Positions 1-64,000 of a stretch of 64,000 nt of DNA are shown one piece after another (within the stretch, counting starts at the first letter, position 1; each line of letters opens with the position of its first letter). Both the position numbers and the translations under genes were made by a program. The stretch spans positions 1,798,001 through 1,862,000 of the forward strand of contig NZ_LR215979.1 in NCBI RefSeq assembly GCF_900683735.1, given 5' to 3'. The DNA comes from Fusobacterium ulcerans ATCC 49185. GTDB lineage: Bacteria > Fusobacteriota > Fusobacteriia > Fusobacteriales > Fusobacteriaceae. The notes beneath the pieces are model-generated. The model worked only from the letters and a program-made list of their open reading frames with translations. It searched no databases and had not been told where the DNA came from.

Positions 1-428
1 TCTTCATATGGTTTAGGCATTCCCAAAGAAGAAGCTGTATCAAATAATCCTCCTGCTCCTAATGCAGTATTTATTGAAAATCTTCCTATTGCCCTCATAG
101 CTTTTTTTATCTTAAATTGCAGTAGGGAATTTCCAGTTATTGTTATATTTTGTGTATTCCTAAAAAAATTCTTTATTCCTTTTTGTGCAAAAGTAGGTGT
201 TACAAGATTGTAAGCATCTACTACTGGTAAAAATACATACTTATCAAAAGTATAATTAAAATAATATATTCTTCTGTTTAAAGGCTCCCATGGGTCATAT
301 ACACCAAAATATTCTGCTATTTCACCATTATCATTTTTAGTTTTTGGTTTTTCATTTATATCAGCAAAAGAAAATGTAAAAACTGAAATCATCATAAGGA
401 GTATAATAAATTTTTTCTTAGTTCTCAT
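1..428 (-). CDS. mlaA: MlaA/VacJ-family outer-membrane lipid asymmetry protein, C-terminus cut by window edge
   Basis: The visible N-terminal 142 or so codons start at the ATG at 428 behind an AAAGGAGGG ribosome binding site. They encode a signal peptide (MRTKKKFIILLMM... ending SFAD) and then the hallmark YDPWEPLNRRIYYFNYTFDK of MlaA. MlaA sits in the outer membrane and removes mislocalised phospholipid from the outer leaflet. The signal peptide has no obvious lipobox Cys, unlike E. coli MlaA, so it may be a soluble or porin-bound form. The start overlaps the stop of the preceding hydrolase gene by 11 bases, so the two are probably co-translated. Family assignment is firm; the rest of the gene lies outside the window. 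Confidence 0.9.
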   Translation of the reverse strand, partial: MRTKKKFIILLMMISVFTFSFADINEKPKTKNDNGEIAEYFGVYDPWEPLNRRIYYFNYTFDKYVFLPVVDAYNLVTPTFAQKGIKNFFRNTQNITITGNSLLQFKIKKAMRAIGRFSINTALGAGGLFDTASSLGMPKPYE

Positions 429-1692
429 AGTCAAGTACTCCCTCCTTTAGAAACTTAAGCATTACATCTACATTAGTTTTGTAATACATATTTCCACAAT
501 GACCTCCATAAGGATATATTATTAATCTTTTATTGAAAGTATCCTCTAGGAATTCAAAATCCCTTTCTCCTAATATAATCTCATCTCTATTTGTCACTAC
601 TGCTATTTTATCAGTATTTTTTAAATAATCTTTTATTTGATGGAGTTTTGTGTGTTGTAAAAGCTCCTCAAGGCTTACCCCACCACCCATTTTTTCATTA
701 AAATAAGGATAGGCAAGTCTATACATATAGTCTTCAAATCCTGCAAAATCTATTTTTTCAAAATATGGAAACATATTTGTGAACTTTCCAACTGGTTTGT
801 CTACATAAACTTTTCTGTTATTTATTAAATCAGTTACATAATTAATATCAATAGCTGTTAGTCTAAACACAAGCCCTATCAGTTCTCCCATTTCTTCATC
901 AGACATCTGATCTTTTGCAAACATGCTATAGATAAGCTCTTCTGTTATCTCTGTATAACCATTTTTTAAAGAATCTGAAAGTTTATTAAATACCTTATTA
1001 ATAAGTTTCTCTAAATTCTCAACTTTTCCTTCTGTAGGTACATCCAAAGTTTTATCAAGTTTTACTGCTGATTCATAGATATCCACTGCAGGATTGATCA
1101 TAAATACTCTCTTAAAGTTAAATGCTTTTTCTGTTTCATCAATATAAGAAACTACTGCTGCTTCAGTAGCACCTAAACTATAACCTACAACATAGAAATC
1201 AGAAACATTTATTTTATCCTTTACAATTTTATATGTTTCTTTCATAACATTATAAATATCTTTTCCATCATCCATTATCATTCCAGGCATTCTGTTACTA
1301 GATGCATTGATAATAAAATTGGAATGCATTGGGGAGGTAATTGATATTACACTATACCCAGCATCATAAAATATTCTTTGAAAAAATACCATTCTTGCTG
1401 CATGATAATCTGATCCTGTTCCTGCTAAAAGAAATATCAATGGTGCTTTTCCTTTCTGTGGAACTAAAGAAAATTCAAACTTATCATTATACCATAAATT
1501 CTCTGGCACTTCTATACTACCAGGAAGTTTAGTTTTATATACTTTAGTTGGAACAGATTCACTCACTCCATTTATCATTAAAGTAGAACTTCCTAGTATA
1601 GTTGCCATATATGGATTTTGAAAAGGATACTCATATTTTCCATAAGAGATAGAAAATACAAGAATCATTAATACTCCTATTATCTTTTTCAT
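418..1692 (-). CDS. exported alpha/beta hydrolase (lipase/esterase-like)
   Basis: This 424-residue protein has an N-terminal signal peptide (about 1-18). It shows an alpha/beta-hydrolase fold: an oxyanion-hole strand LIFLLAGTGSDYHAA, a nucleophile elbow GYSLG with Ser near 172, a candidate acid in TNRDE (Asp near 370) and a candidate catalytic His in YGGHCGN (near 398). The triad therefore looks complete. It is translationally coupled to the mlaA gene. Co-expression with MlaA suggests a periplasmic or outer-membrane acyl hydrolase acting on lipids, but that is inference from context; the substrate is not readable from sequence. A GGAGGAG ribosome binding site precedes the ATG. Confidence 0.85.
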   Translation of the reverse strand: MKKIIGVLMILVFSISYGKYEYPFQNPYMATILGSSTLMINGVSESVPTKVYKTKLPGSIEVPENLWYNDKFEFSLVPQKGKAPLIFLLAGTGSDYHAARMVFFQRIFYDAGYSVISITSPMHSNFIINASSNRMPGMIMDDGKDIYNVMKETYKIVKDKINVSDFYVVGYSLGATEAAVVSYIDETEKAFNFKRVFMINPAVDIYESAVKLDKTLDVPTEGKVENLEKLINKVFNKLSDSLKNGYTEITEELIYSMFAKDQMSDEEMGELIGLVFRLTAIDINYVTDLINNRKVYVDKPVGKFTNMFPYFEKIDFAGFEDYMYRLAYPYFNEKMGGGVSLEELLQHTKLHQIKDYLKNTDKIAVVTNRDEIILGERDFEFLEDTFNKRLIIYPYGGHCGNMYYKTNVDVMLKFLKEGVLDYEN

Positions 1693-1770
1693 CTTTCTCC
1701 TCCAAACAACTTCATAATAGATATTCTACTTCAATTATCATTTTTTTTCAATACTAACTATTTTTGAATA

Positions 1771-2973
1771 CTAATAAATTTCATATCCAGCCTCTATTAT
1801 TTTAGCTCTTACTGCATCTCTATGTGTCATATCACTGCATTCTATTACCAATGTTACTTCCTGCATTGTTATTCCTAATTCAACATTATACATACTTTGT
1901 GTTATAAATAGAATATTGGCTCTGTTTTCTGTAATCAAACTTAATAATTTTTCTGTTTCTCCAAATCTGTCATGTACTTTTACTTTGAATTCATATCTTC
2001 TTCCTGCATTGATTAAAGCTCTGTTCAATACTCTTTCTATAAGATTTACATCTATATTTCCTCCAGACACTACTGCACATGTCTTTTTACCTTTACAGTC
2101 AACTTTTCCTGCCAAAATTGCTGCTAAAGGTGTTGCCCCTGCTCCTTCAGCCACTACTTTGCTTTTTTCCATTAAGAATAATATTGCTCTTGCTATTTCA
2201 TCTTCTGTTACTGTTACTACTTCATCTACATATTGTTTTACAAGTTCAAGAGTTTTGCATCCTACTTTTTTTACTGCTATTCCATCTGCTATTGTTGGTG
2301 TTGCGCATACTTCACAACATTCTCCCTTTGCCAAAGCTTCTGTCATTGATGCGGCATTTGCTGATTCTACTCCTATGATTCTTACTGATGGATTGATTGA
2401 TTTTATTGCTGTTGCTATTCCTGCAAGAATTCCTCCCCCTCCAATTGGTACTAGTACTGTATCTATATCAATTGCATCTTCTAATATTTCTAATCCTATA
2501 GTTCCTTGCCCTGAAATTACATAGTCATCATCAAATGGATGTAGGAATATTGCTCCTGTTTCTTTTTGAATTTCACATGCTTTCGCAAAAGCATCATCAT
2601 ATACAGTTCCACATAATACTACTTCCGCTCCATAGCCTTTTGTTGCTGCCACTTTTGCTATTGGTGCAGTTTCAGGCATTACTATTGTTGATTTTATTCC
2701 TTGTGCTGTTGCTCCCAAAGCTATTCCCTGTGCGTGATTTCCTGCTGATGATGCAATAACACCTTTTTTCTTTTCTTCTTCTGTAAGGTTAGCTATTCTG
2801 TTTAGAGCTCCTCTTACTTTAAATGATCCTGTCTTTTGAAGATTTTCTAGCTTGAACAATACTTTACCACCAAGTGCTTTTTCTAAAGTAGGACATTCTA
2901 TTAATGGTGTTCTTTTAATTGAATGCTCAATAGTTTGTTTTGCTTTCTTGATGGTTTCTAATGTTACTGCCAT
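1771..2973 (-). CDS. ilvA: threonine ammonia-lyase (catabolic, PLP-dependent, ACT domain)
   Basis: This 400-residue fold-type II PLP enzyme deaminates threonine to 2-oxobutyrate and ammonia. The PLP lysine sits in TGSFKVRGA (Lys 52), the phosphate-binding glycine loop is PIGGGGILAG, and a C-terminal ACT domain covers about 325-400. The single-ACT 400-residue form is the IlvA/TdcB-like catabolic type rather than the longer two-ACT biosynthetic IlvA. This fits an amino-acid-fermenting anaerobe. No branched-chain biosynthesis genes are nearby. A clear promoter lies at 3088-3116, giving a leader of about 110 nt. The symbol tdcB would be equally defensible. Confidence 0.92.
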   Translation of the reverse strand: MAVTLETIKKAKQTIEHSIKRTPLIECPTLEKALGGKVLFKLENLQKTGSFKVRGALNRIANLTEEEKKKGVIASSAGNHAQGIALGATAQGIKSTIVMPETAPIAKVAATKGYGAEVVLCGTVYDDAFAKACEIQKETGAIFLHPFDDDYVISGQGTIGLEILEDAIDIDTVLVPIGGGGILAGIATAIKSINPSVRIIGVESANAASMTEALAKGECCEVCATPTIADGIAVKKVGCKTLELVKQYVDEVVTVTEDEIARAILFLMEKSKVVAEGAGATPLAAILAGKVDCKGKKTCAVVSGGNIDVNLIERVLNRALINAGRRYEFKVKVHDRFGETEKLLSLITENRANILFITQSMYNVELGITMQEVTLVIECSDMTHRDAVRAKIIEAGYEIY

Positions 2974-3087
2974 GATTATTCCCCCTTATATTATGAGTTT
3001 AATTTTGATAATTTCTTTTAATTTTTTTTTGCAATAAAATTTTATTTTTACTTTTAAATTGATAATCAATCAACTCTTTATGTCTAT

Positions 3088-3116
3088 ATTATAGAACTTT
3101 TCTTTCGAATTTTCAA
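3088..3116 (-). promoter_or_regulatory. sigma-70-type promoter of the threonine ammonia-lyase gene
   Basis: On the minus strand TTGAAA and TATAAT are separated by exactly 17 bp. Transcription would start near 3081. The leader contains a small palindrome TTGATAATCAA (about 3059-3069), a possible operator, with no known binding protein. Confidence 0.6.
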
Positions 3117-3159
3117 CATTTTTAATGTGAAAATATCATATTTTTTTACTGTATATGAA

Positions 3160-3201
3160 AATAAAAAAGTGAAGATACTGATAAACAGCTTCTCCACTTT
3201 T
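3160..3201 (-). terminator. Rho-independent terminator of the HU gene
   Basis: A stem of about 16 bp with a few mismatches (3165-3180 with 3186-3201, 5-nt loop) is followed on the minus strand by TTTTTTATTTT. It lies just downstream of the HU stop codon. Confidence 0.75.
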
Positions 3202-3222
3202 ACATTTAAATTAATTTAGGAA

Positions 3223-3501
3223 TTATTGATTTACTTTTTCAGATAACCCTTTTCCAGCCTTGAATTTTACTACTTTTTTAGCTTCAACTTCCATTTCTTT
3301 ACCAGTTTGTGGATTTCTGCAAGTTCTAGCAGCTCTTTCGTTAACTTCAAATTTTCCGAATCCTAGGAAAGTAACATCTTCTCCATTTACTAAACCTTCT
3401 TCAATAACTGCTAAAAAAGCTGCAGCTTTTTTCTCAGCATCAATTTTAGTTGCGAATTCCCCTTTTTCAAAATATAAATCAATAAACTCTTTTTTAGTCA
3501 T
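3223..3501 (-). CDS. hup: HU-family DNA-binding protein
   Basis: This 92-residue protein has the standard HU/IHF length and fold. An N-terminal helical dimerisation part is followed by the signature GFGKFEVNERAARTCRNPQTG at the base of the DNA-binding beta arm. HU dimers bend and compact the nucleoid. The gene is monocistronic, with its own promoter at 3534-3562, a strong AAGGAGG ribosome binding site and a terminator at 3160-3201. Whether it is the only HU copy in the genome cannot be judged here. The Cys in the arm (RTCRNP) is a minor departure from the usual RKGRNP-type arm. Confidence 0.95.
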   Translation of the reverse strand: MTKKEFIDLYFEKGEFATKIDAEKKAAAFLAVIEEGLVNGEDVTFLGFGKFEVNERAARTCRNPQTGKEMEVEAKKVVKFKAGKGLSEKVNQ

Positions 3502-3533
3502 TATAATTCCTCCTTAATTTTTTAGCTATATTC

Positions 3534-3562
3534 TTTATACCATAACTTTTAAAAATTTACAA
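3534..3562 (-). promoter_or_regulatory. promoter of the HU gene (extended -10)
   Basis: Minus-strand TTGTAA, 17 bp, TATAAA, with a TGG immediately before the -10 (extended -10 TGn). It lies between the stop of the DMT transporter gene and the HU start. Confidence 0.6.
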
Positions 3563-3578
3563 ATCATTTTATATTTTT

Positions 3579-4496
3579 TTACTCATTTACTCTATTTTTA
3601 GTTATTTTATAGATGGAATAGAGCATTAATACTGCACTTAATATTTGAATCATTGACAGAACATTTCTGTTAAATATATAGTCAAATAATATGCTTGATA
3701 CAGGAAAACATAGCTCACACATTGTTGCTACATTGGCCTTGATATATCTAAGACCTCTATAATACAAAAGTATTGCTCCACTTCCGCTTGTAAGTCCTAT
3801 TACAATAAATATAATCCATTGAGTAGGAGTAGTATGACTTATATAACCAAGACTCCCATTAAAAGAAGCTATAAAGAACATTATAAAAGTTGTTAATCCA
3901 TATCTGAGATATAGAGCTGTTCTAAAAGATGCATTTTTTAAAATTCTTTTTCCAAATACAGTAGCACTACCAAAAGAAAACGCTGCTAATAAAGCATATA
4001 AACATGCTAACAGCATATTTCCATTATATACCATCTGAGGCATATTAAATTGGAATGTAAGAAGATATCCTCCTATAAGAGCCATCACTGCCCAGAATAA
4101 GAATCCTTTTCCCTCTCTTTCTTTCAATATCATCCTTGCTAATATAATAGCAAAAACAGGCTGTAATTTTTGTAAAAGTGTAACTACAGTAAGGTGATGA
4201 AAATTTACTAGAAATAGAGCTTTTACTATTGAAAGAGTTCCTAAACTTCCTCCAAATAAGGCTACTAGAAAGAAAAACATTAAATCTCTTTTATCTAATT
4301 TTTTTACATTTTTTATTTCATCTTTTCCAAATATCAAAGTCATTCCTATGAAAGGAAGAAGGTGCAGCATAAAAACCACATAAGGTACACTCAATTTGAA
4401 TAGCCTTGGTGTCAGCACTATAGAATCAAATCCCCAGAGTGTAGCTGCAAGACACACAAGTATTGCTCCCATGGTTTCTTTTTTCTCAATTAACAT
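3579..4496 (-). CDS. EamA/DMT-family transporter
   Basis: This 305-residue, very hydrophobic protein shows about ten predicted membrane segments arranged as two EamA repeats. The first begins GAILVCLAATLWGFDSI and the second begins around residue 155 (LLACLYALLAAFSFGSATV). DMT proteins export or import metabolites, often amino acids or nucleobases; the substrate here cannot be told. It starts 8 bases after the polC stop, with its GGAGG inside the end of polC, so it is the last gene of the long hpt-to-polC operon. There is no obvious functional link with replication, so this is probably positional only. Confidence 0.88.
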   Translation of the reverse strand: MLIEKKETMGAILVCLAATLWGFDSIVLTPRLFKLSVPYVVFMLHLLPFIGMTLIFGKDEIKNVKKLDKRDLMFFFLVALFGGSLGTLSIVKALFLVNFHHLTVVTLLQKLQPVFAIILARMILKEREGKGFLFWAVMALIGGYLLTFQFNMPQMVYNGNMLLACLYALLAAFSFGSATVFGKRILKNASFRTALYLRYGLTTFIMFFIASFNGSLGYISHTTPTQWIIFIVIGLTSGSGAILLYYRGLRYIKANVATMCELCFPVSSILFDYIFNRNVLSMIQILSAVLMLYSIYKITKNRVNE

Positions 4497-4504
4497 TTTT
4501 CCTC

Positions 4505-7500
4505 CTAAAACAAGGATATCTGATTTGTCTCACTCAATGAATCTACTGCATTTATAGATTTAAGTTTTTCAATTATTGTCTGTGATATCTTTGTTCTTCT
4601 TTTAAGATCTTCATAAGATAAAAATTTACTTATTTCTCTTTCTTTTATCAGATTTTCTATTACTGCTCCACCTAATCCATTCAGAGCTATAAGAGGAATT
4701 CTTATCTTTCCATCTTCTATTGTAAATTTAAATCCATCAGATGTATATACATCTATTGGAAGAAATTCATATCCTCTGGCATACATTTCTACTATAATTT
4801 CACATATTGCCATTTCGGCTTTTTTCTTTACATCAAGTTTTGGTTCTTTGCTTAATGTTGCCAGATGTTCTTTTGCTGTTTTAGGGTCACTCATTATCTC
4901 ATAGTCAAAGTCTTCAGCTTTTCTTGATAAATATGCTGCATAGAAAGCTAAAGGATAGTGTACTTTGAAATAGGCTATTCTCATAGCCATCATAACATAA
5001 GCAACTGCATGTCCCTTAGGGAACATATATTTTATTCTTCTGCATGATTCTATATACCATTCAGCAACATCATGCTCTTTCATTTCATTTGAGAATTTTT
5101 CCCATCCTTCTGGATCTTTTGAAGGTTTTCCTTTTCTTACAAACTCCATTATTTTAAATGCCGTTCCTTTTTCAAGTCCTTGGTCAATAAGATAGTTCAT
5201 TATATCATCCCGTACTGTTATTACTTGAGAAAGTGTTGCTTTTTTCTGTCTTATAAACTCCTGAGCATTATTCAACCAGACATCAGTACCATGCGACAAC
5301 CCTGATATCCTTACAAGCTCAGCAAAAGTTTTTGGCATAGTATCTATCAGCATTTGTCTAACAAATGGTGTTCCAAACTCTGGCACTCCAAAAGTTCCAA
5401 CTACTGAATTTATATCCTCAGGAGTAATTCCTAAAGATTCAGTTCCTGAAAATATTTTTAATGTTTCTGGATCAGCAATAGGAATAGTGTAAATATCTAC
5501 CCCTGTATACTCCTGAAGCATTTTTATGGTAGTAGGATCGTCATGTCCTAGTATATCCAGTTTTACTAACTGTTCGTCCATTACATGATAGTCAAAGTGT
5601 GTAGTGATAGAATCATTTTTTTCATCATTTGCTGGTTTTTGTACAGGACAAAATTCATATATGGAATGATCTCTTGGGACTACAACCATTCCTCCAGGAT
5701 GCTGTCCAGTAGTTTTTTTAGCTCCTTCACATTTTTTGGCAAGCCTGATTATTTCTGCTCTGTTTCCTTTTATTTCATGCTCTTCAAAATATTTTCTTAC
5801 ATAACCTTCAGCATTTTTTTCTGCCAGTGTAGATATAGTTCCAGCTTTAAATACATTTTCTTTTCCGAAAAGCTGTTCACAATATCTATGAATTTCAGAC
5901 TGATATTCCCCTGAGAAGTTAAGGTCAATATCTGGTACCTTTTCTCCATTAAATCCCATAAATACTTCAAATGGAATTGAATATCCATCTCTTTTATATA
6001 ATTGCCCACACTTAGGACATATCTTTTCTGGAAGGTCAATTCCTACTCCTTCTCTTTCTATAAATTCAGAATTTTTACATTCTGGATTTGTACATATATA
6101 ATGTGGATAAAGAGCGTTAACTTCTGTAATATCCATCATATAAGCAACTAGAGAAGAACCCACTGATCCTCTGGACCCAACTAGATATCCATTATCCAGT
6201 GATTTTTTAACAAGTTTTTGAGCTGAAAGATAAAGTACTGAAAAGCCATTACCTATAATAGCTCCAAGTTCTCTTTCTAATCTTGCTTTAACTATTTCTG
6301 GAAGAGGATTTCCATATATTCTATATGCTTTTTCATATGTCATCTCTTTTACTATATTTTCAGCATTATCTATTTTAGGAGGATAGAACCCATCTGGAAC
6401 TGGCTTTATAACTTCTGTCATATCAGCTATAGCATTTGTTCCTGATACTACTATTTCCTTTGCAATATCTTTTCCCATATAATCAAATTCATCTATAAGT
6501 TCTTCTGTAGTTCTAAAATAGAATTTGTTGTCTGTTTTATATTGATTAGCTCTATAGACACTTCCGCTTCCATAGAGAAGAATACTTCTTATTTTACTGT
6601 CAGTTTCATTTATATAGTGTACATTAGAACTTGCTGTTACTAATTTTCCTCTTTCTTTAGCTAAATTATAAAAATATTTGTTCATATCTTCAATCATTGT
6701 AAAAGATGAAATAGTTCCAGTTCCATCATCTTCATATAATTCTGAATATGCTCCTCTTGGAAGAAGTTCTATATAATCATAAAAATCTATATTTTTTTCT
6801 ATTTTTTCATAATCATATCTCATATAATAGTTAGATAATTCTCCATCATTCATAAAATGTGAAGAAAGAGAACTTCCTATTATCAAACCTTCCCTATATT
6901 TTTCTATATGTGATTTTAAAACTCTTGGTTTCTTATTTCCATAGTAGTCAACATGAGCCTCTGATACCAGTCTATACATATTATGAAGCCCTTGAAGGTT
7001 TTTTACCAGTACTATTATATTAGCTGTATCTTGTTTTTTTACATTTATTGGAAGAGCTCCTGTTATTTCATTAAGATTAGTTATCCCCTTCTCCATATAT
7101 TTTTCAATAAATATAATAAACATATTAGCAGTTGCCTGAGAGTCATCAACAGCTCTATGGTGATTATCCAGTGATAATCCCAATACCTTATTCAGATTTT
7201 TCAATCCATATGCTTTAAGTTCAGGATACAAATCTCTAGCCATCTGCAATGTATCTATTACTGCTGGCTTATAATCATACCCCATAAACTTTTTGACATC
7301 TCTTCTTATAAATCCCATATCAAAGGGAGCATTATGTGCTACCATTGTAGAATTTCCAACAAATTCCATAAACTTAGGAAGTACTTCTTCTATTGTTGGC
7401 ATATTATCCACCATATCCTGAGATATATTTGTAAGTTCCTGTATCTTTTTAGGAATAGGTTTTCTAGGATTTACTAATTGAGAATATCTTTCTACTATTC

Positions 7501-8845
7501 TTGTTCCCTGAAGCTTTACAGCTCCTATTTCTATTATCTCATGCTCATGTGAATTAAGTCCCATAGTTTCCAAGTCAAAAACTACAAAGCTTTCTTCTTC
7601 TATCAATATATCTTTACTGCTTCTTACCATTTCAGCATTATCATTTACCATATACATTTCACATCCAAGGATAGCTTTGAAATCTTTTCCTTTAGCAGCC
7701 TTATATGCAAATGGAAAGGAATGCACTACAGCATAGTCTGTTATAGCCATGGCCTTATGTCCATATGCTATTGCCTGTTTTATGAGGTCTGAGATATCTT
7801 CTACTCCCACCATCTCACTCATTTTGCTGTGTGTATGAAGTTCTACCATTTTTTCTGAAGCATTGTCTGTTTTTTGAGTTTTTACTTTTTCTAATTTATT
7901 GATAGAATTTATCATTATTATCTCTTCATTATCAGAAAATTTATCAATTTGTTTTTTTCCACTGATTTTAACAAAATCTCCAATAGCTACTTCAAGTTTT
8001 TTATTTTTATCCAGAAATACTTTTGTTGTTAAAGAGCTTCTTTCATCAGTTATTCTTATTGTCATTATAACTTTATCATTTTTGACATCTCTGCTCTCAA
8101 GAGAGAATATTTCTCCTTCAACTATACAGAGTTCATCTTCATAAAGTTCTCCAAATTCTTCAATAGAAATAGAGTTTCCTTTAATTTCTTTTGTTTTGTT
8201 GCTTGTATATCCCTGTTTTGAGAATCCTTGTTTAACAAAAACCTCATTTGATTTCTGAGGCTTTGATGCTGCTGCTTTAGAATTATCTGAATCTATTTTA
8301 GCTGATAAAGTTATTATATCTTTTTGTTTTTGCTTCTCTACTTCTGTTAATTCTTTAGAAAAATCTCCTAGTATAAATTTAACCTTAAAATTATATATTC
8401 CATAATTTTCCAATATCTCTTCAAGCCTATCATCTATTCCAGAACTCATAAGAATTTCAATTGCTGTTTTTTCATTAAGTTCAATATCTACAGCAGCCTC
8501 TTCTATTTTTATTCTATAAAAATAAAGAAAAGATTTAGAAATAGCATTTCTTGCTTTAAGTCTAGTTATGGCTCTTTCCACTATAACTATCAGCTCTTCC
8601 TTCATCATTTCTTTCTCTGTATATTCTACTCTAAAATCTACTTCTAACTCTTTTCCAAAATTCTTTTTTATATTTTCATAGATTATATCAAGTTCACAGA
8701 GGTCTTTTACGCATGGAACGGAACACATAAACTTCATTTTCTTATTTCTTTCACTGAAAATTATCTCTTTAATATCTACAGAGTTTATTCCCATCTGTCT
8801 GAAAATGCTGTCCTGAGGTTTTATTCTGATCTCATTTCTATTCAT
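4505..8845 (-). CDS. polC: DNA polymerase III alpha subunit, Gram-positive PolC type
   Basis: This 1446-residue replicative polymerase has its own proofreading exonuclease. In order: an N-terminal domain (about 1-230), an OB fold (about 235-320), and a PHP domain starting ELHTHSKMSEM near 334. The PHP domain is interrupted by a DEDD exonuclease (FVVFDLETMGL near 420, HNAPFDMGF, HRAVDDSQA). Then come a four-Cys zinc site (CTNPEC...CPKCG) and the palm motif PDIDLNFSGEYQ near 970. Length and order match Firmicutes PolC. Its presence in an organism with outer-membrane proteins is typical of Fusobacteria. It follows the SPOUT methyltransferase gene by about 20 bases. Confidence 0.97.
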   Translation of the reverse strand: MNRNEIRIKPQDSIFRQMGINSVDIKEIIFSERNKKMKFMCSVPCVKDLCELDIIYENIKKNFGKELEVDFRVEYTEKEMMKEELIVIVERAITRLKARNAISKSFLYFYRIKIEEAAVDIELNEKTAIEILMSSGIDDRLEEILENYGIYNFKVKFILGDFSKELTEVEKQKQKDIITLSAKIDSDNSKAAASKPQKSNEVFVKQGFSKQGYTSNKTKEIKGNSISIEEFGELYEDELCIVEGEIFSLESRDVKNDKVIMTIRITDERSSLTTKVFLDKNKKLEVAIGDFVKISGKKQIDKFSDNEEIIMINSINKLEKVKTQKTDNASEKMVELHTHSKMSEMVGVEDISDLIKQAIAYGHKAMAITDYAVVHSFPFAYKAAKGKDFKAILGCEMYMVNDNAEMVRSSKDILIEEESFVVFDLETMGLNSHEHEIIEIGAVKLQGTRIVERYSQLVNPRKPIPKKIQELTNISQDMVDNMPTIEEVLPKFMEFVGNSTMVAHNAPFDMGFIRRDVKKFMGYDYKPAVIDTLQMARDLYPELKAYGLKNLNKVLGLSLDNHHRAVDDSQATANMFIIFIEKYMEKGITNLNEITGALPINVKKQDTANIIVLVKNLQGLHNMYRLVSEAHVDYYGNKKPRVLKSHIEKYREGLIIGSSLSSHFMNDGELSNYYMRYDYEKIEKNIDFYDYIELLPRGAYSELYEDDGTGTISSFTMIEDMNKYFYNLAKERGKLVTASSNVHYINETDSKIRSILLYGSGSVYRANQYKTDNKFYFRTTEELIDEFDYMGKDIAKEIVVSGTNAIADMTEVIKPVPDGFYPPKIDNAENIVKEMTYEKAYRIYGNPLPEIVKARLERELGAIIGNGFSVLYLSAQKLVKKSLDNGYLVGSRGSVGSSLVAYMMDITEVNALYPHYICTNPECKNSEFIEREGVGIDLPEKICPKCGQLYKRDGYSIPFEVFMGFNGEKVPDIDLNFSGEYQSEIHRYCEQLFGKENVFKAGTISTLAEKNAEGYVRKYFEEHEIKGNRAEIIRLAKKCEGAKKTTGQHPGGMVVVPRDHSIYEFCPVQKPANDEKNDSITTHFDYHVMDEQLVKLDILGHDDPTTIKMLQEYTGVDIYTIPIADPETLKIFSGTESLGITPEDINSVVGTFGVPEFGTPFVRQMLIDTMPKTFAELVRISGLSHGTDVWLNNAQEFIRQKKATLSQVITVRDDIMNYLIDQGLEKGTAFKIMEFVRKGKPSKDPEGWEKFSNEMKEHDVAEWYIESCRRIKYMFPKGHAVAYVMMAMRIAYFKVHYPLAFYAAYLSRKAEDFDYEIMSDPKTAKEHLATLSKEPKLDVKKKAEMAICEIIVEMYARGYEFLPIDVYTSDGFKFTIEDGKIRIPLIALNGLGGAVIENLIKEREISKFLSYEDLKRRTKISQTIIEKLKSINAVDSLSETNQISLF

Positions 8846-8866
8846 CTTACCTCCAGAATTTATCTA

Positions 8867-9430
8867 TTAATTTTCTCCTAATAATCTATCTAAAATAATA
8901 GCCACTGCTGCTCTTACAGAAAGATGATTATATTTAGTATTTCCTCTTATAGGTTCAAGAATATAATCTGACATATCCATTATTTCATCTGTAAGACCCC
9001 ATCCTGTTCCAAATAATAGAAGATATGGTCTGTCATCTTCAAATATTTTTTCTGAAAGTGCTTTATACCCTATTGTATTAGAAAATATTCTGGCAGATGT
9101 AGTTATTATAACTGGTTTCTGTCCTTCTTTTTCTTCAATTTCTTTGATAGTTTTCTCTATACTGTCCATTACTCTTGTTATAGCAAAAGCATTTTCTCTA
9201 TCTTTATTATATTGTCCTCCAGTACCTTCCTGCCAGTATCCAATTATTCTTTCTGTAAGCATTTTTTGAGCATCCACTGGAACTATCAGACGATAACCTT
9301 TTATATCATAAGTTCTACAGCTTCTTGATATATCATGAATATCAAAATTTGTAACTGAAGTACATACCACATCATTATTTTTATTATATACAGGATAATG
9401 AACTAACCCTAGATAAATTTTTTCTCTCAT
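8867..9430 (-). CDS. stand-alone SPOUT-like RNA methyltransferase (TrmD-associated)
   Basis: The 187-residue protein begins MREKIYLGLVHYPVYNKNN and resembles the SAM-dependent RNA methyltransferase family (PF09936-like). In several bacteria that family is encoded next to, or fused with, TrmD. The glycine-containing LLFGTGWGLTDEIM stretch would be part of the SAM-binding trefoil knot. It lies two genes downstream of trmD in the same operon, which supports a tRNA or rRNA modification role. The target nucleotide is not known from sequence. About 20 bases separate it from polC. Family call is from memory of motifs and context; confidence is moderate to high. Confidence 0.8.
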   Translation of the reverse strand: MREKIYLGLVHYPVYNKNNDVVCTSVTNFDIHDISRSCRTYDIKGYRLIVPVDAQKMLTERIIGYWQEGTGGQYNKDRENAFAITRVMDSIEKTIKEIEEKEGQKPVIITTSARIFSNTIGYKALSEKIFEDDRPYLLLFGTGWGLTDEIMDMSDYILEPIRGNTKYNHLSVRAAVAIILDRLLGEN

Positions 9431-9470
9431 TTATTACTCAATCCTCTTTTCTTGATTTTCTTATTAAAAT

Positions 9471-10007
9471 CTAGTCTTTTTCATTTATAATTATTTCTTC
9501 CAAGTCTTCTGAATATTTTTTTATCTCTGTAAGATATACCTCTTTTGCATAAGTTAAATATTCCCAATTCTTTTCAGATAATTTCTTAATAACTTTAGCT
9601 GGAACACCTGCTATAAGGTCTCCCTCTTCTGCTTTTAACTTGCTGTTTACTACTGAGCCTGCTGATACAATGCAGTTTTTAGGAATAATGCTCCCATTGA
9701 GTATCTGACTTCCCATTCCTATTATAGAATTATCTCCCACAGTACATCCATGAACTACACAGTTATGCCCAATAGTTACTCCTTTTCCAATAGTAGTAGG
9801 AAATTCTGTATCTCCATGAAGAGTTGAATTATCCTGAACATTGGAATTATCTCCAATAGTTATTTTGCTCATATCTGCTCGCAGTACAGCTGAAAACCAT
9901 ATAGAAACATTATCTCCTGTTTCTACATTTCCAATAATAGTTGCACTGTCTGCTATATAGTTATTTTTCCCTATTTTAGGGACAAGATTTTTTAATTTAT
10001 ATATCAT
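9471..10007 (-). CDS. gamma-carbonic anhydrase-like hexapeptide-repeat protein
   Basis: This 178-residue left-handed beta-helix protein has recurrent hexapeptides (IGNVET, VSIWFS, ITIGDN, TIGKGV, SIIGMG). The three histidines expected for the metal site are present, in STLHGD, TIGHN and CVVHG. Family members hydrate CO2 or act as cobalt/zinc carriers or acyltransferase relatives. The true activity of bacterial YrdA/PaaY-type proteins is often uncertain. The start ATG overlaps the trmD stop by four bases (ATGA), so it is co-translated with trmD. No unusual base composition. Confidence 0.88.
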   Translation of the reverse strand: MIYKLKNLVPKIGKNNYIADSATIIGNVETGDNVSIWFSAVLRADMSKITIGDNSNVQDNSTLHGDTEFPTTIGKGVTIGHNCVVHGCTVGDNSIIGMGSQILNGSIIPKNCIVSAGSVVNSKLKAEEGDLIAGVPAKVIKKLSEKNWEYLTYAKEVYLTEIKKYSEDLEEIIINEKD

Positions 10008-10732
10008 TTTTGTTCCTTTCCAAGCTCTGCTTTTATCTCAGCCAGAAGTTTTTTCTCTATTTTGCTGAACTCTCTTTTCTCTAGTAAATCACTTCTTCTT
10101 AAATATGTTCTTTTAAGACTCTGTTTAAGTCTCCAAAGTTCTATATTCTTATGATGTCCTGACAGCAGTATTTCTGGAACTTCCATTCCTTCATATTCAG
10201 CAGGTCTTGTATAATGAGGATAATCTAATAATCCATTAAAAAAAGAGTCATTCTCATAGGATTCCTTTTTTATAACTCCTGGGATAAGTCTTGCAATACA
10301 ATCAGTCATTACCATAGCTGGTAATTCTCCTCCTGTAAGAACAAAATCTCCTATAGATATTTCCATGTCTACATTCTTTTCAATTACTCTTTCATCTATT
10401 CCTTCATAATGTCCTGCTATTATTGTTATCTCTTTTTCCTGAGCAAGCTCTACAGCCAGCTGCTGATCAAACTTTACTCCTTGAGGGGAAGTATATATCA
10501 CTTTTCCAGCTGTTGTTTCCAATGCTCTCATAAGAGGTTCAGGTTTCATTACCATCCCTGCTCCTCCTCCAAAAGGAGTATCATCAGCTTGCTTATGCTT
10601 ATCATAACAGAAATCTCTAATATCTATTATATTTATTTCAAGACTGCCTTTCTCAATAGCTCTTCCTATTATGCTCTCACTTTTGAATCCAGAAAACATC
10701 TCAGGAAACAGAGTCAAAATATTGATCTTCAT
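10004..10732 (-). CDS. trmD: tRNA (guanine-37-N1)-methyltransferase
   Basis: This 242-residue protein is a canonical SPOUT-class TrmD. It shows the N-terminal INILTLFPEMF, FGGGAGMVMKPEP, the SAM-knot motif EISIGDFVLTGGELPAM and the LDYPHYTRPAEYEGM tRNA-interaction segment. It methylates G37 of tRNAs reading CNN/CGG codons and prevents +1 frameshifts. It lies directly after rimM (start one base after the rimM stop) and overlaps the carbonic anhydrase gene by four bases. The rimM-trmD pairing is conserved across bacteria. rpsP and rplS, the usual partners, are absent here. Confidence 0.97.
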   Translation of the reverse strand: MKINILTLFPEMFSGFKSESIIGRAIEKGSLEINIIDIRDFCYDKHKQADDTPFGGGAGMVMKPEPLMRALETTAGKVIYTSPQGVKFDQQLAVELAQEKEITIIAGHYEGIDERVIEKNVDMEISIGDFVLTGGELPAMVMTDCIARLIPGVIKKESYENDSFFNGLLDYPHYTRPAEYEGMEVPEILLSGHHKNIELWRLKQSLKRTYLRRSDLLEKREFSKIEKKLLAEIKAELGKEQK

Positions 10733-11305
10733 CTATTTCTCCTCATTTTCCTCAAGCTCTTCATCTATCCCATCATCTTGTTTTAATTTTTGACCTTTTA
10801 CTTCTTTCATTCCTTCTATAAGATGAATAAAGATTTCTCTTTTATCAAAATCTATTTTCTTTACAAACTCATCTACATCAGGAACCATTATTTCTGTATT
10901 TTCTCCCTCAATCACCAAAATATCATGAGCTGCTGTTTCAAATATATCAGTTATTTTCCCAAGTATATCTCCATTATCAGCATCTACAGCTTTCATATCT
11001 AAAAGGTCATTTAAAAGATATTCATCTTCTCCAATTCCCAATAGTTCTCTTCTAATTTTTATAAGTGAATTTTTTAATTTTCCAGCTTCTGTTTTATTAG
11101 TTATTTCCTGAAATTCTGCCACCCATTTATTCCCAACTAAAGGATTTACACTTGTTACAGTAAATATTTTCTGTTCTCCTCCAGGAAGTTCTACTATTAC
11201 TCTATTTCCTTCAAGAATTTCAGCATCTCCTATATTAGCTATTATCTTAACTGCTCCCTTTAAGTGATGTGTTCCAGAAATCTTACCAACTGTTAAAAGT
11301 TCCAT
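10733..11305 (-). CDS. rimM: 16S rRNA processing / ribosome maturation factor RimM
   Basis: This 190-residue protein has the RimM start LLTVGKISGTHHLKGAVKI and a C-terminal PRC-barrel (EDEYLLNDLLDMKAVD...VPDVDEFV). RimM helps assemble the 30S head around S19. The acidic C-terminal tail (DDGIDEELEENEEK) extends beyond the barrel. It is sandwiched between khpA and trmD with near-zero spacing, the classical khpA-rimM-trmD order found in Firmicutes. Confidence 0.95.
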   Translation of the reverse strand: MELLTVGKISGTHHLKGAVKIIANIGDAEILEGNRVIVELPGGEQKIFTVTSVNPLVGNKWVAEFQEITNKTEAGKLKNSLIKIRRELLGIGEDEYLLNDLLDMKAVDADNGDILGKITDIFETAAHDILVIEGENTEIMVPDVDEFVKKIDFDKREIFIHLIEGMKEVKGQKLKQDDGIDEELEENEEK

Positions 11306-11313
11306 TACCCCTC

Positions 11314-11553
11314 CTAATCTAAAAATTCTACATTTACATTTAATTTATCTTTTACTCCAGCTGCCTGCATAACTCCTCTTATTGCATTAGCTGTAAGTCC
11401 ATTTTTACCTATTATTTTCCCCATTTCTCCTTTAGCTACACTTACTTTAAAGATAATAGTATCATCTATAGCATCATAATCTATTCTTACTTCTTCTTTA
11501 GTGTCTACTAATTCTTTTATGATGTAACTTATAAGTTTTTCTAATTTTTCCAT
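11314..11553 (-). CDS. khpA: KH-domain RNA-binding protein KhpA
   Basis: This 79-residue protein is almost entirely one type-II KH domain. The GxxG loop lies in GKIIGKNGLTANAIRGV. KhpA partners with KhpB/Jag in other bacteria to bind many RNAs and to control cell elongation. In Fusobacteria it has also been discussed as an Hfq-like global RNA binder; that is family knowledge, not visible here. It lies between the DUF4911 gene (20-base gap) and rimM (8-base gap) in one operon. Confidence 0.93.
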   Translation of the reverse strand: MEKLEKLISYIIKELVDTKEEVRIDYDAIDDTIIFKVSVAKGEMGKIIGKNGLTANAIRGVMQAAGVKDKLNVNVEFLD

Positions 11554-11573
11554 TTTTCATCCTCCATTATATT

Positions 11574-11828
11574 CTATTTATTGATATATAAAGATCCTTT
11601 CCAAGGACCCTCTTCCACTATTTCAGCAACTACTTCATTCTTATCTAAATCCTCAATAATTTCTTTTACAAAATCTTTAAAATCATAAGTAGTAATTATA
11701 TTAATAAGCCCTTTATGAGGATCTACAGTTCTTACAACTCCAGCTCCTTCATAAGCTTCCATTATCTTATTAATGAAATCTATATCTTCTTTTCTGCTTT
11801 GAATCAGATATTCATAACTTCCCAGCAT
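11574..11828 (-). CDS. DUF4911-type small protein
   Basis: This 84-residue protein of unknown function begins MLGSYEYLIQSRKEDIDFINK and ends in a segment PWKGSLYINK. The alternating beta-alpha-beta pattern and size resemble the DUF4911 family seen beside khpA/rsmA in Fusobacteria and some Clostridia. It has a strong ribosome binding site (GGAGGAAAA) and lies in the operon between rsmA and khpA. The fold looks ferredoxin-like (beta-alpha-beta-beta-alpha-beta), and the context suggests RNA or ribosome work; both points are inference. Confidence 0.75.
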   Translation of the reverse strand: MLGSYEYLIQSRKEDIDFINKIMEAYEGAGVVRTVDPHKGLINIITTYDFKDFVKEIIEDLDKNEVVAEIVEEGPWKGSLYINK

Positions 11829-11908
11829 TTTTCCTCCAATTTAAAAGCTAAAATGAGGGCAAGCTTCCACTATTTTCTAACTCTCATTTTACCCTCATTT
11901 TACTCACT

Positions 11909-12715
11909 TTATTTTTTTTCAAATACGGCTATTAAATTTATAAAATTTTCTATAGTAAGATTTTCTGCCCTCTCAGTTTCTTTGATACCAGCTTCATCTA
12001 AAACTACTCTCAACTCATCCTTTGACATTCCTAAAGCAGTAAAATTATTCAATAGATTTTTTCTTTTATTGGCAAAAGCTGCCTTTACATATTTGAAAAA
12101 CAAATCTTCCTCTATAAGCTTTTTATATTTATCATCTTTATAAAGTTTTATAGACATAAAAGCAGAATCTACTTTAGGAATAGGTGTAAATGCCTCTTTA
12201 GGTATAGTAAACAGATATTCAGCCTCTCCAAAATATTCTACTGCAAGAGTAAGAACACTTCTTTCCTTGCCTTTTTTAGCACAAATTCTTTCTGCAACTT
12301 CTTTTTGAACCATTATATATATTTCATCTATTACATCTCTATTTTCAATAAGTTTGTTTATAATTGGTGAAGTTATATAATATGGAATATTTGCAACAAC
12401 TTTCGTTCCAGCTTCTACATACTCTTTTAAATCAGTTTCTAAGACATCATTCATTACAAGAGTATATTTAGGATTCCCATCAAATTTCTTTCTTAATATT
12501 TTTTCTAAATCTCTGTCTATCTCAACTGTAACAACTTTTTTAGCTGTATCTAGAAGCAATGCTGTGAGTGCTCCTTCTCCTGGACCTATTTCCAATACAG
12601 TATCATTTTCATTTACAGCTGATACTTCCAATATTTTTCTTAAAACTTCTTTTTGATCAGTAAGAAAATTCTGACCAAACTTCTTTTTATGCTTAAAGGA
12701 CATCCTTTCCTCCAT
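11909..12715 (-). CDS. rsmA: 16S rRNA dimethyladenosine transferase
   Basis: This 268-residue class I methyltransferase opens with HKKKFGQNFLTDQ, has the SAM motif VLEIGPGEGALT near residue 40 and the catalytic motif VANIPYYITSPI (NxPY). RsmA (KsgA) makes the paired m6,6A in helix 45 of 16S rRNA, a late 30S checkpoint. The start codon immediately follows the hpt stop, so the two are tightly coupled. About 80 bases separate it from the DUF4911 gene. Confidence 0.96.
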   Translation of the reverse strand: MEERMSFKHKKKFGQNFLTDQKEVLRKILEVSAVNENDTVLEIGPGEGALTALLLDTAKKVVTVEIDRDLEKILRKKFDGNPKYTLVMNDVLETDLKEYVEAGTKVVANIPYYITSPIINKLIENRDVIDEIYIMVQKEVAERICAKKGKERSVLTLAVEYFGEAEYLFTIPKEAFTPIPKVDSAFMSIKLYKDDKYKKLIEEDLFFKYVKAAFANKRKNLLNNFTALGMSKDELRVVLDEAGIKETERAENLTIENFINLIAVFEKK

Positions 12716-13240
12716 CTATTTTTTTACTACCATTCCTACATATGGCAGATTTCTATGATGCTGAGCATAATCTAAACCATATCCTACTACAAATTCATCA
12801 GGAATTTCAAATCCAACATAATCCCCTTTGATATCTACCTTTCTTCTACTTGGTTTATCAAGAAGAGTACAAATTGCAACACTTTTTGTTCCTTTAGATT
12901 CTATAAACTCTCTTACATATTTTAGAGTAAGACCAGTATCAATAATATCTTCTATAATCAATATTTCTTTTCCTTTTAACTCAAAATCTGTATCTTTTAA
13001 GATTTTTACTACTCCTGTACTGTCAGTTCCGTTCCCATAACTCGATACACTCATAAAATCTATTACTAATGGTATATCTATCTCCTTTATAAGATCACTC
13101 ATAAAAATAACAGAGCCCTTCAATAATCCTAAAACTATTACCTCTCTGCCTTTGTAATCTTTTTCTATTTCAGAAGCAAGTTCCTTTATCCTTTTTTCCA
13201 CTGCTTCTCTTGGTATCAATGTTTCAATTGTATAATCCAA
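12716..13240 (-). CDS. hpt: hypoxanthine phosphoribosyltransferase
   Basis: This 174-residue type I phosphoribosyltransferase has the PRPP loop ILIIEDIIDTGLTLKYV (about 94-110), the flexible-loop segment VSSYGNGTDSTG and the C-terminal VGYGLDYAQHHRNLPYVG. It salvages hypoxanthine and guanine to IMP and GMP. It is the first gene of the long minus-strand operon leading to polC and the DMT transporter. It is divergent from the PASTA-rsgA operon, with about 180 bp between the two starts. Confidence 0.95.
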   Translation of the reverse strand: MDYTIETLIPREAVEKRIKELASEIEKDYKGREVIVLGLLKGSVIFMSDLIKEIDIPLVIDFMSVSSYGNGTDSTGVVKILKDTDFELKGKEILIIEDIIDTGLTLKYVREFIESKGTKSVAICTLLDKPSRRKVDIKGDYVGFEIPDEFVVGYGLDYAQHHRNLPYVGMVVKK

Positions 13241-13418
13241 TCTTCTCTCCTCCTAAAATCCTATGCCCAAAGCATATATCTTAAAACAAAATCATTCACT
13301 GTATTTTAACATTTACTCCAGCATTTATCAAGTAATTATTGATATTTTGTGCTTCTTATGTTATTATCAAATAGTATCTATATATATTAATATGGGATTA
13401 AATTTTCAAGGAGGAATA

Positions 13419-14138
13419 ATGAATAAAAAGTCAATATGTTTCTCTTTTCTTACTGTAACAGCTATTGTTTTGATAGCTTTCTTTTCATTCAAGATATTTG
13501 AAAAAATATACTTTAATGAAACTTTCTATTCTGTTCCAGATTTAAAAACTCTAACTTTGGCTGAAGCTGAAAAAATGTTGGAAAATAACGAACTGAATAT
13601 CAGAAATATGGGTGAAGAATTTTCTGAACTTCCTGTTGGGGAGATATTTCTTCAAGAACCAGAATCTGGAAACATTGTAAAGAAAAATAGAAACATCAAA
13701 GTATGGATAAGTAAAGGAGAGGCTCTTGTAGAAGTTCCTGAATTAAAGGGAATGAATTTTCTGGATGCTAAAGCTATTGCTGAACAAAAAGGGCTTATCA
13801 TAGACAGAGTAGCCACTACAAAAGCTAACATTGCATATAATGAGGTTATATCAACTGATCCTGCAACTGGTACACTTCTTAGAAGAGGACAAAAAATATC
13901 TTTTCTTATCAATGGTTCTGAACAGCTTATGGATGTAAGAGTTCCTGATATCATAGGTGTAGAGATAAACCAAGCTAAAGAAATTCTTACAGCGAGTTCT
14001 CTTTTAATTGGTAAAATAACTTATGTATCTCTTCCAGAGATAGAAAAAGATTTAGTTATTGAAACAAGTGTTTTAGCTGGAAGAAGAGTTTCAGCTGGTA
14101 CAGTTATTGATATAACTGTAAATAAGGAAAACGAGTAA
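13419..14138 (+). CDS. membrane-anchored PASTA-domain protein (no kinase domain)
   Basis: I start this at the ATG at 13419 because AAGGAGGAATA precedes it; an open frame further upstream lacks signals. The 239-residue product has one N-terminal membrane anchor (about 7-27) and three PASTA domains (about 36-101, 104-169, 173-237), each opening with a VP-D/E-L-type motif (VPDLKTL, VPELKGM, VPDIIGV). PASTA domains bind peptidoglycan or lipid II. In Firmicutes the gene before rsgA-rpe is the PASTA Ser/Thr kinase PrkC. Here the same slot holds only the extracellular part, with a cytoplasmic stub of a few residues. Function is probably cell-wall sensing or scaffolding; this is inference. Confidence 0.85.
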   Translation: MNKKSICFSFLTVTAIVLIAFFSFKIFEKIYFNETFYSVPDLKTLTLAEAEKMLENNELNIRNMGEEFSELPVGEIFLQEPESGNIVKKNRNIKVWISKGEALVEVPELKGMNFLDAKAIAEQKGLIIDRVATTKANIAYNEVISTDPATGTLLRRGQKISFLINGSEQLMDVRVPDIIGVEINQAKEILTASSLLIGKITYVSLPEIEKDLVIETSVLAGRRVSAGTVIDITVNKENE

Positions 14139-14146
14139 TATGCTTT

Positions 14147-14164
14147 GAGGAGGAATAAAAAATT
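14147..14164 (+). promoter_or_regulatory. ribosome binding site and ATT start codon of rsgA
   Basis: GAGGAGGA at 14147-14154 is followed after 7 nt by ATT at 14162. An in-frame TAA at 14156-14158 excludes a start further upstream. No in-frame ATG, GTG or TTG lies within normal distance. Confidence 0.7.
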
Positions 14165-15043
14165 AGAGGAATAGTCATAAACAAAATACAAGGATTTTAT
14201 TATGTAAAATCTAATGAAAAAGTGTATGAATGTAAATTGAGAGGAATTCTAAAAAGAAAAGATAATAAACATAATTGTGTAGTAGGAGATATTGTTGAGT
14301 TTTCAGAAGATAATTCTATAACTAAAGTAGAAAAAAGAAAAAACCTTTTAGAAAGACCTTTAGTTGCAAATATAGACTATATTGTCATTCAGTTCGCTGG
14401 AAAGGACCCAGTAATTGACTATGAAAGACTCAATACTCTTATTCTTAACAGCTTTTATTATAAAATAGATCCAATAATTGTTGTAAATAAAATTGATCTG
14501 CTTTCCCAAGATGAAATTGAAGAAATCAAAAGAAATCTGGATTTTCTTAAGAAACTGGAAATACCTTATTTCCTCATTTCAGAAAGAGAAAATATTGGTA
14601 TAGACCAGTTAAAAGCTTTTATTCAAAATAGAATAACTGCTTTTGGAGGTCCCAGTGGTGTAGGAAAGTCAAGTATTATAAATCTTTTACAAAATGCCAA
14701 AGTTCTTGAAACTGGTGAAACAAGTAAAAGATTAAGAAGGGGAAAACACACAACTAAAGATACTAATCTTCTCCCTCTTCCAGGTGGAGGCTTCATAATA
14801 GACACTCCTGGATTTTCATCTGTAGAACTACCTTACATAAAAGATGTTCAGGAATTAATTTCATTATTCCCTGAGTTCAAAACTGATAAAAATTGCAAAT
14901 TTTATAATTGTTTGCATTTGAACGAACCAAATTGTATAATTAAAGATATGGTTACTAATGGAGAAATTTCTCCTGTAAGATATGATTTCTATAAAAAAAC
15001 ATATGAAAAATTAAAAAGTGAGAGGTGGAATAGGTATGAATAA
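14162..15043 (+). CDS. rsgA: ribosome small-subunit GTPase A, apparent ATT start
   Basis: This circularly permuted GTPase assists late 30S assembly. It has an N-terminal OB fold, G4 VVNKIDLL, G1 GPSGVGKSS near residue 162, G3 DTPGF and a zinc knuckle C-x4-C-x-H-x5-C ([14 protein letters not shown]). The reading frame is open back to an in-frame TAA at 14156. The only codon at proper distance from the strong GAGGAGGA (14147-14154) is ATT at 14162. From there the protein reads [17 protein letters not shown], matching the usual RsgA opening, and has 293 residues. The next in-frame conventional start (GTG 14222) would cut into the OB fold and has no ribosome binding site. Confidence 0.9.
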
Positions 15044-15677
15044 TGATATTAAGATAGCTCCTTCTATCCTGTCAGCTGATTTCAGCAGACTTGGAGAAGA
15101 AGTAACAGCAATAGATAAAGCTGGGGCTGATTATGTTCATATAGACGTTATGGATGGGATGTTTGTTCCTAATATAACTTTTGGAGCTCCTGTTATAAAA
15201 GCTATAAGAAATAAAACTAAACTTATATTTGATGTACATCTAATGATTGAAAAACCAGAAAGATATATTGATGATTTTGTTAAAGCTGGAGCTGACATAA
15301 TTACTGTACATGCTGAATCTACAGTACATCTTCACAGAGTTATTCAACAAATAAAAGCCCATGGAATAAAAGCTGGTGTATCTCTTAATCCTTCTACCCC
15401 TGTAGATGTTCTTAAATATGTTGTTGATGACATAGACATGGTATTGGTTATGAGTGTTAATCCAGGTTTTGGAGGACAAAAGTTTATTAACAGTGCAATA
15501 GATAAAATAAAAGATGTAAGAGAACTTAGTAAAAATGTGGATATTCAAGTTGATGGTGGAATTACAGCTGACACTATTGGAAAATGTATTGAAGCTGGAG
15601 CAAATATTTTTGTTGCTGGTTCATATGTTTTTTCTGGGGATTATGAAGAAAGAATAAATTCTTTAAAGAGAGGTTAA
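15036..15677 (+). CDS. rpe: ribulose-phosphate 3-epimerase
   Basis: This 213-residue TIM barrel has [15 protein letters not shown], the [16 protein letters not shown] metal site, [23 protein letters not shown] and the phosphate-binding VDGGI...FVAGSYVF. It interconverts ribulose-5-P and xylulose-5-P in the pentose phosphate pathway. I start it at the ATG at 15036, which overlaps the rsgA stop by eight bases and follows AGAGGTGG. A GTG at 15018 in the same frame would add six residues but lacks a ribosome binding site. The rsgA-rpe order matches Firmicutes. Confidence 0.95.
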
Positions 15678-15681
15678 TTTT

Positions 15682-16356
15682 ATGAATGAAAACATAAAAA
15701 AAGTTAATGAAGTATTAGAAGATTTTTACAAATTATTTTTTAAAACAGAAGATATGGCTCTTAAAAGAGGTATAAAGTGCCTTACTCATACTGAACTTCA
15801 TCTAATAGAAGCTATTGGACAAGATTCTCTTACTATGAATGAACTGGCTGAAAGAATTGGTATAACTATGGGAACTGCTACAGTAGCTGTTTCTAAACTT
15901 ACAGAAAAAGGATTTATTGCCAGAGTAAGATCAAACTCTGACAGAAGAAAAGTTTTTGTATCTTTAACTCCTAAGGGAGCTAAAGCTTTAGCATATCATA
16001 ATAATTATCATAAAATGATAATGTCTACACTTACTGAAGATATTGCTGACAAAGACCTTACTCATTTTATTGAAGTTTTTGAAGTAATTTTAAATGCCCT
16101 AAGAGGAAAAACAGATTATTTCAAACCTCTTCTTATCACTGAATTTCCAGTAGGGACAAAAGTTTCTGTAGTGGAAATAAAGGGAACTCCAATTGTACAA
16201 AATTTCTTTGCAAGTCATGGTATCGAAAACTTTACTGTACTTGAAATAATGGAAAGTAATGATAAAGAAAACTTTATCTTGAAAAAAACAGATGGAGATC
16301 TTTTAGTTTTAGACATCCTTGATGCTAAAAACTTAATTGGTATAAAGAACGAATAA
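15682..16356 (+). CDS. MarR-type regulator with C-terminal FeoA-like domain
   Basis: The 224-residue protein has a MarR winged helix. It includes LTMNELAERIGITMGTATV with the recognition helix and the wing RSNSDRRKVFVSLTPKG (about 50-105). After residue 150 a beta-rich domain begins (FPVGTKVSVVEIKGTP) that resembles the SH3-like FeoA domain found at the C-terminus of DtxR/MntR metal regulators. The typical MarR length is about 150, so the tail is an addition. It starts four bases after rpe in the same operon and precedes rqcH. Metal or small-molecule sensing is inference; no target operator is evident. Confidence 0.82.
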   Translation: MNENIKKVNEVLEDFYKLFFKTEDMALKRGIKCLTHTELHLIEAIGQDSLTMNELAERIGITMGTATVAVSKLTEKGFIARVRSNSDRRKVFVSLTPKGAKALAYHNNYHKMIMSTLTEDIADKDLTHFIEVFEVILNALRGKTDYFKPLLITEFPVGTKVSVVEIKGTPIVQNFFASHGIENFTVLEIMESNDKENFILKKTDGDLLVLDILDAKNLIGIKNE

Positions 16357-16376
16357 AAGCTCAATAGGAGATAATA

Positions 16377-18002
16377 ATGTTTTACATTGATGGTATATCA
16401 TTGAATAAAATAAAAGATGAACTGAGAGAAAATCTTTCAGGAAAAAAAATAAACAAGATAACAAAAAATACAGAAGTTTCTTTATCTATCTATTTTGGAA
16501 AAACTGAACTTGTATTTTCTTGTAACCCTTCTTTTCCTATCTGCTATATTGCAGATTCTAAAGAAAGCATCTTGGAAAACACCACTGGTCTTGCTGCAAA
16601 CATGAGAAAACATCTGCTCAATGCTATGCTAACTGATGTTCAGCAATTAGGATTTGATAGAATATTATGTTTTAAGTTTGCCAAAATAAATGAACTTGGT
16701 GAAATAAAAAATTACTCTATATATTTTGAAATAATGGGAAAATATTCAAACTTTATTTTTACAGATGAAGAAGATAAAATAATTGATTTACTTAAACGAT
16801 TTTCTCTGGAAGAAAACCGTTTAAGGGCTCTTTTTCCTGGGTTAAAATATGAACAGCCTGTTATTGAAGAAAAAATCTCTCCTTTAAATATTACAGAAGA
16901 AGAATTTAATAAATTTAAAAATGAAAATTCTCTTTTAAAGAATATAGAAGGATTGGGAAAATTAACTGTTCAAAATATAACTGATTTTAATAGTTTTACT
17001 CATCTGTTGAATACTCCATCTCAGCCAAAAATTTTCTTGAACAAAGGAAGAATAGTTCTTGGAAGTGTCCTTAATATTGTTCCTAAAGGAAAAGAATATG
17101 ATGAGGTAGTTTCTTTTGACAGTTTTAGAGAAGTTATAAATTTCTATATAAGTTCAGAAAATCTATCCAGTAGTTTTGATACATTAAAAACTCAGCTTCT
17201 TGATAATATAAATAAAAGAATAAAAAAAAATATGAGAATACTTTCTCTTCTAGAGGAAGAAGTAATAGAGAAACAGGATTTTATAAAATATAAGGAACAA
17301 GGAGATATTCTTGCTGCATCTATTTATTCTCTTAAAAGAGGAATGAGTTCTCTTGAAACTTATGATTTTTATAATAATAGAGAAATATCTATTTCTCTTG
17401 ATCCACAGATAACTCCGCAAGAAAATCTGGAAAAACTTTATAAGAAATATAACAAATTAAAAAGAGGTATGGAAGCTAATAAAAGAAGGTTTCTGGAAAT
17501 AAATGAAGATTTGGATTATTTAAATAGTATCAAACTTTTTATAGATAATAGTCCTAGTACAGATAATCTAAAGCTTATACAAGAAGAGCTCATATCTCAG
17601 GGGTACATAAAAGTACAGCAGAAAAAGGGAAATAGGAAAAAACAAGTAAAGGAAATTGGATATGGAGTGCTCGAATTTAAAAACTTCAAGATACTTTATG
17701 GAAGAAACAACATTGAAAATGATAACTTAACTTTTAAAATTGCTTCTAAAGAAGATATATGGCTGCATTCTAAAAATATTCCAGGTTCTCATGTAATTAT
17801 AAAAGCAAATGAAATCACAGAAGAAATACTTTTAAAGGGTGCCGAAGTAGCAGCATATTTTTCTAAAAGTTCTGCTGGAGATAAAATCAGTGTAGATTAT
17901 ACTAAGAAAAGATATATAAACAAGCCTAAAGGCAGTAAACCTGGGTTTGTCACTTATGAGAATGAAAAAAATATTCTCATTGAAAAACCAAATAAATTAT
18001 AA
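16377..18002 (+). CDS. rqcH: NFACT-family ribosome quality control protein RqcH
   Basis: This 541-residue protein has the NFACT-N domain (about 1-270, with TGLAANMRKHLLNAML), a long coiled coil (about 275-430) and the NFACT-R domain (IWLHSKNIPGSHVIIKA near 460). RqcH binds stalled 50S-peptidyl-tRNA and adds C-terminal alanine tails as degradation tags. Older annotations call it fibronectin-binding protein (FbpA/PavA). It lies about 20 bases after the MarR gene and ends at a strong terminator, closing the PASTA-rsgA-rpe-marR-rqcH operon. Confidence 0.93.
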   Translation: MFYIDGISLNKIKDELRENLSGKKINKITKNTEVSLSIYFGKTELVFSCNPSFPICYIADSKESILENTTGLAANMRKHLLNAMLTDVQQLGFDRILCFKFAKINELGEIKNYSIYFEIMGKYSNFIFTDEEDKIIDLLKRFSLEENRLRALFPGLKYEQPVIEEKISPLNITEEEFNKFKNENSLLKNIEGLGKLTVQNITDFNSFTHLLNTPSQPKIFLNKGRIVLGSVLNIVPKGKEYDEVVSFDSFREVINFYISSENLSSSFDTLKTQLLDNINKRIKKNMRILSLLEEEVIEKQDFIKYKEQGDILAASIYSLKRGMSSLETYDFYNNREISISLDPQITPQENLEKLYKKYNKLKRGMEANKRRFLEINEDLDYLNSIKLFIDNSPSTDNLKLIQEELISQGYIKVQQKKGNRKKQVKEIGYGVLEFKNFKILYGRNNIENDNLTFKIASKEDIWLHSKNIPGSHVIIKANEITEEILLKGAEVAAYFSKSSAGDKISVDYTKKRYINKPKGSKPGFVTYENEKNILIEKPNKL

Positions 18003-18005
18003 TTT

Positions 18006-18058
18006 AAAGAGCCTGTTATAAAATAAGAAACATTTCTTATTTTTGTCAGGCTCTTTTT
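18006..18058 (+). terminator. terminator after rqcH
   Basis: AAAGAGCCTG (18006-18015) pairs with CAGGCTCTTT (from 18047), enclosing a second inner stem AATAAGAAA/TTTCTTATT, and is followed by a T run. Confidence 0.85.
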
Positions 18059-18073
18059 ATGACTATAATTACA

Positions 18074-18111
18074 CAGATTAAAATATGTCTATAAAGATAT
18101 ATTTTAATCTG
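18074..18111. repeat. perfect 13-bp inverted repeat between convergent genes
   Basis: CAGATTAAAATAT and its exact reverse complement flank a 12-nt loop. There is no U-tract on either side, so it is not a classical terminator. It could still act as an RNA 3' end or processing signal for the DUF5684 gene read from the right. Confidence 0.6.
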
Positions 18112-18139
18112 CATCTATATTATTCCCCCCAGAATGTTA

Positions 18140-18520
18140 CTATAGATCGTAATCTAGTTTTTCATTTTTTTCTTCTGAATCAGCAGCAGTTTCTACAACT
18201 GTCCCAAGCTCTGTATATACTGCATCTCCAAATCCTAATAATGGATAGAATACAAATGAAAGCAGAGCAAGTCCTACTCCAAATCCTGTCCCTTTTCCAA
18301 ATGCTTTAGCAATTTCAATACTAACAATAATCATGATAACTATATTTGCAATTGGCACAAATAATAGTAATAGATACCACCATGGTTTTTTTGCAATCTC
18401 AGTGATTAAAAGATACATGTTATAAACAGGAACAATACCTTTCCATCCTTCCATTCCAGCCTTTTCAAAAGTTTTCCACATTCCTGCAAAAGCAAGAATC
18501 ATTAAAATTAATCCTATCAT
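18140..18520 (-). CDS. DUF5684-type small membrane protein
   Basis: The 126-residue protein has about four hydrophobic segments. It carries the pattern GWKGIVPVYNMYLLITEIAK...WWYLLLLFVPIANIV that is characteristic of the DUF5684/signal-peptidase-associated membrane family. The tail is acidic (EKKNEKLDYDL-like). It is a lone gene facing rqcH, preceded by AAGGAGGAAAG. Function is unknown. Confidence 0.8.
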   Translation of the reverse strand: MIGLILMILAFAGMWKTFEKAGMEGWKGIVPVYNMYLLITEIAKKPWWYLLLLFVPIANIVIMIIVSIEIAKAFGKGTGFGVGLALLSFVFYPLLGFGDAVYTELGTVVETAADSEEKNEKLDYDL

Positions 18521-18889
18521 CTTTCCTCCTTGAAAATCTTAAGTTGTTCTTGATACTTCATTACTATATACTAACTAAAAAGAAAAGAATAATATATTTT
18601 TTATATGATTTCTATTTTAATTCTTCAAAACAAAATATTTTGATTGCTATTTTTTTTATTTCTTTTTTACTTCTAATTATAAAAAAGAATAATATAGTTT
18701 TCTATTACTGTTATAAAGCTGAATCAACAAAATTTTTAATATAATTTTATTTTGCCTCCTTATATGAAAATTAAAAAAAATTAATAAATTCCATCACACT
18801 TTTTCAAACGTTTATATTATTCTTTAATTCAGATGTTTAACCATGTATGTACATATGTAAACCTGTTAGTTGCTAAAATTATTTTTTAT
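18521..18889. other. non-coding AT-rich stretch
   Basis: I see no convincing gene here; the short plus-strand open frame at 18544-18744 is low-complexity and lacks a ribosome binding site. An isolated minus-strand AAGGAGGC (18754-18761) is not followed by an open frame and may be a remnant. Confidence 0.5.
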
Positions 18890-18933
18890 ATAAAAAAGTT
18901 TTGAGATTTCTGTAATAGATTTCCCAAAACTTT
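18890..18933 (-). terminator. terminator of the cvfB-like gene
   Basis: On the minus strand AAAGTTTTGGGA pairs with TCTCAAAACTTT across a short loop and is followed by TTTATATA. It lies 13 bases past the CvfB stop. Confidence 0.75.
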
Positions 18934-18945
18934 ATATAACTTTTG

Positions 18946-19815
18946 CTATTCTTCTGACTCTTTTTTTTCTTTTTTTATTTTGAAATATCCATTTTCATTC
19001 TTTTCAATTTTTCCGTTTTTCAATAGGTTTCCAACTGCTCTTTTGAATGCTTTTTTACTCATATTAAAATAATTAATAATTTCTTCAGGATTACTTTTAT
19101 CAGTAAATCCAAAGCTATCTCCAAGAAGTCTCATTTTTTCATATACAAGTTCTGCATCTTTGTCCATTTGAATATATGCAAGTTCTCTTGGAGTAAGATC
19201 GATTTTTCCATCTTCTCTCACTCTTATTACTCTTGCTTCTATTACATCTCCAACTTTATAGTCTTTGAAGTATTCATTTTTAGGTATAAGTCCAAAATAT
19301 CTATCTTCTACAGCTACAAAGACTCCTATCTCAGAATTAATTCCATAAACAGTTCCACTTACTATATCATTTTTCTGCATTTCAGTTGAGGGAAGAAGAA
19401 AATTATATATTTTCATAGTAGCAGAAAGTCTTCCTTTGCTATCTTCATATATTCCTACAAGATATTTTTTTCCTATTTCTACTTTTCCTACCTGCTGACT
19501 TTTTGGAAGAAGAAGTTCTTTTTTTAATCCCCAATCCATAAAAGCACCTAAAGTTGGATGAATATCTGTTACTTCTAATTTTGCTAAATTTCCAACTAAA
19601 GCTTCAGTTTTTCTAAAAGTAGCTACTGGTCTATCTTCTGAATCCATATATATCAGTACTTCTACTTCATCTCCTTCTTTAAGATCTCTTCCTTCTAATT
19701 CATTATTTGGAAGAAGTATATTATCCTTATCATCATCAGTTCCACCATGTAAATATGCTCCTACACTTGCAAAATTATTGATGATCATTTTTTGTCTTTT
19801 TCCTATTTTTATCAT
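18946..19815 (-). CDS. cvfB: CvfB-family S1 RNA-binding protein
   Basis: This 289-residue protein resembles CvfB/YitL. It has tandem OB/S1-like domains (from IKIGKRQKMIINNF; an S1 motif in GTVYGINSEIGVFVAVEDRYFGLIP, split here only by description) and a C-terminal winged helix (NYFNMSKKAFKRAVGNLL). The tail is rich in Lys and Glu. CvfB binds RNA and affects virulence-gene expression in Staphylococcus; the role in this organism is unknown. It is a single gene with its own promoter (19850-19878) and terminator. Confidence 0.88.
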   Translation of the reverse strand: MIKIGKRQKMIINNFASVGAYLHGGTDDDKDNILLPNNELEGRDLKEGDEVEVLIYMDSEDRPVATFRKTEALVGNLAKLEVTDIHPTLGAFMDWGLKKELLLPKSQQVGKVEIGKKYLVGIYEDSKGRLSATMKIYNFLLPSTEMQKNDIVSGTVYGINSEIGVFVAVEDRYFGLIPKNEYFKDYKVGDVIEARVIRVREDGKIDLTPRELAYIQMDKDAELVYEKMRLLGDSFGFTDKSNPEEIINYFNMSKKAFKRAVGNLLKNGKIEKNENGYFKIKKEKKESEE

Positions 19816-19849
19816 AAATTCTATCTCTCCTTAAACAATACTATCCTGT

Positions 19850-19878
19850 ATTATATCTTTAATTTTAAATAATTACAA
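19850..19878 (-). promoter_or_regulatory. promoter of cvfB
   Basis: Minus-strand TTGTAA, 17 bp, TATAAT. The -35 overlaps the end of the preceding ABC ATPase gene. Confidence 0.6.
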
Positions 19879-20571
19879 GAATAATTTTTCTATTTCAACT
19901 TTTAATTTTTCTTTTTTTTCTTTATTTTTTTCTTTTGGATAAGGATTTTTAAATATTTTTTTTATTTTTGTTGGTTTATTACTAAATACTACTATCTTTT
20001 CTCCCAAAGAAACAGCAGATTCTATATCATGAGTTATAAAAATTACTGTTTTATTTTCCAGATTTTGAAGTTTTATAAAATACTCCATTATTTCATTTTT
20101 TATTTTTATATCTAAAAATTCAAATGGCTCATCCATAAAAAGATAACTTGAAGGAAAAGAAAAAGCTCTTGCTATTCCTACTCTTCTTTTCATTCCACCA
20201 CTAAGAGAATTGGGATATTCTCCTTCTATTCCATTTAAACCAACCATTTCAAGATATTTTTTTATTCTCAAGTTGATTTCTTCTTTTGATATTTTTTTCT
20301 TTAATACAAATTCTAAATTATCATAAACAGTTTTCCAAGGAATAAGAGTATCTTCCTGAAATATATATGACATCCCATTTTTATTTTCAGCTTCAAAAAT
20401 TATTTCCCCTTTAAAGTCTTTTATTTTCCCAGCTATTATATTAAGAAGAGTACTTTTTCCTGAACCTGATTCTCCTAGTATAGCAGTAACTTTTCCTTCT
20501 TCAATATCTAAAGTTATTCCATCCAGTACTTTTTTATTTCCATAGGATTTAACTATATTCATAAGCTTCAT
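19873..20571 (-). CDS. ABC transporter ATP-binding protein (nitrate/sulfonate/thiamine-precursor type), canonical motifs
   Basis: I place the start at the ATG at 20571, which shares one base with the permease stop (TAATG) and follows GGAGG by 8 nt. A longer upstream frame is only the permease read in another frame. The 232-residue ATPase has Walker A GESGSGKST, Q-loop YIFQEDTLIPW, signature LSGGM, Walker B YLFMDEP and H-loop ITHD. All are intact. It resembles SsuB/TauB/ThiZ ATPases, which pair with the permease upstream. It is the last gene of a four-gene uptake operon. Confidence 0.9.
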   Translation of the reverse strand: MKLMNIVKSYGNKKVLDGITLDIEEGKVTAILGESGSGKSTLLNIIAGKIKDFKGEIIFEAENKNGMSYIFQEDTLIPWKTVYDNLEFVLKKKISKEEINLRIKKYLEMVGLNGIEGEYPNSLSGGMKRRVGIARAFSFPSSYLFMDEPFEFLDIKIKNEIMEYFIKLQNLENKTVIFITHDIESAVSLGEKIVVFSNKPTKIKKIFKNPYPKEKNKEKKEKLKVEIEKLFL

Positions 20572-21326
20572 TACAGTTTCCTCCATTTTGTAAGTTCTGT
20601 ATTTATTTTCTTTAAAGATATATCCAAGAAAAAATTTATCAAAATAACAATAATTATCCATGCAAAAATAGAAGGACTTTCTAAATATATTTTCCCCATA
20701 AATATTTCTCCCCCAATAGAAAGAGAACCTTGTGATAAAACTTCTCCTGCTATAACTACTTTTAAAGTTAAAGCTATCAAAGCAGGTATTCCAGATGATG
20801 AAAAATAATATACTCCTGGAATATATATTCCTTTTAGGATATCCATTTTTGCCACTTTATATATATCTGCCATTTTTAATAAATCCCTGTCTATTGAATC
20901 TATACCTCCAAGTATATTTTCATATATTAATGGAAGAAGTATCATTATTCCAGTTATTATTGGGACAACTTCTACATTGCTCCAAATAAGAACTAGTATT
21001 ATTACAGCTATTGTAGGAATAGATTTTAGAAATGAAAAAAATGGAAAAAATAAAATATAAAAAAACTTATATCTGTATGAAAGAATACTACATAAAATTC
21101 CTATTATTAATGATATACCTATACTTACCACAGTTCTCTTTAAAGTATGGAAAATTATTAATAAAAACTCTTTTCCTTTTATTATATCTATGAATGCTTT
21201 GAAAATACTTGGTATACTTGGAAATATCAAATCATTTCCTATTATTCTTGATATAATTTCCCATACAGCTATAAACAATAAAGGAGAGATAAGCATCCAT
21301 CTACTTTGACATAAATATTTTCTCAT
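20571..21326 (-). CDS. ABC transporter permease (SsuC/ThiX-like)
   Basis: This 251-residue protein has about six membrane segments and the BPD-type permease core (SFLKSIPTIAVIILVLIW; EAA-like loop before VVIAGEVLSQG). I choose the ATG at 21326 because GGAGG lies 11 nt upstream inside the end of the binding-protein gene. A TTG 18 bases earlier is possible. It overlaps the binding-protein gene by 26 bases and the ATPase by one. The family moves sulfonates, nitrate or thiamine pyrimidine precursors; the substrate here is undetermined. Confidence 0.88.
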   Translation of the reverse strand: MRKYLCQSRWMLISPLLFIAVWEIISRIIGNDLIFPSIPSIFKAFIDIIKGKEFLLIIFHTLKRTVVSIGISLIIGILCSILSYRYKFFYILFFPFFSFLKSIPTIAVIILVLIWSNVEVVPIITGIMILLPLIYENILGGIDSIDRDLLKMADIYKVAKMDILKGIYIPGVYYFSSSGIPALIALTLKVVIAGEVLSQGSLSIGGEIFMGKIYLESPSIFAWIIIVILINFFLDISLKKINTELTKWRKL

Positions 21327-22248
21327 CTGGAATTTTTCCTCCAATTGCCTTACTGTTTGTCTTTTCTATCTTTTCAAAATATAATTTATATACTTCTTTA
21401 CTATCATTAGCTGGTACAAATTTTATATTCGCCCTTTTTATTACTTCATTTAAAATACTTATATCTATAGTTATTTTTGATTCAGCTATATATTTTTCTT
21501 TATCTGAATTTTCACTATAGATAAATTCTATACTATTTTTCAGTTCAGTTATAAATTTTGATACAAACTCTGGATCTTCTTCCACAAGTTCTTCTGTTGC
21601 AATCAGAGTAGATTGAGGAAATCCTGTATTGTTTTTAAAAATTTTTTTCCATTCATCATTCATATTAAAGTTGATTTTAGTCTTATTATCTTTTGACATT
21701 ATTTTACTTAAAACAGGTTCTGAAACCATTGCTATATTTACTTTTCCAGCAAGATATAAAGGAGCAAGCTCATTTCCACCTGATAAATAATTTATTTTTA
21801 AATCTTTAGTTGGATTGATTCCATTTTCTTCTAATATAGTTTGCAGCATAATATCTGGTGTCAGCCCTTTTCCAATAGTATATATTTCTTTTCCTTTTAA
21901 ATCTTTTATATCCTCTAGATTTTCTCTGCTTATCACATAAAAAGAACCCCATCCAACAGTTCCAATTATTTTATAATTAAGATTTTTATTATATAGTTGA
22001 CCTGCAAGATTAGAGGGTACTATTCCAATATCACTCTCTTTTTTAAAAAAATTCATTACAAGAGATTCAGAAATCTTTTCCAGTTTATATTCTATTTTCT
22101 TACCAGATATTTCTTTATTATCATTTATCATTTTCACCACACTAAGAGCTGGCAGACCATTAGGAGATGTAAATTTGACAGTATCTTTTGAATATACTGC
22201 TGTAATAAAAAAAAGCATCATAAATAGAGCTATTATTGTTTTTTTCAT
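21301..22248 (-). CDS. ABC transporter substrate-binding protein (NMT1/SsuA-like)
   Basis: The 315-residue protein has an N-terminal signal peptide (MKKTIIALFMMLFFITAVYS), cleaved around residue 20, and a two-lobed periplasmic-binding fold. Landmarks are FTSPNGLPALSVVKMI near the mature start, DIGIVPSNLAGQLYNK, and NELAPLYLAGKVNIAMVSEPV. There is no lipobox Cys, as expected for a diderm. It resembles binding proteins for thiamine pyrimidine, sulfonate or related ligands. No riboswitch precedes the operon, so the ligand stays open. Confidence 0.87.
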   Translation of the reverse strand: MKKTIIALFMMLFFITAVYSKDTVKFTSPNGLPALSVVKMINDNKEISGKKIEYKLEKISESLVMNFFKKESDIGIVPSNLAGQLYNKNLNYKIIGTVGWGSFYVISRENLEDIKDLKGKEIYTIGKGLTPDIMLQTILEENGINPTKDLKINYLSGGNELAPLYLAGKVNIAMVSEPVLSKIMSKDNKTKINFNMNDEWKKIFKNNTGFPQSTLIATEELVEEDPEFVSKFITELKNSIEFIYSENSDKEKYIAESKITIDISILNEVIKRANIKFVPANDSKEVYKLYFEKIEKTNSKAIGGKIPDEKIFMSK

Positions 22249-22260
22249 GTTTATCCCTCA

Positions 22261-22950
22261 TTATTCTTTATCTTTTATAAAATCTTTGCAATCTCCAAAA
22301 TAGAAAGTTTTCTCTTTTCTTCTTAAAAACAGAAGTTTATTTGCAAAATTAGATATCTCTTTTATATTATGAGTTATGAAAATAACTGTAATCTCTTTTT
22401 CATCACATATTCTTTTTATTGTACTATAAAAATCTATTTTACTCTTTAAATCAAGAGCTGAACTTGGATTATCTATATATATCAATTTAGGCTCAGTAAT
22501 AAGATGTTTTGCCGCATTTATTTTTAATTGCTGAAGTGCTGTAAGTTTATTTATTTTTTTATCTTTTAATTCATATAAATTAAAAAGTTTTAAAAGTTCA
22601 TCTACTTTTTCCCAGTCACCATCTTCTAAACATCTTCCTCTTTTTCTAGAAATCATTCCAATAGCAACAATTTCTCTTGCAGTTCCTGGAAACTCTTCCT
22701 TTAACTGCATTATATTTTGTGGTATATAACTAACCTCACCTTTCCCTATATTATGATAAGATATATTTCCAGTTATTCCAGCATTTACTAACCCTAACAG
22801 CCCTTTTATCAGACTACTTTTACCAGAACCTGGAACTCCACCAATAGCAAGATAATCCCCTCTTTCAATATTGAAAGAAATATTTTCCAGAACTTTTCTG
22901 TTTTTTATAGTTAATCCAAAATTTTCCACCGTCAATATGATATCATTCAT
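22261..22950 (-). CDS. ABC ATPase with degenerate signature motif, first gene of uptake operon
   Basis: The 229-residue nucleotide-binding domain has an intact Walker A (GGVPGSGKSS), Q-loop (YIPQNIM) and H-loop (ITHN). The signature LSGGQ is replaced by LTALQ, and the Walker B glutamate is Asn (YIDNPSSALD). ATP binding is plausible but hydrolysis at its own site looks impaired. It lies 12 bases before the binding-protein gene. The operon thus has two ATPases, one binding protein and one permease, which suggests an asymmetric heterodimer of nucleotide-binding domains. Overall similarity is closer to zinc/cobalt-type ATPases than to the partner ATPase. Confidence 0.85.
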   Translation of the reverse strand: MNDIILTVENFGLTIKNRKVLENISFNIERGDYLAIGGVPGSGKSSLIKGLLGLVNAGITGNISYHNIGKGEVSYIPQNIMQLKEEFPGTAREIVAIGMISRKRGRCLEDGDWEKVDELLKLFNLYELKDKKINKLTALQQLKINAAKHLITEPKLIYIDNPSSALDLKSKIDFYSTIKRICDEKEITVIFITHNIKEISNFANKLLFLRRKEKTFYFGDCKDFIKDKE

Positions 22951-22994
22951 TTTTTAACCTCCTATTCTTAAAACTAATTTTTCCCTTATATACT

Positions 22995-23003
22995 ATTATA
23001 ACA
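22995..23003 (-). promoter_or_regulatory. extended -10 promoter of the ABC uptake operon
   Basis: Minus-strand TGTTATAAT gives an extended -10 (TGn plus TATAAT) about 45 bp before the first start codon. The -35 is poor. Confidence 0.5.
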
Positions 23004-23077
23004 CATTTACCCATTTTTTGATAAACATAAAATTTTATAAAAAGTAAAATATTTTTACATTAAGAATTAATTTTATA

Positions 23078-23108
23078 TAAAAAGAGAGTGGAATATTATC
23101 CACTCTCC
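23078..23108 (-). terminator. terminator of the DAACS symporter gene
   Basis: Perfect stem GAGAGTGGA/TCCACTCTC (23084-23092 with 23099-23107), followed on the minus strand by TTTTTATA. Confidence 0.8.
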
Positions 23109-23186
23109 ATAATTTACCCCTATTTTATTCTAATGTTATATTTTCTCTTCTACTATTTCTGAATATCAGCAGCCATTCTGATACTT

Positions 23187-24383
23187 TTATATTTTTTCTT
23201 TAGTAGGAGGAATTAATTTAAATCCAGCAATTTTATTAACCATTATAGATATAGCCCCATCTCCAGTTACATTACAAGCAGTTCCAAAACTGTCTTGAGT
23301 TAAATATAGAGCAATCATTAAAGATGTAAGTTCTGGACCAAATCCAAGCATACTTTCTAATAATCCAAGTGCTGCCATTACTGCTCCACCTGGTACTCCT
23401 GGTGCTGCTACCATTGTTACTCCCAGCATAAGAATAAATCCAAACATTCCTGAAAATGTGATAGGCATTCCATTTAACATCATTACTGCCATTGAACAGC
23501 TTACAAGTGTTATTGTACTTCCTGATAGATGGATAGTAGCGCATAATGGGATTGTAAAGTCTGCGATCCCTTCATTTACTCCATTTTCTTTAGTTTGGTT
23601 AAGAGTAACTGGAATAGTTGCTGCAGATGACTGAGTTCCAATTGCTGTGAAATATGCAGGAAGCATTTTTCTTATTAATAATAATGGATTAGCTCCTGCT
23701 AAAGTTCCAGCTATTGTATATTGAACCAATAGGATAACAAAGTGAAGAATTATAATTATTCCAAATACTTTTGCAAATACTGACATGATTTTTACTATTT
23801 CTCCAGCATAAGTCATATTTGCAAAGATACCTGCTATGTATAGAGGCAAGAATGGAATAATAATATTTGTTATTATTTTTTCAACTATTGTCTGTACTTC
23901 ATTCATAAGGTTTTTAAGAGTTGTTCCTTCAACTACTGCAATTCCAATACCTATGATGAATGCCATTAACAATGCTGTCATAACTCCCATGATTGGAGGC
24001 ATTTCAACTGTTAAATAACCACTTAAAAGTCCTGCTTCTGGATGGCTTCCTTCTACTAAAGCAGCTCCTGTTGGAAGTATCTTTTTAAGCAAGATAGAAT
24101 TTGTAAAAAATGCTAATGATCCAGATACGATTGTTGAACCATATGCAAGAACTGTAGTAACTGCTAATAGTTTTCCAGCTTTTTTACCTAAATCTCCAAT
24201 ACCAGGTGCTACAAATCCTAAGATTATTAATGGAATTACAAACTGTAAAAAGTTTCCAAATAATCCATTAAATGTAAGCATAACTCTTAGTAATGGAATA
24301 AATCCTATTTTACCTACAATGATACCTGCTATCAAACCTACAATAAGTTTTGGTAGTAAACCGAGTTTTTTCATTTTTTCCAC
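23187..24383 (-). CDS. dicarboxylate/amino acid:cation symporter (DAACS family, SstT-like)
   Basis: This 398-residue glutamate-transporter-fold protein has about eight membrane helices. Hairpin 1 carries GTQSSAATIPVTL, a serine-rich re-entrant motif. Helix 7 reads CATIHLSGSTIT in place of the NMDGT of aspartate transporters, and hairpin 2 has AAPGVPGGAVMA. DAACS proteins couple uptake of glutamate, aspartate, serine or threonine to Na+ or H+. The changed NMDGT site and overall length favour a Ser/Thr transporter, but this is inference. A single gene with its own promoter (24418-24446) and terminator (23078-23108). Confidence 0.9.
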   Translation of the reverse strand: MEKMKKLGLLPKLIVGLIAGIIVGKIGFIPLLRVMLTFNGLFGNFLQFVIPLIILGFVAPGIGDLGKKAGKLLAVTTVLAYGSTIVSGSLAFFTNSILLKKILPTGAALVEGSHPEAGLLSGYLTVEMPPIMGVMTALLMAFIIGIGIAVVEGTTLKNLMNEVQTIVEKIITNIIIPFLPLYIAGIFANMTYAGEIVKIMSVFAKVFGIIIILHFVILLVQYTIAGTLAGANPLLLIRKMLPAYFTAIGTQSSAATIPVTLNQTKENGVNEGIADFTIPLCATIHLSGSTITLVSCSMAVMMLNGMPITFSGMFGFILMLGVTMVAAPGVPGGAVMAALGLLESMLGFGPELTSLMIALYLTQDSFGTACNVTGDGAISIMVNKIAGFKLIPPTKEKI

Positions 24384-24417
24384 CTCATTAAATTTTAGTG
24401 ATTTTTCTCTATTAGAA

Positions 24418-24446
24418 TATATACCATAATTTTATCTTTTAATCAA
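24418..24446 (-). promoter_or_regulatory. promoter of the DAACS symporter gene
   Basis: Minus-strand TTGATT, 17 bp, TATATA with a TGG before the -10 (extended -10). Confidence 0.6.
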
Positions 24447-24600
24447 CTCTTTATTCCGAAAATAAGATAAAATTTTTATATTTGAAACATATTCCAATTA
24501 TATATCTCTGTATTTTCAATACATTGAAGCATGCTTTTAATAAAATAAAAATTTATTTTTTAAAGAGATAAATGAGTAATTTTCACTTTTAATAAAATTA

Positions 24601-24609
24601 TGATATAAT
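24601..24609 (+). promoter_or_regulatory. extended -10 promoter of hflX
   Basis: TGATATAAT forms an extended -10 (TGn plus TATAAT), 37 bp before the hflX start. The -35 region is weak. Confidence 0.5.
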
Positions 24610-24646
24610 ATGTTGCTAAATATAGAGATAAAACGGAGTGATTTTT

Positions 24647-26446
24647 ATGATAAAAGGAAATACAGATGGAATCAAGGATTTTATTTTAAATGAATTGGAT
24701 TCTCTTCATGATATAACAGTTGAAAAAAATAAAATAATAGAACCAGAAATGCTTGCTCTTATAGCTTCAGTGAGCAGCAGAATAAACAGAGAAATTAATA
24801 TTGCTATTGACAGAAAAGGAAATGTTACTGAAATATCCATTGGAGATAGCAGCAGCGTACAGCTTCCTTTTTTGAATGTCCAGGAAAAAAGATTGAGTGG
24901 GGTAAGAGTTATTCATACTCATCCTAGTGGAAGTTCTAGTCTTTCTAATATAGATATATCCGCTCTTACAAAATTAAAATTAGACTGTATAGTTGCTATT
25001 GGAATAAATGAAGATTATATAACAGGAATGAGCATTGGATTTTGCAGTATAGATGGCAATGATCTTTCTCATGAAGTTCTAGGACCTCTCTCAGTAGAAG
25101 AAGTTGTAAATTATGATTTTCTTTCTAAAATTGAAGAGATAGAAGGATTTCTTAGAAAGAGAGAAATTAGTGAAAATGATGATGAATATGCGATTCTTGT
25201 AGGTTTAGATGATAATGAAAGTCTTGATGAACTAGCTGAATTAGCCAGAGCATGTAATGTTAAAGTTGTAGCTAAATTTTTCCAGAAAAAAACAAGAATC
25301 GATCCATGCTACTTTATTGGACCAGGAAAAGCACAAGAACTTGCTGTTTTTAAACAATTAAAAAAAGCTAATCTTATCATTTTTGATGAAGAGCTAAGTG
25401 GTATGCAGGTAAGGAATTTAGAAGAACTTACAAGCTGTAAAGTTATTGACAGAACTATTCTTATTCTTGAAATATTTGCTACAAGAGCCAGAACCAGAGA
25501 AGCAAAAATACAGGTAGAACTTGCACAGCTTAAATATAGAAGCAGCAGACTTTTGGGGTTTGGTTCTACAATGTCTAGAACTGGTGGTGGAGTAGGTACT
25601 AAAGGACCTGGAGAAAAGAAACTTGAAATTGATAAAAGAAGAATAAGAGAAACTATATATGATTTAAAACAGGAATTAGAAAAAATAAGAAAAACTAGAG
25701 TAACCCAAAGAGAAAAAAGAGATGAATCTGGTATACCAAAAATCTCTTTAGTTGGGTATACAAATGTTGGAAAATCTACTCTTAGAAATCTCCTTGTAGA
25801 TATGTATGCAGCTGACAATACTTCTAAAAAAGAAGCTGTTTTTGCTGAAAATATGCTTTTTGCTACTTTGGATATTACTACAAGAGCAATAGTTCTTCCT
25901 GATAAAAGAGTAGCTTCTCTTACTGATACAGTTGGATTTGTAAGAAAACTTCCTCATGATCTTGTAGAAGCTTTTAAATCTACTCTTGAAGAAGTAAGTT
26001 TTTCTGACTTAATCATCCATGTTGTAGATGTATCAAGTGAAACTGCTCCAGAACAAATTTTAGCTGTTGAAAAAGTGTTAGGGGAATTAAATGCTTTGGA
26101 AAAACCTTCTTTCCTTGCATTAAATAAATTTGAAATGGCTTCATCAGAACAGATAGCTGCCATAAAAGAAAAATTCAGCAGATATCAAATGATAGAAATT
26201 AGTGCTAAAGAAAATAAAAATATTGATGAATTCTTACAGATGACTGTATCTCTTTTACCACAAACTACTAGAAAATGTACTTACTTAATACCTTACAGTG
26301 ATACTTCTATGGGAGCTTTTCTTCATAGAAATTCTATAATTCAAGAAGAAGAATATGAAGGAGAAGGTGTAAAAATAATTGCCGTAGTCAATGATGAAGT
26401 ATACAACAAATGTAAAAAATTCATGATTGAGGAGAATATATGTTAA
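24647..26446 (+). CDS. hflX: GTPase HflX with N-terminal JAMM/MPN-like domain
   Basis: I start at the ATG at 24647 (CGGAG eight bases upstream), giving 599 residues against about 420 for a minimal HflX. Residues from about 185 on are HflX: ligand domain (YFIGPGKAQEL, IFDEELSGMQVRNLE), glycine-rich GFGSTMSRTGGGVGTKGPGE, G1 GYTNVGKST, G3 DTVGF, G4 LNKFE. HflX splits stalled ribosomes. The first about 180 residues form an extra domain with E49, then H90-T-H92-P, S100 and D103. The spacing H-x-H-P-x6-S-x2-D is exactly the zinc-protease JAMM motif. The gene overlaps the MATE gene by seven bases. Confidence 0.93.
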   Translation: MIKGNTDGIKDFILNELDSLHDITVEKNKIIEPEMLALIASVSSRINREINIAIDRKGNVTEISIGDSSSVQLPFLNVQEKRLSGVRVIHTHPSGSSSLSNIDISALTKLKLDCIVAIGINEDYITGMSIGFCSIDGNDLSHEVLGPLSVEEVVNYDFLSKIEEIEGFLRKREISENDDEYAILVGLDDNESLDELAELARACNVKVVAKFFQKKTRIDPCYFIGPGKAQELAVFKQLKKANLIIFDEELSGMQVRNLEELTSCKVIDRTILILEIFATRARTREAKIQVELAQLKYRSSRLLGFGSTMSRTGGGVGTKGPGEKKLEIDKRRIRETIYDLKQELEKIRKTRVTQREKRDESGIPKISLVGYTNVGKSTLRNLLVDMYAADNTSKKEAVFAENMLFATLDITTRAIVLPDKRVASLTDTVGFVRKLPHDLVEAFKSTLEEVSFSDLIIHVVDVSSETAPEQILAVEKVLGELNALEKPSFLALNKFEMASSEQIAAIKEKFSRYQMIEISAKENKNIDEFLQMTVSLLPQTTRKCTYLIPYSDTSMGAFLHRNSIIQEEEYEGEGVKIIAVVNDEVYNKCKKFMIEENIC

Positions 26447-27795
26447 AAATAATACTGGAAATTTTAAGACTAGCTCTTCCAGCAGTTGGGGAAATGATTC
26501 TTTATATGATGATATGGGTACTTGATACCATAATGGTTGGAAAACATAGTGGACAGCTTGGAGTTTCAGCTGTTGGACTTAGTTCAGAGGTAATGTACAC
26601 ATTTTCAAATATAATTGTGGCTATGGGATTATCAATTTCTATTACTTCAATAATCTCAAGGGCTATTGGTGGAAAAAACTATGAAAAAGCAAGATTGACT
26701 TCTGATATTGCTTTAAGGTTGGGACTCATATTTGCCTTTTTAATGGGTGGAATATTCTTTCTTTTCCCCCAGAAAATCTTAACAATTGTAGGAGCTGAAA
26801 AAGATATTTTATCTCTTGCAACTAAATATATGAGAATATGCTCTATTGCTGTAATGTGCAATATGACAACAAATACATTCAATGGAATATTCAGAGGATG
26901 CAAAAATACTAAAACACCTCTCTATACAGCTATAATAGTAAATATAGTAAATTTATCTCTTGATTATATTCTTATATTTGGTAAATTTGGTGCTCCAGAA
27001 CTAGGAGTCGTAGGAGGAGCTATTGCTACTGTTATTGGAAATGTATGTGGCCTATTATTCACATTGAGCCAATTAAAGAAAATACCATTTAAATTAAGTC
27101 CATTAGCTCCATTTAATAAAGAATATTTTAAAGAACTAGTGAGATTAACAATTCCTTCTTCTCTACAGGAAGGGGCTTTTAGTATAAATAAATTGATAAA
27201 TGTAGCTATTATTATGACTCTTGGGAGCTTATCATTTGCTTCTAATCAGATAGCTATTACAATTGAAAGTATCTCTTTTATGCCTGGCTGGGGATTTGCC
27301 ATAGCATGCACATCTCTTACAGGATATTCTATAGGTCAAAAAGATTATGTCAAGGCTAAAACATATATAAATTATTCTATATACCTCGCTTCTGGTATCA
27401 TGGGATTCTTTTCTATAATATTTCTTATCTTTCCAGAAAAACTCATTTCTCTTTTTATAAAGAGCAGTGAAACTGAAGTTATAGCTCTGGGGACTGTCTG
27501 TCTGATGCTTGCTTCAATTGAACAGATCCCTATAGCCATCTCAATGGTATTAGGGGGAGCTTTGAAAGGTACTGGAGATAGCAAGACTCCATTCAAAATA
27601 GTTTTATTTACAAACTGGGTTAGAAGACTTCCTCTTGTGTATTACTTTATTTATTTAAGAAGAAGTTCTGTCACTTATTTTTGGAAGATAACAGCTCTTC
27701 AATGGATAATAGAGGCTATCATTATTTTCATTGTATATCGTCATAAATGGAAAAAATATTATCAAACAGCAGATTTAAAAGAAAAGATTGCATAA
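26440..27795 (+). CDS. MATE-family multidrug/cation efflux transporter
   Basis: This 451-residue protein has about twelve membrane helices in two MatE halves. The halves start near GEMILYMMIWVLDTIMVG and IPSSLQEGAFSINKLINV, and the protein has a short cytosolic tail rich in Lys. MATE proteins export drugs or metabolites in exchange for Na+ or H+. The start lies inside the end of hflX (ATATGTTAAA, preceded by GAGGAGA), so translation is coupled to hflX. The transcript ends at the hairpin at 27803-27840. Substrate unknown. Confidence 0.92.
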   Translation: MLKIILEILRLALPAVGEMILYMMIWVLDTIMVGKHSGQLGVSAVGLSSEVMYTFSNIIVAMGLSISITSIISRAIGGKNYEKARLTSDIALRLGLIFAFLMGGIFFLFPQKILTIVGAEKDILSLATKYMRICSIAVMCNMTTNTFNGIFRGCKNTKTPLYTAIIVNIVNLSLDYILIFGKFGAPELGVVGGAIATVIGNVCGLLFTLSQLKKIPFKLSPLAPFNKEYFKELVRLTIPSSLQEGAFSINKLINVAIIMTLGSLSFASNQIAITIESISFMPGWGFAIACTSLTGYSIGQKDYVKAKTYINYSIYLASGIMGFFSIIFLIFPEKLISLFIKSSETEVIALGTVCLMLASIEQIPIAISMVLGGALKGTGDSKTPFKIVLFTNWVRRLPLVYYFIYLRRSSVTYFWKITALQWIIEAIIIFIVYRHKWKKYYQTADLKEKIA

Positions 27796-27802
27796 AGGCT
27801 GG

Positions 27803-27840
27803 AAAAGGGGCTGCTGCAAATTTAAAACAGCCCTTTTTTT
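27803..27840 (+). terminator. terminator after the MATE gene (GGGCTG-hairpin family)
   Basis: AAGGGGCTG...CAGCCCTTTTTTT. The stem and the loop sequence GCAAATTTAAAA recur almost exactly at 55184-55221. Confidence 0.85.
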
Positions 27841-27845
27841 ATGTA

Positions 27846-27898
27846 AAATAAAAGAGGCTATACAAATTAGTTTATAACTCACTAATTTGCAACAGCCC
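27846..27898 (-). terminator. terminator of the ATC-hydrolase-like gene (same hairpin family)
   Basis: Minus strand: GGGCTGTTGCAAATTAGTGAG pairs imperfectly with CTAATTTGTATAGCCTC across a loop of about 7 nt, followed by TTTTATTTTA. It shares the core GGGCTGTTGCAAATT with 55184-55221. Confidence 0.75.
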
Positions 27899-27913
27899 AT
27901 TTATAATTATATT

Positions 27914-28606
27914 TTAGATTAAATTAAAATCTATATTTAAATAAGAAAGCAGTACCTCTGCCATTTCCTCTCCATATTCTTCAGCAAAATTTTTTAAAAC
28001 TTTCAAAGCTATTTCTTCTCCATTTATTTTAAAAATAGCTGTTGTTATATCTTTAAAAGTTTTATAACAATGTCCACAATGATAATCAAATTTTTTTATA
28101 TTTTCCAGACTTCTTATAAATTTCTGTTCTTTTTTAAAATCAGCTCCTTTCATAATTTGAATACAACACTCATGTTCATACATACTCTGTGGAACTTCAA
28201 AAATTAAATATGGATTAAATCCCCTCACAATGGCCTTATCTAAATGACTACAATAAACAATTCCTGCTTTATCTAAGTTCATTTTTTTAAATTGTTCTGC
28301 CCAAGGACATTGTAATATTTTTATTTCATAGTCTGGAGAGTATGTTACTTCCTCAACTTGATTAATTGCTCCTTCTCTTTTTAATGTTTCACTACTTATC
28401 CATTCTCCATATTCTCTGTATACAGCAAATGTAAGTTGCTTATTATCTCTTATTGCTCTTTGAGCCATTCTAGAACCTCTTTGTTCAGCATAACGCTGTG
28501 TTGCCATAATAAAAGCTTGCTCCCCTTGTTCTCCATAAATTTCTACAAGTTCTTTATAAAATGAAGCTGCTATGAAAGCATGGTGCTTTTCTGTGAATTC
28601 TTTCAT
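27914..28606 (-). CDS. L-2-amino-thiazoline-4-carboxylate hydrolase-family protein
   Basis: The 230-residue protein matches the ATC hydrolase family in size and layout. It has an N-terminal helix-rich part (KHHAFIAASFYKELVEIYGEQG, shown only in part as a landmark), then QCPWAEQFKKMNL, IVYCSHLDKAIVRGFNP and a C-terminal half with a Cys-His cluster (FDYHCGHCYKTFKD). The founding enzyme hydrolyses a thiazoline to N-carbamoyl-cysteine, but most members are uncharacterised. The CHC cluster might bind a metal. It is a lone gene with its own terminator. The biochemical role here is not readable. Confidence 0.78.
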   Translation of the reverse strand: MKEFTEKHHAFIAASFYKELVEIYGEQGEQAFIMATQRYAEQRGSRMAQRAIRDNKQLTFAVYREYGEWISSETLKREGAINQVEEVTYSPDYEIKILQCPWAEQFKKMNLDKAGIVYCSHLDKAIVRGFNPYLIFEVPQSMYEHECCIQIMKGADFKKEQKFIRSLENIKKFDYHCGHCYKTFKDITTAIFKINGEEIALKVLKNFAEEYGEEMAEVLLSYLNIDFNLI

Positions 28607-28683
28607 AATCCCTCCTAAAACTTATTTTATTCTACTTAGTCAATACTATTATACAACAATTTAATTTTATTTTATTATAAATA

Positions 28684-28717
28684 AAGAGGCTTAAAAGAAT
28701 TTTTTCTTCGGCCTCTT
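28684..28717 (-). terminator. terminator of bioD
   Basis: AAGAGGC pairs with GCCTCTT around a loop of about 20 nt that can extend the stem with AAGAA/TTCTT. The U-tract is broken (TTTATTTAT), so efficiency is uncertain. Confidence 0.5.
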
Positions 28718-28750
28718 CTCTTTATTTGTTATTTCTCTTTTTAAAATAAA

Positions 28751-29437
28751 TTACTTTGCCTCTGCTTCTAAAAACTTTAAAAGATCCATTTGATCTATTG
28801 CCTCTTGCCCATATTTTAATAATAAATAATTTTCTATTCCACTCATATGCATCACAATCTCTCTGTTATCTTCTTCGTAACCAGTTCTGTCATATGATCT
28901 TTCTATAGAATTAAATATAAAGCCTTGTATTTTTATTCCCATGTTCTGCAGAGCATTTACTGTAAGCATTGTATGATTTATACTTCCTACACGATTTCCA
29001 GTAACTACTATCACTGGTATATTCAATGTTTTTATTAAATCATACATATAATATTTTCCTCTAACTATTGGAACAAAAAGTCCACCTGCTCCTTCTACAA
29101 TTAAAGTATCATATTTTTTACACAGCTTTTCCCAATGTTTTTTTATTTTTTCTGGTTTTACTTCTACTTTATCTAATTCAGCAGCTAAATGTGGAGATAC
29201 TTCAGCTCTTAATAAATATGTTGTCATATCTGTATCATATGGTATTTTATTATACTCACATAAAAATTCCACATCTGGAGAAATCAATTTCCCTAACATT
29301 TCAAAAGCTCCGCTTTGAACTGGTTTGTAGTACCCTCCATTTATTTTCTTTACTCCCTGATAAAGAAGAGTACTCACATAGGTTTTCCCAATACCTGTAT
29401 CTGTCCCTATTACAAAATAACCTTTATTTAAATTCAT
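28751..29437 (-). CDS. bioD: dethiobiotin synthetase
   Basis: This 228-residue ATP-dependent carboxylase has Walker A GTDTGIGKTYVS, KPVQSGAF, the AEVSPHLAAE substrate segment and VEGAGGLFVPI. It closes the ureido ring from DAPA and CO2, the next-to-last step of biotin synthesis. I use the ATG at 29437, preceded by GAGGGGGAAGG; a TTG 15 bases earlier is in frame but overlaps that ribosome binding site. No bioA, bioB or bioF lies next to it, so either the genes are scattered or the pathway is partial. Confidence 0.93.
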   Translation of the reverse strand: MNLNKGYFVIGTDTGIGKTYVSTLLYQGVKKINGGYYKPVQSGAFEMLGKLISPDVEFLCEYNKIPYDTDMTTYLLRAEVSPHLAAELDKVEVKPEKIKKHWEKLCKKYDTLIVEGAGGLFVPIVRGKYYMYDLIKTLNIPVIVVTGNRVGSINHTMLTVNALQNMGIKIQGFIFNSIERSYDRTGYEEDNREIVMHMSGIENYLLLKYGQEAIDQMDLLKFLEAEAK

Positions 29438-29661
29438 ACCCTTCCCCCTCAATCATCTTTTTACCACTCTTAAGATTTTTTCTTTTATATTTTTAATAAA
29501 GTTTTTCACGATTTTAAGTAGCTCCTTTTTATACTTTTAAAAAATTTCTCTACATTCAAATATATCACAAAATTCCAAATATTTAAAGTACTATGTATTA
29601 TTGAGATTTTTTATGATAAAATATTTTATAATACTAAAAAATAGAAAGCAGGTTTTAGATA

Positions 29662-30516
29662 ATGGAAAAAAAAATAAGAATAACTCTCCTAAAGCAAGTC
29701 ATGGAAATAATTGAGTCTGATCTAGATAATTTTAAAATAACAAAAAACTATCTTCTGAATTATATATTTGAATATATGAAAAATGAAAAAATAAATGATA
29801 GTTTTTTCTTTGATGGAGAAAAAACTATCATACAATTTAATTTAAATAAAAAAAATTTGAGTACATATTATGATTTTTTAATGGAAAAAAATATACAGGT
29901 AGAGGCAGATTTCATAAGAAAACTTATTTATAAATATGCTAATCAATCAAGGAAGAACAGAGAACTTTTTATCTTTCATTCTATAATAGAAAGAATAGAA
30001 TCAGCAATAAAAGATAAAAAACTTATAAAAATACATTTTAAAGATAAAAGAATAACTTCTGTACTGCCTTTCTATATTGGAAGTTCTAAGCTGGAGCTAT
30101 CTAATTATCTTTTTTGCTATGATATGGAAGAAGAAAAATATAGAAACTATAGAATCAGTAATATAGATACTATTTTTATTACTAAAGAAAGAAAAATTTG
30201 GGAAGATATGAAATTTGTAGAAAAAGTGATACAAGATTTTGATCCTTTCCTTTCACAAGGAAAAAAGATAAAAGCTATTTTAACTCCAGAAGGAGAAAAA
30301 ATTTTAAAAGAAGTAAAATTAAATCGTCCTGAAATTATCTCTAAAAAAGAGAATTTTTATGAATTTCAATGCTCGGAAGAAAAGGCTAAAAGATACTTTA
30401 CATACTTTTTGGACGAAATTGAGATATTAGAACCTCTAAGTCTACGAGAATGGTTTAAAAACAAATATTTAAATGCTTGTAAAAAATATCTTGACAATTT
30501 TGTTTTTAAAAAGTAA
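29662..30516 (+). CDS. WYL-domain protein, probable regulator
   Basis: This 284-residue protein has a central WYL domain (about 105-180: IKIHFKDKRITSVLPFYIG...YRNYRISNIDTIFI) and a C-terminal WCX-like part (about 190-270). WYL domains sense ligands, often nucleic acid or nucleotides, in regulators. The N-terminal 100 residues do not show an obvious winged helix. They do contain ITKNYLLNYIFEYMKNEK, which could be a helix-turn-helix or ribbon-helix of another kind. The gene stands alone, followed by a small coiled-coil protein gene 72 bases later. No target is evident. Confidence 0.78.
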   Translation: MEKKIRITLLKQVMEIIESDLDNFKITKNYLLNYIFEYMKNEKINDSFFFDGEKTIIQFNLNKKNLSTYYDFLMEKNIQVEADFIRKLIYKYANQSRKNRELFIFHSIIERIESAIKDKKLIKIHFKDKRITSVLPFYIGSSKLELSNYLFCYDMEEEKYRNYRISNIDTIFITKERKIWEDMKFVEKVIQDFDPFLSQGKKIKAILTPEGEKILKEVKLNRPEIISKKENFYEFQCSEEKAKRYFTYFLDEIEILEPLSLREWFKNKYLNACKKYLDNFVFKK

Positions 30517-30588
30517 AATGATAAAAAATAAATTTCATTTAGTTTTTAAGAAATTTATTAATTTTATTTTTTAAAGGAGTGATATTTT

Positions 30589-30789
30589 ATGACAGAAAAA
30601 AATCTTAATCTAATCAAAGAACTTGAAGAACAAATCGAAGAAATCAAAATCAAACTTAAAGCAAGTAATTGTGAAGATGAAAAAGAAAAACTAGCTGATA
30701 ATTATCAAAAGATATACACAGAATTAAATGAAGTATATCTAGAAAACGAAAAAATCTCAAGTAGACTGGAAAGAGAAAATGGATTATAG
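30589..30789 (+). CDS. small coiled-coil protein, unknown function
   Basis: This 66-residue protein is nearly all charged helix (LIKELEEQIEEIKIKLKAS...), a predicted coiled coil with heptad Leu/Ile. It has a good ribosome binding site (AAAGGAGTG, eight bases before ATG) and a strong terminator 25 bases after the stop, so it looks like a real gene. I recognise no family. Codon use agrees with neighbours. It might pair with the upstream WYL protein; there is no direct evidence. Confidence 0.7.
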   Translation: MTEKNLNLIKELEEQIEEIKIKLKASNCEDEKEKLADNYQKIYTELNEVYLENEKISSRLERENGL

Positions 30790-30813
30790 TACTATATTTA
30801 AGATAATCCTATG

Positions 30814-30858
30814 AAAAAAGCTGACTAAATATTATTTTTAGCCAGCTTTTGTTTTTTT
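30814..30858 (+). terminator. terminator after the coiled-coil gene
   Basis: AAAAGCTG-CTAAA pairs with TTTAG-CAGCTTTT, followed by GTTTTTTT. Confidence 0.85.
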
Positions 30859-30892
30859 ATTTTTATAAAACAGCAACTTCTTGATCTTAATA

Positions 30893-33800
30893 TCAATTCC
30901 TATCAATTAAAAAATTTTCAAATATATTGTTTTTGGGCTGAGGTTTTCCAAAATAATATCCTTGTATATAATCTATTTTTAAATTACTTACAAGATCAAA
31001 TTCCTCTTTAGTTTCAATTCCCTCTAGACATACTTTAATATTTACTGCATGACAAATTCTTGTAATAAACTCAATAAAAGTGATATCAAATCTACTTTTT
31101 AGTATATCCTTTACAAAAGCACGATCTATTTTTACTATATTAGCAGGAACCTGTTTTAGTATACCAAGTGAAGAATATCCCGTTCCAAAATCATCCATTG
31201 CTGTTTTTATTCCAATATCTTTCATTTGACTGTACATTTCATGCAATGTTTCAATACTCTTAATTATACAGCTTTCTGTCAATTCCAAAATAATATTTTC
31301 AGGTGGAATCTTTTCTTCTGTAATTATAGTTTTTACATCATTTAAAAAATTTTCATCTAAAAGTTGTATAAAGGAACAATTTACACTCACAGTGATATCT
31401 TTATTATATTTCAACATTTCCTTACAAGCCTTTGCAGCTTCTTTCATTACCCATTTACCAACTGGGATTATTAAGCCGCTTTCTTCTAATATTGGAATAA
31501 ATTCATTAGGAGAAACACTCCCAAACTTTTCACATTTCCATCTTAACAAAGCTTCTACACCTTTTAGTTCTGTAGTTTTAGAAAATACCTGTGGTTGATA
31601 GTATACTTCAAATCCTTCAAATCCATTTTCTATACTTTCTCTGATATGACGAAGTATTTCTAAGAAACGCGATTTATGCTCCAATATCTCATTAGAGAAA
31701 AATACTATTCTATCTTTTCCACTCTTTTTTGCATATTGCAATGAATAGTCTGTATATTTATATAATTCTTGATATTTATTTCCATCTTGTGGATAAAGAG
31801 AACATCCTGCAGAAATGGTTACAAATGTTTTTGATCTTTCAAAAAGCTGCTGACGAGAAAATTTCATTTTTATTTTATCATATATATTCTGCAGTTCATC
31901 TTGATCTGTATTTTCTACTAAAATACCAAATTGATCTCCATCCAATCTATAAGCTAAAGCATTTCTTGGAAGAGATGACTGAATTATCTGAGCTGTCATT
32001 TTTAAAATTCCATCTCCAAATTCTCTATCATACATTTCATTTACCTGTTTGAAATCATCTATTCCTAAAATCATCATTCCAATAGTTTCCACAGCATAAT
32101 TTTTAACTTTTTCTTCAAAAGATTTAGAAAACTCATTTATATTTAATAATCTTGTTACAATATCAATTTTATTTTGTTTTCCCAGTAATGTCATTATCCC
32201 AGCAAAAATACTTGGTTTTCCAACTTCATCACGCATTAAATGCCCTCTGCATTTAAGCCATACATATTCTCCATCTTTATTTTTAGCTCTAAATTCTACA
32301 AGATGATAATCTGTCTGATCTTCTCCTATCTCCATATTAGATTGATAAAATTTTTCCCAATCATCTTCATGAACTATATTTTTCCAGAGATAAATTGGAT
32401 CTTGGACTATTTCAGAAGGAAGATTAAACATTTCTACCATTGCAGGGGTATATTTAAATCTACCTGTTTTCATATTACATATATAAATAAAATCATCTGT
32501 ACTCATTACTAAAGCTTCATATAAAAGGTCCTTATCATATATAAAATCTTTTTCAGTTATGGCAAATTTAGTATTGTTTATTTCACCAGAATCATCTATT
32601 TTATTTTTATGATATTTCAATTTTTGAAAATAAAGTTTTTTGTCAGCTTTTGCTATAACATCATTTTCAAAAATTTCTTCTTCAGGCTTAGTTTCTACAG
32701 TTCCAAAACAGAAAGAAAACTCAAATTCTTTTTTCAGTTCTTTCTTCTTTATTTTTAATTTATCTATACATCCAAACAGCAGTTTTATGACTTCTTTTTC
32801 ACTTCTATCTTCAAAAACAACTATAAAATTATCTCCTTCTAATCTAAATATAAATTCTTTCTTGTTTAGATAGCTTTTTATCATTTTTATAGTTTCTATA
32901 ATTGCTAAATCCCCTTCATTATGACCATATTTTTCATTGATCATTTTCAAGTCATCCATATCTACAGAAGCTACTACTAAACTCTTCTTATTTTTCTTAG
33001 CTTCCTGAATAGATTTAGCCATTTCAACTTTTCCAGCTCTCCAGTTCAAAGCATCATTGCATAAAATATCTTGAATAACATTTTGCTTCAAAGCAATTGT
33101 ATCAGTTATATCAGTAGATTCTTGAAAATGGACGATAGAACCATCTATCCATCTTATTAAACTGTCATAATTTTCATATGTTTTTCCTGTTATAGCTCCA
33201 TTTTCTCTCCATATCATACTTGATTGTTCATCCTTTTTTTCTAGAAGCTTTGGTATAGGACAGAAATCACATCTCTTGCTCATACCTTTCTGGAGAATTT
33301 TCCAACACTTTTCTCCTTCTGGTTCAGCAATATTATAGCTTTCTTTCATCTTTTTATTCATAAATAATATTTTATCATTTTTTATATCTGTTACATAAAG
33401 ATTTGTATTCATGTTATCCAAAATTTCATTGAATATCCAAGATTGTATAAAAAATTTATCATATTTTAATTTACTTGTATAATATATCTCCATAATTAAA
33501 GAAAAGGTTTTTAATAAGGTAGTTTCTTCTTTAGTCCAATTTCCATTTTCTTTTTTTCTTCCAACCAGTATTCCACCAATGCAAAAATCTTCCTGAATAT
33601 TTTTTACAGGAAGAAACATAAAGCTATTTTGTGCTGTATTTTTTATCTTATATATTTTTTCATTACTATCCAAGAAAAGATACTCTTTAGCCTTCATAGA
33701 CTCTTCAAATAACTTAAAAAGATTATTATATAAAAATTTTTTCATTGTAGTATTGTTTATATCACAATCATTCCAAAAAAAATCACTTCTAATCTCTTTT

Positions 33801-33967
33801 CTTTCATTTAATATAATTACATTAAGCAAAGAAATATCGCATTCTTTCTTTAAATCTTCTAACATTTTTAGCTTTTCTGAATATGCATATTCATCTTTTT
33901 TTAACATTTTTCCCAAATTCAAAAAAGCTTTATACACACTTTCTGTTTTTAAGTTTCCCAGATTCAT
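30893..33967 (-). CDS. GAF-PAS-GGDEF-PAS-GGDEF-EAL c-di-GMP signalling protein, probable phosphodiesterase
   Basis: The 1024-residue cytosolic protein has, in order: a GAF-like region (about 30-175), a PAS domain with a CDFCPIP Cys cluster (about 180-295), a GGDEF domain with EGDNF (near 376), a second PAS (about 485-610), a GGDEF domain with DGDQF (near 676) and an EAL domain (about 780-1024). EAL residues look intact: EALLRW, ELTES, DDFGTGYSS, KIDRAFV, EGIET. Both GGDEF sites are altered, so cyclase activity is doubtful and c-di-GMP hydrolysis is the likelier output. No membrane segments. It is a lone gene with GGAGGT before ATG. Confidence 0.9.
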   Translation of the reverse strand: MNLGNLKTESVYKAFLNLGKMLKKDEYAYSEKLKMLEDLKKECDISLLNVIILNERKEIRSDFFWNDCDINNTTMKKFLYNNLFKLFEESMKAKEYLFLDSNEKIYKIKNTAQNSFMFLPVKNIQEDFCIGGILVGRKKENGNWTKEETTLLKTFSLIMEIYYTSKLKYDKFFIQSWIFNEILDNMNTNLYVTDIKNDKILFMNKKMKESYNIAEPEGEKCWKILQKGMSKRCDFCPIPKLLEKKDEQSSMIWRENGAITGKTYENYDSLIRWIDGSIVHFQESTDITDTIALKQNVIQDILCNDALNWRAGKVEMAKSIQEAKKNKKSLVVASVDMDDLKMINEKYGHNEGDLAIIETIKMIKSYLNKKEFIFRLEGDNFIVVFEDRSEKEVIKLLFGCIDKLKIKKKELKKEFEFSFCFGTVETKPEEEIFENDVIAKADKKLYFQKLKYHKNKIDDSGEINNTKFAITEKDFIYDKDLLYEALVMSTDDFIYICNMKTGRFKYTPAMVEMFNLPSEIVQDPIYLWKNIVHEDDWEKFYQSNMEIGEDQTDYHLVEFRAKNKDGEYVWLKCRGHLMRDEVGKPSIFAGIMTLLGKQNKIDIVTRLLNINEFSKSFEEKVKNYAVETIGMMILGIDDFKQVNEMYDREFGDGILKMTAQIIQSSLPRNALAYRLDGDQFGILVENTDQDELQNIYDKIKMKFSRQQLFERSKTFVTISAGCSLYPQDGNKYQELYKYTDYSLQYAKKSGKDRIVFFSNEILEHKSRFLEILRHIRESIENGFEGFEVYYQPQVFSKTTELKGVEALLRWKCEKFGSVSPNEFIPILEESGLIIPVGKWVMKEAAKACKEMLKYNKDITVSVNCSFIQLLDENFLNDVKTIITEEKIPPENIILELTESCIIKSIETLHEMYSQMKDIGIKTAMDDFGTGYSSLGILKQVPANIVKIDRAFVKDILKSRFDITFIEFITRICHAVNIKVCLEGIETKEEFDLVSNLKIDYIQGYYFGKPQPKNNIFENFLIDRN

Positions 33968-34081
33968 ATTACCACCTATATTGAATAGTCACCTTTATTA
34001 CTTTCTTCCCAATAAGCTAATGTATTCTCTACAATTTAGTTGTTGAAAATACTGTTTTTATTTTATTTATCAATTTTTTTA

Positions 34082-34372
34082 CTATTTGTCTTCTTTCTTT
34101 TTCTTTTCTAAATATTCATTCTGTACTCTTTCTATTACATCAAGCATCTTCTTTTGAATATGAGCATATCCAACCTCTTTAATATGAGGAAGAGTACAGT
34201 TTGAACAATCTTTTATTCCATGAGGAGTATATTTAAAATTTCCTCCACATTCTTCTCCCATCATATATAAAGGACAGTAGCAGAACATACAGTTGAAGTC
34301 TTCTATATTCTTTATTTCATGACATGGAAAAAATTCACATTCTTTATGATGTATAAATTTATAATTATTCAT
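34082..34372 (-). CDS. cysteine-rich small domain protein
   Basis: This 96-residue protein has nine Cys, in CEFFPC, CMFCYCPLY, EECGGNF and CSNCTLPH. The arrangement fits the Cys-rich small domain family (PF04071-like), probably zinc or Fe-S binding. Members often lie by cobalamin or radical-SAM genes, but none are here. The tail is a basic-acidic helix (KKMLDVIERVQNEYLEKKKK). It is preceded by AGGAGGTA. Function unknown. Confidence 0.82.
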   Translation of the reverse strand: MNNYKFIHHKECEFFPCHEIKNIEDFNCMFCYCPLYMMGEECGGNFKYTPHGIKDCSNCTLPHIKEVGYAHIQKKMLDVIERVQNEYLEKKKKEDK

Positions 34373-34520
34373 TGAAAATACCTCCTATTTACTTCTTACC
34401 TTAACTATAACCTTTTTAAGTGATTAAATCAAGAAAAACATTCCTATAAAATGCTTTTTAATACAATATTTAATAATTTTTTTATTTCTTCATATGAATA
34501 TAAAAAGTCATCTTTTAACT

Positions 34521-35249
34521 CTATCTTTCTTCTTTTGAGAGTATTTTAATTTCTTTTTTCTCATACATTATCTTTCCATCTTTCAAAAAAAATTGAACTG
34601 GATATATTTCTACTCCTTTCTCCATAGCTTCATAGAATAATTCTGAAAATTTCGGATCAGTTTCCCATTTAGGTCTGAAAGTATCTGCTTCTCTAAAAAC
34701 AAGAAGAAGCACTGCTGCTCTATCTCCACTTTCTTTTAATTTGATCAATTCTTTTAAATGTTTTTGAGCCCTTGTACTTGGAGCATCTGGGAACATTGCC
34801 TTTTTATTTAATGAAAGTGAAACTCCTTTTACTTCTACCCAGATTTTTTTATTATCTTTTTCAATAAGATAATCTATACGACTATCTCCATATTTTACTT
34901 CAGCTTTTATATTAGTATAATCTTCAAAGGGAGATAAGCTTTTGTCTCTTAAAAACTTTTCCGATATATACCTGTGATAAGATGAATTAATTAAAATATC
35001 TTCTTTATCATCTGATAATGCTGATATTACATCCCATTGAGTTTTTCTTTCGCTTCCATCTTTAGCTTTTTTTATCCCCACACTGTTACCCAGAAAAAGA
35101 AGCTCTCTTATCCTTCCTGAATCATGAACATGGCATGTTACAATGTTATTATCTGCAAGTTTAATATTTGCCACAAATCTATTTGGTCTTTCTACAAACT
35201 TTCCTCTTTTATCTATTCCTATTTCATAAATTAATTTTCCATATCTCAT
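34521..35249 (-). CDS. sfsA: DNA/RNA nuclease SfsA
   Basis: This 242-residue protein has the SfsA features: an N-terminal OB-like part (RPNRFVANIKLADN, CHVHDSGRIRELL) and a nuclease-like part with YGDSRIDYL, WVEVKGVSL, FPDAPSTRAQKHLKEL. The family was first named for sugar fermentation stimulation. Later work suggests nuclease activity, and the D...ExK pattern (RIDYL, VEVKG) is consistent with that. It is preceded by a terminator of the Rrf2 gene, so it has its own transcription unit. Confidence 0.92.
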   Translation of the reverse strand: MRYGKLIYEIGIDKRGKFVERPNRFVANIKLADNNIVTCHVHDSGRIRELLFLGNSVGIKKAKDGSERKTQWDVISALSDDKEDILINSSYHRYISEKFLRDKSLSPFEDYTNIKAEVKYGDSRIDYLIEKDNKKIWVEVKGVSLSLNKKAMFPDAPSTRAQKHLKELIKLKESGDRAAVLLLVFREADTFRPKWETDPKFSELFYEAMEKGVEIYPVQFFLKDGKIMYEKKEIKILSKEER

Positions 35250-35265
35250 ATACTTATCTCCTAAT

Positions 35266-35300
35266 GTAAAACAAGGCTGACCAAATTTAGCCAGCCTTTG
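35266..35300 (-). terminator. terminator of the Rrf2 gene
   Basis: Minus strand: AAGGCTG...CAGCCTT with a loop of about 12 nt, followed by GTTTTAC. The U-tract is short. Confidence 0.6.
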
Positions 35301-35314
35301 TTTCTGATTTTTTA

Positions 35315-35725
35315 TTAATACTTTCCATCTGCTAAATCTCTAAAGTTTACATCTTGTAATCTAGATATAAATTGAGATTCTATATCTTTTAATACTCTAT
35401 GCACTCCACAGTTTCCTTTTCTTAAAGTACAGCTTTCTGGGGATTCTAAACAATCTTTGATACAGATATCACCTTCAATTGATTCTATTGCATCTTTTAA
35501 AGTTATTTCACTGCTGTCTTTTTTCAATTTATACCCACCTTTAGCACCTTTGAAAATTATAACAAGATCAGCTTTCTCTAATTTTTTAAGTATTCTCAAA
35601 CTAAATAAATGAGGAATTTCTTCCTTCTCTGAAATTTCATTTGAGGATATAATTCTATTCTCTCCATTTATTGTTAAATACAGTAGTATTCTAAATACAT
35701 ATTCAATTTCATTCTTTAGTCTCAT
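35315..35725 (-). CDS. Rrf2-family transcriptional regulator
   Basis: The 136-residue protein has the Rrf2 winged helix (YVFRILLYLTINGE, ISSNEISEKEEIPHLFSLRIL, GAKGGYKLKKD). A Cys-rich loop follows at about 92-115 (CIKDCLESPESCTLRKGNC), with four Cys where IscR/NsrR members hold an Fe-S cluster. A redox or Fe-S sensing role is therefore likely. No iron-sulfur or NO genes are adjacent. It is monocistronic between DUF1385 and sfsA. Confidence 0.88.
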   Translation of the reverse strand: MRLKNEIEYVFRILLYLTINGENRIISSNEISEKEEIPHLFSLRILKKLEKADLVIIFKGAKGGYKLKKDSSEITLKDAIESIEGDICIKDCLESPESCTLRKGNCGVHRVLKDIESQFISRLQDVNFRDLADGKY

Positions 35726-35831
35726 TTTAGTCTCCTATGGTTCTATAAGTAAATTTATATACTGATTTTTGCACACTATACCTCATAATTATATCATACT
35801 AGTTGCATAATAACAATAATTTTTCTTTGTC

Positions 35832-36749
35832 TTATCCTTCAACTTCAGTAGCATTTTCTACTTCTTCACCCAAAGCAGCCTTTATTGCTACAATAGCAAC
35901 TTCTAATTGCGATAAATCAGGTTCTTTTGTGGTAATTCTTTGTAGAGATAACCCTGGGAATGCTAAAGCTCTCACCCATATTTTATCTAAATGATTACTG
36001 CTATATCTCTGTATTTCATAAGATATTCCAGCTATAAGGGGCATTAATATTACTCTTAATACTACTTTTATTATTATTCTTTCTATTCCATTTGCTGGAA
36101 CTGGCAGTATAAAATCCATACATGAAAATACAATAATTGATATAAGCATTACTATCAATAGAAAACTTGTCCCACATCTTGGGTGAAGTGTTGTAAATCC
36201 TTTTGCATTTTCTGGTGTAAGTTCCATTTTATTTTCATAAGCATAAATAGATTTATGCTCTGCTCCATGATATTCATACACTCTTTTTACATCTTTTGAA
36301 AATGATATTACCCATATATAAAAAACAAAAAATGCAAGTCTTAATACTGCTTCTAGTAAATTAGAATATATTCTATTATCTGCAAAAACAAAACTGCTGA
36401 TAAGAGATGGGAATACTACAAATAACCCTATTCCTAGCCCCAACGATACCACTGTTGTCATTACTGCTTCTTTTTGTGATAGTTGTTTTTCCTCTTCTTC
36501 TTCTGACTGATTTGCAGAGAATGTAAGTTCTTTTATACCTAATACCAAAGCATCAAATAAAGTCACTGCCCCTCTCACAAAAGGTATTTTTGCAAGTTTA
36601 TTTCTTTTTCCACCTACTTTTATTTTCTTATATACTATTTCTCCTGAGGGTTTTCTTACTGCTGTTGCCAGCCATTCAGGACTTCTCATCATTACACCTT
36701 CAATGACTGCCTGCCCTCCTATGCTAACTCTTTCTGCCAATTTTATCAC
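35832..36749 (-). CDS. DUF1385 membrane protein (YqhQ-like)
   Basis: This 305-residue protein starts with the diagnostic SIGGQAVIEGVMMRSPEWLA and contains the EYHGAEHKSIYAYEN and HPRCGTSFLLIVMLIS motifs of the DUF1385/YqhQ family. It has about four membrane helices. The conserved His residues (YHGAEHKS, HPRCGTS) suggest a metal or enzymatic site, but no function is established. It starts five bases after the SpoIIE-phosphatase stop and is the last gene of the rapZ-uvrC operon. Confidence 0.9.
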   Translation of the reverse strand: MIKLAERVSIGGQAVIEGVMMRSPEWLATAVRKPSGEIVYKKIKVGGKRNKLAKIPFVRGAVTLFDALVLGIKELTFSANQSEEEEEKQLSQKEAVMTTVVSLGLGIGLFVVFPSLISSFVFADNRIYSNLLEAVLRLAFFVFYIWVISFSKDVKRVYEYHGAEHKSIYAYENKMELTPENAKGFTTLHPRCGTSFLLIVMLISIIVFSCMDFILPVPANGIERIIIKVVLRVILMPLIAGISYEIQRYSSNHLDKIWVRALAFPGLSLQRITTKEPDLSQLEVAIVAIKAALGEEVENATEVEG

Positions 36750-36754
36750 CTTTC

Positions 36755-38284
36755 TTAAAAATTATTTTTAAGTATAACAAATGTCAAATCATCAACCTGT
36801 TCGTAGTCTCCTCTGAATTTATTTAATTCTTCAAGAATAGCTGTTTTTATCTCTTCAGGTCTTTTTAATTTATTTTGATAAACTACTTCTTTAAGTTTAT
36901 TTATACCAAACATATCTTTATTTTTATTTTCTGCTTCATTTATTCCATCTGTATAGAAGATTACTATATCTCCCTTACTTAATTTAATTTCACCTTGTTT
37001 ATATTTATATTCCTTCAAAAATCCAATTGCAACCCCTTTTACTGTATGAAGTTCCACAGTATCAGTTTCTGCTCTGTATATTACTAAAGGATTATGTCCT
37101 GCATTTGAGTAATGCAGAGTTTTTGTATTTTTATTATATTTACTGTGCATCATTGTAATAAACATATCTTCTGTTATATCTGGATATATTATTCTGTTCA
37201 ACTCATTCAGATTTTCATCTGGCCCTGTGTCACCTGTTATTGTTAAAGTTTTTAATACTGATCTTCCTAAGGCCATAAGAAATGCTGCTGGAACCCCTTT
37301 ACCACTTACATCTGCTATTGTTATAGAGAAAGTATCGTTATCAAGAATAGTGTAGTCATAATAATCTCCACCTATCTCTTTTGCAGGTTCAAAGTAATTT
37401 GCAATCTCCAGTCCAAAAACTTCATCAATATCTTCTGGAAGTATTTTCTTTTGAATTCTTGCTGCAACTTCCAACTCATTTGACATTCTTTCTTTAACAA
37501 TAAGATCAGAATATATCTGAGCATTATTTATTGCTATGGAAACTTGTATCACAAGAGCCGATATAGTTTCTTCATCTAAATCAATAAGCTTATTTTTATC
37601 TTCAATGACATAAATAACTCCGAGTTCTTTACCCTTTACTACCAGAGGTGAAATAACAACTACTTCGTCCTTTTGTACTGCAAATCCTACTGACAGCTCT
37701 TCATATATTTTCTTAAAATCATTTCTTGTATATTCTTTCAATATCTCTTCTGGGTACGAAATTTCCCCTTTAAATTTTATTGCTCCCTTTATTCTTTTAT
37801 TTTTCAATTTACCATTTTCCCAAAGATAAAGGGATATTCTCTTTGCTCCTGTAAGTACAAAATATGCATCAAGAATTATATTAATAATTTTATCTACTTC
37901 GAGTATAGAAAGCACTGCTCTGGAAAGAGAATTCAAATTAGACAAGTTTTCAACCCTTCTCTCCAGTATGTGATTACTATATTCCAACTGAGTTGATTTT
38001 GTAACAAGTGCATCATATGTAACTTCCAGCTCTTTTCTGTATTCTCTTAATTCCTCTATGGAATTTTCCAATTCTAATTCCTGTTTAATTATTTTGTTCA
38101 ATGTTTCTGTATATTCATCTTTTAGTATATCTGGAATGTCCTCTATATCTTTCTTAGCTCTCAGGCTTGTAAGTATCCTGATTATATCTCCAAAATGTTC
38201 CTTCTCCTGTCTTTTTAAAACATAAAAAAATAGTATTAACAACAGAATCAGAAAAAATATATATAACATTAATTGATCCTCCAT
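36755..38284 (-). CDS. SpoIIE-type PP2C protein phosphatase with GAF domain
   Basis: This 509-residue protein has one N-terminal membrane helix (about 6-24), a coiled coil (about 50-115), a GAF domain (about 115-270) and a PPM/SpoIIE phosphatase domain (about 300-505). The phosphatase metal motifs are present: IGGDYYDY, TIADVSGKG, FYTDGINEAENK and DDLTFVIL. Such RsbU-like proteins usually act on anti-anti-sigma factors or Hpr-like substrates; none is nearby. The start overlaps the end of the lipoprotein gene by 16 bases. Confidence 0.92.
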   Translation of the reverse strand: MEDQLMLYIFFLILLLILFFYVLKRQEKEHFGDIIRILTSLRAKKDIEDIPDILKDEYTETLNKIIKQELELENSIEELREYRKELEVTYDALVTKSTQLEYSNHILERRVENLSNLNSLSRAVLSILEVDKIINIILDAYFVLTGAKRISLYLWENGKLKNKRIKGAIKFKGEISYPEEILKEYTRNDFKKIYEELSVGFAVQKDEVVVISPLVVKGKELGVIYVIEDKNKLIDLDEETISALVIQVSIAINNAQIYSDLIVKERMSNELEVAARIQKKILPEDIDEVFGLEIANYFEPAKEIGGDYYDYTILDNDTFSITIADVSGKGVPAAFLMALGRSVLKTLTITGDTGPDENLNELNRIIYPDITEDMFITMMHSKYNKNTKTLHYSNAGHNPLVIYRAETDTVELHTVKGVAIGFLKEYKYKQGEIKLSKGDIVIFYTDGINEAENKNKDMFGINKLKEVVYQNKLKRPEEIKTAILEELNKFRGDYEQVDDLTFVILKNNF

Positions 38285-39264
38285 TGAGTGTTCCCATTTT
38301 CAATCTTTAAAATATCTCTTCCTCTTTCATTTTCCTTAACACTTGCTTTTTTTAAAATTACTTCTTTAGGTTTTATTACTTTAAAATTTTTCAAATCTTT
38401 TATTTTTAACCCTTTTTCTTCACTCTCCAGATTCTCCACAAGTGATGTTGGATCAGCAATATTTATGATACGTACTCCAAATTCATAATCTTTTATATTT
38501 TCAGTAATCATTCCCTCAGTCAGAACTATTTTATCAGATATAAGCGTTTCCCAAATAGCTTTTTTCAAAATAATTACTGGAGATAAAATACTCTCCTCTT
38601 TTTCAAAAGTGTTGTCTGTATATAGCGGAAGTCCAGTTTTTCCAGCTTCCTCTATATTAGAGCTATTAACCTCTATGATAAAATCATTTTCTATTGGCTC
38701 AAAAGTTTTTGATATCATTTTTCTATTTTCATATATTTCTTCTACCATTTTCATCTTATCAAGTTCTGTATAATAGTTGGCAGGATTGTAATCATTTTCT
38801 CTCTTTAAGTAACTTAGCCAGTAATATACCTGTTTATTTAGGTATTCCTGAAAAATCCCTGCATTTTCTGGATAATCTACATTTATTTTTGAAGATATAA
38901 ATTCTTTTTCATCCTCTGTCAGTTCAGAAGCAGGTTTATAATAAATTTTTTCTGCCTCTCTAACATCTCTTTTTCCTATATTTTTTATATCTTGGTACAA
39001 CTCAAAAGGTATTATCAGATTTATGTCTTTGTTATGAGCTACCATCTTTGACATAAGAATGCTGAATTTTTCATAAAAAGCATCTCTGTCTGAAGGTGTT
39101 TCTGGATAATCAAGTCTGTATATTTTAAGCGTATATTCTCCTTTTGGCATTTTGTTTGCAAATTCTACAACTTGACTTTCATCTCTCCTTGCAACAAGTT
39201 TTTGACATCCAGCTAACAGCAACATAGCTAGTAAAAATACTGCAAAAGCATTTCTCTTCATCAT
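38269..39264 (-). CDS. predicted lipoprotein, unknown function
   Basis: The 331-residue protein has a lipoprotein signal peptide with lipobox LLLAGC (Cys near 20). Two ATGs stand in a row (39264, 39261). The second has better spacing from GGAGG, so the real start may be 39261. The mature part is acidic, mixed alpha/beta, with no family I recognise. It overlaps the SpoIIE-type phosphatase gene by 16 bases and follows uvrC by about 10. A lipoprotein coupled to a membrane phosphatase hints at an envelope sensor pair; this is inference only. Confidence 0.82.
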   Translation of the reverse strand: MMKRNAFAVFLLAMLLLAGCQKLVARRDESQVVEFANKMPKGEYTLKIYRLDYPETPSDRDAFYEKFSILMSKMVAHNKDINLIIPFELYQDIKNIGKRDVREAEKIYYKPASELTEDEKEFISSKINVDYPENAGIFQEYLNKQVYYWLSYLKRENDYNPANYYTELDKMKMVEEIYENRKMISKTFEPIENDFIIEVNSSNIEEAGKTGLPLYTDNTFEKEESILSPVIILKKAIWETLISDKIVLTEGMITENIKDYEFGVRIINIADPTSLVENLESEEKGLKIKDLKNFKVIKPKEVILKKASVKENERGRDILKIENGNTQWRIN

Positions 39265-39274
39265 TTCCTCCAGT

Positions 39275-41065
39275 TTACTTTTTTCTTAATTTTTCCAAAA
39301 TATTCTCAGCAACATTTCTAGGTACAAACCTTGAAAGCGTTTCTACATCTTCTTTTACTATTTTTGATACTGATCCAAATTCTTTTAAAAGAATAGCTTT
39401 TCTCTTTTCTCCTATACCTTCTACTTCGTCTAATTCAGAAGAGAGAACTCTTTTGCTTCTAAGCTTTCTATGATATGTTATACCAAACCTATGTGCCTCA
39501 TCTCTTACTCTTTGAAATATTTTCAATGCTTCTTGATCCTTTGAAAAAACATATGGTATATTTTCTCCATATTTATATACTTCTTCATCTCTTTTAGCTA
39601 AGCTGAGAAGATCTGATATACCATCCTTACCCAATTCTCTAAAAACTTCTCCAGCAGCATTTATCTGTCCTAAACCTCCATCTATAAGTATTATATCTGG
39701 AAATTCATTTTCTGGAAGTTTTCCATAACGTCTTGTTATTACTTCTCTCATCATTGCAAAGTCATCTGGTGTATCTTTACAAGTAATTTTAAATTTTCTG
39801 TAGTCCTGTTTTGAAGCTTTACCTTCTACTGATACACTCATTGAAGCAACTGCATCTTTTCCTTGGATGTTAGATATATCAAAACACTCAATTTTTCTAG
39901 GATATCTTTTTAATTCTAAAGTGGTATACAGCTTGTAAAGCCCTTCTTCTACAACAGATTTCTTTCTGTAATAGTTTTCTATATCTCTTGTCAGATTAAG
40001 TTCTCCCATTTCCAAAAGTTCTTTTCTTCTGCTTTTAATTTTTGGAAAAAAGAATTCTATTTTTTTATTTTTAACCTTTTCTAAAGCTTCAAGTATTCTC
40101 CTGCTTTCATTTTCATATTCACTTGAAAACACTATATTTTGAGGTATCGGATGTTTATTATAAAATGCCATTACAACTACTTCAAGTATGTTTTCATATA
40201 TTTTATCTTTTAAATCTATATTTGTCGAGATTTTTCCCAAAATTTTACCATCTCTCACATTTAAGACACAAAGAAATACTCTGTTATTTTCTTCTTTTAT
40301 GTTGAATATATCCTCATCCAATTCTTTTCCATATTCAGTTACTTGATTATTTACAGTATTTTCTATTTCTTTTATCTGCTCTCTATACATTATTGCTTCT
40401 TCAAACTTCATGTCTTCAGAAGCCTTTTCCATTTTATTTTTTAATTCTTCTATTACACTTCTTCCCTGTCCTTTTAAAAGCTGCTTAGCCCCATTGACAA
40501 GTTCATCATATTCTTCTTTTATATTTTTGTAAGTACATGGTCCAGGACACATCTTCATAAAGTATTTAAGACATGGTCTTGTATATACTTTATTCATATC
40601 TCTGTTGCAGTCTCTGATTTTAAATATTTTTATAATATTTTTTTTCAGATTCCATCCCCCTTGAGGATATGGACCAAAATACATTCCAGTCTTAGTATCA
40701 AGCGCCCTTGTAGTCCTGATCATCTTAATATTTGGAAATGTTTCTCTGCTGATTCTTATATATGGATATGTCTTTTCATCTTTTAAAGCTATATTATATT
40801 TAGGGCTATACTTTTTTATAAGGTTATTTTCAAGGACAAAGGCATCTATTTCACTATTACATATGATAAATTCTATATCTTCTATATTTTTTACTAATTC
40901 TCTAGTTTTTTCACTTTCATGCTCTCTATTGAAATATGAAGACACTCTATTTTTTAAATTTTTAGCTTTTCCTACATAAATTATTTTACCATTTTTTTTC
41001 ATTAGATATACTCCTGGATTTTCAGGTATATCTATCTTTTTAATATCTATTTTACTTTCTACCAA
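39275..41065 (-). CDS. uvrC: excinuclease ABC subunit C
   Basis: This 596-residue protein has the GIY-YIG nuclease (GVYLMKKNGKIIYVGKAKNL, about 15-95), a UVR motif (MKFEEAIMYREQIKEIE near 215), the RNase H-like second nuclease (ECFDISNIQG, IDGGLGQ) and C-terminal helix-hairpin-helix repeats (LDEVEGIGEKRKAILLKEFG). UvrC makes both incisions in nucleotide excision repair. It overlaps the rapZ stop by seven bases. Confidence 0.96.
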   Translation of the reverse strand: MVESKIDIKKIDIPENPGVYLMKKNGKIIYVGKAKNLKNRVSSYFNREHESEKTRELVKNIEDIEFIICNSEIDAFVLENNLIKKYSPKYNIALKDEKTYPYIRISRETFPNIKMIRTTRALDTKTGMYFGPYPQGGWNLKKNIIKIFKIRDCNRDMNKVYTRPCLKYFMKMCPGPCTYKNIKEEYDELVNGAKQLLKGQGRSVIEELKNKMEKASEDMKFEEAIMYREQIKEIENTVNNQVTEYGKELDEDIFNIKEENNRVFLCVLNVRDGKILGKISTNIDLKDKIYENILEVVVMAFYNKHPIPQNIVFSSEYENESRRILEALEKVKNKKIEFFFPKIKSRRKELLEMGELNLTRDIENYYRKKSVVEEGLYKLYTTLELKRYPRKIECFDISNIQGKDAVASMSVSVEGKASKQDYRKFKITCKDTPDDFAMMREVITRRYGKLPENEFPDIILIDGGLGQINAAGEVFRELGKDGISDLLSLAKRDEEVYKYGENIPYVFSKDQEALKIFQRVRDEAHRFGITYHRKLRSKRVLSSELDEVEGIGEKRKAILLKEFGSVSKIVKEDVETLSRFVPRNVAENILEKLRKK

Positions 41066-41913
41066 TTTCCTCTCTCTTTCTCTCTATGGCTGATATATAC
41101 ATTCAGTTTATCTTTTTTAGAAAGTTCTTTGTATAATAAAGAAGCTAAAGTTACTGAACGATGTTTACCTCCACTGCATCCTATACCTATAGTCAAGTGC
41201 TTCTTTCCTTCTTTTATATAATTAGGGATCAGAAATTCCATCAAATCTAAAAGTCTTGAAGCAAATTCCTGTGATACATTATATCCCATTACATAAGAAG
41301 ACACTGCTTCATCTTCCCCTGTTTTCTCTTTTAATTCTTCTACATAGTATGGGTTAGGAAGAAATCTCACATCAAAAAGAAGATCAAGATCAATAGGAAT
41401 CCCATATTTAAATCCAAATGACTGTACATGGATATTTATATCTTTTGTTTCTCCATCTACCATCAATATTTCTTTAACTCTCTCTGACAGCTCTTTAGGT
41501 TTTATATAACTTGTATCTATTATCCCAGTTGCTGCCTCTCTTATAGAAAACATTATCTCTCTTTCTTTTTGAATACTTTCTAAAAGTGTATCAGCTTCTA
41601 ATGGGTGTTTTCTTCTAGTTAGGTTATATCTATTAAGTATGATTTCTTCAGAAGCTTCAATAAAAATAAGGGAATAATCAATATCTGCTTTTTTCATTTC
41701 ATCTAAGAGATGAAAAAGCTCATCTGCCTTTTTAAACGAACGTATATCTATCCCTAATCCTAATTTTTCAATAGAAGTATTAATAAAAAAACTTCCTACT
41801 TCACAGGGAAGATTATCAACAACATAATATCCCATATCTTCCATAGTATTTAATGCTGTTGTTTTTCCTGCTCCGCTTAATCCAGTTACTATTACAATTT
41901 TATTTTTCCCCAT
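41059..41913 (-). CDS. rapZ: RNase adapter protein RapZ (nucleotide-binding)
   Basis: This 284-residue protein has Walker A GLSGAGKTTALNTMEDMGY, the DNLP motif (VVDNLPCEVG) and the C-terminal sensing domain with GIGCSGGKHRSVTLA. RapZ/YvcJ binds GlcN6P in E. coli and steers RNase E toward sRNA GlmZ. In Firmicutes it acts with YvcK/YvcL in carbon and cell-wall control. Here no yvcK or whiA is adjacent; instead it leads uvrC. The family call is sure, the local role is not. Confidence 0.94.
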   Translation of the reverse strand: MGKNKIVIVTGLSGAGKTTALNTMEDMGYYVVDNLPCEVGSFFINTSIEKLGLGIDIRSFKKADELFHLLDEMKKADIDYSLIFIEASEEIILNRYNLTRRKHPLEADTLLESIQKEREIMFSIREAATGIIDTSYIKPKELSERVKEILMVDGETKDINIHVQSFGFKYGIPIDLDLLFDVRFLPNPYYVEELKEKTGEDEAVSSYVMGYNVSQEFASRLLDLMEFLIPNYIKEGKKHLTIGIGCSGGKHRSVTLASLLYKELSKKDKLNVYISHREKERGNW

Positions 41914-42051
41914 ACCTTCACCATACTTTTTATTTGATATTTTTTAATCCTTAGAATTTAATTTTTTCTGTACAACAATTCTCTTCTATTCTTATTATAT
42001 CACAAAAACAACATTCTTTACATTTTTAACCTTTTTTTCTTTTATCAGTAC

Positions 42052-42090
42052 AAAAAAATGACTTAGATTTTAATTCTAAGCCATTTCTTT
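42052..42090. terminator. terminator of argS (bidirectional)
   Basis: ATGACTTAGA pairs with TCTAAGCCAT across a loop of about 7 nt. Runs of A on the left and T on the right make it work either way; only argS reads into it. Confidence 0.75.
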
Positions 42091-42151
42091 TTTTTTCAAA
42101 ACACCTTCTATTTTAAAAATAGAAAAGTAAATCAAGTTTATAGAATTCTCT

Positions 42152-43864
42152 CTACATTCTGTCTAAAGTTTTTATTCCAAGCAAAGATAACCCATCTTTA
42201 ATAGTTTCTCCTGTTATCTTAGCTATAAGTGCCCTTGAATATAAAATATCATCTTCTTGGTTTAAGATTGGACAGCTGTTATAGAAACTATTAAATTTCT
42301 TAGAAAGTTCAAATAGGTAATCTGCAATTATATTAGGCTTAAATGTTTCAGAAGCTTTCAATACAGCCATTGGGAATGCTGCTATATGATCTGCTAATGC
42401 TCTTTCCAGTTTATCTTCTATTTTTATCTCTTTATCATAATTTATAATTTTCCCTTCGCTTTCAGCCCTTCTTAATATAGATTGGATTCTTGCATAAGAA
42501 TATTGAAGATAAGGAGCTGTATTTCCTTCAAAAGTCAATATTTTATCCCATTCAAATATAATAGGACTTTGTCTGTTCTGAGAAAGATCAGCATATTTTA
42601 TTGCTCCTACTCCAACTATTTCTGCAATTTGATCTTTTTCTTCCTCTGATAGATTAGGATTTTTCTCTTGTACTATGTCATAAGCTCTCTTTTTTCCTTC
42701 ATCCAGAAGTTGTTCAAGTCTTATTACATTTCCTTTTCTAGTTGAAAATACTCCATCAGCAAATCTCATTATACCAAACCAAATGTGATGTTTTTCCACA
42801 TTCCATCCAAGCATATCTGTAATTCTGAAGAATTGCTTAAAATGGTCCTGCTGTCTTTCATCTGTAAGATATATAAGTTTATTTATTTTATAAGTATCTC
42901 TTTTAAATTTAATAGTGGCTATATCAGATGTTGAATAAAGGAAGGCTCCATCTTTTTTCTGTACTATACATGGAAAAAGATTTTCTTCTTCTGGGAAAAA
43001 TACAACCTTTGCCCCATCATCTTCTACTGCTAATCCTTTTTCTACAAGTTCTTCCACTACCCCCTGCATCATAGGATGATAGAAAGATTCTCCATAGTAT
43101 GTATCAAAATGAACATCTAATCTTTTATAAAGTTTATCATACTCATCTAATGATACTTTTATAAATTCTTTCCATAGAGCAAAATTTTCTGCATCTCCAT
43201 CTTGAAGTTTTTTTAGTTCAAGTCTTGCTTCCTCTTCAAGCTCTGGATCAGTTTCAGCCAGCTTAGAAAACTCTACATAAACTCTTTCTAACTCTTCAAT
43301 AGGATTTTCCTTGTAAGCTTCTTTATTCAGCCATCTTCTGTATCCAATGATAAGTTTCCCAAACTGTGTTCCCCAGTCACCTATATGATTATCAGCTATC
43401 ATATGGTATCCTAAATATTTATAAATTCTTGTAATAGAATCTCCTATTATTGTTGATCTTAAATGCCCTATATGCATTCTCTTAGCTATATTGGGAGAAG
43501 AAAAATCTATTATTACATCTCCATCTCTGTTTAAGAAAGAAAAATCATATTCCTCTGTTCTTGATTTTTTTAAAAGCTCTCCTAGATATTCACTTTTTAA
43601 AAATATATTGATAAATCCGGGTCCTGCTATTTCTAATTTTTCTATAACATTATTTTCTTCAAGATTATCAAGAACCTCTTGAGCTATATCTCTTGGTTTT
43701 TTTCCGATTATTTTAGAATTCATCATTGCAAAATTTGTTTGGAAATCTCCATATTTCTCATTTGTAGCAACTGATATTTCTACTTTTTTTGTTTCTTTTT
43801 CACTATATAATTTTTTTATTGTATTTTCAAAAATTTTTGCTATCTCTCTATCTATGATAAGCAC
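42152..43864 (-). CDS. argS: arginyl-tRNA synthetase
   Basis: This class I synthetase has the HIGH-type motif NIAKRMHIGHLRSTIIGDS, the GDWGTQFGKLI motif, FSTRKGNVIRL in the KMSKS position and a C-terminal DALR anticodon domain. About 570 residues is normal. I favour the GTG at 43864 (VLIIDREIAKIF), because GAGGTGG lies just before it. An ATG 15 bases earlier (43879) is in frame but has no ribosome binding site. A 6S RNA gene lies directly upstream with its own terminator. Confidence 0.95.
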   Translation of the reverse strand: MLIIDREIAKIFENTIKKLYSEKETKKVEISVATNEKYGDFQTNFAMMNSKIIGKKPRDIAQEVLDNLEENNVIEKLEIAGPGFINIFLKSEYLGELLKKSRTEEYDFSFLNRDGDVIIDFSSPNIAKRMHIGHLRSTIIGDSITRIYKYLGYHMIADNHIGDWGTQFGKLIIGYRRWLNKEAYKENPIEELERVYVEFSKLAETDPELEEEARLELKKLQDGDAENFALWKEFIKVSLDEYDKLYKRLDVHFDTYYGESFYHPMMQGVVEELVEKGLAVEDDGAKVVFFPEEENLFPCIVQKKDGAFLYSTSDIATIKFKRDTYKINKLIYLTDERQQDHFKQFFRITDMLGWNVEKHHIWFGIMRFADGVFSTRKGNVIRLEQLLDEGKKRAYDIVQEKNPNLSEEEKDQIAEIVGVGAIKYADLSQNRQSPIIFEWDKILTFEGNTAPYLQYSYARIQSILRRAESEGKIINYDKEIKIEDKLERALADHIAAFPMAVLKASETFKPNIIADYLFELSKKFNSFYNSCPILNQEDDILYSRALIAKITGETIKDGLSLLGIKTLDRM

Positions 43865-43912
43865 TATTCCACCTCGCATTTTATTTACTTGCCTTCAAAA
43901 TATTAATCAAAT

Positions 43913-43933
43913 AAAAAAGGGACATAAAGTCCC
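43913..43933 (-). terminator. terminator of the 6S RNA
   Basis: GGGACTTTATGTCCC followed by TTTTTT on the minus strand. Confidence 0.85.
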
Positions 43934-44150
43934 AAAAGAATAACTCCAACCTACCGCCTTCAGTACGGTTTTAGTCGCCAAAACCAAAAGTGGCAGTCAG
44001 ATATATATAGCATACAGAGTCCGTAAAACAACTTAAGCTTTAAGATGATCGTGACTTTGCTGAGTTACTATATACAGCGCCAACCCCATGACGACATTAG
44101 GCCCAAAACCTCGTGAAAATAGCGAGTAGGTCAGAAACATTTATTCTTAT
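43913..44150 (-). ncRNA. ssrS: 6S RNA
   Basis: Between argS and aspS lies a free-standing transcription unit. It has a consensus promoter (44157-44185), a body of about 200 nt without ORF, and a terminator (GGGAC...GTCCC plus U-tract, 43913-43933). The ends pair: CTGACCTAC (44126-44134) with GTAGGTTGG (43946-43954). An inner stem TATATAG/CTATATA (44068-44074 with 44004-44010) and an apical CTTAA-AGC-TTAAG hairpin leave a large central bubble, the 6S architecture that mimics an open promoter and traps RNA polymerase. In B. subtilis a 6S gene lies in the aspS-yrvM gap, so position beside aspS supports the call. Exact ends are approximate. Confidence 0.75.
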
Positions 44151-44156
44151 AATGGA

Positions 44157-44185
44157 ATTATATCATTATTTTATTTTTTTTTCAA
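44157..44185 (-). promoter_or_regulatory. promoter of the 6S RNA
   Basis: Minus-strand TTGAAA, 17 bp, TATAAT; predicted start about 44150. Confidence 0.75.
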
Positions 44186-44229
44186 CATTTTAAAGTTCTT
44201 TTTTATCCAATAATTCGTTTTTTCTATAA

Positions 44230-46017
44230 TTATTGATTTTTTTCTTCTACATAAGTACTCTTTAGGTATAATTCTTCCAACTGCCCTTCATCTACCCCAC
44301 CAGGAGCTTCTGTCATCAGACATTGCCCTTTATTTGTTTTAGGGAATGGAATAACATCTCTTATTGAATTTTCTTTAAGCATTACCATCAGCCATCTATC
44401 TAATCCAAATGCAAGTCCTCCATGAGGTGGTGCTCCATATTTAAATGCATCTAAGAAGAATCCAAACTTAGTTTTAGCTTCTTCAGGTGTAAGCCCTAAT
44501 CTGTCAAATACTTTAGATTGAATTTCTGGATTGAATATTCTGATAGAACCTCCACCTATTTCAAACCCATTAAGTACCATATCATATGTATTAGTTCTGA
44601 TATTTTCAGTTTGTCCATTTAAGAAAGCATTTAAATCTTCATCTTTTATTGAAGTGAATGGGTGATGTTCAGCTTTATATCTTTGTTCTTCTTCGTCATA
44701 TTGGAACATAGGGAAATCTACTACCCATAGAAACTTAAATTCATCAGGATTAATAAGATTAAACTCTTTTCCTATTCTAGTTCTGATAGCTCCTAAAGCT
44801 CCATATACTATTTTTGCTTTGTCAGCTATAATAAGGATGATATCTCCTTTTACAGCTCCTGTTGTTTCTACAATAGCTTTCATTTCATTTTCTGAAAGGA
44901 ATTTAGCTATTGGAGAATTTATACCTTCTTCAGTTATTTTGATGTAAGCCATTCCTTTAGCACCAAAATATCTCTTAGCATGCTCTTCATATTCTCCAAT
45001 TATTTTTCTAGAGAATCTCTCTGCTCCCTGAGGTGCAACTACAGCTTTTATTATTCCACCATTTGCTGCCGTTTCTTGGAAAGCTTTGAATCCAGAATTT
45101 CTTACTATTTCAGTTAAATCTTTAAGTTCTACACCAAATCTAATATCTGGTTTATCAGAACCAAATCTCGACATTGCTTCTGCATAAGGCATTTTTTGGA
45201 AAGTATAGTTAACCTCTTCCCCAGTAATTGCAGTAAATACATCTTTAGCAAGCCCTTCAATAGTTCTCATTACATCATCCATAGTCACAAAAGACATCTC
45301 AATATCCAATTGTACAAATTCAAATTGTCTGTCTGCTCTAAGATCTTCATCTCTGAAACATTTAGCTAATTGGAAATATCTTTCTATTCCACCAATCATT
45401 AATAATTGTTTAAATAATTGTGGTGATTGAGGAAGTGCATAAAAATCCCCTGGACTTATTCTGCATGGAACTAAGAAATCTCTAGCTCCTTCTGGAGTAG
45501 ATTTTGTAAGCAAAGGAGTGTCTATATCTAAGAATCCTTCTTTATCCATATAGTTTCTTATTGCCATAATCATTTTATGTCTCATTTTAAGGTTATGAAG
45601 CATCCTTGATCTTCTGATATCAAGGTACCTATATTTCAATCTGATATTTTCATTAAGATTATCATCTATTCCTGAAATTTGGAAAGGAAGAACATCACAG
45701 CTGTTTAATACTGTAAGCTCCTTAGCAAAAATTTCTATATCCCCTGTAGGCATATTTGGATTTTTACTTTGTCTTTCTTTTACTTCTCCAACTATTCTTA
45801 TAACTGATTCATTTTTAAGTTTTTGAGCTTGTTCAACTACTTCTTTTGGAGCTACATCTATATCAAAGATAACTTGTGTTTTTCCTTCTCTATCTCTCAT
45901 ATCCACAAAAGTCAATCCTCCAAGGTCTCTCTTTGTGTCTACCCAACCAGAAAGAATAACTTCCTGTCCTATATTTTCTTTTCTCAATTCACCTAAATTA
46001 TGAGTTTTATAAATCAT
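44230..46017 (-). CDS. aspS: aspartyl-tRNA synthetase
   Basis: This 595-residue class II synthetase of bacterial type has an N-terminal OB anticodon-binding fold ([21 protein letters not shown]). The class II motifs follow: [23 protein letters not shown] (motif 2 region, landmark only in part), [14 protein letters not shown], and [14 protein letters not shown] (motif 3). The bacterial GAD insertion ([11 protein letters not shown] region) is present. It may also charge tRNA-Asn if no AsnRS exists; not decidable here. It follows hisS by about 27 bases. Confidence 0.96.
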
Positions 46018-46044
46018 AACTATCCTCTCCTTAAAATTTTTCCT

Positions 46045-47292
46045 CTATCTAGATTCTTTAATTATTTCCATTGCTTTTTCAAATGATAATTCTTCCTGAG
46101 TTCTATTAGTAAAATCTTTTAAAAGAACTGTTCCTTTATTAATTTCATCTTCTCCAGCTATTATGCAATATTTTACTCCCAGCTTATCAGCTTTTTTCAT
46201 GTGTGATTTCATTCCTTTAGAATTAAAATCTACAAAAGTTTTTATTCCTGCATCTCTCAATACCTTAGTTATTTTAATACCAAAATCTTTAACTTCATCT
46301 CCAAGCCATGCTACATATACATCAGGACTATTGCTAGGATATTCTTCCAGTAACATCATCATTCTCTCCACTCCAGCGGCAAACCCTACTGCTGGTATAT
46401 CTTTATCTCCTAACTGTTTCAGAAGATTATCATATCTTCCTCCTCCTAACACAGTTCCCTGTGCTCCAAGTTTGTTAGTAACTATTTCATAAACTGTACT
46501 TGAATAATAATCAAGCCCTCTTACTAATTTTGAATCTTCAACATATTTTATTCCAAAAATATCAAGATATTTTTTTACTTCTTCATAATGAGCTCTCTCC
46601 TCTTCTGTAAGAGAGTCTATTATACTAGGAGCTTCTTTTGTAAGCTCTTTACATTTTTCTATTTTACAGTCAAGAACTCTTAGAGGATTTTTCTCCATTC
46701 TCATTTGGCAGTCTTCACATAGCTCCTCTTTAATAGGATTAAGGAAATTTAACAGTTTCTCTCTGTACTGTGTACGAGAAGCTGTTGTTCCAACTGAGTT
46801 AATATGAACTTCGAGATCGCTTATTCCTAATTTTTCGAGAAGTGTATAACTCATTGCTATTACTTCTGCATCTAATATAGGAGAACTTTCTCCTAATACT
46901 TCTACTCCTATCTGATTGAATTCTCTCTGCCTTCCAGCTTGTGGCCTCTCATACCTGAACATTGATCCATTATAATAATATCTTGTTACATCTTCTTTTC
47001 CATAGATACCATTTTCAAGATATGATCTTACTACTGATGCAGTATTTTCTGGTCTTAGAGTTATACTTCTTTCTCCTCTGTCTTTGAATGTATACATCTC
47101 TTTCTCTACAACATCAGTTCCTTCTCCAATTCCTCTTTTGAATAGATCAGTTTCTTCAAATATAGGAGTTTTTATATATGTATACCCATAACTTTCAAAT
47201 ACTTCCTGAGCCATTTTAGATATATATGTATATTTTACTGCTTCTTCTCCATAGATATCTCTAGTTCCTCTAACAGCTTTAATAAGCTTCAT
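46045..47292 (-). CDS. hisS: histidyl-tRNA synthetase
   Basis: This 415-residue class II synthetase starts KLIKAVRGTRDIYG. It has motif 2 RYYYNGSMFRYERPQAGRQ, the histidine motifs LVRGLDYYSSTVYE and GGGRYDNLL, and a C-terminal anticodon-binding domain. I use the ATG at 47292, which follows AAGAGGTGA at good distance; an in-frame GTG nine bases upstream overlaps that ribosome binding site. The rarA-hisS-aspS order gives an operon of about 4.3 kb. Confidence 0.96.
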   Translation of the reverse strand: MKLIKAVRGTRDIYGEEAVKYTYISKMAQEVFESYGYTYIKTPIFEETDLFKRGIGEGTDVVEKEMYTFKDRGERSITLRPENTASVVRSYLENGIYGKEDVTRYYYNGSMFRYERPQAGRQREFNQIGVEVLGESSPILDAEVIAMSYTLLEKLGISDLEVHINSVGTTASRTQYREKLLNFLNPIKEELCEDCQMRMEKNPLRVLDCKIEKCKELTKEAPSIIDSLTEEERAHYEEVKKYLDIFGIKYVEDSKLVRGLDYYSSTVYEIVTNKLGAQGTVLGGGRYDNLLKQLGDKDIPAVGFAAGVERMMMLLEEYPSNSPDVYVAWLGDEVKDFGIKITKVLRDAGIKTFVDFNSKGMKSHMKKADKLGVKYCIIAGEDEINKGTVLLKDFTNRTQEELSFEKAMEIIKESR

Positions 47293-47309
47293 TATTCTCA
47301 CCTCTTATA

Positions 47310-48539
47310 TTATTTTCCCCATAGTTTTTCCATTTTTTCTTTTATAAGTTTCTCATTTTTATTATCCCCTGGTATATAGTACTCTCTTTTTTTAGCAGTA
47401 TAATTCTGTTTTACAAAGTTTCCTGTATAGTCATGAGGATATTTGTATCCTTTTGCATTATGGCATATAGTCAAAGGAACTGTTTCCATATCACCTTTTT
47501 CAATATCTTCCATTGCTTTATTTATTCCCATGTAGCATGAATTACTCTTTGTAGATATAGAAAGATATATTACTGCCTGAGCAAGTATTATCTTTACTTC
47601 TGGCATACCTATTTTCTCACTCGCTGCCATTGCACTGCTGGCTACAAGCATGGCTTCAGGATTTGCCATTCCTATATCTTCACTGGCATGTATCATTACT
47701 CTTCTTGCTATATATCTTGGATCTTCTCCTCCATGTAAAAGACGCCCTAACCAGTAAAGAGCTGCATCTGGATCACTCCCTCTCATGCTCTTAATCAAAG
47801 CAGAAATGAGATTATATTTATCTTCTGCTTTATGATATGAAGATTGCCTTTGTCTGAATATTTCTAATACTTCATTATCTTCTAAGTCCATACAGCTATT
47901 CTGATAAAGCTCCAAGTAATTTATTGCTATTCTGCTGTCCCCTTGTGAAATATCCAGTATACACTCTATTATTTCTTTGGATATCTTTTCTTCCAGCCCT
48001 ATATATTTAACCCCTCTTTCAAGTATCTGTTTGATATTCTCTCTGCTCAAAGGCTTAAATTCAAATATCATTACTCTTGATAACAAGGCATTGTTTAGAC
48101 TGTAATAAGGATTCTCTGTAGTAGCTCCTATAAGAGTCAGTATTCCTGACTCACAATAAGAAAGAAGTGCATCCTGCTGAAGTTTGTTGAATCTATGTAT
48201 CTCGTCTAAAAACAGGATAGTTTTTTTTCCATAAAATTCAAGATTTTTCTTGGCTTTCTCTACAATCTCACGCAAATCATTAAGACTGGCAACTGTTGCA
48301 TTTAGAGTTTCAAAGTTACTGTCCAGAGTTTTAGAAATTATCTCTCCCAATGAACTTTTCCCACATCCTGGAGGTCCAAAAAAAATAGAATTTGATATGC
48401 TCTGTTTCTCTATTAATTTTCTTAAAACTCCACCTTTTCCCAATATTTTTTCCTGACCTATAAAGTCATCTAAACTGGTAGGTCTAAGTCTTAGGGCCAA
48501 AGGTTTTATTTTATCATAGTTACTTTCAAATAGATTCAT
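47310..48539 (-). CDS. rarA: replication-associated recombination protein A (RarA/MgsA AAA ATPase)
   Basis: This 409-residue clamp-loader-like AAA+ protein has Walker A FGPPGCGKSSLG, Walker B ILFLDEIHRFNKLQQD, sensor 1 LIGATTENPYYSLN and the C-terminal helical part with LHGGEDPRYIARRV. RarA acts at stalled forks. It starts the hisS-aspS operon (17 bases to the hisS start). Family call is certain. Confidence 0.95.
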   Translation of the reverse strand: MNLFESNYDKIKPLALRLRPTSLDDFIGQEKILGKGGVLRKLIEKQSISNSIFFGPPGCGKSSLGEIISKTLDSNFETLNATVASLNDLREIVEKAKKNLEFYGKKTILFLDEIHRFNKLQQDALLSYCESGILTLIGATTENPYYSLNNALLSRVMIFEFKPLSRENIKQILERGVKYIGLEEKISKEIIECILDISQGDSRIAINYLELYQNSCMDLEDNEVLEIFRQRQSSYHKAEDKYNLISALIKSMRGSDPDAALYWLGRLLHGGEDPRYIARRVMIHASEDIGMANPEAMLVASSAMAASEKIGMPEVKIILAQAVIYLSISTKSNSCYMGINKAMEDIEKGDMETVPLTICHNAKGYKYPHDYTGNFVKQNYTAKKREYYIPGDNKNEKLIKEKMEKLWGK

Positions 48540-48565
48540 CTCATCACAACCATTTTATTTTTTGA

Positions 48566-48595
48566 CAAAAAAAGCGTATTGATATAACAATACGC
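48566..48595 (-). terminator. terminator of secG
   Basis: Perfect stem GCGTATTG/CAATACGC (48574-48581 with 48588-48595), followed by TTTTTTTG on the minus strand. Confidence 0.85.
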
Positions 48596-48604
48596 CTCTT
48601 CCTT

Positions 48605-48829
48605 CTATTTTACTAAGTATAATAAAAGTGCACTGACAATAAATAGTACCGCAACTACTTGAGTTGCCTTAGCTAAAGGCCCACCGTCTTTTGATATTCC
48701 AAACACAGTATTTGAAGCTCCCATTCCCATGCTTGCTGACATTCCGTGGCTCCTATCAGGCTGTATAAGCACTAATATTATAAGCGCTATCGCAAATATA
48801 AAAAGCATTATTGTAAATAATGTTTCCAT
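48605..48829 (-). CDS. secG: preprotein translocase subunit SecG
   Basis: This 74-residue protein has two membrane helices (about 2-20 and 52-72) with the SecG linker RSHGMSASMGMGASNTVFG. It joins SecYE to ease protein translocation. Single gene, with an extended -10 (TGATATAAT) upstream and a strong terminator. Confidence 0.93.
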   Translation of the reverse strand: METLFTIMLFIFAIALIILVLIQPDRSHGMSASMGMGASNTVFGISKDGGPLAKATQVVAVLFIVSALLLYLVK

Positions 48830-48915
48830 AGCTCTCCTCCTAAACTTCTTCTCTTATATTAAATACAATAAATTATATCACAGATAGTTAAAATATTAAA
48901 GTATAAACTTTTATT

Positions 48916-49656
48916 TTAATCCCACCAGAAATACCACACATGAGAATTTCTTAAACAGCTTGCAAGAGAGCGAATATCCCCACATCCCTGCATAACTATA
49001 TCATAACAAAAAGCAAACTGCTCTTCTGCTAATTCTTCAAGTTCCCCATTTTCTTTTAAAGGTTCATCTACATACAGTTCCCAATTATCATATGTCACTG
49101 CTCCTGGCACAACACCATATTTTTCATACCAAAATTTAAATACTGCTGCCTGTTCTGCTGGTGTTGGACAGTCATTAAACCCACCCATAGGAAGCCATAC
49201 TGCTGCTTTCCAAGGTTCACTTTCAGGTATTTTTACTATTACAACTTCTGGAAATGGAATTCCATTAGCTTCTGCAAATGTTATAAACTCATTAGATGGC
49301 TCACTGTACTTAAAATTTCCAGTTACATCATCTTTATCATGCATATCACTGTATTCATCAAAACGTTCTTTCAAAAATTCAGCTACATCTATACTTTCAG
49401 CTTCTTCTAAAGCTTTTTCGCGAAATTCTTCTATACCTTTTTGGGATTCTTCTACATCATAATCTTCATATACAAAACTAAGAGTCTCTGCTAATATGTC
49501 ATTTGGAACTATTACCAATGGAGTGAAATTTTCTTTCCTTCCTATCTCTTTCAATTCTTTATATCTGTCCATTATTACACTGCTGTCTTCTTCGTTTTCA
49601 AATATTTCATACTTACAATTTAAAAATCTCAGTATCTCTCGGCAATCACTAGTCAT
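48916..49656 (-). CDS. DUF4253 domain protein
   Basis: The 246-residue acidic protein ends in the DUF4253 pattern: AAVWLPMGGFNDCPTPAEQ, YDNWELYVDEPL, EEQFAFCYDIVMQG and a C-terminal WYFWWD. The N-terminal part is variable. Family members occur sporadically, often near immunity-type or SMI1-like genes; the function is unknown. It is a lone gene with promoter AAGACA-17-TATAAT (49691-49719). Confidence 0.85.
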   Translation of the reverse strand: MTSDCREILRFLNCKYEIFENEEDSSVIMDRYKELKEIGRKENFTPLVIVPNDILAETLSFVYEDYDVEESQKGIEEFREKALEEAESIDVAEFLKERFDEYSDMHDKDDVTGNFKYSEPSNEFITFAEANGIPFPEVVIVKIPESEPWKAAVWLPMGGFNDCPTPAEQAAVFKFWYEKYGVVPGAVTYDNWELYVDEPLKENGELEELAEEQFAFCYDIVMQGCGDIRSLASCLRNSHVWYFWWD

Positions 49657-49690
49657 TTTTTCCTCCTGAAACTTTTTTATATATGTAGTA

Positions 49691-49719
49691 ATTATACAAT
49701 AGAATTATAAATTTGTCTT
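49691..49719 (-). promoter_or_regulatory. promoter of the DUF4253 gene
   Basis: Minus-strand AAGACA, 17 bp, TATAAT. Confidence 0.5.
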
Positions 49720-49771
49720 AAAAAAATATTGATTTTTAAGTGTCTTTTTATTCTTAAATAATTAAGATAAA

Positions 49772-49796
49772 GGAAAAGGCAGTCAAATTGACTGCC
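49772..49796 (-). terminator. terminator of the PhoH/PIN gene
   Basis: Perfect stem GGCAGTCA/TGACTGCC, loop of 3 nt, followed by TTTTCCTTT on the minus strand. Confidence 0.8.
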
Positions 49797-49815
49797 CTAA
49801 TATTTTATATTTATT

Positions 49816-51123
49816 CTATAATAATTTTGCTGCTATTTCAGCAAGTTTTGATCTTTCACCTTTTTTCAAAGTAACATGTCCTACAATTTCTTCACCTTTC
49901 AGTCTGTCAGCTAAATATGTCAAACCATTTGTATTAGAGTCAAGATAAGGATTATCTATCTGCTGAGGATCACCAGTAAAGATCATCTTAGTATTTTCTC
50001 CTGCTCTTGTAACTATAGTTTTTATTTCCAATGGAGTAAGATTTTGTGCCTCATCAACTATGATAAGTCCTCTTGGTATACTTCTTCCTCTGATATATGT
50101 CAATGCCTCTATTTTCAATATCCCCATAGCTTCCAAGCCTTCTACAACTTTTTCTCCAGTTTTATCATCTTTAGCTTCACTTAAAAAATCTATGTTATCA
50201 AAAATAGGCTGCATCCATGGTTTTAATTTTTCTTTTTCACTTCCTGGTAAATATCCAAGATCTTTACCCATAGGAATTATAGGTCTTGCTATTAATAATT
50301 TTTTATATTTTTTTCTTTCAACTACTAATTCAAGTCCTGTTGCTATTGCTAGAAGTGTCTTTCCTGTTCCAGCTCCTCCTACAAGAGTAACTATCTTTAT
50401 ATTTTCATCCATTAAAAGATCCATAGCAAATCTTTGCTCATCATTTCTAGCTCTAAGTCCCCATGCACTACTATCTCCAAGAAGAAACTTTTTAATTTTT
50501 CCATTCTCATATCTTCCAGTAAGTATATTTCCCTTGCAATTTAATTTAAAGAAACAGTTTGGAGTAGGAACAATATCCTCTCTCCCTAAATCTGCAAAAT
50601 CCATCTTGCCATTTTTTTCATATTGTCCAAAAGTTTTACTGTCAACTTCTACTTCAAAAAATCCATCATATAACTCTGTATAATCAACTTTATCTGTTGA
50701 GTAATCTTCTACTTCCAATCCTAAAGCATCAGCTTTTATTCTCATATTTATATCTTTTGTTACTATTATAACTCTTTTATCTGGATTTTCTTTCTTTATT
50801 CCCAATGTAACTGAAATAATATAATTATCTACAACATCTTTTTTTAAAACTTCTGGAAGAAGTTTCATATCATTTTTTATTTCAACTCTAAAAAATATAT
50901 CATTTTTTAGTTCTACACCTTTGAAAAGACTTCCCTCTTTTCTAATTTCATCTAGAACTCTTGAAGCTAGTCTAGCTTGAATAGCTGTATTCTGATTTCT
51001 TTTAAGCTTATCTATCTCTTCTATAACATAGATAGGCAGAATAACATCATTACCTCTAAAATTATAAATACAATAAGGATCATGAATAAGTATATTGGTA
51101 TCTAGTATGAATGTCTTTCTCAT
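49816..51123 (-). CDS. PIN domain-PhoH ATPase fusion (YlaK/PhoH2-like)
   Basis: This 435-residue protein has an N-terminal PIN RNase domain (TFILDTNILIHDP, IYVIEEIDKLKRN, VIIVTKDINMRIKADALG; acidic residues intact). It also has a C-terminal PhoH ATPase (Walker A LVGGAGTGKTLLA near 250, Walker B IIVDEAQN). PhoH2 proteins are sequence-specific RNA helicase/RNases, and in some actinobacteria are linked to toxin-antitoxin systems. I start at the ATG at 51123 (AAGGAGC upstream); a TTG six bases earlier is less likely. Single gene. Confidence 0.93.
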   Translation of the reverse strand: MRKTFILDTNILIHDPYCIYNFRGNDVILPIYVIEEIDKLKRNQNTAIQARLASRVLDEIRKEGSLFKGVELKNDIFFRVEIKNDMKLLPEVLKKDVVDNYIISVTLGIKKENPDKRVIIVTKDINMRIKADALGLEVEDYSTDKVDYTELYDGFFEVEVDSKTFGQYEKNGKMDFADLGREDIVPTPNCFFKLNCKGNILTGRYENGKIKKFLLGDSSAWGLRARNDEQRFAMDLLMDENIKIVTLVGGAGTGKTLLAIATGLELVVERKKYKKLLIARPIIPMGKDLGYLPGSEKEKLKPWMQPIFDNIDFLSEAKDDKTGEKVVEGLEAMGILKIEALTYIRGRSIPRGLIIVDEAQNLTPLEIKTIVTRAGENTKMIFTGDPQQIDNPYLDSNTNGLTYLADRLKGEEIVGHVTLKKGERSKLAEIAAKLL

Positions 51124-51212
51124 ATGCAATCAGCTCCTTTTTTAAAATCCTATTCAGGACTACATTTCAGCTTATTATAAGATACCAGACTTTTTTTAAA
51201 TTTCCTCTTTTT

Positions 51213-52139
51213 TTATTTCTTTTTTAGAATTTCCTTAATAGCTTCCATAGCAGCAATAGTCCCATCAGCAACAGCAGTTGTAACTTGTCTCACCACTCCT
51301 GATCTTATATCTCCTATTGCATACATTCCTTCTACATTAGTCTTCAATCCATCTTTTGTTATAATATTACCTTGGTTATCTAATTGAGCAAATTCTCCAT
51401 ACATCTCTGTATTATTTTTAGTTCCTAAGTAAAGAAATGCAAAGTCAGATGGGTAATTTTTTATCTCTCCATCTTTTTCTATTACAAGCTCCTCTACATA
51501 TTCTCCACCTTTTATTTCAAGAAGTTTTGCATCTGTTATTATCTCCACTTTTCCAGAAGCAGTCAAAGCATCTAAAGTGTCCTTATGGCATTTAAATTCT
51601 TTTTCATTCACAAATATTTTTATAGTTTTAGAAAATTTTGTAAGGAAAAGTGCTTCCTCTGCAACTTCTTCTCCCTGACCTAATAGAGATACATTTAGAT
51701 TTTTAGTAAAAGCTCCATCGCAAGTAGCACAATATGATACTCCCTTTCCTAAAAATTCCTCTTCTCCCTTTAATTTTTTATTTCCATTTTTTCCAGTTCC
51801 TGTTGCTATTATTACAACTTTTGCTTTAAAATTACCTTTATCTGTTTTTACTATTTTACTTTCAGTATCTGAATACACATCAAAACCTAAAAGAGTTGCA
51901 TTTAGGAATTTAGCTCCAAATTTTTCAGCCTGTTTTTTCATCAAAGCATAAAGTTCTTTTCCAGATATACCTTCTGGAAATCCTGGATAGTTGTCTATCT
52001 TATGAGCCATAAGAAGACTTCCTATACCTTCATTTTCAATTATTAATGTATTCAGTTTTGACCTTCCTATATATATCCCTGCTGTAAGACCTGCTGGTCC
52101 ACCACCAATTATTATAACATCATATATTTTTTCATTCAT
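51213..52139 (-). CDS. trxB: thioredoxin reductase-like FAD/NAD(P) oxidoreductase
   Basis: This 308-residue flavoprotein has FAD-binding DVIIIGGGPAGLTAGIYI, the redox pair CATC in VSYCATCDGAF, and the C-terminal EGMYAIGDIRSG. The NADPH-binding segment reads LGQGEEVAEEALFL in place of the usual GGGNSAVEEA. The changed GxGxxA may alter nucleotide preference. It lies about 20 bases after the MBL-fold gene, probably one transcript. No thioredoxin gene is adjacent, so it may serve another partner. Confidence 0.88.
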   Translation of the reverse strand: MNEKIYDVIIIGGGPAGLTAGIYIGRSKLNTLIIENEGIGSLLMAHKIDNYPGFPEGISGKELYALMKKQAEKFGAKFLNATLLGFDVYSDTESKIVKTDKGNFKAKVVIIATGTGKNGNKKLKGEEEFLGKGVSYCATCDGAFTKNLNVSLLGQGEEVAEEALFLTKFSKTIKIFVNEKEFKCHKDTLDALTASGKVEIITDAKLLEIKGGEYVEELVIEKDGEIKNYPSDFAFLYLGTKNNTEMYGEFAQLDNQGNIITKDGLKTNVEGMYAIGDIRSGVVRQVTTAVADGTIAAMEAIKEILKKK

Positions 52140-52159
52140 ATAAATAACCTCCTTAGTCT

Positions 52160-52786
52160 TTAGATTATTCCCTGCATAGATAGAAATTCTTTTTCCTCTC
52201 CTATAGATGTTTCATCACTATGTCCACTATATACTTTTGTATCACTAGGAAGTCTGCATAATTTTGCAAGGCTGTTAAAAAGCATTTCTCCACTGCTTGT
52301 AGGCAAGTCATATCTTCCATAACTTCTTCTAAACATAGTATCTCCAGAAATCAGCATTTTCGCTTCTGAGCAATAAAAACTTTTTGACCCAATTGTATGA
52401 CCTGGAGTATCTAAAACTTTAAATTCTCCTACCATATCTCCTTCTTTTACTGTATGGAATTCTCCATTAAAAACAAAATTTACTCCTGTAATATATCTCA
52501 TCAAATTCAATTCTGGTTCAGTAAGACAAGCTGCATCTTCTTTCCCTATGTATACTTCAACATTTGGATATTCTTCTATCAATCTATTTATTCCAGCAAT
52601 GTGATCACCATGCCCATGTGTAAGAACTAAATATTTCAATGTAAGTCCATTAACTTTCAAAAAAGTTATTATTTTATCTATATTTTCTCCACCACAATCA
52701 AAAAGATAAGCATTTTTGTCATCGTTCCAAGTTAGATAGCAATTTGCCATCATTGAACCTAAGTAAAATGTTTTTATATTCATCAT
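52160..52786 (-). CDS. MBL-fold metallohydrolase (glyoxalase II-like)
   Basis: This 208-residue metallo-beta-lactamase fold has the zinc motif LTHGHGDHIAG, a second His in DTPGHTIGSKSFY, ISGDTMFRRSYGR and a final SGHSDETSIG. It is similar to hydroxyacylglutathione hydrolase or persulfide dioxygenase-like proteins (YcbL type). Substrate unknown; co-expression with the thioredoxin reductase-like gene suggests a thiol or detox role. AGGAGGAAAA precedes the start. Confidence 0.9.
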   Translation of the reverse strand: MMNIKTFYLGSMMANCYLTWNDDKNAYLFDCGGENIDKIITFLKVNGLTLKYLVLTHGHGDHIAGINRLIEEYPNVEVYIGKEDAACLTEPELNLMRYITGVNFVFNGEFHTVKEGDMVGEFKVLDTPGHTIGSKSFYCSEAKMLISGDTMFRRSYGRYDLPTSSGEMLFNSLAKLCRLPSDTKVYSGHSDETSIGEEKEFLSMQGII

Positions 52787-53017
52787 TTTTCAGTTTTCCT
52801 CCTTAAATTCTCAATAGAATTCATACCATATCTTTAATTATACTTCAGTTTCACTAATTTTGTCTACCTAAATTATCAATAACAACATATTATAGGTGTT
52901 TCCTCTTCCAAAAAAGCACATATTTCTCTTTTATCAGATATCTTTAAAAAGGGATACACTATTTTCATTCTTTGGTGTATAATCTACTGGTAAATATTTT
53001 ATTTAGGAGGAAACAAA

Positions 53018-53476
53018 TTGAATATAGTTTTATTATACCCTGAAATACCATATAATACAGGAAATATAGGAAGAAGTGCTGTACTTACTAATACAACTCT
53101 GCATTTAATCAAACCTCTTGGATTTTCTTTAGATGAAAAGCAATTAAAAAGAGCTGGACTTGATTACTGGCATCTTGTTGATTTAAAAGTATGGGAATCT
53201 TATGAGGACTTTATAACTGGAAATCCTAATGCCATAATATATTATGCAACTACTAAAACAAAGCAGAAATATACAGATATAAAATTTGGAAGAAATGATT
53301 TTGTTATGTTTGGTCCTGAATCAAGAGGAATCCCAGAAGAGATATTAAATAAAAATGCTGATCACTGCATTACTATTCCAATGATAGACATGGGACGTTC
53401 TCTAAACCTTTCCAACTCTGCTGCTATCATTTTATATGAAGCTTTAAGACAGACAGATTTTAATTTTAACAAATAG
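53018..53476 (+). CDS. trmL: tRNA (cytidine/uridine-34-2'-O)-methyltransferase
   Basis: The 152-residue SPOUT methyltransferase has IVLLYPEIPYNTGNIGRS, MFGPESRGIPEEIL and IPMIDMGRSLNLSNSAAI, all diagnostic of TrmL (YibK/CspR). It methylates the wobble ribose of tRNA-Leu. The start is TTG at 53018, six bases after AGGAGGAAA; no ATG is available upstream. It leads a small plus-strand group with the VOC and YbaK genes. Confidence 0.94.
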   Translation: MNIVLLYPEIPYNTGNIGRSAVLTNTTLHLIKPLGFSLDEKQLKRAGLDYWHLVDLKVWESYEDFITGNPNAIIYYATTKTKQKYTDIKFGRNDFVMFGPESRGIPEEILNKNADHCITIPMIDMGRSLNLSNSAAIILYEALRQTDFNFNK

Positions 53477-53484
53477 GAGAATTT

Positions 53485-53871
53485 ATGCTTATTAATAAAA
53501 TTCATCATATAGCAATTATCTGTTCAAACTATAAAAAATCTAAAGATTTTTATGTAAATATTTTAGGATTTAAAATTCTAAACGAAACATATAGAAGTGA
53601 AAGAAAATCATATAAACTTGATCTTGAAATAGCTGGAGAATATCAAATTGAACTTTTCTCTTTTCCAGCCCCTCCTGAAAGAATAACTTCACCAGAAGCT
53701 AGGGGATTAAGACATCTTGCTTTTGAGGTAGATGATATTGAAAATTCTGTAAAATATCTAAATGAAAAAAATATAGTTACTGAACCTATAAAAACAGATG
53801 AAATAACTGGTAAAAAATATACTTTTTTTAGAGATCCTGATAATCTTCCTTTAGAAATTTGTGAAAAATAA
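53485..53871 (+). CDS. VOC-family (glyoxalase I-like) protein
   Basis: This 128-residue protein is a single vicinal-oxygen-chelate domain: KIHHIAIICSNYKKSKDFY, then RHLAFEVDDIENSV and FFRDPDNLPLEICE. The metal ligands H7/H8, E (in IELFSF), H and E look present. The family includes GloA2/YaeR-type lyases with unproven substrates. It starts nine bases after trmL. Confidence 0.9.
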   Translation: MLINKIHHIAIICSNYKKSKDFYVNILGFKILNETYRSERKSYKLDLEIAGEYQIELFSFPAPPERITSPEARGLRHLAFEVDDIENSVKYLNEKNIVTEPIKTDEITGKKYTFFRDPDNLPLEICEK

Positions 53872-53929
53872 CTTTAAATTTTTCTTTTTTTTTGGTATAC
53901 TCATAGTTAAAATTAAGGAGATGATAGTT

Positions 53930-54412
53930 ATGAGCGTTGAAAGTGTAAAAAAATTTTTTGAAGACAACAATCTTCCCTTAAAAGTTGAAGAAACAGAAGG
54001 AGATACTGCAACTGTAAAGACTGCTGCTGCAACTTGGGGAGTGGAAGAAGATCAAATTGCTAAAACAATGGGATACAAATTAAAAAGTGGAGAGTATATC
54101 CTTATTCTTACCAAAGGTGGAGCAAGACTTGACAACAGAAAATTTAAGGATAAATTTAAAGAAAAAGCTACTATGATTCCTCATGATGAAGTACTGGAAG
54201 CTACTGGTCATCCTATTGGAGGAGTTTGTCCATTTGGATTAAAAAGACCTTTAAAAGTCTATCTTGATAAGACTTTAAAAGAATTTGAAATAGTTTATCC
54301 TGCTGGAGGTTCTGATCATTCTGCTGTTAAAGTTCCTGTTGATATGTTGGAAAGTATAACTCAAGGAGAATGGGTAGATGTATGCAAGGACCCTGTTCCT
54401 GCTGAACAATAA
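53930..54412 (+). CDS. YbaK/EbsC-type aminoacyl-tRNA deacylase
   Basis: I start at the ATG at 53930, after AAGGAGATG; an open frame beginning earlier is only read-through of the VOC gene end. The 160-residue protein has LILTKGGARLDNRKFKDKF, ATGHPIGGVCPFG and FEIVYPAGGSDHSAVKV, the YbaK/Cys-tRNA-Pro deacylase fold (catalytic Lys probably in LTKGGAR). It trims mischarged Cys-tRNA-Pro or a similar product. The transcript ends at 54466-54515. Confidence 0.92.
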   Translation: MSVESVKKFFEDNNLPLKVEETEGDTATVKTAAATWGVEEDQIAKTMGYKLKSGEYILILTKGGARLDNRKFKDKFKEKATMIPHDEVLEATGHPIGGVCPFGLKRPLKVYLDKTLKEFEIVYPAGGSDHSAVKVPVDMLESITQGEWVDVCKDPVPAEQ

Positions 54413-54465
54413 AATAAAGATTTAAAGTCTAAACAGATAAAAATTTTAAATAATATAAAATTTTT

Positions 54466-54515
54466 AAACAGCTGAAGTTCTATATTCCATAGAGCTAAAG
54501 CTGTTTATTTTTTTA
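54466..54515 (+). terminator. terminator after the ybaK gene
   Basis: AAACAGCT pairs with AGCTGTTT, with an inner stem AGTTCTAT/ATAGAGCT, followed by ATTTTTTT. Confidence 0.8.
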
Positions 54516-54640
54516 CCAGCTTTCTTTAAATTATAAAATTTTACATAATTTCTATTTTTAAAATTCTTTTTTATTCTTTGCTGTAATTCTTTTCTATTTA
54601 CTATATTTTTTAATTCATAGAAATAAAAAATAAAAAAATC

Positions 54641-54671
54641 TTGACCTAAAGTTAACTCTAGGTGCTAAACT
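54641..54671 (+). promoter_or_regulatory. MerR-type promoter with 19-bp spacer and operator
   Basis: TTGACC and TAAACT are separated by 19 bp, the overlong spacer of MerR-activated promoters. Between them lies the dyad CCTAAAGTTAACTCTAGG (54645-54662), 16 of 18 positions palindromic. The arrangement implies that the MerR protein twists its own promoter. Confidence 0.75.
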
Positions 54672-54693
54672 ATTATTAATAGGAGGTAATAAT

Positions 54694-55080
54694 ATGACAA
54701 TTGCAGAGGTAAGTAAAAAATTTGAATTGACTATTGATACATTGCGTTATTATGAACGTATAGGTTTAATTCCTTCAGTTCCACGAACAAAGGGAGGAAT
54801 CCGTGATTATGGTGAAAATGAATGCAACTGGATAGAATTTATCAAATGTATGAGAGGTGCTGGACTTCCTGTTGAAGCATTAATCGAATATGTTGGACTA
54901 TTTCAACAAGGTGAAAAAACTATAGAAGCTCGTAAAGAAATTTTAACTGAACAGAGAAAACTACTGGCTGGAAGAATAGATGAAATGAAGCAAACACTTA
55001 ATAGACTTGATTACAAAATTGAAATTTATGAGAAATGCGTTGTAAAAAATGAAAAAAATCTCAGAAAAAAAGATAGTTAA
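54694..55080 (+). CDS. MerR-family transcriptional regulator
   Basis: This 128-residue protein has the MerR helix-turn-helix (MTIAEVSKKFELTIDTLRYY, ERIGLIPSVPRTKGGIRDY) and a long dimerisation helix (residues about 80-118). Only one Cys (CVV near the C-terminus) is in the effector region, so it is probably not a metal sensor. It resembles the AdhR/stress type that answers electrophiles or redox change. Its own operator sits in its promoter. No enzyme gene is adjacent, so it may control only itself plus distant genes. Confidence 0.9.
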   Translation: MTIAEVSKKFELTIDTLRYYERIGLIPSVPRTKGGIRDYGENECNWIEFIKCMRGAGLPVEALIEYVGLFQQGEKTIEARKEILTEQRKLLAGRIDEMKQTLNRLDYKIEIYEKCVVKNEKNLRKKDS

Positions 55081-55183
55081 GCAATTAGAATGAAAATAAA
55101 TACAGAAAACTTATCAAAATATAAATTGATTTTTAATAATAAGTCTAAGATTTATAAAAATGAAAAGTTTGTTTTTTATATAC

Positions 55184-55221
55184 TAAAAAAGGGGCTGTTG
55201 CAAATTTAAAATAGCCCCTTT
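55184..55221 (-). terminator. terminator of the autotransporter gene (GGGCTG-hairpin family)
   Basis: AAAGGGGCT pairs with AGCCCCTTT around GTTGCAAATTTAAAAT; followed on the minus strand by TTTTTTAG. Nearly identical to the hairpin at 27803-27840. Confidence 0.8.
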
Positions 55222-55234
55222 CACTTTGTAACCT

Positions 55235-58200
55235 TTAGAACTTATACCCTAATCCTGCTCCTACTATCCATTCCCCTTTAGCCTTGTTTTTTCCTGCTCC
55301 GTTATGTGAATCTCTTTCTACTGCATAAGTTCCCTTTACATCAAATAGTACTCCATTTTCAAGTTCAATAGCATATTTTGCATTTAGTCCTATACTATGT
55401 TCATTTTTATGAGCAACCAGTATATCAAAGTCCCTTCCACCTTTAAATCTTCCTGTGATAAACTCCTCATCTGCTCCATCAAGTATTCTTGTGTAGCTTA
55501 CTCCTGCTGAAAGTGTACTTTTTCCTTTTTCATGAGGTATAACTTTCTTCAAGTCTAACCCTACTTTTCCTACTGTATAGTCAAATGATTTTGAATCTGT
55601 TTCTATTGCTAGAGTTTGATTTCCTTCATCTGCACCATCTTGATCTATATATGTATATGACAATGTTCCATAAGGTTCTAGGAATAGATTTTCTCCAATA
55701 TTAAGTGAATATCTTCCATTCAAATAAATATCATATGTCATATCATTGTAATTATCTGAATATTTCATTACTGATTTTGTTTCATCAAAAGCCACTTTAT
55801 TTATTATCATCCTGTCTGCGTCATAATCTCCGTACTGGAATCCTGTTCCTGCTGTTACTTTTAGATTTCCAATATACTTTTTAGCATATGCTCCAAGATA
55901 CAATGCGCTTCCATCTACTTTCGATCCATTAGACAAGTCAGATTTTAATTTATTTCCTCCAATTACTACTCCAGAAGTTAGTGTATCAGATACTCCATAC
56001 TCTCCAAGCATATATGCTCCAGTGATTTTTGTATCTGCGTCCATATCTGAACTTCCTATGTCATATGTGTAATATCCTTTTCCATAATATGTATCTTTTG
56101 TTCCACCATCTACATGAGTAAGTCCACCATAAATCATCCATTTATTTGCTTCTGGTTTGAAAATATTTTCAGTAACTATATCTCTGAACATTCCAGCAGA
56201 TTTTCTTGATAACTCACTAGAATATGAATATGGATTTCCTGCATAGATATCATTTAAGTATCCTATGAATGTTGATAATCTCTCATCATCATCTACAATA
56301 AAATTTCCTAATCCATCTACTGAAAGTATTCCATGATATATTTTATTAAGCTGTTTGTATTTAAATATTTCTGGTATAATCCATCTGGCAACAACCTTTA
56401 CTTCATTATTTGCTCCATCTATACTTTCTATAGTATGAAGTTTTGATGTAGTATCAAAATTTCCTCTACTTCCTGTTATTAAGCTGTTATCTAACTTAGT
56501 ACCCCCAAAACTTATTATACTTTCATTTCCTGCTCCATTGACAGCAAGCAGAAGTTTTCCTCCAGTTTCAGATTTTATTATTCCTGTATTTCCATACAGT
56601 GCATGACCTACAATCTTACTTGCATCCCCTAAAGTACCTAACTTACTTATATCTATTCTTAAAGTAAGTATCCCATCTGCTCCTATTGTTATATTTTCTG
56701 CATCTGTTACTGTTAAATCTCCCACACTTCCATCATCTTTAACAGTTTTTTCAAATAGAGTTACATTTGTATTTGTATTCATATTTTCAAATCCTGATAT
56801 GTTATGATAAATATTTATTCCACCATTAGCTGCATCTCTTGTTATTGGTGAATCAAAATTAAGAGTGTCTCTTCCCATTCCACCATTAAGAGTTCCATTG
56901 ATAATGCTTTCCGCTTCTACTGTAAGGATATCATCATTATCTCCCATATTTGTGTTACCATTAATTGTTGCTCCACTGCCAATAACAAAGATATCATTTC
57001 CATTTTCCATACTTATATTTCCATTAACTATATTTCCACTTTGCAACGTTAAAGTATCTTCATTATCACTTCCTGTTACAGTATCACTTATTCCATCTGC
57101 TCCACCATTTACTATTGTTCCTGTTAAAGTAAGTATTCCTCCAGCTGTATCAAATTTTACTGCTGTTTCATAAGCATTGATTACTGAATTATTAAATTTA
57201 TTATCTCCTATTGATACAAGCAATGTATCTGTTATTCCATTTAAAATATATTTCTTATCTAAAGAAACATTTTCTGTTTGAGGATTTCCAATAGAATCAT
57301 TATATGTTAATCCTCCATTTTCAAGCTCTAGACTTTCAGTCCCTGTTATCTTGTCTTTATTCGTTCCTTCTGCTTTTGTATTTATTACTGTATATCTATT
57401 TATTTCAGTAGTTGTTCCAAATTTTCCATAATCAGTATCATCTTTTGCTGTATAATTTCCACTATATCCTTTAAACATCAATCCATAATTATTTAATGTT
57501 TGTGTTCCATAAAGGCTTATAACCGCTGACGTTTGTGCTGCTAATATTCCATAGTTATTTAAAGATGTTATTGTTGCATTATCATTATCTACAGCAAATT
57601 TTTTCCCATAAATAACTCCTGTATTTGTCATAGTTTCCAGAGTTCCCCTAGCTCTATTAGCAATTCCAAAACCATCACTTCCTCCTGTTCCTGTTATTAA
57701 ACCATTATTTACTATTGAACCACTTGTTCCTCCCAGTCCTCCAATTAAAATCCCCCAACCTTTTTCACTTCCTGTTCCTTTTATTAACCCAGAATTTGTT
57801 AAGACTTCCATATTGGCATTTATATAAGCAACTCCAATTCCATCACTTCCTGAAGTTACTCCTGCTATTAAACCAGTATTTGTTAAGTTAGCTAGAGAAG
57901 CTGGAGAAATTGGGATATTTAGAGTACGAATTCCATACCCTCCTGTTTGTCCTGTCCCCATTATCGAACCAGTGTTAGTCAAAGTTTCCACAGCACTAAA
58001 ATTATAAATTCCAGCACTACCTCCAGCTGATGCAGCAATTAAGCCATTATTCGTTATAGTTTCTACATTACTGGAATTATAAATATAAATTCCACTGCTT
58101 TCTCTAACAACATTACTTATATCTGCTCCCATTATTAAACTATTATTTATAACTCCACCTAAATCACCACTCAATTTTAAGGCACAACTTGCATTCCTTG

Positions 58201-58516
58201 CATATCCATCTGTTGTTATATTAATTCCAGTTGATAATAATGTCATATTATTTATATAAGTTTTAGTATCTGCATTCCAAATATTTTCATCATCATATGG
58301 ATGTTCCTCATTCCAGTTTCCCCCAGTTCCTTCAGCATCAGTAGTAGCTACTGTATTAAATTTTACTGTTTCTCCATTTTCTTTTATCCACAGATATTTA
58401 TCTGCTCCCATTACTGCTGTACATGATAAAAGCATTCCCACTACTGTCCCTATCGTTATATTTCTTCCCGTTTTTTTATTCCCACTTTTTATTGATTTCA
58501 TAATTTTTTCTATCAT
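55235..58516 (-). CDS. large autotransporter (type Va-like) with repetitive passenger
   Basis: The 1093-residue protein starts at the ATG at 58516 (GGAGGGG five bases upstream; another ATG 12 bases earlier overlaps that site). It has an extended signal peptide (MIEKIMKSIKSGNKKTG... to about 40). The passenger (about 45-830) is a degenerate Asn/Gly/Thr-rich beta-helix with NNGLI-GTG-type repeats, and the C-terminal beta-barrel (about 830-1093) ends in the outer-membrane signature GAGLGYKF. Fusobacterium uses many such proteins for adhesion. The passenger's binding target is unknown. The gene is single, with no chaperone. Confidence 0.9.
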   Translation of the reverse strand: MIEKIMKSIKSGNKKTGRNITIGTVVGMLLSCTAVMGADKYLWIKENGETVKFNTVATTDAEGTGGNWNEEHPYDDENIWNADTKTYINNMTLLSTGINITTDGYARNASCALKLSGDLGGVINNSLIMGADISNVVRESSGIYIYNSSNVETITNNGLIAASAGGSAGIYNFSAVETLTNTGSIMGTGQTGGYGIRTLNIPISPASLANLTNTGLIAGVTSGSDGIGVAYINANMEVLTNSGLIKGTGSEKGWGILIGGLGGTSGSIVNNGLITGTGGSDGFGIANRARGTLETMTNTGVIYGKKFAVDNDNATITSLNNYGILAAQTSAVISLYGTQTLNNYGLMFKGYSGNYTAKDDTDYGKFGTTTEINRYTVINTKAEGTNKDKITGTESLELENGGLTYNDSIGNPQTENVSLDKKYILNGITDTLLVSIGDNKFNNSVINAYETAVKFDTAGGILTLTGTIVNGGADGISDTVTGSDNEDTLTLQSGNIVNGNISMENGNDIFVIGSGATINGNTNMGDNDDILTVEAESIINGTLNGGMGRDTLNFDSPITRDAANGGINIYHNISGFENMNTNTNVTLFEKTVKDDGSVGDLTVTDAENITIGADGILTLRIDISKLGTLGDASKIVGHALYGNTGIIKSETGGKLLLAVNGAGNESIISFGGTKLDNSLITGSRGNFDTTSKLHTIESIDGANNEVKVVARWIIPEIFKYKQLNKIYHGILSVDGLGNFIVDDDERLSTFIGYLNDIYAGNPYSYSSELSRKSAGMFRDIVTENIFKPEANKWMIYGGLTHVDGGTKDTYYGKGYYTYDIGSSDMDADTKITGAYMLGEYGVSDTLTSGVVIGGNKLKSDLSNGSKVDGSALYLGAYAKKYIGNLKVTAGTGFQYGDYDADRMIINKVAFDETKSVMKYSDNYNDMTYDIYLNGRYSLNIGENLFLEPYGTLSYTYIDQDGADEGNQTLAIETDSKSFDYTVGKVGLDLKKVIPHEKGKSTLSAGVSYTRILDGADEEFITGRFKGGRDFDILVAHKNEHSIGLNAKYAIELENGVLFDVKGTYAVERDSHNGAGKNKAKGEWIVGAGLGYKF

Positions 58517-58683
58517 TTTCCCCTCCATGAAATTTAATTCTATTTTTTAAAAAAATACTGTATAATTTTCTCAAATCCATATAAAAACTTCATAATCATA
58601 TTCAATAAATGTTCGTATTTATACATAAAGGTGTACTTGCTAATATTTTTCAATTTTAAAGAATATTATTTGCAGATTAAACA

Positions 58684-58712
58684 TTGACTTTTTATTAAAT
58701 TTAAGGTATTAT
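58684..58712 (+). promoter_or_regulatory. promoter of candidate small RNA
   Basis: TTGACT, 17 bp, TATTAT; start predicted about 58719. Confidence 0.7.
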
Positions 58713-58718
58713 CTATCA

Positions 58719-58811
58719 TAGATATCAAGTAGCTAAAACATGGATTAAAGGTTTTTTAGCAACAAGAAAATAGTTAGTGTTCTCTTTTATGTATAAAAGA
58801 GAACTTTTTTT
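58719..58811 (+). ncRNA. candidate small RNA, about 92 nt
   Basis: This non-coding unit is bounded by a good promoter (58684-58712) and a strong terminator. It contains a first hairpin GCTAAAAC...GTTTTTTAGC (58732-58760), a single-stranded linker AACAAGAAAATAGTTA and a terminator hairpin (58779-58804) with seven U. No ORF with a ribosome binding site fits. It lies about 200 bp upstream of, and divergent from, the autotransporter gene. The structure is that of a trans-acting sRNA. Fusobacterium is known to have envelope-regulating sRNAs (FoxI, FoxJ); I cannot tell whether this is one of them. Confidence 0.6.
58779..58811 (+). terminator. terminator of the candidate sRNA
   Basis: GTTCTCTTTTA/TAAAAGAGAAC perfect 11-bp stem, loop of 4 nt, followed by TTTTTTT. 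Confidence 0.85.
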
Positions 58812-58910
58812 ATACCCTTTTTCTACTGCTAAATTCTCAATATTTTCAATTTCAAAGGAACTTTTTATAAAATTTCTTTTAGAGACTATCTGAAAAAATT
58901 CTTTGTAATA

Positions 58911-58940
58911 TAAAAAAATACAGAGATATTCCCTGTACCT
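58911..58940 (-). terminator. weak terminator of the small gene at 59002-59202
   Basis: Minus strand: ACAGGGA-ATA-TCTCTGT (7 bp, one G-U) followed by ATTTTTTTATA. Confidence 0.5.
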
Positions 58941-59001
58941 TTTTCTGAAAGTGCATTATTTACATTTCTTTCTTTTTTCTTAATTACTTTTTTCATTTCT
59001 C

Positions 59002-59202
59002 CTATGTGTGTGTATTATTTATGTCTTCTATTCTTTTATTATCTTCTAAAAGATAAATATCTTCTGATGTAAGCAAAAAACCATTAATGGTCCTCCCATT
59101 ACCGGATTTTAGCTTAACGGTAGAAACACCAATTTCATCAATATTTTCAGAAGTGGATACTAAACTTTTTCCTTTTAATCTTCCATTCTTAAATATTCGC
59201 AT
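59002..59202 (-). CDS. small hypothetical protein, doubtful
   Basis: This 66-residue open frame (starting MRIFKNGRLKGKSLVSTSEN) has a promoter (59258-59286) and a weak terminator downstream, but no ribosome binding site before its ATG. I recognise no family. Predicted beta-rich N-terminal half, hydrophilic tail. It could be a real leader-less or weakly translated gene, or a decayed fragment. Codon composition is slightly richer in GC than neighbours. Confidence 0.4.
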   Translation of the reverse strand: MRIFKNGRLKGKSLVSTSENIDEIGVSTVKLKSGNGRTINGFLLTSEDIYLLEDNKRIEDINNTHT

Positions 59203-59407
59203 TTTATTTTTAAAACGATTTTTTTCTTTAATATTTAATAAATTTTTTATTGTAATAATTCTATTCCATTAAGAATAAAAATTCAAAAAGTTATTGAGTT
59301 TTATATGAAATTTATTTCTCCATCAAATTTCAAATAAATATATACTATTTCTTTTTAAATTTATAGATAGAAAATAAATATTGTAAGATTTTTAGAAAAT
59401 ATTTTAT
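59203..59407. other. non-coding AT-rich stretch with one divergent promoter
   Basis: Apart from the minus-strand promoter at 59258-59286 I see no gene, repeat or structure here. Confidence 0.5.
59258..59286 (-). promoter_or_regulatory. promoter driving the small gene at 59002-59202
   Basis: Minus-strand TTGAAT, 17 bp, TAGAAT. Confidence 0.45.
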
Positions 59408-59437
59408 TTGTTTTTAAACTATTTTTTATGTTAAACT
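59408..59437 (+). promoter_or_regulatory. promoter of the orphan membrane protein
   Basis: TTGTTT, 18 bp, TAAACT, with TGT before the -10 (extended -10). Start predicted about 59444. Confidence 0.5.
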
Positions 59438-59444
59438 AAAATAT

Positions 59445-59493
59445 AAGCAGAAAAATATTGCAAAATATTAAAAATAATTTCTGCTTTGTTTTT
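59445..59493 (+). promoter_or_regulatory. leader hairpin with U-tract, possible attenuator
   Basis: AAGCAGAAA (59445-59453) pairs with TTTCTGCTT (59478-59486) and is followed by TGTTTTTA, directly at the predicted transcript start and before the ribosome binding site. It looks like an intrinsic terminator inside the leader. Confidence 0.55.
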
Positions 59494-59510
59494 ATTGAAA
59501 GGGGAAAGAA

Positions 59511-60191
59511 ATGCAGTTAATTATAATTTTAGAAGCAGCTATTTTGAGTATAATTATATTCATAATAGATTTTGCAGTTTTTAGTAAAGGAAATGAAGAT
59601 GATTATGAGAATAACTCTTATAATTCAAAAAAAGAAGCTTTGAGCATTGGTAAAGAGGGAATGTTTATTTTAATTTCTTATCTTATCATCTCAATATTTT
59701 TTTATTTCTTCTTTAAAGCTGAACCTATTCGTAGTATACTTTATAATGGAAGAATTTCTTTAGGTTCTCCTTTTATAGCTGATATTTTAAGAAATATCAG
59801 TAGAGTTAGAGGACTACTTTTAAATATGTTGATAGGATTATATGGAATTAGAAGAAGAAAATCAGAAGGTTTTATTTTCATTATATTCTCTTTGATAATC
59901 CCTTCTTTCAGTTATTCACTTTTACTTTCAAATATTTTCAGATTTATATCAACTCTATTAAGAATATTAATCTTCAGAAAAAATATCTTAATGATAATCT
60001 ATCTTATTTTTAATTTTTTAAGTATATCTCTCTTTATTCTTGGGAATATGCATGCTTCGTGGTTATTTTATGAATTTATAAATTTACCATTTTTTAATTT
60101 GCTATACTCTAATATGTACTGGCTGATGATAATTGCAATAATCCTAGAGATTATTAAAATTGCAAATGTAAAAGATGAAAATGAACTTTAA
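59511..60191 (+). CDS. orphan multi-pass membrane protein
   Basis: The 226-residue protein has about six hydrophobic segments separated by short charged loops, with an Asn/Glu-rich loop near 30-45 (KGNEDDYENNSYNSKK). I recognise no family. Translation signals are good (GAAAGGGGAAAG before ATG). It precedes the thioesterase gene by 20 bases and probably shares its transcript. Leucine/isoleucine/phenylalanine content is high, as in AT-rich genomes. The leader carries a terminator-like hairpin. Confidence 0.75.
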   Translation: MQLIIILEAAILSIIIFIIDFAVFSKGNEDDYENNSYNSKKEALSIGKEGMFILISYLIISIFFYFFFKAEPIRSILYNGRISLGSPFIADILRNISRVRGLLLNMLIGLYGIRRRKSEGFIFIIFSLIIPSFSYSLLLSNIFRFISTLLRILIFRKNILMIIYLIFNFLSISLFILGNMHASWLFYEFINLPFFNLLYSNMYWLMIIAIILEIIKIANVKDENEL

Positions 60192-60211
60192 ATAGGGAGG
60201 CCAAAGAACAA

Positions 60212-60643
60212 ATGTGTAATTTAAACAAAAATATAACTATAGAAATATTAAATGAAAAAGGAAAAGGATTCTTACCTGAATTTATGGGAGTTGAAATTCT
60301 TGAATTAAAAGAAAAGTTTTTAAGAAGCAGATTGGCTATAAAACCATATCATATTGCGCCAAATGGTTATCTTCATGCTGCAACTGTTATTACTTTAGCT
60401 GATACTACTTGTGGATATGCTTCTTTTGCTCATCTTCCAGAGGGAGCAGAAAGTTTAACAACTATTGAATTGAAAAGCAACCATCTTGGAACTACTACAA
60501 AAGGGAGAATCTGCTGTACTGCTACTGCTCAGCATCTTGGAAAAACCACTCAAGTATGGGATGCAGTTGTTACAGATGAGGCAACTGGAAAGAAAATTGC
60601 ACTTTTTAGATGTACTCAAATGATATTATATCCTAAAAAATAA
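60212..60643 (+). CDS. PaaI-type hotdog thioesterase
   Basis: This 143-residue hotdog protein has the landmarks FLPEFMGVEILELKE, HIAPNGYLHAATVITLAD (family His-Gly-Gly region, here NGYLHA) and TTIELKSNHLGTT. It probably hydrolyses acyl-CoA thioesters as a homo-oligomer. The catalytic acid is probably the Asp in TLADTTCG. It follows the orphan membrane protein with a good ribosome binding site (AGGGAGG). Confidence 0.88.
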   Translation: MCNLNKNITIEILNEKGKGFLPEFMGVEILELKEKFLRSRLAIKPYHIAPNGYLHAATVITLADTTCGYASFAHLPEGAESLTTIELKSNHLGTTTKGRICCTATAQHLGKTTQVWDAVVTDEATGKKIALFRCTQMILYPKK

Positions 60644-60652
60644 AAATTAAAA

Positions 60653-60690
60653 ATACATCCTTAGGTATCATTAAAAACCTAAGGATGTAT
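60653..60690 (-). terminator. terminator of gltS
   Basis: Perfect 13-bp stem ATACATCCTTAGG/CCTAAGGATGTAT with a 12-nt loop, followed on the minus strand by TTTTTAATTTTT. Confidence 0.85.
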
Positions 60691-60705
60691 GAAACTAAAA
60701 ATATT

Positions 60706-61929
60706 CTATTTAAAGAGATTAATTGCTGTTAGTATAACTGGCATTTGAAAAATATCTATTAGAAAAGCTCCTGTCAATGGGACTACTAAATAGGGATTAA
60801 CTGTGTATCCATATTTTCCACTTACCTCTCCCATATTTATCATAGCATTTGTTGTTGCTCCCAATCCAGAACCACACATTCCTGAAACCATAACTGCTGC
60901 ATCATAATCGCTTCCCATTGCTTTAAATACTATGAATCTTGTATATAGCCACATAAATATTACCTGACAACCTAATATTATAACCATTGGTATTGCAAGT
61001 GCTGCAAGTTCCCACAATTTTAATGATATTAAGGCCATAGATAAAAATATGTTAAGAGAAGCTTCTCCCAATATATTTACAAGATTTCTATCAATATCAA
61101 CCCATTTAGCTTTTAAATTAAGATTATTAAAGATAATAGCACAGAACATAGCTCCTACATATGAAGGAAGAGCTATTCCCAGCTTACTTTTTAAAAGTCC
61201 GCTTAAAGAAATTCCTATTGTCATTATAATTGACAGCATCAATATATGCTGCAGCATTGAATTAAGATTTATTTCTCTTTTTTCTATATCAATTTTTATT
61301 CCAACTTCATCTTCATTAACAACATCTTTAGGTTTTAAATCAAATTTCTTTATTAAATGTATAGCAAGAGGTGAGCCTAAAAGTCCTCCAGCTACAAGAC
61401 CAAATGTTGCAGCAGAAAGTGCAACTGTTAATGCTCCTGTTACCCCTAATCCTTCCACTGTTTGTCCAAAAGCTCCTGCTGACCCATGTCCACCAGACAT
61501 TGATACTGACCCTGCTAAAACTCCTAGTAATGGATTGATCCCAGTTGCTTTAGCAACTCCTACTCCAATAACTGTCTGCATAAAAGTCATAACTCCACTT
61601 AAAAGCCAAAATATTATTAATAATTTCCCACCTTTTTTTAATCCCTCAATTGAAGAACCTAACCCAATAGTCGTAAAGAAAACTACCATAAAAGGTGTTT
61701 GAAGTGTTGTATCATAGGTAATGCTTCCAATATGAATAGTTCTCATTAATAAATGAATGAGAGCAAATAATAATCCTCCTAAAACTGCTGCTGGTATTCC
61801 AAATCTATCAAGAAATGAAAGTCTTTCCTTTAGTTTTCTTCCAATATAAAGAGATATTAATCCCATTGCTATTGTTCCAACCATATCAAATTTAAAAAGT
61901 ACTCCTAAATCATTCAAACTAAATTCCAT
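60706..61929 (-). CDS. gltS: sodium/glutamate symporter
   Basis: The 407-residue protein starts at the ATG at 61929 after TAGGAGGAAAA. It has about ten membrane helices in two inverted halves with GltS motifs (SMSGGHGSAGAFG in the first re-entrant loop, SGMCGSGLGATTNAM in the second). GltS takes up L-glutamate with Na+. It lies 27 bases after hutG and ends at a strong terminator, so the two form one operon: FIGLU breakdown yields glutamate, and GltS moves glutamate. Confidence 0.93.
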   Translation of the reverse strand: MEFSLNDLGVLFKFDMVGTIAMGLISLYIGRKLKERLSFLDRFGIPAAVLGGLLFALIHLLMRTIHIGSITYDTTLQTPFMVVFFTTIGLGSSIEGLKKGGKLLIIFWLLSGVMTFMQTVIGVGVAKATGINPLLGVLAGSVSMSGGHGSAGAFGQTVEGLGVTGALTVALSAATFGLVAGGLLGSPLAIHLIKKFDLKPKDVVNEDEVGIKIDIEKREINLNSMLQHILMLSIIMTIGISLSGLLKSKLGIALPSYVGAMFCAIIFNNLNLKAKWVDIDRNLVNILGEASLNIFLSMALISLKLWELAALAIPMVIILGCQVIFMWLYTRFIVFKAMGSDYDAAVMVSGMCGSGLGATTNAMINMGEVSGKYGYTVNPYLVVPLTGAFLIDIFQMPVILTAINLFK

Positions 61930-61956
61930 ATTTTTCCTCCTAAATTTCATATTTTA

Positions 61957-62853
61957 TTATTTTGCTAAATTATTCATAATATCATATATAAGACTTCCTG
62001 CAAGTTTTGCAGTTCTACTATCTATATCATATTCTGGATTTACTTCTGCAAAATCTACACATACAACTTTTTTACTCTTCATAATTTCCCTTAAAATTCT
62101 TTTTCCTTTTTTAGGGTCAAGACCCATTATTGTTGGAGCTGAAACTCCTGGAGCATCAGAAGCATTAAACACATCCATACAGAAAGTTACATATAGAATA
62201 TCTGTATCTGCAAGATATTTTTTTAATTCATCATTTATAAATTTTTCATCATTTTCTTCATCCAAAATTAATACATTATAACTTTTAGCTGTATCTATTA
62301 ATCTTTTAGTATTTCCCTGTTTTTTAAAACCAACTATTGAATACTTTACATTCTTATCACTATCTAATATCTGCTTAAATGAAGTCCCAGAAGTAGCTCC
62401 ATTATCATAAGATCTCATATCTAAATGTGTATCAAAATTTATAATTCCTATTTTTTTGTCAGGATAAGCTTTTCTAATTCCACTATAAGAAGCAAAAGCT
62501 ATATCATGTCCTCCACCCAGTCCTATTGGAAAAAGTTCTTTCTTTATAACATTATAAATTTTTAATGAATACTCTTTTTGTGCTTCCTCTAGAACTTTAT
62601 TTTTTAAGTTTTGGTAATCATAAATCCTTAAATTCTCCACTATTGGGAAAGATTGCATAGCTTTTCTTATTGCATTAGATCCTTTTTCAGCGCCTATTCT
62701 TCCTTGATTTCTTTTTATTCCATCATCTGTATCATATCCTACAAGGCAGATTCCATATTCTTTGCTAACATTATCAAAAGGTTTAACAATTTGCCAAATT
62801 CTCAAGTCAATCTCTTCATTACTATCAAATCTTCCATGCCACAAATCTTTCAT
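61957..62853 (-). CDS. hutG: formimidoylglutamase (arginase fold)
   Basis: This 298-residue arginase-fold hydrolase has Mn-site motifs GLGGGHDIAFA and INFDTHLDMR and the substrate-site segment DAPGVSAP. HutG cleaves N-formimidoyl-glutamate to glutamate and formamide in histidine breakdown. The third metal motif reads FCMDVFN; arginases usually have D-x-D there, so the first Asp seems to be Cys. I am unsure if this is normal in HutG. No hutH, hutU or hutI is in the window. A palindromic operator precedes it. Confidence 0.87.
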   Translation of the reverse strand: MKDLWHGRFDSNEEIDLRIWQIVKPFDNVSKEYGICLVGYDTDDGIKRNQGRIGAEKGSNAIRKAMQSFPIVENLRIYDYQNLKNKVLEEAQKEYSLKIYNVIKKELFPIGLGGGHDIAFASYSGIRKAYPDKKIGIINFDTHLDMRSYDNGATSGTSFKQILDSDKNVKYSIVGFKKQGNTKRLIDTAKSYNVLILDEENDEKFINDELKKYLADTDILYVTFCMDVFNASDAPGVSAPTIMGLDPKKGKRILREIMKSKKVVCVDFAEVNPEYDIDSRTAKLAGSLIYDIMNNLAK

Positions 62854-62881
62854 AATTAAAAATCTCCTTTTTTCATTTTAT

Positions 62882-62900
62882 AAGTAACACCGTGTTACTT
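62882..62900. promoter_or_regulatory. 19-bp perfect palindrome, likely TetR-family operator
   Basis: AAGTAACAC-C-GTGTTACTT is a perfect palindrome about 30 bp before the hutG start and 170 bp before tetR. Its size and symmetry fit a TetR-family dimer site. A TATAAA -10-like element (minus strand) sits directly on its edge. Confidence 0.7.
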
Positions 62901-63028
62901 AGTTGTTTTATAATAACACATAATTTTTTTTATTTCAAGGATAATTATGATTTTTTAGCAATTATATCATATAAAATATATACCATTCGTATTAATAACA
63001 AACATATTTTTTTAAAATTTAAAATATA

Positions 63029-63037
63029 TGTTATAAT
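63029..63037 (+). promoter_or_regulatory. extended -10 promoter of the tetR gene
   Basis: TGTTATAAT (TGn plus TATAAT) about 36 bp before the start codon. Confidence 0.5.
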
Positions 63038-63072
63038 TATAATGAAATTTAAAATACTTTAAGGAGCGTAAA

Positions 63073-63756
63073 ATGGATTTTGAAAGAGTTAAAACTGAAG
63101 AACAGAGAAAAATTAGAATTCAGCAAATAAAAGATGCTGCTATTAAGTTATTTGATATTCATGATTTTCATGAAATTACTTTAGCTGACATTGCTAAGGG
63201 AACTAATTTTACAAGAGGAAATCTTTATAAATATATCTCTTCTAAAGAAGAAATATATTTATTAGTCACTATAGATGAATTCAATAAATTATTAGTTGAA
63301 TTAAAAATAAAAATAAATAGAGATTTTTCAAAAAAAACTGATGAATTTTCTGAAATATTAGCTAAAGAAATAGAAAAACAAAATAGATTTTTGAAACTAT
63401 TTTCAATCTTATATACTAATCTTGAAAAAAATGCTTCTGAAGAAAAACTTATACAATTCAAAGAAGAACTTAGTTACTGTCAAATTAAATTTATAAAAAT
63501 TATAAAAACTGCATTTCCAAGCTTAGAAGAAGTTCAAATCAGAAAATTTTTAGAAATACTAAGTTGTTTTGTAATTGGTTTTTATCCTCTTGTTTCCCCT
63601 AACGATATCCAAAAAGAAGCTCTAAAAAAAGCTAAAACTGGCTATTATCCTCCTAATTTTAAAAAAGTTCTAAAGGAGCAGATACTATCCATATTAAGAA
63701 GTGTTATTTATCATTCAGGAGAAAAAGTTTCATCTATTCCATACAGGTTAATATAA
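63073..63756 (+). CDS. TetR/AcrR-family transcriptional regulator
   Basis: This 227-residue regulator has the TetR helix-turn-helix near 15-60 (RIQQIKDAAIKLFDIHDF, ITLADIAKGTNFTRGNLYKY, ISSKEEIYLLV). The C-terminal helical ligand domain resembles the TetR_C_ group seen in Clostridia and Fusobacteria regulators. It is divergent from hutG-gltS with a perfect palindrome between. It most likely represses that operon; the ligand is unknown (histidine intermediate or glutamate would fit). Preceded by AAGGAGCG. Confidence 0.9.
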   Translation: MDFERVKTEEQRKIRIQQIKDAAIKLFDIHDFHEITLADIAKGTNFTRGNLYKYISSKEEIYLLVTIDEFNKLLVELKIKINRDFSKKTDEFSEILAKEIEKQNRFLKLFSILYTNLEKNASEEKLIQFKEELSYCQIKFIKIIKTAFPSLEEVQIRKFLEILSCFVIGFYPLVSPNDIQKEALKKAKTGYYPPNFKKVLKEQILSILRSVIYHSGEKVSSIPYRLI

Positions 63757-63821
63757 TTTTTACATTTTTTATATTTTCACTTTTAGCAATTTAAATTTAT
63801 TTTATGTAAAATAAATAAAAG

Positions 63822-63875
63822 AAAAAGGAAGATACAAAACAGGATTTCTTTCCTTCTTGTTTCTTCCTTTTTACA
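63822..63875. terminator. bidirectional terminator after tetR
   Basis: AAAAAGGAAGA (63822-63832) pairs with TCTTCCTTTTT (63862-63872), with inner AACAGG/CCTTCTTGTT complementarity. T or A runs on both sides let it serve tetR and the mini-ORF from the right. Confidence 0.75.
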
Positions 63876-63878
63876 TTT

Positions 63879-63956
63879 TTAAATCATAAACGAAATCTTA
63901 TAGACCATCATTAATGTAATGACAATCATAAGCTGCAAAGAATAACTATTTTCCAT
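63879..63956 (-). CDS. hydrophobic 25-codon mini-ORF (possible small membrane peptide)
   Basis: This ORF starts at ATG 63956 behind TTTGGAGGAAAGG, a near-perfect ribosome binding site with 4-5 nt spacing. The product starts MENSYSLQLMIVITLMMVYK and is one hydrophobic helix with a short polar N-terminus. It ends 4 bases before a strong terminator. The layout (short hydrophobic peptide, strong Shine-Dalgarno, terminator) is that of type I toxins or small membrane regulators; the Y-SL-LMI motif recalls putative holin-like toxins. The promoter lies at or beyond the window edge. Confidence 0.5.
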   Translation of the reverse strand: MENSYSLQLMIVITLMMVYKISFMI

Positions 63957-64000
63957 CCTTTCCTCCAAAGTTCCCACAATATATTGCATATTTTTATTTT

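Follow-up and report, generated by a model that had tools for sequence, protein, structure and literature searches.

A predicted JAMM/MPN domain at the N-terminus of the HflX GTPase of Fusobacterium ulcerans and its relatives

Introduction

The sole HflX protein of the Fusobacterium ulcerans genome is a long form in which the HflX domains are preceded by an N-terminal domain with a complete JAMM motif and a predicted JAMM/MPN fold. The interpretation that we favor, with a probability of about 60%, is that this protein is an HflX carrying an N-terminal JAMM/MPN+ zinc hydrolase, which would dock a peptidase or isopeptidase on the intersubunit face of the 50S subunit. Ribosome splitting by HflX and the JAMM isopeptidases have each been well studied, but they have apparently not been joined before in the open-licence literature. 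A search of this literature found no paper in which HflX is joined with a JAMM, JAB or MPN domain; by counts, three open-licence papers contain both HflX and JAMM, in passing only. HflX is absent from a 2006 survey of prokaryotic JAB contexts, and a 2025 review mentions, for several Clostridium species, HflX proteins with an extended N-terminus but identifies no domain in them. Both parts are of known kinds, and their fusion is unnamed in Pfam, NCBIfam and the open-licence papers searched. As many anaerobes have the conserved active-site set on their single HflX, ribosome rescue in these organisms may include an overlooked hydrolytic step.

In this study, the N-terminal domain was analyzed by motif comparison, structure prediction, profile searches and a survey of bacterial genomes. 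All coordinates refer to the window, a stretch of 64,000 nucleotides from F. ulcerans ATCC 49185 (contig NZ_LR215979.1, positions 1,798,001 to 1,862,000).

The hflX gene and its domain layout

The hflX gene (24647–26443 on the plus strand, stop codon 26444–26446) encodes a protein of 599 amino acids and starts with an ATG at 24647 that has a GGAG ribosome-binding site closely upstream. The protein matches the NCBIfam model for the GTPase HflX (TIGR03156) with 433 bits against a cut-off of 216.75 (E = 6.5e-130). PF13167, PF16360 and PF01926 are all matched as well, so that the protein has the ND1, helical and GTPase domains by which HflX is recognized. These are located at residues 191–278 for ND1 (PF13167, GTP-bdg_N; 25217–25480, plus strand; E = 4.7e-31), 280–358 for the helical domain (PF16360, GTP-bdg_M; 25484–25720, plus strand; E = 2.7e-29) and 365–494 for the GTPase domain (PF01926; 25739–26128, plus strand), the last of which contains the G1 motif GYTNVGKST. 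The three domains are common to E. coli HflX, Listeria HflXr and mycobacterial HflX, and ribosome splitting by the F. ulcerans protein would be expected from its membership of this family.

In both the Pfam and the NCBIfam matches, homology to HflX starts only at residues 188–191 and is preceded by 187 residues. The JAMM/MPN domain with an N-terminal cap, delimited by the AlphaFold2 model and by structural and profile matches, occupies residues 1–178 (24647–25180, plus strand), with a structural core at approximately residues 27–160; compared with ordinary HflX, about 175 extra N-terminal residues thus form this domain. The extension beyond minimal HflX that had been claimed in an earlier sequence-only reading of the window is therefore real, as ordinary HflX lacks it.

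The JAMM motif

The published JAMM motif is EXnHS/THX7SXXD, and its residues in AfJAMM are E22, H67, H69, S77 and D80 (PMC300881). The HflX extension matches this motif exactly in the form EXnHTHX7SXXD, with Ser (+8) and Asp (+11) following the second His at positions identical to those in AfJAMM. The residues, all on the plus strand, are E49 (24791–24793), H90 (24914–24916) and H92 (24920–24922) within the H90-T91-H92-P93 segment (24914–24925), and S100 (24944–24946) and D103 (24953–24955) within S100-x-x-D103 (24944–24955), with distances of 41 from E49 to H90 and of 13 from H90 to D103. The five residues, P93 and the spacings proved to be exactly those given in the sequence-only reading when the open reading frame was read again. 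The pattern H-x-H-P-x6-S-x2-D occurs once in the 127 open reading frames of at least 80 amino acids in the window, against an expectation of 0.0007, and shuffling the domain 200,000 times produced it five times.

E49 is the predicted general acid-base Glu; it is conserved, aligns with the invariant Glu of RadC and is comparable to E22 of AfJAMM. On the basis of the motif, the model, conservation and an alignment with RadC, H90 and H92 are predicted zinc ligands, S100 is the predicted oxyanion Ser and D103 is the predicted third zinc ligand.

Predicted fold and relationship to JAMM/MPN proteins

An AlphaFold2 model of the N-terminal domain, built with 13 relatives, reached a pLDDT of 83.6 and a pTM of 0.81, and predicts a JAMM/MPN fold. 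E49 opens the strand 49–55, H90 and H92 close the strand 86–92 and D103 lies within the helix 101–109, the start of which is formed by the S100-x-x-D103 segment; the same strand–strand–helix layout is found in AfJAMM. In a VIA-align search with the model the best 50 rows were all JAMM/MPN proteins, led by JAMM1 of P. furiosus (PfJAMM1; Z = 7.3 over 109 residues, 3.2 Å) and including RadC, Caldiarchaeum Rpn11, AMSH and CSN5. A Z value of about 7 is in itself no proof of a fold, and it is the shared motif and the profile matches that carry the argument. The leading Foldseek matches were likewise JAMM/MPN proteins, with weak E values (best 1.4e-3).

A single-sequence search of the PDB with the domain gave nothing useful, and a narrow profile (A2) retrieved only a designed Pizza protein, S19 and HEATR1 from the PDB. 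Since the narrow profile missed the JAMM proteins, a wider one (A4, 28 sequences) was needed, which matched the AMSH-like Sst2 (E = 4e-4) and AMSH-LP (E = 3e-3) among PDB sequences. When this profile was compared with RadC proteins using hhalign (E = 7e-9), the Glu, both His, the Ser and the Asp were all aligned. Prok-JAB was matched by 11 of the 28 family members (best E = 1.6e-4), and in the window protein itself the RadC (E = 0.016) and Prok-JAB (E = 0.039) matches were both below the Pfam cut-offs. No NCBIfam model, and no Pfam model above its cut-off, covers the N-terminal domain.

The HflX-borne domain therefore shares motif spacing, predicted fold and residue placement with the JAMM/MPN+ isopeptidases (AfJAMM, PfJAMM1, AMSH/Sst2, Rpn11 and CSN5); unlike these, it lies below the Pfam cut-offs, is fused to a ribosome factor and has an activity that is a prediction. 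Assignment to RadC (PF04002) was considered, since Glu, HxHP, Ser and Asp align, and was rejected: the domain has HTHP rather than HNHPSG, lacks the RadC N-terminal region, sits before HflX ND1 with a GTPase as its partner and scores 15.6 bits against the PF04002 cut-off of 22.1.

Conservation and decay of the catalytic set

Conservation was assessed in 73 Fusobacteriota and Bacillota representatives of the domain with less than 80% identity. All five catalytic residues are kept in 67 of these, although the search profile includes the motif and degenerate copies (locus L198 is one) are consequently under-counted; the median pairwise identity among the intact representatives is 34%. In the remaining six the histidines are lost, and loss of this kind, as opposed to single stray substitutions, is what would be anticipated for a catalytic site. 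With the five residues intact in 67 of 73, the motif observation can be regarded as settled. Both the JAMM-type fold and the conservation of E49, H90, H92, S100 and D103, on which the sequence-only reading had staked its proposal, have thus held up in the model and in the alignment.

Long HflX proteins in which FTRL or YLTF replaces HTHP occur in Bacillota (L131–L134, L136, L137 and L139; L128–L130, L135, L138 and L198). In Myxococcota, the domains mostly have Gln in place of the Glu, HTHL and a loop that is one residue shorter. The HflX-borne JAMM domains therefore apparently comprise one active group and several pseudoenzyme-like groups, and judging from the sequences the domain of the main group is likely to be an active zinc hydrolase with pseudoenzyme offshoots. 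Any activity borne by the domain would be dispensable, because many HflX proteins lack the domain and it is degenerate in several lineages. Together with the intact forms, the degenerate Myxococcota and Bacillota domains provide a natural comparison of enzyme and pseudoenzyme on one and the same ribosome factor, and point mutants of E49 and H90 make the question of catalysis directly testable. As a separate observation, the domain is present on HflX in nearly all Myxococcota sampled (L081–L104 and L216–L225), mostly in the form with Gln and HTHL, which makes the degenerate JAMM phylum-wide.

Distribution and fusion to HflX

The domain was found in 45 of 98 Fusobacteriota genomes sampled, in 65 of 348 from Bacillota (a domain-scale count) and in 133 of 141 from Myxococcota. 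None of the 200 Pseudomonadota genomes sampled has it, the one match being RadC-like, and no relatives were found in the viral contigs searched. Every copy that could be checked within its contig is fused to HflX. Three copies that seemed to stand alone or to be broken (L080, L088 and L141) were attributable to contig ends or runs of N, and weak matches of profile A1 in frames of about 230–280 amino acids, considered as stand-alone copies, were RadC-like proteins (HNHPSG) at 15 of the 16 loci retrieved.

Among the genomes that have the long HflX with an intact site, none of the 45 from Fusobacteriota has a second HflX, and the same holds for 52 of the 53 from Bacillota, the exception being Clostridium bornimense with three HflX proteins. 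Among the Fusobacteriota without the long form, 18 genomes have a short HflX and no HflX was detected in 35. In a quick tree of the HflX core, long and short forms are interleaved with 11 changes between them; the tree is unrooted, and from it alone gains cannot be distinguished from losses. The Fusobacteriota long forms group with C. bornimense (support 100), and the Myxococcota form one clade (support 99). Some Bacillota long hflX genes stand at the standard locus, beside genes recognized by sequence inspection as MiaA, Hfq, SpoVK-like and YnbB-like, and so share the ordinary miaA-hfq-spoVK-hflX-ynbB type of arrangement. When the neighbors of long hflX were compared, no conserved partner gene was found beyond this ordinary neighborhood.

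Two further HflX variants were observed. In one closed Fusobacterium genome (G027, locus L004), the HflX frame has 536 amino acids and ends early in the C-terminal region, with the JAMM domain intact. Some Bacillota have a second type of HflX fusion, to a C-terminal tRNA-dihydrouridine synthase (PF01207, E of about 1e-97) in a single frame of 740–830 amino acids (L191, 1138–3357, and L192, 862–3351, both on the minus strand).

Proposed mechanism and alternatives

By analogy with AfJAMM and Csn5, H90, H92 and D103 would bind zinc, E49 would activate water as a general base and S100 would stabilize the oxyanion intermediate, so that the domain could hydrolyze a peptide or isopeptide bond. In known HflX structures H69 is displaced by ND1 (PMC12493154), and HflX-GTP of the long form would bind the large subunit in this manner. 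The mycobacterial HflX extension, which is likewise N-terminal and has 39–58 amino acids, reaches uL16, H38 and H69–71, changes splitting and has been proposed to disorder rRNA (PMC12493154); it is short and contains no folded enzyme domain, in contrast to the JAMM domain, but the same side of the 50S subunit is expected for both. From these two precedents, a location near uL16, H38 and H69–71 on the intersubunit face of 50S is expected for the JAMM domain, whose attachment point immediately precedes ND1. A model of full-length HflX (pTM 0.50) does not fix the position of the domain and was left out of this placement. What is cut at this site, during or after splitting, would be a conjugate, a factor bound there or one of the ribosomal proteins; a nascent chain at the exit of the tunnel is the less fitting candidate, because the N-terminal end of HflX would face the intersubunit side. 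A more specific proposal, which is possible but tentative, is that of a GTP-gated, ribosome-docked zinc isopeptidase that strips ribosomal proteins or bound factors on this face of a peptide or a ubiquitin-like conjugate, as an unrecognized proteolytic step of ribosome rescue in Fusobacteriota and Clostridia.

The domain might instead be a non-catalytic module, as the JAMM/MPN domains of Prp8 and eIF3 are, which strengthens 50S binding or assists in displacing rRNA helices and in which any zinc site is only structural. The mycobacterial extension is a precedent for this, and the Myxococcota domains and those of the Bacillota lineages without histidines remain on HflX despite the loss of the site, so that a non-catalytic role is indicated in the degenerate lineages. 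However, in the main group E49 and S100 are as well conserved as the ligands, although a zinc site with a purely structural function could do without them, and we consider such a module rather unlikely. An action on nucleic acid such as 23S rRNA or tRNA, similar to that of RadC, would accord with the place of RadC among the closest sequence relatives and with delivery of the domain by HflX to an RNA surface. The biochemical role of RadC is itself unsettled. The JAMM enzymes that have been biochemically defined and possess such a site act as isopeptidases, and the best PDB profile matches are isopeptidases of the AMSH type; we consider a nucleic-acid substrate improbable.

The sequence-only reading had also connected the domain with RqcH, in which case its substrates in ribosome-associated quality control would be stalled chains or the alanine tails added by RqcH. 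The rqcH (NFACT) gene does lie in the window (16377–18002), 6.6 kb from hflX with genes of both strands between them, and HflX yields free 50S subunits, a possible RqcH substrate. However, RqcH is present in 96 of 98 Fusobacteriota genomes, irrespective of the type or absence of HflX, and in 106 of 141 Myxococcota genomes, in which the JAMM site is degenerate. The distance between rqcH and hflX is about 7 kb in close relatives but about 92 kb in one genome (G016) and 200 kb in another (G009). The presence of RqcH therefore does not track that of JAMM-HflX in the Fusobacteriota and Myxococcota genomes, and the linkage of the two genes is not conserved. Furthermore, the HflX N-terminus would point toward the intersubunit side, away from the tunnel exit (cf. 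PMC12493154). The JAMM interpretation thus stands with regard to the complete motif, predicted fold, conservation and fusion to HflX, and its link to RqcH and alanine tailing, which we now regard as highly improbable, is dropped.

Neighboring genes

A gene for a MATE-family transporter (26440–27795, plus strand) starts inside the end of hflX with a seven-base overlap, which suggests translational coupling, and the same pair of genes is found again in several Fusobacteriaceae genomes (L002, L003, L010, L031 and L142). Farther downstream, a protein of 1024 amino acids encoded on the minus strand (30893–33967) reads, by inspection only, like a GGDEF/PAS/GGDEF/EAL cyclic-di-GMP protein.
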